Source: Opitutus sp. GAS368 (lineage in GTDB: Bacteria; Verrucomicrobiota; Verrucomicrobiia; Opitutales; Opitutaceae). From it: 32,536 nucleotides of DNA. Shown one piece after another: positions 1 through 32,536 of this stretch. A program made the translations under genes and the position numbers. The DNA is taken from positions 1 to 32,536 of the forward strand of contig CAMCHO010000032.1 of NCBI GenBank assembly GCA_945874455.1, written 5' to 3'. Every line of letters begins with the position of its first letter. The first letter of the stretch is position 1. Below the pieces are notes generated by a model, which ran no database searches, had not been told where the DNA came from, and was given only the letters and a program-made list of their open reading frames with translations.

Positions 1-224
1 CGGGCGGCAAGGTGAAGACCTTTGCGCAATTGAACGCGATCGGCTGGCTGATCGGTGCGCGGATGTTGGAGCAGGGGCATCCGGGCGTCTTTACCGGAGA
101 AGGCCGGGATTGGGTTCAAGTGGCGCGGATCATCGGAATCGGGCTCTACGTTTTGTCAGCGGTGCTCACGATCACGTCGGGGTATGCTTATTTTCGGCGG
201 CACGGACACGTGTTGTTCAAATAG
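1..224 (+). CDS. pgsA: CDP-diacylglycerol--glycerol-3-phosphate 3-phosphatidyltransferase, C-terminal fragment
   Basis: Only the C-terminal part is present; the frame is open from the window edge (GGC GGC AAG GTG...). The tail reads GGKVKTFAQLNAIGWL and ends in a hydrophobic segment (about residues IIGIGLYVLSAVLTI of the tail) and a basic end. This matches the last part of CDP-alcohol phosphatidyltransferases of the PgsA type, where a GK.KT..Q motif precedes the final membrane helices. PgsA makes phosphatidylglycerolphosphate in the inner membrane. The next gene, only 3 bp downstream, is PgpA, the phosphatase acting on that product, which supports the call. The catalytic CDP-alcohol motif lies outside the window, so the assignment rests on the tail and on context. 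Confidence 0.75.
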   Translation, partial: GGKVKTFAQLNAIGWLIGARMLEQGHPGVFTGEGRDWVQVARIIGIGLYVLSAVLTITSGYAYFRRHGHVLFK

Positions 225-227
225 CCC

Positions 228-746
228 ATGCGGTTGACCCCACCGACGTGGACGCGCCGCTGGCCCTCGGCACTCGTGGTGAATCTAGCCACCCTCGGCC
301 CGGTGGGACGGCGTTTGCCGGCACCGGGCACGTGGGGCTCGCTGGTGGGGGTCGGTTATTTTTGGTTCGGCTTCGCAGGATTAAGCGCGACCTGGACGGT
401 GTTCCTGAGCGCGCTGGCGGCCTACGTGGCGGTGGCGATTTGCGGAGAGGCTGAGATCCGTTTGCGCCGGCAAGATCCCGGCGACGTCGTGCTCGACGAG
501 TGTGTAGCGATTCCGTGGTGTTTTCTGGGTTGGCCGGCATTGGTCGCGGTGGTGCCGGTGTGGGTAGCGTTGCTGGCGGGATTCGCTCTGTTTCGTATCT
601 TCGACATCGCCAAGCCGTGGGGAATTGCACGCCTCCAACGGCTCCCCGGCGGTTGGGGTGTGGTGGTCGACGATCTGGCGGCGGCGCTGGCGACGTGTGC
701 GACCCTCCATCTCGGGGTCTGGCTCTGGACGATCATCGGCCGCTAG
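228..746 (+). CDS. pgpA: Phosphatidylglycerophosphatase A
   Basis: 172 residues, the usual size for PgpA. The N-terminal half has the family signature PAPGTWGSL near residues 31-39, the central acidic motif DPGDVVLDE around 83-91, and the C-terminal block FRIFDIAKPWGI followed by LPGGWGVVVDD, which matches the family's LFR.FD..KP.PI and GG.G...DD motifs. Several hydrophobic segments lie between them, as expected for an inner-membrane enzyme. It removes the terminal phosphate from phosphatidylglycerolphosphate to give phosphatidylglycerol. It starts 3 bp after the pgsA stop, so the two are almost certainly cotranscribed and act in sequence. It is convergent with the next gene, with 33 bp between the stops. 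Confidence 0.93.
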   Translation: MRLTPPTWTRRWPSALVVNLATLGPVGRRLPAPGTWGSLVGVGYFWFGFAGLSATWTVFLSALAAYVAVAICGEAEIRLRRQDPGDVVLDECVAIPWCFLGWPALVAVVPVWVALLAGFALFRIFDIAKPWGIARLQRLPGGWGVVVDDLAAALATCATLHLGVWLWTIIGR

Positions 747-779
747 GGTTCGCGCCGGCAGAAGAGCGCGGGAGGGGGG

Positions 780-1703
780 CTATTTGGCGGCGCGATTGCG
801 GCGCAGGAGAAACTCAATCCGCATGCTGCTACTGAGACCGAGTTCATGGCCATCGGGGCCCCAAAGGGTGCGAGCGCCGAGCGTGAAAAGCAGCTGCGTG
901 CGAGCCGCGGGGTGAAGTTTCCACGGCACCACGATTTCGGGGCGGAGCGCGTAGACGTTTTTGTTTTCGTCACTCACCCAACGGCTGCTCGTGACGGTCG
1001 CGGTCAGCGACGCGCGGAAGCGGGGCCATTCCCGCGCGGCACCGGCGACGTAAATGAGGGAGTTGGCGTGCAATTGATTGCGCCCGAAGTGGGCGGACAT
1101 CGGGGTACGCTCGAGCAAATCGGCGCCGACGCTGGCGTATCCAAGAAGTTTCCACGCGGGCACGAGCGGACGCGTCGCGGCGACGTAGGGCTGGAAATGC
1201 CGGTGGCCGTCGGTGAGGGCCTGCGGGGGCCGACTGAGGGGCGTCTGATAGATGAAACCTACGCTGACACCCGCGCCATTATTGAGCGAAGGCAGCAGGT
1301 GTTCGCACCGGGTGCCGAGGCGGACGCCGGCCAGTCCGTAGCCGGCGGCGTCGCTGATCCCATGGGTAAAATAGGTCTGCAGCTCGGCACTGCTCTCAAT
1401 GTTTTCGCTGACCTTGGCCCGACCGCCGAAGGGCACGCGCAAATAGTCGCGGCGGAGTAGATCGCCGAAGTGCGGCCGAACATAGAGTCGCAACGCCCCC
1501 GTGCGGTCGAAGCCCGGGAGGCGGTCGGTGAGGAGATCGGGCAACCCATCGATGAACTCCGCGATATCCCAGCCCGCGCCGGCATTCACTGCAGGAGCGG
1601 CAGGAGAGGGCTCGGCCGCGGGCAGCGACGCAAGGGGACCGGCGCACAATAGCGGGAGGACAACGCGACGGAACCAAGAGGGGTAACGGAGGGCGGAAAG
1701 CAC
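780..1703 (-). CDS. Secreted or outer-membrane protein, probable beta-barrel, unknown function
   Basis: 307 residues. The N-terminus (basic start, then VVLPLLCAGPLASLPAA) looks like a Sec signal peptide with cleavage near residue 30. The rest has no long hydrophobic helix but alternates polar and aromatic or aliphatic residues in short strands (for example AGYGLAGVRLGTRCEHL and GVSVGFIYQTPL), and the C-terminal strand region ends SSSMRIEFLLRRNRAAK. This is compatible with an outer-membrane barrel, but I recognise no named family. The gene begins 10 bp after the stop of the NusG-like gene, so it is probably the last gene of an aroQ/nusG-like/OMP unit. Function is unknown; the barrel idea is inference from composition. 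Confidence 0.6.
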   Translation of the reverse strand: MLSALRYPSWFRRVVLPLLCAGPLASLPAAEPSPAAPAVNAGAGWDIAEFIDGLPDLLTDRLPGFDRTGALRLYVRPHFGDLLRRDYLRVPFGGRAKVSENIESSAELQTYFTHGISDAAGYGLAGVRLGTRCEHLLPSLNNGAGVSVGFIYQTPLSRPPQALTDGHRHFQPYVAATRPLVPAWKLLGYASVGADLLERTPMSAHFGRNQLHANSLIYVAGAAREWPRFRASLTATVTSSRWVSDENKNVYALRPEIVVPWKLHPAARTQLLFTLGARTLWGPDGHELGLSSSMRIEFLLRRNRAAK

Positions 1704-1713
1704 AGCGCGCGGG

Positions 1714-2205
1714 TCAGTCCAAGACGCGGAGATGTTCCACCGGCACTTTTACCAGCAGGCCCTGTCGCAGCACGTCGACGGAAAGGACGACGCCCTGCGG
1801 GTTGCTGGGGTCGTCGACGAAACCCTCGAGGCCGTAGAGCGGGCCGCCGATGATTTTCACGTGTTTTCCCTTGGTAAAAAGAGGCATGACGCTCAACTCG
1901 AAGCCGGACGCGACGATCTTCTTCACGTCGGCGAGTTGACGAAGAAATCGCGGTTCGTCGGTGACGGTGATCGCGCGTGCGAGCAGTTCCTGCTGGTAGA
2001 TGCGCGATTTCTCCTCGACCGGTACTTGGGCGAAGACGTAGCCGGGGAAGAGCGGCTTGGTGAATTTTTTCGTCTGCTGCGCGTAGTGGCGCACGCTCAC
2101 CACGAGAGCGAGGTAGTGCTCAAATTTTTCCGCCGCCATGAGGGCGGCGAATTTTTTTTCGCACCGAGGTTTGGTGTGACAGACCAGCCAGAAGTGATCA
2201 CTCAT
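1714..2205 (-). CDS. NusG/RfaH-like transcription antitermination protein (NusG paralogue)
   Basis: 163 residues. The N-terminal NGN domain starts WLVCHTKPRCEKKFAALM, the typical W.(V/L).T.PR.E..A pattern of NusG and RfaH, and contains PLFPGYVFAQV (the family's LFPGY(V/I)F motif) near residues 52-62. The C-terminal KOW-type segment starts around residue 112 with GKHVKIIGGPLYGLEGFV. NGN domains bind the RNA polymerase clamp and affect pausing and termination. It is not in the usual secE-nusG-rplK setting and lies 4 bp downstream of aroQ, so it is more likely a specialised paralogue (RfaH, UpxY or LoaP class) than housekeeping NusG. Its target operon is not evident; the nearest candidate is the secreted protein gene just downstream. 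Confidence 0.85.
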   Translation of the reverse strand: MSDHFWLVCHTKPRCEKKFAALMAAEKFEHYLALVVSVRHYAQQTKKFTKPLFPGYVFAQVPVEEKSRIYQQELLARAITVTDEPRFLRQLADVKKIVASGFELSVMPLFTKGKHVKIIGGPLYGLEGFVDDPSNPQGVVLSVDVLRQGLLVKVPVEHLRVLD

Positions 2206-2209
2206 CCGC

Positions 2210-2638
2210 TCAGTTTTTCAGGAGGAAACGAAGGGCGGCGTGATAACCCTCGAGGCCGAGCCCGGTGATGACCGCGATGCACGCCGGGGCGGTCAGCGAT
2301 GTGTGGCGAAACTCCTCGCGCTTGTAGATATTTGAGATGTGGACCTCGATGGTCGGGAGATGGGCGCCCAAGAGCGCATCGCGCAGGGCCACACTCGTGT
2401 GGGTGAAAGCGCCGCCGTTGATGACGAGACCATCGAATTTCGCGTCGGCCAATGCAGCGATTTTATCGATCAGGGCGCCCTCGTGATTCGACTGAAAAAA
2501 CTCGAGCTGCGCCGACGAGGCGAATTCAGCGCGCAGGGCGTCTGCGAGATCGGCGAGGGTCGCGCGGCCGTAGATCTCCGGCTCGCGTTTGCCGAGGCGG
2601 TCGAGGTTGGGGCCGTTGAGAATGGCGATGCGTTTCAT
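2210..2638 (-). CDS. aroQ: Type II 3-dehydroquinate dehydratase
   Basis: 142 residues from the ATG that gives [20 protein letters not shown]. The hallmark ILNGPNL..LG.REP.IYG at the N-terminus carries the asparagine of the active-site loop and, at IYG, the catalytic tyrosine. [12 protein letters not shown] (about 48-59), [19 protein letters not shown] (about 71-89) and VEVHISN-like [15 protein letters not shown] (about 96-110) hold the other conserved Asn, Glu, His and Arg residues. The enzyme dehydrates 3-dehydroquinate to 3-dehydroshikimate in the shikimate pathway, in the cytoplasm as a dodecamer. A longer start at 2659 is possible but adds seven non-conserved residues. It is followed after 4 bp by the NusG-like gene. 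Confidence 0.95.
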
Positions 2639-2717
2639 GGGGCGAGTGACGGAACACACGGAAGCGGCAGAAGTGAAGATCCAACTTTTCCCCCGGAACG
2701 GGCGCCTGCCGGGAAAA

Positions 2718-3470
2718 CTAGAACGGGTTCTCTGTGCCGATGAATTCCCACGGAAGTTTGAATTTTTTCGAGAGCTCGGCGGCGAGGGCCTTTACGCCGT
2801 GGACCTCGGTGGCGTAGTGACCGCAGAGGTAGAGGTTGAGTTTTTCCTCCTGCGCGCGGTTGAAACAGTCTTCGCGCAATTCACCGGTGATCAACGTGTC
2901 GACGCCGGACGCGAGGAGTTCCGGCACGGCGCTGTAACCGCTGCCGCTGCAAAACGCGACGGCCTTGGGCGAGGCGGAACCGTATTCGATGGCGATCACC
3001 CGCGGATAGAGAGACTCGAGTTTCCGGCGGATCGCGGCGCGGGTGAGGCGCGACTCGGCGATATTACTAATGGCTTCGCCGTCGCGGACGAGAAACGGGC
3101 GGGACGGTTTGAGACCGAGCTGTTTGGCGAGGAGCGCGTTGTTGCCGAGCTGCGGATGGCCGTCGAGCGGAAGATGATTGGAGTAGAGCGCGCAGTTGGC
3201 GTGCAGGAGCGTCGCCACCCGGGTGTAGGCCGGACCCGTGAGCGGGCGCGGCATGTCCCAATACATGCCGTGGTGCGCGATGAGAAAATCGATGCCGGCG
3301 GCCACGGCCTTTTGAAACGGGACGACTCCCGCGTCCACGGCAGCACCGATTTTTGAGACGCGGCCGTCGTTGGCGAGTTGCAGGCCGTTGAACGCGCCAG
3401 GGGCGTCTTTGTAGGCGGCGCGGCGGGTACGTTGATCGCAGTAGGTGACGAGGTCGGTGAGCGTGGGCAT
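2718..3470 (-). CDS. Nif3-like dinuclear metal-centre protein (DUF34)
   Basis: 250 residues, full length for the YbgI/Nif3 family. Metal-ligand motifs are visible: LIAHHGMYW near residues 63-71, YSNHLPLD near 96-103, and at the C-terminus [15 protein letters not shown] followed by [12 protein letters not shown], which holds the last His and Glu ligands. These proteins form a toroidal hexamer with a two-metal site. They are often labelled GTP cyclohydrolase I type 2, but the true role is unsettled. The gene starts 3 bp after the stop of the type III polyketide synthase, so it shares the same transcript, although it is a widespread housekeeping protein and need not belong to the pathway. Confidence 0.92.
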
Positions 3471-3473
3471 GGT

Positions 3474-4508
3474 TCAGAGGCCGAGGCGGCAGCTATGGGC
3501 GCTAAACCCTGCACCAAAACTCACGAGCCAAAAATCGCCGTCGGTGGCGGTGGGCGTCGTGGTTTTCAACGTCTCCGCGAGCACGAACAGCACCGACGGG
3601 CTGCTCATGTTTCCGTAGTCGCGGAGGACGCGAGTGCTGACGTCGAGAGAATGCGGCGCGAGCGCCGGGGCGAGCGCGGCCAAGACATCGCGTCCACCGG
3701 GATGCGCGACGACGCGGGCGACAGGGCGCGGGCCGCGATGGGCCCACAGGTGTTCAACGGCGCTCGCGGCGAGCGTGGGGACGGAGCGGTCGAGGAGGTT
3801 GCGGAGTTTGCCGTCGCGTTGTTCGAAGCGGAGCTTGTCGCGGTCGGCCGGGACGTGGAGCGTGTCGAAGTCGAAGGCGCGCAGACCGGTCGGTCCAGGC
3901 GTCGCGCGCCAGATCGTGGCGGCGGCACCGTCACTGAACAGGCACGCGCTGATGAGCACGCCGGGGTCGTCGTCGAGGTAAAACGCGGCCGAACAAACCT
4001 CGACGGCGATGCAGGCCACCGTGGCGGTCGGGTGGGCGGCGAGTACGTGGCTCGCCGCGCGAAGGGTGGGAATCGCTGCACCGCAGCCGAGGCCGACGAG
4101 ATCTTGCAGGATGGCGTTGGGGCGGAGGCCGAGTTGTTCGGCGACGTAGCTGGTCAAGCCGGGGCAGAGGTAGCCGGTGCAGGTGCAGATGAGGAGCGCG
4201 TCGAGTTGCGCGGGGACGAGGTGGGCGCGGGCGAGCGCAGACGTGAGGGCGGTCGCGGCCAGCTTCGGCGCAGCGGAGCGGAACGCGGCGTTGAGCTGGT
4301 CGGAGGTGAGATCGAAAACGTTTTCGATGTCGGGCACGGCAAAGTGGCGCGTGGCGATGCCGTGGTCGCCGGCCAGAATGCTGTGCACAATCAGGCGCGA
4401 ACGCTTGCTGAGGCGTTGGCGGACGGGAGAACGTTGCACGATGTCCCAGCACGCGGCTTGCGTGTACCGGGCGGGTGGAACGGCAGTGGCGAGCGCGTGA
4501 AGAAACAT
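3474..4508 (-). CDS. Type III polyketide synthase (chalcone/stilbene synthase-like)
   Basis: 344 residues with a thiolase fold. The catalytic triad is visible: Cys142 in GLGCGAAIPTLRA, His269 in VAHPGGRD and Asn300 in YGNMSSPSVLFVL. The C-terminal FGAGFSAHSCRL matches the family's FGPG...E...L end. Such enzymes extend an acyl-CoA starter with malonyl-CoA and cyclise the chain to pyrones, resorcinols, phloroglucinols or similar rings. The protein is slightly shorter than plant enzymes but complete. Its stop lies 3 bp before the Nif3-like start and its start is 1 bp after the oxidoreductase stop. With the flavoprotein and methyltransferase upstream, the arrangement parallels actinobacterial srs-type phenolic lipid operons. 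The starter and ring type cannot be read from the sequence. Confidence 0.92.
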   Translation of the reverse strand: MFLHALATAVPPARYTQAACWDIVQRSPVRQRLSKRSRLIVHSILAGDHGIATRHFAVPDIENVFDLTSDQLNAAFRSAAPKLAATALTSALARAHLVPAQLDALLICTCTGYLCPGLTSYVAEQLGLRPNAILQDLVGLGCGAAIPTLRAASHVLAAHPTATVACIAVEVCSAAFYLDDDPGVLISACLFSDGAAATIWRATPGPTGLRAFDFDTLHVPADRDKLRFEQRDGKLRNLLDRSVPTLAASAVEHLWAHRGPRPVARVVAHPGGRDVLAALAPALAPHSLDVSTRVLRDYGNMSSPSVLFVLAETLKTTTPTATDGDFWLVSFGAGFSAHSCRLGL

Positions 4509-4509
4509 T

Positions 4510-5562
4510 TTAGTGGAGGGCGGCGTAGAGTGGAGCGAGCGGGACGAGGCGAACGCGATTCAAGGCGGAGAGCACGCGTTGGCGGGGCGGAGAGAAGAGG
4601 AACGGATGAACGGCGGCGGCCGAGGCCAAGCGCAGGCGAAAACGTCGGCGCAAGGCGCGCGAGATGACTTCGCACGTGTCGCTCCACGCAGCGGCGCCCC
4701 GCGCGTACGCGAGGAGCGGAGGCAGTGCAGTCTCAGCGCTTTGGAAGGCCATCGCCATGCCGTTGCCGGTGAAAGGAGGAATCATGGCGCACGTATCGCC
4801 GAGACACATACGGCCAGGCGGCGGGGCGATGACGCGGCCGTCGAAGCTGACGGCGGCGACGGCGCAGAACGAATCCGCTGCTAGTTCGCTGGTGGCAAGG
4901 CACGCGGCGAGGCTGGTGAGGCCGGCGGCTTGCAGATAACCGAGCAGGAGGTTGGCGCCTTTCGCACAGAGGGCGCGGCGGCGGAAAAGTCCGCAGACGT
5001 TCACCGAGCCGTCTTCGACGCGGGCGAGGCCGACGTAGGCGTGGTCACCGAGGTGGAGTTCGAGGTCGCGCGTGAGCGTGACGTCGCGGGCATGGATTTT
5101 CAGGCCGAGCCACGGCGAGCGGCTGCGACGTCGGCCGGTTGTGAACACGCGGCCGGGGACGGAGCTGAAGGCGGTGTCAGTTTCGGGGAAGCGGGTGTTG
5201 GCGAGCAAAACTCCGCCAGCGGCGGTAAACGCGGTGGCGAGGCGATGGTCGAGCGCGTGACGGCTGAGGCCGAGGGCGGACGAGGGGAGTCTTTGGATAC
5301 GCGTGGGCTTGGTCGTGGCATCCGCGCCGATGAACCAAGCGACCTCGCGATGGTGCAGCGCGTCGGAAAAGTAAGGAGCGAGACCGAGTGTGGTGATGGT
5401 GGCGGCGGAGAGTCCGGTTATGAATTCCCCGCAGACACGATGGCGCGGATAGTGGCCGGCCTCAAAAATCGTCACCGTCACGCCGGCGCGGCGGAGCGCT
5501 AGGCCGAGCGAAAGTCCGGCCAGGCCGCCGCCGATGATTTCGATGGGCCGGGGGAAGGTCAT
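4510..5562 (-). CDS. FAD-dependent oxidoreductase, geranylgeranyl-reductase/PHBH-like
   Basis: 350 residues from the ATG giving MTFPRPIEIIGGGLAGLSLG; a longer frame to 5619 exists but its first 19 residues look non-coding. The dinucleotide motif GGGLAG is at residues 11-16 and is followed by IFEAGHYPRHRVCGEF, typical of the geranylgeranyl reductase and halogenase-like flavoproteins. The second FAD motif is CLGDTCAMIPPFTGNGMAMAF in the C-terminal third. The start overlaps the stop of the methyltransferase by 4 bp (ATGA), which implies translational coupling, and the polyketide synthase follows after 1 bp. A role in hydroxylating or otherwise oxidising the polyketide product is the natural inference, though a reductase acting on an acyl chain is possible. 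Confidence 0.88.
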   Translation of the reverse strand: MTFPRPIEIIGGGLAGLSLGLALRRAGVTVTIFEAGHYPRHRVCGEFITGLSAATITTLGLAPYFSDALHHREVAWFIGADATTKPTRIQRLPSSALGLSRHALDHRLATAFTAAGGVLLANTRFPETDTAFSSVPGRVFTTGRRRSRSPWLGLKIHARDVTLTRDLELHLGDHAYVGLARVEDGSVNVCGLFRRRALCAKGANLLLGYLQAAGLTSLAACLATSELAADSFCAVAAVSFDGRVIAPPPGRMCLGDTCAMIPPFTGNGMAMAFQSAETALPPLLAYARGAAAWSDTCEVISRALRRRFRLRLASAAAVHPFLFSPPRQRVLSALNRVRLVPLAPLYAALH

Positions 5563-6203
5563 GGGCGGCGGATGGCGATCAGGCGGTAGGCGCCGAGAGC
5601 GGTCGTGGAGCAGCGGCAATCCCAGTGTGCCGGATCGAGGCCAAGCGAACGAGGGAGTTCGTCGTCGAGGAAGCCGGCGGCGATGCTTACGTGCGCATCG
5701 TGGCGGGTGACGTGGTTGGCGCGCAGCAACGGGCTGAGGAGCGCGAAGAGACGTTGCGAGCGGCGGCTGCGGCTGGGCTCACTCGCGAGGATGACTCGGG
5801 TGGTGCGAGCGAGGGTGGCACCGAGCGAGGCGAGTTCCGCTTCTGACAAGTGGTGTAAAATGAGATTAGCGATCACGGCTGGGTAAGAGGCGTAGCCGGT
5901 GAAGGAGCGCAAATCTGCGGTGTGCCAGGCGCGTGCGCGCGGCCATTTTTGCGGACACGTCACGAAATCGAGTCCGTCGACCGGAATGTTTCGGGCAGAG
6001 AGACGGAGGGCCAACTCACCGGTGCCGGCGCCGAGTTCGAGGGTGTGCTCGCCCGCGCGCACGAGCGGAGGAAGGGTGCGGGCGAACCAGCGGTGGTTGC
6101 CCATGAGGCGATTGATCACCCGTAGGTCGCGGCGACTGTGCCGGGCATCGGGGTGATCGGACGGGAGCGAGTCGAGCAGCTCGGGTTGAAGCGTGCGGAG
6201 CAT
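5559..6203 (-). CDS. Class I SAM-dependent methyltransferase
   Basis: 214 residues from the ATG at 6203 (MLRTLQPELLDSLPSDHPDA). The frame stays open upstream to 6599, but that part overlaps the divergent deaminase gene and has no family-like sequence. SAM motif I is HTLELGAGTGELALRL near residues 54-69, followed by an acidic residue in VDGLDFV; ANLILHHLSEAEL is the usual motif IV/post-motif region. It starts the tightly packed methyltransferase, oxidoreductase, type III polyketide synthase, Nif3-like run. It would be expected to O- or C-methylate the ring made by the polyketide synthase. Actinobacterial and Bacillus phenolic-lipid operons use a membrane ICMT-type methyltransferase instead, so this is a different solution for the same slot. 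Confidence 0.85.
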   Translation of the reverse strand: MLRTLQPELLDSLPSDHPDARHSRRDLRVINRLMGNHRWFARTLPPLVRAGEHTLELGAGTGELALRLSARNIPVDGLDFVTCPQKWPRARAWHTADLRSFTGYASYPAVIANLILHHLSEAELASLGATLARTTRVILASEPSRSRRSQRLFALLSPLLRANHVTRHDAHVSIAAGFLDDELPRSLGLDPAHWDCRCSTTALGAYRLIAIRRP

Positions 6204-6263
6204 AAAACGAGAGGAAGGTTGCCCGCGCGCGGCGGCCTGTCCAGAGTCCGCGCCGTTTACTTC

Positions 6264-6734
6264 ATGAGCACGTCCAATCCAGTCGATCTGATCGCGCAAG
6301 CCGCGGAAAACTTTCCTCACCGCCCCTCGTGGGACGAATATTTCATGGCCACGGCGGTGCTCATGTCGACGCGTTCGAACTGTGAGCGCCTGCACGTCGG
6401 CTGCGTGATTGTGACGGGTGGCGCGCGCAAGCACCGCCTCGTCGCCGCCGGTTACAACGGCTACCTGCCCGGCACCCCGCACGTCTCGCTCTTGCGGGAC
6501 GGACACGAACAGGGGACGGTGCACGCCGAGCAAAACGCCGTGGCCGATGCAGCGCGGCGCGGCAGCTCGGTCGAGGACTGCGTGGCGTATGTGACGCACT
6601 TCCCCTGCATCAACTGCGCAAAAATCCTCGCGGCCGCGGGCATCGCCCGGGTGAAATACCGGCTCGACTACAATAACGATCCGCTCGTCGCGCAGCTGCT
6701 GGCCGATGCCGGGGTCTCGATCCTCAAACTCTAA
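6264..6734 (+). CDS. dCMP/cytidine deaminase family protein (ComEB-like)
   Basis: 156 residues from the ATG at 6264; the longer frame to 6138 overlaps the divergent methyltransferase gene. Zinc site: His88 and Glu90 in [12 protein letters not shown], and the cysteine pair Cys115 and Cys118 in [10 protein letters not shown]. The N-terminal [20 protein letters not shown] and HVGCVIV are characteristic of deoxycytidylate deaminases, as is the GYNG block. It converts dCMP to dUMP to feed thymidylate synthesis, in the cytosol. The gene is divergent from the methyltransferase with 60 bp between starts, and it is followed after 14 bp by yqgE. Confidence 0.9.
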
Positions 6735-6748
6735 CCCCGCAACTTGCC

Positions 6749-7303
6749 ATGCGCGCCGAGCCCAACGACACGAAGGAAACCCTCGCGGGCTCGCTACTGC
6801 TCGCGCACCCCTCGATGCGCGATCCGAACTTTCGCCACAGCGTCGTGCTCATGTCGGTGCACAATGCCGAAGGCGCGATGGGCGTGGTGCTCAACCGTCC
6901 AATGGGGAAACGCCTCGGGGAGTTCAGCGGAGATTTTGCATTGGGACCGTTGGCAAGTGTGCCGATGTTTTCCGGCGGACCGGTGCAGACGGAACAGGTG
7001 GTGCTCGCGGCCTGGGAATCGCGTCCGGATGGCTTCCGCCTGCATTTTGGCGTGGAGCCGGACAAAGCGGTGCAGCTTTTGGACGAGGAAGGGGCGCATG
7101 TGCGCGCGTTTGTCGGTTACTCGGGCTGGTCGGCCGGGCAGCTCGAAAACGAAATGAAGCACCACACGTGGGTGGTCGCCGAAGTGCCGGAAGATTTGAT
7201 GACCCAAGCACAAGACGACACCTTGTGGCGGCTTGTGCTGGGTCGCGAGGGAGCCGAATGGCGACTCTTGGCCGACGAGCCGGAAGACCCCGAGCGGAAC
7301 TGA
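6749..7303 (+). CDS. YqgE/AlgH family protein
   Basis: 184 residues. The N-terminus [23 protein letters not shown] is the diagnostic start of the UPF0301/AlgH family. [12 protein letters not shown] (about 44-55) and [14 protein letters not shown] (about 75-88) follow, then [14 protein letters not shown] (about 124-137), another conserved block. The molecular function is not established; the name AlgH comes from an alginate regulator locus in Pseudomonas. It lies 14 bp behind the deaminase and about 100 bp ahead of rpmJ, so a shared transcript with the deaminase is likely. Confidence 0.92.
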
Positions 7304-7368
7304 ACGGCGAGAAATTTCCGGCACCAGCGCGCCGCTTCGTGCGTTTTCGCCCGGAGGGGACATTTCAG

Positions 7369-7402
7369 TTGACAGAGGGTAATCGGCTCTCTGTTTTCAC
7401 CC
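7369..7402 (+). promoter_or_regulatory. Candidate promoter element upstream of rpmJ
   Basis: A perfect TTGACA at 7369-7374 lies 39 bp before the rpmJ ATG. TTCACCC begins 21 bp after it, and the run TTCACCCTTTTT leads into the start codon. There is no good TATAAT. A 6-bp inverted repeat, ACAGAG at 7372-7377 and CTCTGT at 7389-7394, overlaps the element and could be an operator, but arms this short are expected by chance. The same layout occurs before rpsR at 13794. Confidence 0.4.
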
Positions 7403-7407
7403 TTTTT

Positions 7408-7533
7408 ATGAAAGTTGTCTCCTCCATCAAATCCGCCAAGAAGCGTCACCCTGCCTGCCAGGTCGTCCGTCGCAAGGGCAAGATCTACGTCATCAACAAA
7501 GTCGAGCCGCGTTACAAAGCGCGCCAAGGCTAA
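7408..7533 (+). CDS. rpmJ: 50S ribosomal protein bL36, zinc-free type
   Basis: 41 residues: [20 protein letters not shown], then [11 protein letters not shown] and KARQG at the end. It fits the bL36 fold and the longer C-minus variety: only one cysteine (Cys17) is present, so the four-ligand CCCH zinc site of the classic form is missing. It belongs to the large subunit. It is too short to stand out in a longer overlapping frame, but its composition, start and neighbour make it certain. It is followed after 18 bp by a type B L31 gene; the same pairing of zinc-free forms exists in enterobacteria as ykgO/ykgM under Zur control. No Shine-Dalgarno sequence precedes the ATG; the leader is pyrimidine-rich. 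Confidence 0.95.
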
Positions 7534-7551
7534 CTAACCTCTACACCTGCG

Positions 7552-7806
7552 ATGAAAGCCCAAGGACATCCTATTCTGAACAACGTTTGCTTCCACGACA
7601 TTGGAACGGGCAAGCGCTTCCTCACGAAATCCACCATGAAGTCCGCTCGTAAGGAGTTGGTCGATGGCGTGGAGTATTTCATGGTCGCACGTGACGTCAC
7701 GATGGATTCGCACCCCGCCTACACTGGCGAGAAGCGCCTCGTCGATACGGCAGGACGCGTCGAGAAATTCACGACGAAGTTCAAGCGCGGCGCGGCGAAG
7801 AAGTAA
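7552..7806 (+). CDS. rpmE2: 50S ribosomal protein bL31 type B
   Basis: 84 residues. MKAQGHPILNNVCFHDIGTG matches the start of type B L31 (MK..IHP.Y..V.F.D...G); the KSTMKS block, DGVEYFMVARDVTMDSHPAYTG and AGRVEKFTTKFKR follow in the expected order. The zinc-binding CxxC pair of type A L31 is absent; only one cysteine occurs. It sits 18 bp behind rpmJ and ahead of a strong terminator, so the two form a bicistronic unit of zinc-independent ribosomal proteins. No Shine-Dalgarno sequence is visible in the 18-bp gap. Confidence 0.96.
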   Translation: MKAQGHPILNNVCFHDIGTGKRFLTKSTMKSARKELVDGVEYFMVARDVTMDSHPAYTGEKRLVDTAGRVEKFTTKFKRGAAKK

Positions 7807-7845
7807 GCCTAGCCCGCGATCGAGCGAGTCCACTCGCCCTTTTTC

Positions 7846-7879
7846 AAACCCTCCGACAACGGAGGGTTTTTTGTTTTTT
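7846..7879 (+). terminator. Rho-independent terminator of rpmJ-rpmE2
   Basis: A perfect 10-bp stem AAACCCTCCG / CGGAGGGTTT with the 4-nt loop ACAA is followed by TTTTTTGTTTTTT. It lies 40 bp after the rpmE2 stop and should end that transcript. Confidence 0.93.
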
Positions 7880-7938
7880 CGTGACAGTGCGTCCGCTTGA
7901 CGCGGGGCAGCACGGCCGGCTGCATGGCGGGCTTTTCT

Positions 7939-9156
7939 ATGAGAATTCGCGCCTTCCAGGGTCTCGTCCCCAATCCTGTACACACGTCAGAAGTGGCCTG
8001 CGTGCCCTATGATGTCGTCAACGCCACCGAGGCCGCGGCCCTCGCCAGCGGCAAACCGCGCAGCCTTTTGCACGTCGACCGCGCGGAGATTGATCTTCCG
8101 GCCGACACCAATCCCTACAGCGCCAGCGTGTACGCGAAGGCGCACGAGAACCTCGTCGCCTTGCAACACAACGGCTCGCTCGGTCGCGAGACCGGCCCGT
8201 GCATCTATGTCTATGAGCAGCGGATGGGCACGCACCGCCAACGCGGGTTGGTCGCGGTCTGTCACGTCGAGGACTACGACGCGGAACTCATTAAGAAGCA
8301 CGAGAAGACGCGGAAGGACAAAGAGGACGATCGCACCACACTGATCGACACGCTCAGTGCGAATACGGGCCCGGTGTTTCTCACTTATCGAGACGAAGCG
8401 GGGGTCACGGCCCTCGTTAACGCCAAGGTGAAGGAGACCCCGCTCCACGATTTCACGGCACCGGACGGCATCCAGCACACCGTCTGGCGGGTGGCGGGCG
8501 GCGCCGAGTGGGTGCAGGCCTTTGGCTGCGTGCCGGTGACCTACATCGCGGACGGTCATCACCGGGCGGCGAGTGCGGCGCTCGTGGCCCGCGCACGGCG
8601 CGAGCGCAATCCGCAGCATACCGGCAGCGAGGATTACAATTGGTTCCTGTGCGTGCTCTTCCCCGCGAGCGAGCTGAAGATTCTGCCCTATAACCGCATC
8701 GTCGTAGACTTGAACGGTCTGCAGCCGAGCGAGCTGCTGGCAAAGGTGCAGACTATTTTTGGCGGGCTCACGGAGAACGCCGCGCCGACCCCCACCGCGA
8801 TCGGCCAAGTGAGCATGTATCTCGCGGGAAAATGGTACGGGCTGCGCTGTCCGCTCGATCCCCAGGCGGATCCGGTCGGACGGCTCGACGTGAGCGTCCT
8901 CCAAGACAGATTACTCGCGCCGGTCCTCGGGATCGCAGATGTCCGGACGAGCAAGCGGATCGATTTTGTGGGCGGTATCCGCGGCACGGCAGAATTAGTG
9001 AAACGCATCGATGCCGAGGGCGGCGTCGCGTTTTCGATGTTCCCCGTGACCCTGGGCCAACTGATGGATATTTCGGATGCCGGCCAGATCATGCCACCGA
9101 AGAGCACGTGGTTTGAGCCGAAGCTGCGCTCAGGATTGTTCATTCACACGTTCTGA
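7939..9156 (+). CDS. DUF1015 family protein
   Basis: 405 residues from the ATG giving MRIRAFQGLVPNP; an upstream start at 7897 adds 14 residues that do not fit the family. Family landmarks: VACVPYDVVN near residue 20, NPYSASVYAKA, IYVYEQ, and IKKHEKTRKDKEDDRTTLIDTL near 115-136, which matches the KHE.T...KE.DR signature. FGCVPVTYIADGHHRAASAAL near 195-215 is the conserved ADGHHR block, and DFVGGI occurs towards the end. The family is widespread and often found near serine biosynthesis genes, but its biochemical role is unknown. No such partner is seen here; the neighbours are unrelated. Confidence 0.9.
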   Translation: MRIRAFQGLVPNPVHTSEVACVPYDVVNATEAAALASGKPRSLLHVDRAEIDLPADTNPYSASVYAKAHENLVALQHNGSLGRETGPCIYVYEQRMGTHRQRGLVAVCHVEDYDAELIKKHEKTRKDKEDDRTTLIDTLSANTGPVFLTYRDEAGVTALVNAKVKETPLHDFTAPDGIQHTVWRVAGGAEWVQAFGCVPVTYIADGHHRAASAALVARARRERNPQHTGSEDYNWFLCVLFPASELKILPYNRIVVDLNGLQPSELLAKVQTIFGGLTENAAPTPTAIGQVSMYLAGKWYGLRCPLDPQADPVGRLDVSVLQDRLLAPVLGIADVRTSKRIDFVGGIRGTAELVKRIDAEGGVAFSMFPVTLGQLMDISDAGQIMPPKSTWFEPKLRSGLFIHTF

Positions 9157-9227
9157 TCGAATCTCGCCGGTGCAATTTTCAGTACGCTGAGACTTGCGCA
9201 GCGGGAGGGAGATCGTTTGGTAACGCC

Positions 9228-10745
9228 ATGCTTCGTCTCCCCTCTGTAGCATTCCGCGCCCTAGCCGGACGTTTTTTCCTGCTCGTTTTTTCAGCGGCAG
9301 CAGCAGCGGCAGCAGCGGACGGGGACATGCCTTTTCCCCGACCGCTGAACGACTATGCGACGGCCGAGGGGCCCAGCCTCTGGGCGACCTTGGTCGGGCG
9401 AGCTACAGCCGAGCCGTTCAACGTGGTGGCCTCCGCAATCTTCTTGCTGGCGGTCCTGCACACCTTCTTGAGCGCGCAGATTCGGCATTGGGCGCACGTT
9501 GTGGAGGAGCGCCACCGCGCGCGACTCAAGCTCAGCGCGCCGGCGGAGGATCGCAACGGCGATGGCGTGCCGGATGAGGTCAGCTTTGGCGGGCAAATCC
9601 TGCATTTCTTCGGCGAAGTGGAGGCGATTTTCGGCATCTGGGCCGTCGTGCTCGGTGCAGCGGTGGTGTGGTTCAAGGGCCTCGACACGGCGATCCACTA
9701 CGTCGCGGATACGGTCAACTACACCGAACCGATGTTTGTCGTAGTGATCATGGCGCTCGCCTCGACGCGTCCCGTGTTGCGACTCGCGGAGCAAGCCATG
9801 CGGGCGGTCGCATCGCTCGGCGGCGGTCGGCCCGCTGCGTGGTGGCTTTCGATTCTGACGGTGGCGCCGCTGCTCGGTTCACTGATCACGGAACCGGCGG
9901 CGATGACGATTGGCGCGCTCTTGCTCGCGAAACAATTCTACGCGTTGAATCCAAGCCTGCGGCTGAAATATGCGACGCTCGGACTGCTCTTCGTAAATAT
10001 CTCCATTGGCGGCACGCTGACGCATTTTGCAGCCCCGCCGGTCCTGATGGTCGCGGCGGCGTGGGGGTGGGATCTCAAGTACATGTTCACCCACTTTGGC
10101 TGGCACGCGATCTGTGGCATCGTGCTGTCGAACGTCGTTTACTTGGCCGTGTTTTGGAAAGAACTCCAGTCGCTCAAACCGGTGGCAGTGGATCCCGGTG
10201 CGCGGACTGAAGAGCCGGTGCCGCTCTGGGTGACGGGTACGCACCTCGGATTTCTGGCCTTTACCGTGTGGATGGCGCACTACCCGGCGCTCTTCATCGG
10301 CGGGTTCTTGTTCTACCTCGCATTTGCCCAGGCGACTGCGCACCACCAAAACAAGATTGAACTGAAGACGCCGATGTTGGTCGGGTTTTTCTTGGCCGGC
10401 CTCGTGATTCACGGCGGCCTGCAAGGGTGGTGGCTTCAGCCGGTGCTGGGGCGGCTCGGCGAAGTGCCGCTCTTTGTGGGCGCGACGATTCTGACCGCGT
10501 TCAACGACAACGCGCTGATCACCTATCTGGCGACGCTGGTGCCGAGCTTCAGTGAAGAGTTGAAGTTCGCAGTCGTATCGGGCGCGGTCACTGGCGGTGG
10601 CCTCACGGTCATTGCGAATGCTCCGAATCCGGCGGGGCAGTCGATTTTGCAGCGATTTTTCCCCGACGGCGTTTCTCCATGGGGACTTTTTCTCGGTGCA
10701 CTCGTGCCGACGCTCATCGTCGCGTTTTCGTTTATGGTGCTGTGA
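9228..10745 (+). CDS. Putative Na+/H+ antiporter (DUF1504-type membrane protein)
   Basis: 505 residues with a signal-like N-terminus (residues about 10-31, ending in a run of eight alanines) and about ten later hydrophobic segments. LLGSLITEPAAMTIGALLLAKQFY and LFVNISIGGTLTHFAAPPVLMVA are characteristic of the putative Na+/H+ antiporter family PF07399, related to the ion-transporter (IT) superfamily. FNDNALITYLATL and GGLTVIANAPNPAG near the end hold the second pseudo-repeat motif with a conserved acidic residue. It should move Na+ or another cation against protons across the inner membrane. An oddity is the sequence DRNGDGVPDE at residues 108-117 in a loop, which looks like a calcium-binding DxNxDG element. 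Confidence 0.85.
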   Translation: MLRLPSVAFRALAGRFFLLVFSAAAAAAAADGDMPFPRPLNDYATAEGPSLWATLVGRATAEPFNVVASAIFLLAVLHTFLSAQIRHWAHVVEERHRARLKLSAPAEDRNGDGVPDEVSFGGQILHFFGEVEAIFGIWAVVLGAAVVWFKGLDTAIHYVADTVNYTEPMFVVVIMALASTRPVLRLAEQAMRAVASLGGGRPAAWWLSILTVAPLLGSLITEPAAMTIGALLLAKQFYALNPSLRLKYATLGLLFVNISIGGTLTHFAAPPVLMVAAAWGWDLKYMFTHFGWHAICGIVLSNVVYLAVFWKELQSLKPVAVDPGARTEEPVPLWVTGTHLGFLAFTVWMAHYPALFIGGFLFYLAFAQATAHHQNKIELKTPMLVGFFLAGLVIHGGLQGWWLQPVLGRLGEVPLFVGATILTAFNDNALITYLATLVPSFSEELKFAVVSGAVTGGGLTVIANAPNPAGQSILQRFFPDGVSPWGLFLGALVPTLIVAFSFMVL

Positions 10746-10863
10746 GCCGATCAGTGGCGCGGCGGTGGCTTCGGCACCGCGCACCTTGCCAGCGATCGAT
10801 CTGTTTGCTTTGAACCTGCGGTCAATTGCTGGATCACTCGAACTTCTCCCCACGTTTTCCCCT

Positions 10864-11805
10864 ATGAAAATCCGCCTCTGTCTCGCTGCCCTGCTTTCCC
10901 TGGGCACGGCTACCCTCCACGCTGCCGACCGCAAGTTAGTCATGATCGCCGGTCCGGTGAGTCATCCACCGCTGATGCATGAATTCAAAGCAGGTTCGCT
11001 ACTCCTGCAAAAGCGCCTTGAGGGCGTGGCCGGATTGAAGACGGTCCTCGTGACGAATGGATGGCCGACCAAGCTGGTCGATGGGAAAAAAGTAGATGAT
11101 AATTCAGTCTTCGAGGGGGCTGCTGCGGTCTTTATTTATTCCGACGGCGGGGGCAATCATCCCGGCGTGCAGCCAGACCGACTCGGGGTGTTGGGTGCGT
11201 TGGTGAAAAAAGGCGTGGGTATTGGCATGGCGCATTACGCGGTCGAGGTGTTGCCCAACAAGGGCGGCCCGGAGTGGAAGGACTGGATCGGCGGACACTA
11301 CGAAAACAGTTTTTCGTGCAATCCGATTTGGGACGCAGACTACCAGAGCTTTCCGGTGCATCCGATCACGCGCGGTGTGAAGCCCTTCAAGGCGAAAGAT
11401 GAATGGTATTTCAATATGCGCTTCCGCGAAGGGAAGACCGGCGTGAAGGATATTCTTGTCGCCACGCCTTCAGATGCCGTGCGCGACGGCCCTTACGTTC
11501 ACCCCAAAGGACCGTATCCACATATCCAGGCGGCGAAGGGAAAACCGGAAACGATGATGTGGGCGGTCGAACGCCCCGATGGTGGCCGTGGTTTCGGTTT
11601 CACGGGCGGCCACTTCCACCTCAATTGGCAGAATGACGACCAACGCCGCCTCATCCTCAACGCGCTCGTTTGGCTCGCGAAACTGGACGTGCCAGCCGGC
11701 GGCATCGACTCCGCAGCGGTCAGCGACACCGAAGCGCTGCAAAATCTGGACGAAAAAAAACCGGCGGCACCACGGCCCGCCGCCGCGCCGGCGAAAAAAC
11801 CATAG
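10864..11805 (+). CDS. Secreted ThuA-like domain protein
   Basis: 313 residues from the ATG giving MKIRLCLAALLSLGTATLHA, a clean Sec signal peptide with cleavage after about residue 20. The mature part starts ADRKLVMIAGPVSH and has the ThuA (PF06283) pattern of a class I glutamine amidotransferase-like fold: AVFIYSDGGGNH, GVGIGMAHYAVEV, the WKDWIGGHYENSF block, HPITRGVKPF, DEWYFNMRF and GFGFTGGHFHLNW. The C-terminus is a low-complexity tail rich in Ala, Pro and Lys (AAPRPAAAPAKKP). ThuA-domain proteins are abundant in Verrucomicrobia and Planctomycetes and are linked to carbohydrate catabolism, but the reaction of this secreted type is not defined. The leader before the ATG is pyrimidine-rich with no Shine-Dalgarno sequence. 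Confidence 0.87.
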   Translation: MKIRLCLAALLSLGTATLHAADRKLVMIAGPVSHPPLMHEFKAGSLLLQKRLEGVAGLKTVLVTNGWPTKLVDGKKVDDNSVFEGAAAVFIYSDGGGNHPGVQPDRLGVLGALVKKGVGIGMAHYAVEVLPNKGGPEWKDWIGGHYENSFSCNPIWDADYQSFPVHPITRGVKPFKAKDEWYFNMRFREGKTGVKDILVATPSDAVRDGPYVHPKGPYPHIQAAKGKPETMMWAVERPDGGRGFGFTGGHFHLNWQNDDQRRLILNALVWLAKLDVPAGGIDSAAVSDTEALQNLDEKKPAAPRPAAAPAKKP

Positions 11806-11856
11806 CCGCACTGGCAGGACGCGGGACGCCCCGCAGCCAATCCCTCAGCGCGAAAA

Positions 11857-12615
11857 CTATCCGCGGCCGACGAACGGCATCTTCGTGGCCATGACCGTGA
11901 TCGTCGGCACATTCGCTTCGAGCGGCAGGCCAGCCATGTAAAGCACGGCGTCGACGATGTGCCGCACATCGATCGTGGGCTCGATCGCGATCGTGCCGTC
12001 GGCTTGCGGGACGCCGTGTTTCATTTTTCCGGCCATCGGGCTGTCCGCGTTGCCGATGTCAATTTGGCCGCAGGCGATGTCGAAATGGCGACCATCGAGC
12101 GACAGCGACTTGGTGAGGCCGGTGATCGCATGTTTTGCCGCGCCATAGGGAGCGGCATTGGGACGCGGGGTGTGGGCCGAAATGGACCCGTTGTTGATGA
12201 TGCGACCTCCACGCGGTTGTTGGGTCTTCATCAGACGAACAGCGCCCTGCGCACACAAAAATGCGCCGGTCAGATTCGTATCGATGACGCTGCGCCATTG
12301 CACCAGCGAGAGTTCCTCGAACGGAACGCCCGGCACATTGACCCCGGCGTTGTTGAACAAAACGTCCAACCGGCCGAACACGTCGCTGATGCGCGCAAAG
12401 AGCGCCCGAACAGAGGACTCATCCGTGACGTCGGTCGGCACGACGAGCCAAAGCGCCGCGGGAGCGCCGGATTCATGCGCGGTGGCTTGGAGGGCTTCCG
12501 GTCTCCGTCCGGCGAGGACAACCGCATATCCGGCCCGCAACAGACCGAGAGCGCAGGCGCGCCCAATGCCAGATCCGGCTCCAGTAACGAGGGCGACGCG
12601 GCGTGGGGTTTCCAT
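11857..12615 (-). CDS. Short-chain dehydrogenase/reductase (SDR)
   Basis: 252 residues, classical SDR. The cofactor motif TGAGSGIG is at residues 11-18, LFNNAG ends at 91, and the catalytic set is Ser144 (NNGSISA), Tyr157 and Lys161 (YGAAK). GRRPE after the second strand suggests NADP(H) preference because of the arginine pair, although this is inference. The C-terminus reads [12 protein letters not shown]. The substrate is not evident; the family includes 3-oxoacyl-ACP reductases and sugar or polyol dehydrogenases. It is convergent with the ThuA gene (51 bp apart) and lies 48 bp after the TPR gene on the same strand. Confidence 0.9.
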
Positions 12616-12663
12616 CCGTCCAAGCCTTCAAACCCTCTGCGCCGTGCCGAGCCAATTCGCAGC

Positions 12664-13425
12664 TTACTGTGGGACCGTCGCTGGGCTCACGGGAAGAGCG
12701 GCGAGCTGTTCATAATGGAGACGCGCGGCCTGCCACATGTAGGCGGGGCCGCCCTCGGCCGTGCGCCCCCACGGACTCGCGACGGCCTCGCGAAGGAGCG
12801 AGAGCGCTCGCGCCCGGTTGCCCAGGATTTCCTCGTTCAGTCCGGCGTAGTAGTTCGCGAAAAACATGACCTGCTGGCTGTCCGTCACCTTGCGGGTTTG
12901 GATGCCCGTGAAGAAAGCTTCCGTGGATTTCGTGCCCGCAAACATGGCGTAGAGGTCGGGGAACGGTTCACGGTCGAAGCGCCGATATTCCAGCATCGCC
13001 GCCCGCGCAGGCTTGAGCCCGAGCACCTTGCAGTCGGCGAGAAACTTCCAGATTCCGTTCTCCCGATCAACGCCATCATAGGCGTGATATTTTTCAAACT
13101 GCTTAGCTGATTTATCGAATTGCCCGGCAAAATAGTAAGCGATGCCCAGCCGCCAGTGGGGCGCGTCCTGTGCGGGATCCAGCAAAATCATGCGCTCGAA
13201 ATCAGCCACTGCGGGCGCGAAGTGACCGAGGAAGAGATGGCGGTCGCCGCGACGGGAGTGAAGCGCAACATCGCGCGGTGCGGCGGCCAAGGCTTGGTCC
13301 AGCACGGCGATCTGAGACGAGAAAGCCGCAAGCATCGGCGTTCTTTCAGCCTGGGGGATGGGTGGCTCGCCAGCGACGGTTGCGACGGTTGCGATCAGCA
13401 AAAGGAGAGCGGCGATACGGTGCAT
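12664..13425 (-). CDS. Exported TPR-repeat protein
   Basis: 253 residues from the ATG giving MHRIAALLLLIATVATVAGE, a short signal peptide; an upstream ATG at 13473 is less likely because it would put 16 extra residues before the signal. Two or three TPR-like units are visible: LHSRRGDRHLFLGHFAPAVADFERMILLDP (about 55-84) and HWRLGIAYYFAGQFDKSAKQFEKYH (about 90-114), then FFANYYAGLNEEILGNRARALSLLREAV further on. It is probably periplasmic and involved in protein-protein contacts. The function is unknown. It may be cotranscribed with the SDR gene 48 bp downstream. Confidence 0.75.
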   Translation of the reverse strand: MHRIAALLLLIATVATVAGEPPIPQAERTPMLAAFSSQIAVLDQALAAAPRDVALHSRRGDRHLFLGHFAPAVADFERMILLDPAQDAPHWRLGIAYYFAGQFDKSAKQFEKYHAYDGVDRENGIWKFLADCKVLGLKPARAAMLEYRRFDREPFPDLYAMFAGTKSTEAFFTGIQTRKVTDSQQVMFFANYYAGLNEEILGNRARALSLLREAVASPWGRTAEGGPAYMWQAARLHYEQLAALPVSPATVPQ

Positions 13426-13641
13426 GACGGAAACTCTGGCGAGACGCGCCGAAATGCCGAACAGGAAAATCAAGCGCCCTCGTCAGCCTGTCGGGCTGCG
13501 AAGTTTTTTTATAACGAGCCGACGGAATTGCGCTTTCCGCGTTAGCTCTGAGGCCTCCGATAGTGGTCGAAAAAGCCAGGATAAATCTCCCGAGACGTCT
13601 TCCCCTGCCCCCTTGTCCGCGGAGGTTCAGAAAAAATCCCG

Positions 13642-13797
13642 TTGGTCATCATCAACCTCGAACACATCCATAAACGCGAAGGAGCAGACCCTGGCTCGAT
13701 CTCGTTGAGCTACGGGGACCCCGCCTCCACCGAAGCACGCTCCCCGCGCACGTCTCCAATAAACACGGACGTTTTTCGCTTCAAAATCACAGGTTGA
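13642..13797 (+). CDS. Possible small protein or gene remnant, unknown
   Basis: From a TTG start the frame encodes 51 residues beginning (M)VIINLEHIHKREGADPG and ending TDVFRFKITG. It is open from 13585, and its stop overlaps the TTGACA of the rpsR promoter-like element. The amino-acid composition is balanced and more protein-like than the surrounding frames. A GGAGG at 13621-13625 is about 16 nt before the TTG, rather far for a ribosome binding site. It may be a small gene, the tail of a degraded gene, or chance. No family is recognised. Confidence 0.2.
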   Translation: MVIINLEHIHKREGADPGSISLSYGDPASTEARSPRTSPINTDVFRFKITG

Positions 13798-13826
13798 CAA
13801 CCGAGAGCGTCACCTCACCTTCACCC
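13794..13826 (+). promoter_or_regulatory. Candidate promoter element upstream of rpsR
   Basis: TTGACA at 13794-13799 lies 46 bp before the rpsR ATG, and TTCACCCTT follows 20 bp after it. The arrangement copies the element before rpmJ (TTGACA, 21 bp, TTCACCCTT). No clear TATAAT is present, and no Shine-Dalgarno sequence precedes the ATG; the leader is pyrimidine-rich. Confidence 0.4.
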
Positions 13827-13839
13827 TTCCTTCCAAGCT

Positions 13840-14034
13840 ATGAGCACCACCGAACAGAAGCAACAGACACCCACGCCCGCGGAAATTCCGTTCACCACTC
13901 CGCAGGTGATGAGCCACTACGTAACCGACACCGGCAAAATTTTGCCGCGCAAATACACCCACCTTTCAGCCAAGCATCAGCGCGCCGTTACGAAGACCAT
14001 CAAGCATTCGCGCAACATGCTCTTGGCTCAGTAA
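13840..14034 (+). CDS. rpsR: 30S ribosomal protein bS18, short form
   Basis: 64 residues. The C-terminal two thirds carry the bS18 signature: YVTDTGKILPRKYTHLSAKHQRAVTKTIKHSRNMLLA, matching the family's F....GKI.PRR.TG..AK.QR....AIKRAR..ALL. The N-terminus is short and polar (MSTTEQKQQTPTPAE) and has no cysteine, so the CxxC-like metal-binding region of some S18 proteins is absent. bS18 pairs with bS6 on the small-subunit platform. The gene is usually in an rpsF-ssb-rpsR-rplI operon; here it stands alone with its own promoter-like element and terminator. Whether a second rpsR exists elsewhere in the genome cannot be seen. Confidence 0.93.
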   Translation: MSTTEQKQQTPTPAEIPFTTPQVMSHYVTDTGKILPRKYTHLSAKHQRAVTKTIKHSRNMLLAQ

Positions 14035-14061
14035 ATCAGAAACTGCAGCCGTTCTTCTAGG

Positions 14062-14089
14062 ACCGGAGTATCATTACTCCGGTTTTTTT
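14062..14089 (+). terminator. Rho-independent terminator of rpsR
   Basis: A perfect 9-bp stem ACCGGAGTA / TACTCCGGT with the loop TCAT is followed by a T-run (TTTTTT). It starts 28 bp after the rpsR stop, so rpsR is probably a monocistronic transcript. Confidence 0.93.
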
Positions 14090-14255
14090 GTGCCCGAGTG
14101 ATTCGATGCAGCCCCCCCCGGGCTCCGTCGGAAACAGCTCAAGCGGTCAGCCCGCGGCGACCGATCCGGAACCCGAGCGAGTAAGGTGACTGCGTGTGGC
14201 CGCGTGGAAACGTTGACGCGGCACTCCCCAGAGCGCTGAGCAGCGACCTTTCAAT

Positions 14256-16169
14256 CTACCGAACCCTGAATCGACGGGAAAAATCAGTGACCGTTCCTCG
14301 CCCGGTTATCTCACACTTTTTGAGGGTCGGGGGTACGCCTAACCGGAAGTGATAACTCAACTGCGGCGGGTAGAAGTAGCCCATCGTTTGGAGGGCGACG
14401 TCTTTGCGGTAGAGCGGGTCTTGCAGGAGAGTGACGCGGCGGCGCGCTGTCGGAATCGTAGTCGTGTAGATACGGATTTCGCCGGGCAGGCTCACGATGA
14501 TTTCTTCGCGCCAGTCGCCCATGATGTCGGCGATCGCGATCAAGCGACCTTCGAATTCGCCGATTTTTCCGGCACCGTATTTCATAATCGCGCTCGGACC
14601 GCCAAAGCCGAGTCCGCCCCCGCGACGCCCAACTCCACCTTCGCCTCCGCCGCCCCACGCGCCGCCGGTGCTGCGGCCCGGGATGTAGGCTTTGGTTGAA
14701 GTGTCACCCCACCAGATCGCGCGGGGACTGAGGCCGCCGAGATTTTCCTCGGTGATGAGTTCGCCGGTCGTGGCCGAGTAAACCCATTTACCCGTGCCGT
14801 CCTGCTCGGCCCCATAGTATTCGATACCAGGCACCGACTCGATGAAGTCGCCGAACATCCCCTGATCGTGAATGTGCGTAGTTTTGTAGGGATGGCCCCA
14901 GATGATCTCGCCGGTGCGCGCGTCGACGAGGCACAGGCCGTTTTTGTTCATCGCGACTTCGTAGCCAAATGCGATTTCGAGGCCGGGACGCGTAGGAATC
15001 ACGTCGGTCATATACATGATGTCGGGGTGGCCGAAGCCGAGGTTCCAGAGCACTTTCCCATCGGGCTTCAACGCGACGGAACCCAGAATGATTTCATCGC
15101 GACCGTCGCCATTTACATCGGCGGCGAGCAGCGTGTGGCTGCCTTGAGCGCGGATTTGCGGTGTCTCCTTATCGCCATCCCAGCGCCAGAGTTTTTCGAG
15201 TTTGCCGTTCTTAAGATTGTAGGCGTCGACGACCATACGTGTGTAGGTGCCGCGGCACACGAGGAGACTCGCGTTTTTCCCGTCGAGATAAGCGAGGCCG
15301 ATTTGGTTTCGATTGACGCGATTGCCTGACTCATCACCCCAATCGCGCGGGTCGCCGCGCTCCACCCAATCGGCGCGGGCTATTTCCTTCCCGGTCAAGC
15401 CGTCCAAGATAGTGCAATACTCTGGGCCGGTGACGACGAAGCCGCGCGCGCGGCCTTCTTTTTCGGACAGCGACTCCTCGCGCGTGGCGGCGTGGGGCGC
15501 GCTCTTGAAAGCGATCTCGGCTCTGCCATCGCCATCGAAATCCCACACGATGAAAGGCGTCCACCAGATCCCCATGTTCATGTTCCAGCCGAGGTCGTGC
15601 CGCCAAAGGAAGGTGCCGTCGTGCAAGTAGGCCTCGAACTTGTACGTGTCGGGGCTGAAGTTCGCCGTACCCGGATCGAGGCCGGCGCTCGGCTGCTTGA
15701 TGATGTAGTCGAGCTGCCCGTCGCCGTTGAGATCGGCGAAGGCTATTTTTTGGAACGTGGTATTCTCGTCCTTGAGCTTGATCGAGAGAAACGGCTGCAC
15801 CGGCGATTTCGCGGGCAGTTCGACGCGCGCCATAATGGCACCCTCGACCGGCTGACCGCCGCGCGGGAGCGCGACCGGAGTGATCCACCACGCATTGGGC
15901 AAGTCGAGTTTCGCGGTGGCGTCGACGTAGTTGGTGCCGGCGGCCATCGGCACGTCGTTAAGTTTCACGGCCTCGCCGCCCGCAGTGGAGCGGTAGACGT
16001 TGAACACGCGCCCTGCCGGATCGCTCTCGAAGAGCCGCCAGCCGAGATAGACAGAAGTTTCGCCCGAGCGCAGCGCAACCATCGCGCGGTCGAGTTTTTC
16101 GGCGGCGAAGGCCGTCGCGGCAGTCGCCGTGAGCAACGCGACGGAAATGAAAAAGCGAAGTGGTTTCAT
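14256..16169 (-). CDS. Secreted rhamnogalacturonan lyase, PL11 family
   Basis: 637 residues from the ATG at 16169 (MKPLRFFISVALLTATAATA), a clear signal peptide with cleavage near residue 23; a GGAG lies about 12 nt upstream. The mature protein opens with a fibronectin-like region (ALRSGETSVYLGWRLFESDP, FNVYR) and continues with the eight-bladed propeller typical of YesW/YesX-type lyases: repeated D.DGDG calcium-binding loops such as DLNGDGQLDYI, DFDGDGRAEIAFKS and DVNGDGRDEIILGS, plus DWGDESGNRVNR and WGDTSTKAYIPG. These enzymes cleave the rhamnose-galacturonic acid backbone of pectin by beta-elimination. A glycine-rich insert, GGAWGGGGEGGVGRRGGGLG, interrupts the region near residue 520. 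The gene stands alone here, so a larger pectin locus may lie elsewhere. Confidence 0.93.
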   Translation of the reverse strand: MKPLRFFISVALLTATAATAFAAEKLDRAMVALRSGETSVYLGWRLFESDPAGRVFNVYRSTAGGEAVKLNDVPMAAGTNYVDATAKLDLPNAWWITPVALPRGGQPVEGAIMARVELPAKSPVQPFLSIKLKDENTTFQKIAFADLNGDGQLDYIIKQPSAGLDPGTANFSPDTYKFEAYLHDGTFLWRHDLGWNMNMGIWWTPFIVWDFDGDGRAEIAFKSAPHAATREESLSEKEGRARGFVVTGPEYCTILDGLTGKEIARADWVERGDPRDWGDESGNRVNRNQIGLAYLDGKNASLLVCRGTYTRMVVDAYNLKNGKLEKLWRWDGDKETPQIRAQGSHTLLAADVNGDGRDEIILGSVALKPDGKVLWNLGFGHPDIMYMTDVIPTRPGLEIAFGYEVAMNKNGLCLVDARTGEIIWGHPYKTTHIHDQGMFGDFIESVPGIEYYGAEQDGTGKWVYSATTGELITEENLGGLSPRAIWWGDTSTKAYIPGRSTGGAWGGGGEGGVGRRGGGLGFGGPSAIMKYGAGKIGEFEGRLIAIADIMGDWREEIIVSLPGEIRIYTTTIPTARRRVTLLQDPLYRKDVALQTMGYFYPPQLSYHFRLGVPPTLKKCEITGRGTVTDFSRRFRVR

Positions 16170-16330
16170 AAAGTAATCTCCGTGGGGGCTGGGATCATTG
16201 CCATAGACGCGAAGTCGAACCCACCCCCGAGTGAGGCGCGACCGGACAGTCCCATCCCACCGCCGGCGTGGTCGCGGCTCCCCGCCTCGCACCGCAGCCT
16301 AGAGATTCCCCCAGCTGCCCCTCAGGCTGC

Positions 16331-17674
16331 TCACTGCATCACACCGGTGCGCCGCAGCGGCACCACCGCACCGCTCGCGGCCCGGAGAAGTTCGCGACGC
16401 AACCAGTCGAGCGCGGCGTTCACGGTGCGCACTTTCACCGTCTCGCGCGGCCCCGGATAGTTGAGCTTCTTCGACCACACACCGTGCGGCGCATAGAGCG
16501 CGATAAAAATGGTGCCCACCGGATGTTGCATCGTTCCCGTGCAGGGGCCCGCAAATCCCGTCACGGCCACGGCGTAGTCGGCGCCCAGGGTTTCGGCCGC
16601 GCCGGTCGCGAGTGCGACGGCGCACTCGTCACTCACCGCGCTGTGCTGCTTAAGAATACATTCCGGCACATCGAGGAGCTGCATCTTCGCATCGTTGGAA
16701 TAGCACACGACGCCGCCGGCAAAAAATTTGCACGCGCCATGCACTCCCGTAAACGCGTTGGCCAACATTCCACCCGTCGCCGTCTCGGCGAGGGCCAGTC
16801 TCTTTTCCTGCGCCCGAAGAAGATCACTGACGACTTTGGCCAACGAGTCGTGCCCGTAGCACATCACGTCTTCGCCGAGCAGGGCACCGCATTCACGAGC
16901 GATGGCTTCGAGCTCCTCGTAGTTGAGGCGACCGCTGGGGGAACTGACGCGGCAGTCAACCGTACCTTGGTGCGCGCAAAACGCGACACTCAGGGCGTCA
17001 CCATAGTGATCGAAGATTGGTTGCAGGCGCGTCTCGAGCATCGATTCGCCGACCCCCACCGTCCGGAGCTGCACATACGCCTCGCGATCGAGCAGCAATC
17101 CGCGCTCGACGAGGCGCGGCACGACTTGCTCGAGAAACATCGGGTGCAACTCATTCGGCGGACCCGGGAGCATCACGAGCACTTTGCCGTCTTGCTCGAC
17201 CCAGAGACCGGGTGCGGTGCCGTTACCGTTCATCATGACCTCGCCGCGTTCGAACCGGTCAGCCTGCTTGAGGTTGTTATCCGTCATCTTCCGACCAAGG
17301 CGGCTGAAGCGGTCCGCGATCGACTGCACAATGCCTTCATCGCGCACGAGTTTCTGTCCGAGCACCGCAGCGATGGCCTCGCGCGTGCGGTCGTCGCAGG
17401 TCGGCCCGAGCCCGCCGGTGGTGATGACCACGTCAGCCCGCGCCCAGCTCTCGCGAAATTGAGCGACGATCACCTCCGCCTCGTCGGTGATGGTGACATT
17501 GCGCCCCAACATCACGCCCCGACGCCCGAGCTGCGCGCCGATGAACGTGAGGTGGCTGTTGGCCGTGAGCCCGAGCAGTAATTCGTCACCGAGCGTGAGG
17601 AGCTCATAACGAATCTGACCAACCGGCTTGCGCGCGGCGGAGCCCTGAGTGTCTTGGTTGGGGGAGGAGACCAT
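16331..17674 (-). CDS. cinA: CinA family protein (MoaB-like domain plus PncC-like domain)
   Basis: 447 residues from the ATG at 17674 (MVSSPNQDTQGSAARKPVGQ); the frame extends to 18133, but that part overlaps uvrC. The N-terminal MoaB/COG1058 domain has LTLGDELLLGLTANSH, ITTGGLGPTCDDRTREA (about 84-100) and LPGPPNELHPMF (about 169-180). The C-terminal PncC/CinA-C domain begins near residue 275. CinA proteins combine ADP-ribose pyrophosphatase and NMN deamidase activities in the pyridine nucleotide cycle. In this copy the usual AESCTGG is AETATGG (296-302), and the loop normally reading AGPGGG.. is AGPCTGTMQHPVG, so deamidase activity is uncertain. It is divergent from uvrC with 36 bp between starts. 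Confidence 0.9.
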   Translation of the reverse strand: MVSSPNQDTQGSAARKPVGQIRYELLTLGDELLLGLTANSHLTFIGAQLGRRGVMLGRNVTITDEAEVIVAQFRESWARADVVITTGGLGPTCDDRTREAIAAVLGQKLVRDEGIVQSIADRFSRLGRKMTDNNLKQADRFERGEVMMNGNGTAPGLWVEQDGKVLVMLPGPPNELHPMFLEQVVPRLVERGLLLDREAYVQLRTVGVGESMLETRLQPIFDHYGDALSVAFCAHQGTVDCRVSSPSGRLNYEELEAIARECGALLGEDVMCYGHDSLAKVVSDLLRAQEKRLALAETATGGMLANAFTGVHGACKFFAGGVVCYSNDAKMQLLDVPECILKQHSAVSDECAVALATGAAETLGADYAVAVTGFAGPCTGTMQHPVGTIFIALYAPHGVWSKKLNYPGPRETVKVRTVNAALDWLRRELLRAASGAVVPLRRTGVMQ

Positions 17675-17710
17675 GCTTGCGAGCGTGGAAATTAGACAAA
17701 CTATTCCAAA

Positions 17711-19189
17711 ATGCCAGCGCCCGAACCGGTTAATCTCAAAGAAAAAGTGCGTCACCTGCCTGACAAGCCCGGTGTTTACCTCATGAAAGACCGGCTCGGT
17801 CGCATTATTTATGTCGGCAAAGCGAAATCCCTCAAGAAGCGCGTCTCGTCCTATTTTCAACGCGGGCGCGCCCGCACCGTGTCGCAGCCGAAAATCCGCG
17901 CCCTCATCGAGATGATCGCCGACCTCGACACGATCGAGGTCAAGTCCGAGCCCGAGGCCCTGCTCCTCGAGGGCAAACTCATCAAGCAGTGGCGCCCGCG
18001 CTACAACACCGATTTCACCGACGACAAACGCTTCCTCCTCGTCCGCGTCGACCTCGGCGAAGAACTTCCCCGCTTCCGACTCACGCGCCTGAAAAAAGAG
18101 GACCGCTCGCGCTATTTCGGCCCCTTCGCCCACAGCGGCCTCCTCCGCAAAACCCTCACGCAGATGCGCCGCCAGTTCGGTATTTTGCTGGCCGACGGCA
18201 CGCCCGAAAAACTCCCCGACGGCACGTGGCGCCTCTACGACGATGTGCGCACCGAGCTCTACGGCGCCGACACCATCGTGACCGCCGAAGCCTACCTTCG
18301 TCGCGCCGAGGCCGCGTGCACGTTTCTCGAAGGCAAGTCCCAGGAATGGCTCGAAAGCCTGCGCAACGAAATGGTCTCCGCCGCTGGCCGCCAGGAATTC
18401 GAGAAGGCCGCCGAGCTCCGCGATATCGTTTTTGCTCTCGAAAAAACGCTCGCGAAGACGCGCAATTTTGAGCGCACCGACCCCACGCGCCCCGTCCGGG
18501 ACGACGAGGCGCTAGCCTCGCTCCAGTTGGCCCTCCATCTCTCGTCTCCGCCGGTCACGATGGAGTGCTTCGACATTTCCCACATCTCCGGCACCTTTGT
18601 CGTCGCCTCGATGGTTCGCTTCACTGACGGCCGCCCCGACAAGGACAACTACCGCCGCTTCCAGATCAAGAGCTTCATCGGCAACGACGACTACCGCGCC
18701 ATGGAGGAAGTCGTCGGCCGCCGTTACCGCCGGCTGATCGCAGAGGGAAAGCTTTTCCCTGACCTCGTCGTGATCGACGGCGGCCGCGGCCAGATCGGCG
18801 CGGCGCTCAAGGCTTTTGTCGCCCTTGACGCGATGCCGCCCGCGATCATCGGACTCGCGAAGCAACACGAGACGATCATTTTTCCCGACGAGCGTCCGCC
18901 GCTCAATCTGCCGCTGAACCATGCCGGCCTGAACATCCTCCAACGTCTCCGCGACGAAGCGCACCGCTTTGCCAACACTTACAATGCGGATCTTCGCTCG
19001 AAAAAAATCCGCGAGAGCGTGCTCGATGATTTTTCCGGCCTCGGCGAAAAACGCCGCACCGCCCTCCTCGCACATTTCGGCAGCATCGAAAAACTCCGCT
19101 CCGCGACCACTGCCGAAATCTCCGAGGTCCCGGGCTTCGGGGGAAAACTGGCCGAGGAACTGCGCGCCTTTCTGCAACCGCCGTCGTAG
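17711..19189 (+). CDS. uvrC: UvrABC excinuclease subunit C, short form
   Basis: 492 residues, clearly shorter than the usual 550-620. The GIY-YIG nuclease domain is at the N-terminus (GVYLMKD at 21-27, IIYVGKAKSLKKRVSSYF at 32-49, Glu81 region SEPEALLLEGKLIK). A UVR motif for UvrB contact is at about 220-245 (RQEFEKAAELRD). The RNase H-like nuclease domain has CFDISH (Asp288), VVIDGGRGQ (Asp356) and RDEAHRFA (His418). A helix-hairpin-helix pair ends the protein (FSGLGEKRRTALLAHFGSI...VPGFGGKLAEEL). It makes the dual incisions in nucleotide excision repair. The cysteine cluster found before the UVR motif in E. coli UvrC is absent; only Cys203 and Cys286 occur. A stretch between the UVR motif and the nuclease domain is also missing. 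Confidence 0.94.
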   Translation: MPAPEPVNLKEKVRHLPDKPGVYLMKDRLGRIIYVGKAKSLKKRVSSYFQRGRARTVSQPKIRALIEMIADLDTIEVKSEPEALLLEGKLIKQWRPRYNTDFTDDKRFLLVRVDLGEELPRFRLTRLKKEDRSRYFGPFAHSGLLRKTLTQMRRQFGILLADGTPEKLPDGTWRLYDDVRTELYGADTIVTAEAYLRRAEAACTFLEGKSQEWLESLRNEMVSAAGRQEFEKAAELRDIVFALEKTLAKTRNFERTDPTRPVRDDEALASLQLALHLSSPPVTMECFDISHISGTFVVASMVRFTDGRPDKDNYRRFQIKSFIGNDDYRAMEEVVGRRYRRLIAEGKLFPDLVVIDGGRGQIGAALKAFVALDAMPPAIIGLAKQHETIIFPDERPPLNLPLNHAGLNILQRLRDEAHRFANTYNADLRSKKIRESVLDDFSGLGEKRRTALLAHFGSIEKLRSATTAEISEVPGFGGKLAEELRAFLQPPS

Positions 19190-19330
19190 CGGCTCGTTCC
19201 CTCTCTCGCTGGTCGTAGCGATCCCGAGCGACGGCGACCTAGCGATCCGCCTCGCTGACTGATTTCGTTGCCGTGCTCCTGGCCGTGCACCGAAGAGCGT
19301 TGTGATGGCATCCTCGGCTCGGCGAGCTCG

Positions 19331-19380
19331 CATCCGTGTTTATCCGTGTCCATCCGTGTTTAGCCGTGCCCATCCGTGGT
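19331..19380. repeat. Five tandem copies of a 10-bp unit (CATCCGTGTT-like)
   Basis: Five consecutive 10-mers: CATCCGTGTT, TATCCGTGTC, CATCCGTGTT, TAGCCGTGCC and CATCCGTGGT. The core is ATCCGTG. The array runs up to, and over the possible GTG start of, the DUF167 gene. A single related copy, TTTATCCGTGCCC, occurs at about 21310 before the S9D peptidase gene. Such CCGTG-type decamers recur in intergenic DNA of many environmental bacteria, as far as I recall; their role is unknown. Confidence 0.9.
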
Positions 19381-19675
19381 TCAAAATTCCGTGCCTTCCG
19401 CATCTGCCCCCACCTCCTGCACCCTCGCGATCAAAGCCATCCCCAACGCCCCGCGCAGCGTAGTGTGCGGCTGGCTCGGTGACGCCCTGAAGGTCAAGGT
19501 CCACGCCCCGCCCGTCGAGGGCCGCGCCACCGCCGCGCTCTGCGAATTTCTCGCTGACGAACTCGGCCTACCGCGTCGCGCCGTCACCGTGCTCCGCGGT
19601 GATCTCTCCCGCCAAAAAATCCTCCGCATCACCGGCCTCACCCTCGCTGAAGTGAAAACCAAACTCGACGTGTAG
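19376..19675 (+). CDS. DUF167 (YggU-like) family protein
   Basis: 99 residues from GTG at 19376, or 94 from an in-frame GTG at 19391; the first lies inside the 10-bp repeat array, so the second may be the real start. No Shine-Dalgarno sequence decides between them. The domain is clear: LAIKAIPNAPRSVVCGW, then LKVKVHAPPVEGRATAALCEFLADEL and LGLPRRAVTVLRGDLSRQKIL, matching the family's KV.P.A....V.G, VRV.APP..GKAN..L..FLA, and V....G..SR.K... motifs. It is a small cytosolic protein of unknown function found in all domains of life. It follows uvrC on the same strand after 186 bp. Confidence 0.9.
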   Translation: MVQNSVPSASAPTSCTLAIKAIPNAPRSVVCGWLGDALKVKVHAPPVEGRATAALCEFLADELGLPRRAVTVLRGDLSRQKILRITGLTLAEVKTKLDV

Positions 19676-19843
19676 TCCAAGACCGCAGGCCGCTTCACCA
19701 CGGAGACCCCAAAGCACCGAGTTTACCCGAGCGCACTCCCAACCTCAGCTGAGTGCCTCCGCACCGCCGAGGAGGAAATCAGTCTTCACCGCTCTCGTCC
19801 CCACGCCCCACCCCTGTGCTAGCGAGGCCAGCACACGGTAGCT

Positions 19844-21172
19844 TCAGAGCGGGCGCGTCAACCGCGCAAACCGCCACGGCAGTAACACCGCCGCGAGCGC
19901 CAAACCCGACGCGATGCCCACCCACATGCCGACCGCGCCCATGCCGCCGCGGATGCCCAGCGCGTAGCCCAGCGGCAGCGCCACCACCCAATACGCCGCG
20001 AAGGTCAGCATCGTCGGCACTTTTAAATCCCCGATGCCGCGCAGACACGCCGCGCCGATCACCTGCACGCCGTCGACTCCTTGAAAAAGCGCTCCCACCA
20101 CGAGCAACTGCGCCGCCAACGCGATCACCGCCGCATCCGTCACGAACCACGCCGCAATCACGCCGCCACCCAACCAAAACACGACGCCGAACGCGCCCGT
20201 GATCACCAACCCGAGTCCGATCGCGCCCCACGCGATGGGCCGCCGCAACGCCAATTCACCCGCGCCCACCGCGCGACTCACGCGCATACCCGCCGCCATC
20301 GAGAGCCCCAGCGGAAACATAAACGCCAACGACGCACACGTGATCGCAATCTGGTGCGCCGCGAGCGGTGCCGCACCCAGCCAGCCGATCATCACACCCG
20401 AAAAGCCAAACGCCGTCGTTTCGAACAACAACATCCCCGACGCCGGCAAGCCGATCTTCAACATCTCGCGAAACCGCGCAGTCGAATAATTCCCGAACCA
20501 CCGCTGCGGCCACGACGCCCGCACCGCCGAATCGCGCCGCAACCACACAAAAATCACCAGCGCCCCGAGCGCCCGCGAGACGAGCGTCGAGATCCCCGCA
20601 CCCGTCAGCCCAAGCGCAGGCACCCCGAGATTTCCATAAATAAACACCCAGTTGAGCGCCGCGTTCAGCCCCACCCCCAGCAGCATAATCACCATCGGCA
20701 CCCACGGGTGCCCCATCGCTTCCGCAAACTGCCGCAGCACAAGATAGACAAACACCGAGGTGAGCGACGCTGCCATCATCAGATAAAACGGCATCACCAC
20801 CGCCAACACCTCCGGCGGTTGCCCGAAGCGCGCGAGCTGCGTGCCGAGCACCACCATCATCAGCGTTTCCACCACCCCAAAGATCAGCGCAAGCGTCATC
20901 CCGTGGCGCAAATATTCACTCGCCTCCTCCGGCTTCGCCCCGCCTCGCGCCCGCGACACCAAAATCGAGACGGGTATCATAAGTCCGATACCCACGACAA
21001 AAAACACGTTAAACACGTTCCCGCCAAACGCCGACGCGGCGAGCGGCACCGTGCCGGCGCGACCAATCATCGCGCTGTCCGTGACGCCCATGAGCGTTTG
21101 GCTCACCTGACCGACGATGATCGGCACGGCGAGGGTGAGGGTCGGGCGGATTTCGCGGAGGACAGCGTGCAC
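19844..21172 (-). CDS. MATE family efflux transporter
   Basis: About 442 residues from a GTG at 21172 (MHAVLREIRPTLTLAVPIIV); the frame is open further to 21334 but that part is arginine-rich and not membrane-like. About twelve hydrophobic segments follow. Family motifs include VGQVSQTLMGVTDSAMIGRAG in helix 1-2, GIGLMIPVSILVSRARGG, and the second-half equivalents MSMAAGMRVSRAVGAG-like GLSMAAGMRVSRAVGAGE and GVQVIGAACLRGIGDLKVPT. MATE proteins of the NorM type export drugs and organic cations in exchange for Na+ or H+. It is divergent from the S9D peptidase with 179 bp between starts. The substrate cannot be told. Confidence 0.93.
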   Translation of the reverse strand: MHAVLREIRPTLTLAVPIIVGQVSQTLMGVTDSAMIGRAGTVPLAASAFGGNVFNVFFVVGIGLMIPVSILVSRARGGAKPEEASEYLRHGMTLALIFGVVETLMMVVLGTQLARFGQPPEVLAVVMPFYLMMAASLTSVFVYLVLRQFAEAMGHPWVPMVIMLLGVGLNAALNWVFIYGNLGVPALGLTGAGISTLVSRALGALVIFVWLRRDSAVRASWPQRWFGNYSTARFREMLKIGLPASGMLLFETTAFGFSGVMIGWLGAAPLAAHQIAITCASLAFMFPLGLSMAAGMRVSRAVGAGELALRRPIAWGAIGLGLVITGAFGVVFWLGGGVIAAWFVTDAAVIALAAQLLVVGALFQGVDGVQVIGAACLRGIGDLKVPTMLTFAAYWVVALPLGYALGIRGGMGAVGMWVGIASGLALAAVLLPWRFARLTRPL

Positions 21173-21351
21173 GGAATGAGGTACGTGACGATGCTCCCGC
21201 GCCCGTTCAGCGCACGCCGAATCGCACCGCCCCCGCACAGCGCCCCAACCGGCGGCGACAAACCGCCGCTCCCTTTCTCTCCGCCTAGCCCTCCGCGCTT
21301 CCGACTGCTTTATCCGTGCCCTTCCCCACCGCACCCGCCAACGTTCCGACC

Positions 21352-23823
21352 ATGTCCTCCCCCGTCGCCCCCCGTCTCGCGCTCCTCTTTATTTTCGTAT
21401 TCGCACCTTGTCTCCGCGCGCAAACGGATTCGGCCTACCGCCAGCCGTCCCCCTCACTTGCCGCGCTGGTCGACGCCCCCGCAGCGCCCGCCGTCAGTAT
21501 CAGCCCTGACCGTACGCACCTCCTCCTGCTCGCTCGCACCGAGGCTCCTTCCATCGCCGAACTCGCCCAACCCGAACTCCGACTCGCCGGCATCCGCCTT
21601 GATCCCGCCAACAATTCCCCGAGCCGTGCGCTCACCAATACGGGCCTCGCGCTGCAACCCGTTTCCGGCGCAGCGGAGCGGCGTGTCACCGGTCTGCCCC
21701 CGGGCGGGCGCATCGCTCACTACGCGTGGTCGCCCGACTCCCGCCACATCGCCGTGACCCTCCTCCGCGAGAGCAGCCTCGAACTCTGGCTCGCCGACAC
21801 CACGTCCGCCATCGCTCGTCCACTCGCCCCGAACCTACACCTCAACGCCGTCCTCGAAACACCGTTGGTGTGGCTCGACGCTACCACCCTTGCCGTCCTT
21901 CACGTCCCGACCGGCCGCGGCCCCGCGCCCCTTGCTCCGCGCAGCCCCACGGGTCCGGTGACTCAAGAGAATCGAGGCAAAAAAGCCCCCGCCCGCACTT
22001 ACGACGGCCTCCTCACCAACGCCCACGACGAAGCCCTTTTCGATCACTACGGCACCGCCGATCTCGCCCTCGTCTCCATCGCCGGAAAACTTTCCCCGCT
22101 CAACCTTCGGGGCCTCATCTCGCGACTCGCACCCTCGCCTGACGGCCAGCACCTCATCGTGGAGACGCTCCATCGCCCCTTCTCCTATCAGGTCCCGGCG
22201 TCGCGTTTCCCCACGCACACCGACATCATCAACCGCACGGGCGGCCGCGACTATCGCGTGGCCGACACCGGACTCGATGATGCGAGCGACGCCACCGCCG
22301 GCGCCGTGCGCGCTGGTCCGAGGCAAGTAGCGTGGCGCGCCGACCAACCCGCGACGCTGAGTTGGGTCCAATCCATCGATCGCCGCACCGCCGCCGCGCC
22401 CACCTCCAAGACCGGAAAAAAATCCGCCCCCGTCCGCGAGCGCGACGCGTGGTTCACCTTGGCGGCCCCCTTCAATAGCGCGCCGATCGAACAACAACGT
22501 TTCGAATATCGGGTCACGTCCATCGCGTGGGGCGACGACTCCCTCGCCCTCGTCACCGAGAGTTGGCAAACGACCCGCGTCGTCCGCACCTGGCGCGTCG
22601 CCCCCGGCAAACCGTCGGGTAAACGCGAACTGTTCTCCGAGCGCTCCTCTCAAGACCGCTACGCTGACCCCGGTCGTCCGGTCAACGAGCGCAACGCCGC
22701 CGGCCGTCTCGTCCTCCAGCGCAGTGCCGACGGCACAAAACTTTTCCTCAACGGCCTCGGCGCCTCGCCCAACGGCGACCGCCCGTTCCTCGACGAGTTT
22801 GACCTCGCGACCAAACAGACCCGCCGCCTGTGGCACTCCGCGCCACCGCATTATGAAGAATTCATCGCCTTCACTGACGCTACGCTGACGCGCGCCCTCA
22901 CCGCGCGCCAATCCGCCAGCGAGCCGGAAAACTACTTTGTGCGCGATCTCACCAGCGGCGCGCTGACTGCGCTGACAAAATTTCCCAATCCCTATCCCCA
23001 ATTCTCCAACGTAAAAAAAGAGCTCATCCGCTACCAGCGTGCCGACGGCGTCGCCCTTTCCGGCACGCTGTATCTTCCACCCGGTTACACGCCCGACCAA
23101 GGCCCCCTCGCCACGCTGTTGTGGGCCTACCCCCGCGAGTTCCTCGCCGCCGACACCGCCGGACAAATCACCGCCAGCGGGACGCCGGAAAAATTCGTGC
23201 GCCTGAGCGTCCAAGGTCCGCTCCCCTTTCTCCTCGCCGGCTACGCGGTGTTCAACGATCCCACGATGCCGATCGTCAACCAGAAGGGAAAACCCGGCAA
23301 CGACACCTACGTCGAACAACTCGTCGCCAACGCGCAGGCTGCCATCGACGAACTTACCCGCCGCGGCGTCACCGATCCGCAGCGCGTCGCGGTCGGCGGC
23401 CACAGTTACGGTGCATTCATGACGGCCAATCTCCTCGCTCACTCGCGATTGTTCCGCGCCGGCATCGCCCGCAGCGGCGCCTACAATCGCTCACTCACGC
23501 CCAATGGTTTCCAGTCCGAGACCCGCACGTTTTGGCAGGCCCCCCAAGTCTACGCCGCCATGTCGCCGTTCAATTTCGCCGACAAAATCAAAGATCCGAT
23601 TCTCCTCATCCACGGCGAAGCCGACAATAATTCCGGCACGTTTCCCATCCAAAGCGAGCGCTTCTACGCCGCGCTCAAGGGCCAGGGCGCGACGGCGCGC
23701 TTCACATCACTCCCCCACGAATCGCACAGCTACCGCGCCCGCGAAAGTCTGCTGCACATGCTCTGGGAAATGGAAACCTGGCTCGATGCCCACGTGAAGA
23801 TTGCGCCCATCGAAAAAAAGTAA
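21352..23823 (+). CDS. Secreted S9D (glutamyl endopeptidase-like) serine peptidase
   Basis: 823 residues from the ATG at 21352 (MSSPVAPRLALLFIFVFAPC), a signal peptide ending near LRAQ; an in-frame start 12 residues upstream would spoil it. The N-terminal part is a beta-propeller with WSPDSRHIAV-like repeats. The C-terminal alpha/beta hydrolase domain has the nucleophile Ser685 in GGHSYGAFMTANLLAHS, Asp758 in HGEADNNSGTFPIQSERF and His792 in LPHESHSYRARESLLHMLWE. These blocks match the S9D subgroup, which includes the chloroplast glutamyl endopeptidase CGEP, better than classical prolyl oligopeptidases. It probably degrades peptides outside the cytoplasm. Residues about 205-225 and 365-380 carry polar inserts not seen in the core fold. 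Confidence 0.92.
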   Translation: MSSPVAPRLALLFIFVFAPCLRAQTDSAYRQPSPSLAALVDAPAAPAVSISPDRTHLLLLARTEAPSIAELAQPELRLAGIRLDPANNSPSRALTNTGLALQPVSGAAERRVTGLPPGGRIAHYAWSPDSRHIAVTLLRESSLELWLADTTSAIARPLAPNLHLNAVLETPLVWLDATTLAVLHVPTGRGPAPLAPRSPTGPVTQENRGKKAPARTYDGLLTNAHDEALFDHYGTADLALVSIAGKLSPLNLRGLISRLAPSPDGQHLIVETLHRPFSYQVPASRFPTHTDIINRTGGRDYRVADTGLDDASDATAGAVRAGPRQVAWRADQPATLSWVQSIDRRTAAAPTSKTGKKSAPVRERDAWFTLAAPFNSAPIEQQRFEYRVTSIAWGDDSLALVTESWQTTRVVRTWRVAPGKPSGKRELFSERSSQDRYADPGRPVNERNAAGRLVLQRSADGTKLFLNGLGASPNGDRPFLDEFDLATKQTRRLWHSAPPHYEEFIAFTDATLTRALTARQSASEPENYFVRDLTSGALTALTKFPNPYPQFSNVKKELIRYQRADGVALSGTLYLPPGYTPDQGPLATLLWAYPREFLAADTAGQITASGTPEKFVRLSVQGPLPFLLAGYAVFNDPTMPIVNQKGKPGNDTYVEQLVANAQAAIDELTRRGVTDPQRVAVGGHSYGAFMTANLLAHSRLFRAGIARSGAYNRSLTPNGFQSETRTFWQAPQVYAAMSPFNFADKIKDPILLIHGEADNNSGTFPIQSERFYAALKGQGATARFTSLPHESHSYRARESLLHMLWEMETWLDAHVKIAPIEKK

Positions 23824-23993
23824 CCGCTCTGCTCCGCGGTGGGCGGGCACGTCTCGGCGCCGGCATTACCACCCATCCGCATCAAAGAAAAAGGGCGGAT
23901 TTCCGTCTACCGTTTCTTCCTCGACCGAGGTTGAGTGAAGCACGCCCCACCCACTACGGCTTCGGGACGTTTCGTGCACGAGCCGCGATCACT

Positions 23994-24829
23994 TCACTTC
24001 TTCCCGGTCACCATGTCTTCCATCAGCGCCAGCGCGGTCGCTTCCGTAATGTCACGCACACCGAATTGCCGCATGATCCCCCTGCCTGCGCGTCCCGCCC
24101 GAGGATGTCACTCGCCGCCGCTTGACCGATGATGACCGAGTCCTTCAAGCGTATCGCCGTCGCCTGGATGTCTGGCACCGCATAAGTCTTATCCCCTGAA
24201 ACTTCGGGCACCGTCAGGCTCCGACTGGAGATAAGCACCTCAATCGCCACGTCGGCAATCTTGCCCAAGGCCTCGCGATCCTTCGCCGCCTGATCGCCGA
24301 CCAGACGGTGCCCGGGGCGCTCCTCGAGCAGCGCCACCGCAGATTTTTGGTCGGCAAGCGTCGCACCCGCGTTGCGGAAGGCGCGGCCAAAGAGCCGCTC
24401 GATCTCGCGCACCGTCTGCTGGTCGGCGAGCGTCGGTGACGTCGCCTCCTTCAGCGCGTAGGTGTTCTCACCGCTGGTTTTCACCGTGCCGTTCTCCTTG
24501 TAATATTTTTCGCTGTGCGCGGTGAGCTTGAGTCCGGTCACCGTATCGACGAGCGCGCGATTGACGTAGATCACGATCCGCGGGGCGCCGTCGGTTTTGT
24601 TCACTCTGCGGAAGCCTTCGAGGATGCCTTCGGCAGACTGCCGCGCGATCAGCGTATCCCCCGACGGAGCGTAAACCCGCTGCGGACCGGCCTGCGCGAC
24701 AGGCGGGAGCGGGGCCAGAATCGCTTGCACCACCGGCGGAGGCGTCGGCGGCTGGCGGTCGGCCTGCGCAAGGAGCGCGGGCATCAGCAAAACGAAAAGA
24801 GGACCGAAGAAAAATGAGCGGGAATTCAT
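23994..24829 (-). pseudogene. Exported envelope protein with apparent C-terminal frameshift
   Basis: The uninterrupted frame runs 24829-24023 (268 residues) and starts with a signal peptide (MNSRSFFFGPLFVLLMPALL). The body has an alpha/beta pattern (APRIVIYVNRALVDTVTG, DVAIEVLISSRSLTVPEV, YAVPDIQATAIRLKDSVIIG) reminiscent of CsgG- or LpoB-like folds; this is inference. After the run of five G (24078-24082 on the minus strand) the frame becomes Cys- and Arg-rich and ends TLRKRPRWR. With one extra G the reading continues as IMRQFGVRDITEATALAL and ends MEDMVTGKK at 23994, far more protein-like. So either a 1-bp deletion or a sequencing error is present. It is the last gene of the envelope cluster; the function is unknown. 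Confidence 0.6.
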
Positions 24830-24937
24830 GACGGATGGGTTTCGTGATCTTTCTTTTTCTGGTTTCGCTTGGTTTTTCTCGGGATCAAAACGGAACGGGA
24901 GCGGGAGAATGGAGGCAACGCAGCGACGATCGGGTGG

Positions 24938-25357
24938 TCACCGCGCCTGACGGACGCGGATGGTATATTTTTTCGCCGCGCTATTCATGGCGGTAAAGCG
25001 CACGGCTTCGGTCGAATTCTCGGTGAGAATGAGCGTCTGAAAGGGCGTCTCGTCCCCAGTCGAAGCATTCAACTCGTCCTTAAACACGCAGTTGATTTGG
25101 ACCTCGAGCCGACGGCTTTCCCGATTCTTCACGTTGGCCACGACTTCAAGTCGGCCGTCAGCGAGGATCCGTTCCTGCAGACCCGTGCAGGTGACAGAGA
25201 ACTGCGCAGGCTTGTCGAGCAGCACAAATTTATCGGTGTTCTCGAGGGTGTACTTCGTGGTGTCGAGCGGTTGGAAGGGACCGGGTGCCGTCACGCAGCC
25301 CGCGAAGAGCGTGAGCGCCGCAGTGGCGGCAAGGATCAAGAGGGATGTGGTATTCAT
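24938..25357 (-). CDS. YcfL-like (DUF1425) lipoprotein
   Basis: 139 residues. The N-terminus MNTTSLLILAATAALTLFAG ends in a lipobox with Cys21 (FAGC), so it should be lipidated. The rest, with FSVTCTGLQERILADGRLEV, VVANVKNRESRRLEVQINCVFKDEL and FQTLILTENSTEAVRFTAMN, is an immunoglobulin-like beta protein of the YcfL/DUF1425 type. In enterobacteria ycfL lies next to lpoB (ycfM), and here an LpoB-like gene is two genes upstream, which supports the call. It is probably anchored in the outer membrane facing the periplasm. The molecular role is unknown. Confidence 0.8.
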   Translation of the reverse strand: MNTTSLLILAATAALTLFAGCVTAPGPFQPLDTTKYTLENTDKFVLLDKPAQFSVTCTGLQERILADGRLEVVANVKNRESRRLEVQINCVFKDELNASTGDETPFQTLILTENSTEAVRFTAMNSAAKKYTIRVRQAR

Positions 25358-25396
25358 AGTCGAAAAGGCGCGGGTGTGATCACGTGTGACTGCGGT

Positions 25397-26686
25397 TCAG
25401 CGTTTAAGTTCGCTCAAAATTACGACGGTATCTTTGGCGGGATCCGCCACCGAAATGGTGAGGCGGCGGGCGAGATCGGGCACCGCCTGGCCGTTGGCAT
25501 CGTAAAACTGCAACAGACTGGCGTGGTCACCCGCCGGAAGCCGCAACGAGCCAAAGCTGAGGTACTGGGGGAGGTTGTCCCACATCCGGACGTCGGCGCG
25601 GGTCTTCGTGGCAGCAGCGGCAATCTTGCTGAAAATCCCGATGACACCGAGCGCGATCGCCGCCACCTCGGCTCCATCGCTCTTGTCGGATTCGGTCACC
25701 ACGCGCCTGCGGCCCTTTTCATCCGTGACGACGCGGCGCCTTTCCTGACGAATATTGTCGGCCGCGATCACCGCACCGACGAGGGCAATATCACCGATGG
25801 TATCGGTGGTCTGCTTGAACACGGCTTTGTTACCGAGGACGTGATCCATCACGCGTCCACCGCGCGTCACCGCTTGATAATTCAAATTATCCCACGGCAG
25901 AAAATGCACACTCTGATCAAGCACTGAAAGCGACGCGGAACGAATGCGCGACGGCTCAGTGCGGAAGCGGAGCAACTCGCCGTTTTCCCCGCCGGCGTAT
26001 TTGCGCGGGCCGCGGCCAAACTCGACGAAGAGCAGTACGTTCCCTTGCACATCGTAGGACGGCAGCGTGTTCTTCGTCAGTTTCTGCGCTCGCGCGAGGG
26101 CATCGGAGCCGTCAGCCGCGAGCTTCGCCGAGGCGAGTCCGTCGAGATAATCGAGCAACACGTAATCGCTCTTGTAGGTGTCGGCCTCAGCGTCGGTATC
26201 GAGGAGCTGGCCCGAACGGAAACACGCGCGCGCATTGTCAGGCTCCCCATCGCGCCAATATAGCAGCCCGCGGTAATAAAACGCCATTACCCGCTCATAG
26301 GGCTCGCCGATGAAGGTTTTTTCACGCTCGGCCGTGAAGAGTCCACGCGAGCGCTTCGCGGCATCGTCGGGTCCCGAGATCAAACCCCCGATCCGCGTAA
26401 TCGCGTTGTCAAACTTCGCCTTGGCCAGATTGAAATTACCCATCCGCAACGCCATGACCCCGAGACGATATTCGAGCAGCACGCGGTCCTTGTCAGGGCT
26501 ATTGGCCAGATCAGCATTGCCATCAATCAACGGATCGCCGGTGCGCGCCACCGGGCGGCGCGCGGGCGGCTCGGGCAGGGTGGCACAACCGGCGAGCGTC
26601 AGCAGCAAGGCAGCGGATATGGCGAAGAGCGCGACGACAGAAGGGCGGCGCTCGCGGCTCGGCGGTACGGGTCGGGAGTCAGTCAT
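25397..26686 (-). CDS. COG3014-like lipoprotein with TPR-like region
   Basis: 429 residues. The signal sequence ends in the lipobox LAGC with Cys34. Residues about 65-190 look helical and TPR-like (LLEYRLGVMALRMGNFNLAKAKFDNAI, VMAFYYRGLLYWRDGEPDNARACFRSG). The second half has FVEFGRGPRKYAGGENGELL, a basic region RRRVVTDEKGRRRVVTESDK, and a hydrophobic stretch EVAAIALGVIGIFSKIAAAA. The end, LSFGSLRLPAGDHASLLQFYD, suggests a beta domain. The layout agrees with COG3014 lipoproteins found beside LpoB and YcfL homologues in gammaproteobacteria; that family link is from memory. Function unknown; likely part of an envelope complex with its neighbours. Confidence 0.7.
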   Translation of the reverse strand: MTDSRPVPPSRERRPSVVALFAISAALLLTLAGCATLPEPPARRPVARTGDPLIDGNADLANSPDKDRVLLEYRLGVMALRMGNFNLAKAKFDNAITRIGGLISGPDDAAKRSRGLFTAEREKTFIGEPYERVMAFYYRGLLYWRDGEPDNARACFRSGQLLDTDAEADTYKSDYVLLDYLDGLASAKLAADGSDALARAQKLTKNTLPSYDVQGNVLLFVEFGRGPRKYAGGENGELLRFRTEPSRIRSASLSVLDQSVHFLPWDNLNYQAVTRGGRVMDHVLGNKAVFKQTTDTIGDIALVGAVIAADNIRQERRRVVTDEKGRRRVVTESDKSDGAEVAAIALGVIGIFSKIAAAATKTRADVRMWDNLPQYLSFGSLRLPAGDHASLLQFYDANGQAVPDLARRLTISVADPAKDTVVILSELKR

Positions 26687-26730
26687 GAGGCTAGCGGCAC
26701 GCTGGCGAGCGCCGCAATCGCATCACCAGA

Positions 26731-27366
26731 TTACCGATACGCGGCGTCTTCCAGCCCCTGTTTTTTCACCTCAGCCGAATCCTCCCAGACGATCTCGCTC
26801 GTGCGGGCGTCGGTGAGGCGGAAGCTATAGAGCACATAGTCGCTCGTGCCTTGCGAGGTGCGCGTGCTCATGCCCTCAAGTTTGCCCGTGAGAAAATAAT
26901 CGGCGCCGCGGAACTCGACGACGTTGGGATCGCTGCTCGCCGTGACTTGGCCCGATTGCTTGAGCGCGCGTTCACGCTCGAGCGTCTTCATCATCTCACG
27001 GTCGAGGAAGCTCACGCGACCCGCCGCCTTCGAGTTGAGCTGCGTGCGGATGCGCGTGAGGAAAATATCTTTATTGATCGGAAACCGCGTGTTGTTGACC
27101 ACCGGCTCTAGGACGATACGCGGCTTGGTCTGCGCGCGCACGATCTCAGGAATGCCGAGAATGCTCCGGGACATCTTGTCGGTCACCGCCACGAGATCCT
27201 GCGACTCGACGCCGGTGCCCTGGACGAAACCTTTTTCGTCGGGGCGCAGCTCAGTGACCGCGACGCCCGAGGGATTTTTTACGCCCTGCGTAGTTTCGCA
27301 GCCGGTAAAAAGCACCGGAGTCGCGGCAAGGCTCGCGAGGACGAAGAAACGGGAGGTGGTGTTCAT
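26731..27366 (-). CDS. LpoB-like penicillin-binding protein activator (putative lipoprotein)
   Basis: 211 residues from the ATG at 27366 (MNTTSRFFVLASLAATPVLF), with a possible lipobox FTGC at about residue 22; Phe at the -3 position is not ideal. The mature part has LVAVTDKMSRSILGIPEI, KPRIVLEPVVNNTRFPINKDIFLTRIRTQL, VSFLDREMMKTLERERALKQSG and YFLTGKLEGMSTRTSQGTSDYVLYSFRLTDARTSEIVWEDS, which follows the LpoB/PF13036 fold (related to CsgG and TolB N-terminal domains). LpoB is an outer-membrane lipoprotein that activates PBP1b in E. coli. Whether a PBP1b partner with the matching docking domain exists in this organism cannot be seen, so the function is by family only. Confidence 0.82.
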   Translation of the reverse strand: MNTTSRFFVLASLAATPVLFTGCETTQGVKNPSGVAVTELRPDEKGFVQGTGVESQDLVAVTDKMSRSILGIPEIVRAQTKPRIVLEPVVNNTRFPINKDIFLTRIRTQLNSKAAGRVSFLDREMMKTLERERALKQSGQVTASSDPNVVEFRGADYFLTGKLEGMSTRTSQGTSDYVLYSFRLTDARTSEIVWEDSAEVKKQGLEDAAYR

Positions 27367-27415
27367 GGATAGTGTCAGAAAAAGCTGCGTCGGAGCGGGC
27401 CGAGAAACAAATGCC

Positions 27416-28108
27416 TCAGCGGCCAAACAGTCCGTTCGCTTGGCTCATAGGAGCGGCGTTACCGTAATAATTATTAATAATCGTGATTGGCTGCGGCTGC
27501 GCGGCGGGTTGCGCCGGTTGCGCCGGTGCCTGGACGACGACCGGCTGAGCCCGCTCGACATAGACGGGGGCGCGTTCCCAAATCACCACGCGCCGATTGG
27601 CGTCGGCGAGGGAGCCTACCAGCCAGCCCGCACCCGCGCCCCACGCGGCACCGTGCCAGCCGTTGTGGCGAAAACTTCCGCTCGAGTGCCCGATCATGCC
27701 GCCCGCAAGCCCACCCAGGAAAAAACCGTCCGCTGCTGCGCTTCCGCGGTAGTAGCCCCCAACGCCATCATAGCCGCCGCGATAAAAACCGCCCGAGCCA
27801 GCGCCATAATAAGCGACACGGGGCACAGCCCGGTAAACATAAGGCGAGTGGTAGTGAGCCGCCCTGACCGGCGCGTCACGCCGTCCGTCGCGATCAGCTC
27901 CCACCACGGAACCCACCACCGCGCCCACCCCGGCGCCGATCGCAGCACCCTTCCACGCGTTGTGGTTCAAACTGCCGCTATTGTGACCGATGACCGCCCC
28001 GGCAATTCCTCCGACGACCGCACCATTGACCGTCGCCGGACGAAAGACCTGCGCCGAACCGGGAGCGGCAGCCAGCAGGGCGAGACAGAGTGAAAAGGAC
28101 GTTTTCAT
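27416..28108 (-). CDS. Exported glycine-zipper protein with two repeated modules
   Basis: 230 residues from the ATG at 28108 (MKTSFSLCLALLAAAPGSAQ), a signal peptide. Two copies of a glycine-zipper module follow, at about 29-70 and 127-169; both read IGH.SGS..HN.W.GAA.GAG.G..VGS. Between them is a Tyr- and Gly-rich spacer (YGAGSGGFYRGGYDGVGGYY). The C-terminal part is a Pro/Ala/Gln stretch and then ITIINNYYGN..., a short conserved-looking tail. Glycine zippers of this kind occur in outer-membrane and membrane-associated proteins. It is the first gene of the envelope cluster, about 50 bp ahead of the LpoB-like gene. Function unknown. Confidence 0.75.
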   Translation of the reverse strand: MKTSFSLCLALLAAAPGSAQVFRPATVNGAVVGGIAGAVIGHNSGSLNHNAWKGAAIGAGVGAVVGSVVGADRDGRRDAPVRAAHYHSPYVYRAVPRVAYYGAGSGGFYRGGYDGVGGYYRGSAAADGFFLGGLAGGMIGHSSGSFRHNGWHGAAWGAGAGWLVGSLADANRRVVIWERAPVYVERAQPVVVQAPAQPAQPAAQPQPITIINNYYGNAAPMSQANGLFGR

Positions 28109-28269
28109 GAAGATAGGCAGCGTGTGCGACACCGCGGTCGGCGCAAGGTTTCAGCGCAGGGCCGCTCTTTTTGCGCCCAGTGCGGACCCCATCAAAGGCC
28201 TCTTGCCCGCCGCCCGCCACCTCCGCGTCACCGTGCCTCTGGGTTAAAACCGCAGCCTGGTCCTTCCTC

Positions 28270-29202
28270 TCAAAATACCCCGATGATCACCGCCAACGTC
28301 ACCAACGACGTCAGCACACTCAGCACAACCGCCCCCGAAGCGAGGCCTTCGTCTCCCTTCATTTCTAGCGCCATCGTATAGCTCACCACCGCCACCGGAC
28401 ACGCCATCAAAATCATCACGATTTTCAGCTCCGCCGCACCGAGCCCGAGCCAACACCCCACCCCCCAGCCCAGCAACGGTGCCGCCACTGTTTTTACCAG
28501 CGCCGACGCCAGCGGCCAACGCCACGCCCCACCCAGCTTCGACGTCACGATCGATCCACCCACTCCCAACAACCCCAGCGGCAGTGCCATCTCGCCCAGC
28601 GCAGCAAAGGTCTTGTCCACGCTCGCCGGCAGCGTCCAGCCGAGCAGCGCACAACTCACCCCCGCGACCGTCGCCACCAGCGGTGGAGTCGTCGCGAGCT
28701 GTTTCAAAAACGGCCGCGCCATCTTCCAGCTCAAGGGATGCTGGCTCAACAACAGCACCACCACTGCCGCTACATTATAGAACACCATCATCGGCGCGAC
28801 GACGATCACCGCCGCCGTCCGCGTCGTGAGCCCAGCGCCCAACGCCACTTCGGGCAGCGCATAGATAATCGGCAGCCCCACAAACGCCAGATTCCCGCGA
28901 AACGCCCCTTGCACAAACGTCCCCGTCGCCGCCTCCGGCACGCGCATCACCCACGCGACCCCATACGCGACCACGATCCCCGCCAGCGTCGCGCCCCACA
29001 TCGCGCCCAACATCGGCCGCGCCCCCGCCGCCTCGTGAAAGGCCCCCGCCAACTGCGAAAACAATAACGCCGGCAGTCCGAGGTAATACGTCAGCCGGTT
29101 CCCCTCTTTCAAAAAATTCACCGACACAAACGCCGTGCGCTGGAGCAACGCCCCAAGGGCCACGAGCAAGAAAACGGGCGCAAGTGTATTCAGAATCAGC
29201 AC
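28270..29202 (-). CDS. AEC (auxin efflux carrier) family transporter
   Basis: About 310 residues from a GTG at 29202 (MLILNTLAPVFLLVALGALL), which gives the usual AEC start; a GTG at 29232 in the same frame would add ten residues. About ten hydrophobic segments form two halves; GLPALLFSQLA, AFRGNLAFVGLPIIYALPEVALG and, in the second half, MALPLGLLGVGGSIVTSKLGGAW and MACPVAVVSYTMALEMKGDEGLASGAVVLSVLTSL match the family. AEC (PF03547) carriers move organic acids or similar anions across the inner membrane; the substrate here is unknown. It is divergent from the RND permease. Confidence 0.9.
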   Translation of the reverse strand: MLILNTLAPVFLLVALGALLQRTAFVSVNFLKEGNRLTYYLGLPALLFSQLAGAFHEAAGARPMLGAMWGATLAGIVVAYGVAWVMRVPEAATGTFVQGAFRGNLAFVGLPIIYALPEVALGAGLTTRTAAVIVVAPMMVFYNVAAVVVLLLSQHPLSWKMARPFLKQLATTPPLVATVAGVSCALLGWTLPASVDKTFAALGEMALPLGLLGVGGSIVTSKLGGAWRWPLASALVKTVAAPLLGWGVGCWLGLGAAELKIVMILMACPVAVVSYTMALEMKGDEGLASGAVVLSVLTSLVTLAVIIGVF

Positions 29203-29408
29203 TCGCGCAGCAAAGCGCTCCACCCCCCGCACTCAAGCCAGCGCTGCACCTTTCCCGAGACCTCTCCCGAACGAATCGTTGACAGCCCACGTCCCCGGCG
29301 ACCTCGTCTTCCCCTCGCCTCGGCTCCACGCGAACCCGCCCGCAGCGCGGCGTCACTCCGCCCTCGCACCGCTTTTTCCTGCTCTCTCCGCTCTCCGCCC
29401 TCCGAAAA

Positions 29409-32400
29409 ATGAATCTCGTCCGCCTCGCCTTGCGCTCCCCGTGGTCCGTCCTCGTTCTCGTTGTCGCGGTCTGCCTCGGCGCCACCCTCGCCCTCCAACG
29501 CATGGCGCGCGATGCGTTCCCCCCACTCGGCGTCCCCACCATCTACGTTGCCCAACCCTTCGGCGGCATGGACCCCGCCCAGATGGAGGGCTACATCACC
29601 TACTACTACGAATATCACTTCCTCTACATCACCGGCATCGAGCACGTAGAGTCGAAATCCATCCAGGGCGCGTCCTTGATGAAACTCCAGTTTCACCCCG
29701 GCACCGACATGGCCGCCGCCATGTCCGAGGTCGTCGCCTATGTGAACCGCTCCCGATCGTTCATGCCCGCCGGTACCCCCGGCGCCTTCGTCACCCGCTT
29801 CGACGCCGGCAGCGTCCCCGTCGGCTACCTCGTCTTCTCCACCGACGACCCCACCGTCACCGTCGGCCAGATGCAGGACGCCGCCCTCAACCGCGTGCGC
29901 CCGCTCTTCGCCACTCTCCCCGGCGTCTCCGCCCCGCCTCCTTTCGGCGGCAGCGCGCGCACCATCGTCATCAACGCCAAACCCGACCGCCTCCGCGCGT
30001 ATGGACTTTCCCCGGACGACCTCGTCCAGGCCATGACCGCCGCCAATATCCTCAGCCCGTCGGGCAACATGAACCTCGGCGACAAATACCCGATCGTCCC
30101 CGTCAACGCCGTCCCCAAAAACATCCAGGACCTCGCCGCCGTCCCGCTCCGCGTCACCCCGCAGGGCGCCGTCTTCCTCCGCGACGTCGCCACCGTCGAG
30201 GATAGCGCCGACCTCGTCACCTCCTACGCCCTCGCGAATGGCCGCCGCACCGTCTACGTCCCCGTCACCAAACGCGCCGATGCCTCCACGCTCTCCGTCG
30301 TGAACCTCGTGAAGTCCAACCTCGCGAAATTCCAGGCCGCCGTCCCCGATACCGTGAAAGTCAGCTACGAGTTCGATCAATCACCCGTCGTCAACCAGTC
30401 GATCGCCACACTGACCAAGGAAGGCGCGCTCGGCGCCTTGCTCACCGGCCTCATGGTGCTCCTCTTCCTGCGCGATTGGCGCAGCGCGCTGATCGTCGTC
30501 GTCAATATCCCCATCGCCCTCCTCGCCGCGACGTTCGCCCTCTGGATTACCGGCCAGAGCCTCAACCTCATGACGCTCTCCGGCCTCGCGCTCGCCGTGG
30601 GTATTCTCGTCGACGAAGCGACGGTCGCCGTGGAAAACATCCACGCCCACCTCGCCCGCGGCACTCCCCTCGCCCGCGCCGCCCTCGAAGCCACCCGCGA
30701 AACCGCCCTCCCGCGCCTCCTCGCGATGCTGTGCATCGTCGCCGTTTTTATCCCCGCGTTCTTCATGGTCGGCGCCGCGAAAGCCCTCTTCACCCCGCTC
30801 GCCCTCGCTGTCGGATTTTCGATGATCGCGTCGTTTTTCCTCTCCAGCACGCTCGTCCCCGTCCTCAGCGTGTGGTTCCTCCGCCGCCACCCCGCGCCAA
30901 TTTCTTCGACTTCAAGTCCCCAACTTCCACTGGCGCGTTTTTACGCGTCACTCGTCCGTCCGTTCATCGCCGCCCGCTGGCTCGTCCTCCCGCTCTACCT
31001 CGCCGCCGCCTTCGGCCTCATCTCCGTTTTCGGCCCGCAGCTCGGGCTCGAGATTTTCCCCGCCGTCGATTCCGGCCAGCTCGCCATCCGTTTCCGCGGT
31101 GCCGCCGGCACCAAGGTCGAAAAAACCGAAGCCGTCGCGAAACAAATCCTCGACACCATCAACCGCGAAGCCGGCGCCGCCAACGTCGCCATCACCATCG
31201 GCCTCGTCGGCGTTCACGCCTCCAATTATCCCGTCAATCTCATCTACCTTTTCAACACCGGCCCCGAGGAGGGCTGGCTCGCCGTGCAGCTCAAGCCCGG
31301 CTCGGGCGTGAAGATCGAAACCCTCAAAGAAAAACTCCGCGCCGCCTTCGCCGCCGAGCTCCCCGCTATCCGCGTCTCCTTCGAGCCGAGTGATCTCGTC
31401 TCGCGCGTCATGAGCTTCGGCTCTCCCACCCCCATCGAGGTCGCCGTCAGCGGGCCGTCGTTCCCCGCGAGCCGCGAGTTTGCCGAAAAAATCGCCGCCA
31501 AACTCCGCACACTTCCGAATCTCCGCGACGTCCACATCGCCCAATCGCTCGATTTCCCCACCGTCGACGTCCAGGTCGACCGCGAACGCGCCGGCCTCCT
31601 CGGTGTCCGCACGAGCGATGTCACGCGTTCCCTCGTCGCCGCGACAACCTCCAGCCGTTTCACAACCGCCAACTACTGGGCCGACCCCGGCAGCGGTATC
31701 AGCATGAGCCTCCAGGTCCAGATTCCCCAGTCGCAAACCAACTCCCTCGAAGACCTCCGCAACATCCCGATCTCGTCGTCCGCACCCGGCGGCAAGCCCG
31801 TCCTCTTGCGTAATGTCGCCAGCCTCACACCCGGCACCGCCCCCGGCCAATACGAACGCTACAATCTCGTCCGTGTCGTCAGCGTCACCGCCAATCTCCA
31901 CAACATCGACCTCGGCACCGCCTCCCGCCAAATCGCCGCCGCCGTCGCCGAACTCGGCGAACCGCCCGCCAAAGGCCGCGTCGACTACCGCGGCCAAGTC
32001 GGTCCGCTCACTGAACTCACCGAGGGTTTTAGCTCCGGCCTCCTCATAGCCATCGCCGTCATCTTTTTGCTCCTCACCGCGAACTTCCAATCCCTCCGCC
32101 TCGCCTTCGTCGTGATCGCCGCCGTCCCCGGCGTACTCGCCGGCGTCGTCCTCGCGCTGAAGTTCACTGGCACCACCCTCAATCTCCAGTCCGCGATCGG
32201 CGCGATCATGGCCGTCGGCGTCGCCATCGCCAACGCCATCCTCCTCGTCACCTTCGCCGACCGCGACCGCCGCCGCACCGCCGATCCCGCCGCCTCCGCC
32301 CTCTCCTCGGCGACTTCGCGCCTCCGCCCCATTCTCATGACGAGCTGCGCGATGGCTGCCGGTATGCTCCCCCTCGCCCTCGGCCTCGGCGAGGGCGGCG

Positions 32401-32536
32401 ATCAAGTCGCCCCACTCGGCCGCGCCGTCCTCGGCGGCCTCGCCCTCGGCACCCTCGCCACGCTCTTCATTCTCCCACCCGTCTTCGCGATTCTCGCCGG
32501 CCGCAACACCGAGAGCCCCTCCCTCGACCCCGACGA
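29409..32536 (+). CDS. RND efflux transporter permease (AcrB-like), truncated by the window end
   Basis: The frame starts at 29409 (MNLVRLALRSPWSVLVLVVA) and is still open after 1042 codons at the window edge. Two large periplasmic regions follow helices 1 and 7, and the usual ACR motifs are visible: FPPLGVPTIYV, LMVLLFLRDWRSALIVVVNIPIALL, LNLMTLSGLALAVGILVDEATVAVENIHAH (helix 4) and the helix 10 block IMAVGVAIANAILLVTFADRDR. The helix 4 pair that is Asp-Asp in AcrB is Asp402-Glu403, and the helix 10 lysine is Ala941. The pump would export hydrophobic compounds or metals using the proton gradient. No adaptor or outer-membrane channel gene precedes it; these could lie downstream. Confidence 0.9.
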   Translation, partial: MNLVRLALRSPWSVLVLVVAVCLGATLALQRMARDAFPPLGVPTIYVAQPFGGMDPAQMEGYITYYYEYHFLYITGIEHVESKSIQGASLMKLQFHPGTDMAAAMSEVVAYVNRSRSFMPAGTPGAFVTRFDAGSVPVGYLVFSTDDPTVTVGQMQDAALNRVRPLFATLPGVSAPPPFGGSARTIVINAKPDRLRAYGLSPDDLVQAMTAANILSPSGNMNLGDKYPIVPVNAVPKNIQDLAAVPLRVTPQGAVFLRDVATVEDSADLVTSYALANGRRTVYVPVTKRADASTLSVVNLVKSNLAKFQAAVPDTVKVSYEFDQSPVVNQSIATLTKEGALGALLTGLMVLLFLRDWRSALIVVVNIPIALLAATFALWITGQSLNLMTLSGLALAVGILVDEATVAVENIHAHLARGTPLARAALEATRETALPRLLAMLCIVAVFIPAFFMVGAAKALFTPLALAVGFSMIASFFLSSTLVPVLSVWFLRRHPAPISSTSSPQLPLARFYASLVRPFIAARWLVLPLYLAAAFGLISVFGPQLGLEIFPAVDSGQLAIRFRGAAGTKVEKTEAVAKQILDTINREAGAANVAITIGLVGVHASNYPVNLIYLFNTGPEEGWLAVQLKPGSGVKIETLKEKLRAAFAAELPAIRVSFEPSDLVSRVMSFGSPTPIEVAVSGPSFPASREFAEKIAAKLRTLPNLRDVHIAQSLDFPTVDVQVDRERAGLLGVRTSDVTRSLVAATTSSRFTTANYWADPGSGISMSLQVQIPQSQTNSLEDLRNIPISSSAPGGKPVLLRNVASLTPGTAPGQYERYNLVRVVSVTANLHNIDLGTASRQIAAAVAELGEPPAKGRVDYRGQVGPLTELTEGFSSGLLIAIAVIFLLLTANFQSLRLAFVVIAAVPGVLAGVVLALKFTGTTLNLQSAIGAIMAVGVAIANAILLVTFADRDRRRTADPAASALSSATSRLRPILMTSCAMAAGMLPLALGLGEGGDQVAPLGRAVLGGLALGTLATLFILPPVFAILAGRNTESPSLDPD

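Follow-up and report, generated by a model that had tools for sequence, protein, structure and literature searches.

A conserved methyltransferase-flavoprotein-type III polyketide synthase operon of Opitutaceae with a divergent synthase and a possible phenolic-lipid product

The window, i.e., the whole stretch of 32,536 nucleotides of Opitutus sp. GAS368 that was analysed (contig CAMCHO010000032.1), carries on its minus strand the genes of a class I methyltransferase (MT), a FAD-dependent oxidoreductase (FAD) and a type III polyketide synthase (T3PKS). This trio is a real, conserved and functionally coherent operon, for which only a putative product can be proposed from the sequence. In our preferred reading, to which we give a probability of about 0.6, it would be a short, vertically inherited pathway in which the T3PKS product, either an alkylresorcinol or a pyrone, is tailored by methylation and ring hydroxylation. 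The observed basis of this pathway consists of the gene order, the intact catalytic triad, the conservation, co-inheritance and purifying selection of the genes, and the predicted folds of the enzymes. Such trios are already known in cyanobacteria and planctomycetes, and the new element appears to be a separate synthase branch: the MT-oxidoreductase-T3PKS type of phenolic-lipid operon would thus also occur in Verrucomicrobiota, where its synthase belongs to a divergent clade that is widespread in Opitutaceae and shared with Proteobacteria.

Layout and conservation of the operon

The MT gene (5559..6203, minus strand, 214 aa) comes first, and its stop overlaps the start of the FAD gene (4510..5562, minus strand, 350 aa) by 4 bp, in the sequence ATGA (5559..5562, minus strand). 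A single base, at position 4509, separates the FAD gene from the T3PKS gene (3474..4508, minus strand, 344 aa). The NIF3/DUF34 gene (2718..3470, minus strand; PF01784, 165 bits), common to most Opitutaceae loci, starts 3 bases past the T3PKS stop. It is followed by aroQ, a housekeeping gene for a type II 3-dehydroquinase and a conserved downstream neighbour (2210..2638, minus strand; PF01220, 185 bits), and by a NusG-like gene (1714-2205, minus strand). NIF3 and aroQ stand next to the T3PKS gene in most close relatives, and in one locus (L195) NIF3 lies upstream of the MT gene. NIF3 is probably co-transcribed with the T3PKS gene, and the unit may extend beyond the trio. Upstream of the trio, a dCMP deaminase gene is divergently oriented. 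No sigma-70-like promoter was found in our scan, the terminator matches are unpersuasive, and a Pfam scan of the remaining window proteins revealed no further biosynthetic genes.

A T3PKS orthologue is present in 78 of 150 Opitutaceae genomes (E below 1e-100), the window genome having a single copy of this type. Fifty Opitutaceae loci were examined, the 30 closest and 20 picked among more distant ones: the MT-FAD-T3PKS order is kept in 44, five have MT and T3PKS without FAD, and the last is a lone second T3PKS copy. The same trio is found in 10 of 13 window-type synthase loci from other Verrucomicrobiota families, where the flanking genes differ. These results are in agreement with the initial annotation, which had described three same-direction genes with a 4-bp overlap and a 1-bp gap, had read them as one operon and had expected them to be neighbours in related genomes: reading frames, strand and coordinates are the same, the packing is confirmed and the order is conserved across relatives. 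It is hardly credible that the three genes are adjacent by chance and serve separate pathways. Their housekeeping flanks, and the relatives that keep one or two of them alone, would fit such an accident, but the trio recurs in the 44 Opitutaceae loci and, with different flanks, in 10 from other families, and equivalent trios exist in Proteobacteria and Planctomycetota.

All three genes are maintained by purifying selection, as their dN/dS values against six close relatives (congeners and near relatives) lie between 0.08 and 0.29 (0.09-0.16 for the PKS, 0.08-0.25 for FAD and 0.14-0.29 for MT); NIF3 gives 0.10-0.18 against the same six. The losses are nested. Whole-genome searches reveal no FAD homologue in four genomes that keep MT-PKS (G025, G085, G107 and G059), and neither MT nor FAD in two genomes that keep the PKS (G265 and G357); no PKS with FAD and without MT was encountered among the loci examined. 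In two other genomes (G268 and G340), the MT-FAD pair is kept, away from the PKS. This nesting, in a small sample, suggests an order of steps in which the PKS would act first, the MT second and FAD last. It makes the step order testable by natural losses, and the genes are available in a cultured strain (see below). In the genome G141, whose main operon is without FAD, a second MT-FAD pair (L200, G141:C11) is followed by a shortened PKS of about 95 residues; L200 is probably a decaying duplicate.

The synthase and the related operons

The T3PKS is recognised by PF08392 (54 bits), PF00195 (42 bits) and PF02797 (38 bits), all above the cut-off of 27. Cys142, His269 and Asn300 are invariant across 14 aligned T3PKSs, so that the catalytic triad is intact, as previously noted. 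In an IQ-TREE phylogeny of 77 synthases, drawn without HidC, SrsA and ArsB/C, the window-type T3PKSs of Verrucomicrobiota form a clade of 25 rows (support 100/99). Its sister clade (99/96) holds Proteobacteria, three Verrucomicrobiota loci (L171, L172 and L175) and one Nitrospirota row, and no characterised synthase is found among the compared members of these two clades. In the next clade outward (100/99), three of the five members adjoin an MT and a U32 protein. At L059:3994-7014, L063:5619-8851, L090:176-2677 and L078:5524-8595, T3PKS genes of Verrucomicrobiota have a class I MT and a U32 protein (PF01136) as neighbours, and these U32 proteins have conserved cysteine clusters like those of UbiU/UbiV. 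UbiU and UbiV are O2-independent hydroxylases, and the U32 protein could possibly be, by analogy, an anaerobic substitute for the flavoprotein step.

A scan of genome contigs, ranked by a Caballeronia query, yielded at least 80 loci, mostly of Beta- and Gammaproteobacteria. A five-gene operon, PKS-MT-FAD-ACP-KAS (ACP and KAS by Pfam), is conserved in Proteobacteria such as Caballeronia, Polaromonas and Accumulibacter, among others (L096-L175, e.g., L105:4441-9207 and L121:4501-9173). Its T3PKS is 38-45% identical to that of the window and its MT belongs to the same family, whereas its order is PKS-MT-FAD and it has the additional ACP and ketosynthase genes, which are absent from the window. 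No published description of this operon was found in our literature search, which also gave nothing on geranylgeranyl-reductase operons. L171, L172 and L175 link the window and proteobacterial groups, since they combine the PKS-MT-FAD order with a window-type FAD (40-42%).

The T3PKS could alternatively make a small aromatic compound, of the dihydroxyphenylacetate (DpgA-like) or phloroglucinol type, decorated by MT and FAD and never becoming a long-chain lipid. The position of Streptomyces DpgA at the base of the window's side of the tree (97/93) speaks for it, but DpgA is placed there by a long-branch join, no DpgB/C-like genes adjoin the T3PKS, and the ACP and KAS genes of the sister proteobacterial operon point to a fatty-acyl starter. 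This product is thus improbable. An identification as DpgA from NCBIfam was rejected as non-specific: the window T3PKS scores 127 bits, no higher than the other T3PKSs, every one tested scoring 116-166 bits.

Among known systems, the trio is best paralleled by the hid-type operons. In planctomycetes, 58 of 96 T3PKS genes close an operon in which an MT and a FAD oxidoreductase precede them, in the order of the cyanobacterial hidABC (Milke 2024, PMC10896814), and this order is identical to that of the window trio. Both operons usually have a soluble MT and an oxidoreductase of this kind (PMC10896814, PMC8086630). Even the alternative order, PKS-MT-FAD, has its counterpart on both sides, as L171, L172 and L175 in Verrucomicrobiota and as hidC-hidA-hidB in cyanobacteria (Larsen 2021, PMC8086630). 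The likeness of the proteins themselves is more distant. In the operon of Paludisphaera borealis (L093), whose gene order is identical to that of the window, the MT has PRK06202 as its best NCBIfam match with 232 bits, vs. 63 bits for the window MT, both under the cut-off of 243. The Paludisphaera FAD belongs to the same oxidoreductase subfamily as the window FAD, with shared CG(E/A) and GYVGLxRVEDGS motifs (60 bits); overall, planctomycetal MT and FAD are only distantly alike those of the window. The Paludisphaera T3PKS is about 25% identical to that of the window and falls in a separate clade; the HidC/planctomycetal clade identity is about 48-55%, and HidC and the Gimesia maris sequences stand outside our comparison.

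The initial annotation had likened the trio to the srs operons of Streptomyces. The logic of synthase, methyltransferase and flavoprotein stands, but srs comes second as an analogue: the hid-type is closer by gene order and enzyme types, and true srs-like sets adjoin another T3PKS clade. SrsB is a membrane MT of the ICMT type and SrsC a full-length FAD_binding_3 hydroxylase. Unlike srsABC, the window has no ICMT-type MT, its own being of class I, and no full-length FAD_binding_3 protein, PF01494 matching with 33 bits over 58 residues. Membership of srs was therefore rejected on both the MT class and the FAD class. The trio would work like the hid-type and srs-type phenolic-lipid pathways and is here assigned to neither.

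Verrucomicrobiota nevertheless have srs-like sets, as shown by the FAD_binding_3 and ICMT-like genes that adjoin a different T3PKS clade (clade B, 25-32% identity to the window). These synthases group far off in the tree, with Deinococcus, Novosphingobium, Paludisphaera and Pks18. They adjoin full-length FAD_binding_3 proteins (PF01494, 125-168 bits), and several of these loci also carry membrane MTs, labelled ICMT-like from a reading of their sequences, which occur solely beside clade B synthases among the Verrucomicrobiota loci tested. At L072:7187-9241, after the T3PKS, a single reading frame joins an ICMT-like membrane MT, a part without any Pfam match, and a FAD_binding_3 hydroxylase, as a fused SrsB/SrsC-like protein.

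The methyltransferase and the flavoprotein

The MT has NF004851/PRK06202 as its best NCBIfam match (63 bits, below the cut-off), together with a weak PF13649 match, and its LHH and DAxxSVxAGF motifs are invariant among the relatives that adjoin a T3PKS. The AlphaFold model of the protein (METHYLTRANSFERASE; pLDDT 85) has a class I MT fold, with BelI, CysG, BpumL and O-methyltransferases as the nearest solved structures. The MT is thus of class I by fold and by family, in keeping with the soluble class I enzyme proposed initially, and it may act on a ring carbon or oxygen.

The FAD protein has a FAD-binding N-terminus (Pfam), and its AlphaFold model (pLDDT 80, from an 18-sequence alignment) matches, with VIA Z of about 27-31, the halogenases ChlB4, PltA and RadH as well as indole, 3-hydroxybenzoate, p-hydroxybenzoate and kynurenine monooxygenases. 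Profile searches place halogenases on top and geranylgeranyl reductases (GGR) lower. The protein has the motifs PRHRVCGEF and AYVGLARVED. Its fold is that seen in flavin monooxygenases and halogenases, but it is without the halogenase motifs and scores below the cut-off for the reductases; an aromatic-ring hydroxylase is its most likely identity as far as the model indicates. Hierridin B requires a third oxygen on its ring, and a hydroxylase is therefore expected. Haem-copper oxidase genes are present in all 12 genomes checked, which makes O2 a plausible co-substrate.

Two other activities have to be weighed against this hydroxylation. The initial annotation had called the oxidoreductase of the geranylgeranyl-reductase type, and a GGR-like enzyme would saturate a chain or reduce an intermediate instead of hydroxylating the ring. 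TIGR02032, the geranylgeranyl reductase superfamily, is indeed the best NCBIfam match, with 49 bits in the window and 116 bits in a planctomycetal relative, and the fold matches include the archaeal GGR 3oz2. Moreover, Opitutus terrae has been described as strictly anaerobic, and an O2-dependent step would be odd there. However, the score is far under the family cut-off of 158.8, so that the label is a weak one, and the superfamily also takes in monooxygenases such as QhpG. In addition, halogenases and monooxygenases outrank GGRs in both profile and fold searches, and a trio-carrying genome (G003) has several haem-copper oxidases. We therefore consider a reductase rather unlikely.

A halogenase that would chlorinate the resorcinol ring is much less probable still. 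Flavin halogenases (CmlS, ChlB4, PltA and RadH) come first in both the sequence and the fold comparisons, and RadH and PltM act on resorcinol- or phloroglucinol-type polyketides. On the other hand, the WxWxIP halogenase motif is absent from all 11 window-type FAD proteins tested, most of which have (G/A)YxG in its place, and in the window FAD the residues that follow CGE, where CmlS has its catalytic lysine, include no lysine. The step that leads to hierridin C is not known (PMC8086630).

Proposed pathway and product

With a ring hydroxylase as the flavoprotein, the pathway could run as follows. The T3PKS would load an acyl starter from primary metabolism, bound to CoA or ACP, on Cys142, extend it with malonyl-CoA and cyclise the chain, which would give an alkylresorcinol (or a pyrone). 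The MT would then put one methyl on a ring carbon or oxygen, and FAD would hydroxylate the ring last, using O2. The end product would be a methylated alkyl-hydroxyhydroquinone or a quinone-type phenolic lipid of the membrane. When planctomycetal synthases were expressed in C. glutamicum, pentadecyl- and heptadecylresorcinols were formed, and the MT and FAD pair of G. maris brought about a single methylation, probably a C-methylation (PMC10896814). The window product may differ from these alkylresorcinols, given the low identity of the T3PKS and its other clade. The oxidoreductase was without visible effect when the G. maris steps were reconstituted (PMC10896814), which counts against this scheme.

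A more speculative idea, which we regard as doubtful, is that the trio makes a redox-active polyketide quinone/hydroquinone serving Opitutaceae as an auxiliary membrane electron carrier beside menaquinone, by analogy with the srs-like pks10 operon of M. smegmatis, for which such a carrier role has been reported (PMC5916927).

The genes are present in Congregicoccus parvus ASA1 (AP028972.1, about 3,647.7-3,650.5 kb), with the PKS at 3,649,430-3,650,452 and MT and FAD upstream. This PKS corresponds to the T3PKS region 3 of antiSMASH (3,629,430-3,670,473) with its 20-kb flanks. In the parts of the strain description available to us, region 3 is listed as a T3PKS region that is uncharacterised and resembles no known cluster, and no description of the trio or of the phylogeny of its synthase was found there (PMC10927696). 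Strain ASA1 (JCM 36569) is cultured and aerobic, with MK-7 and with anteiso-C15:0 as a major fatty acid.
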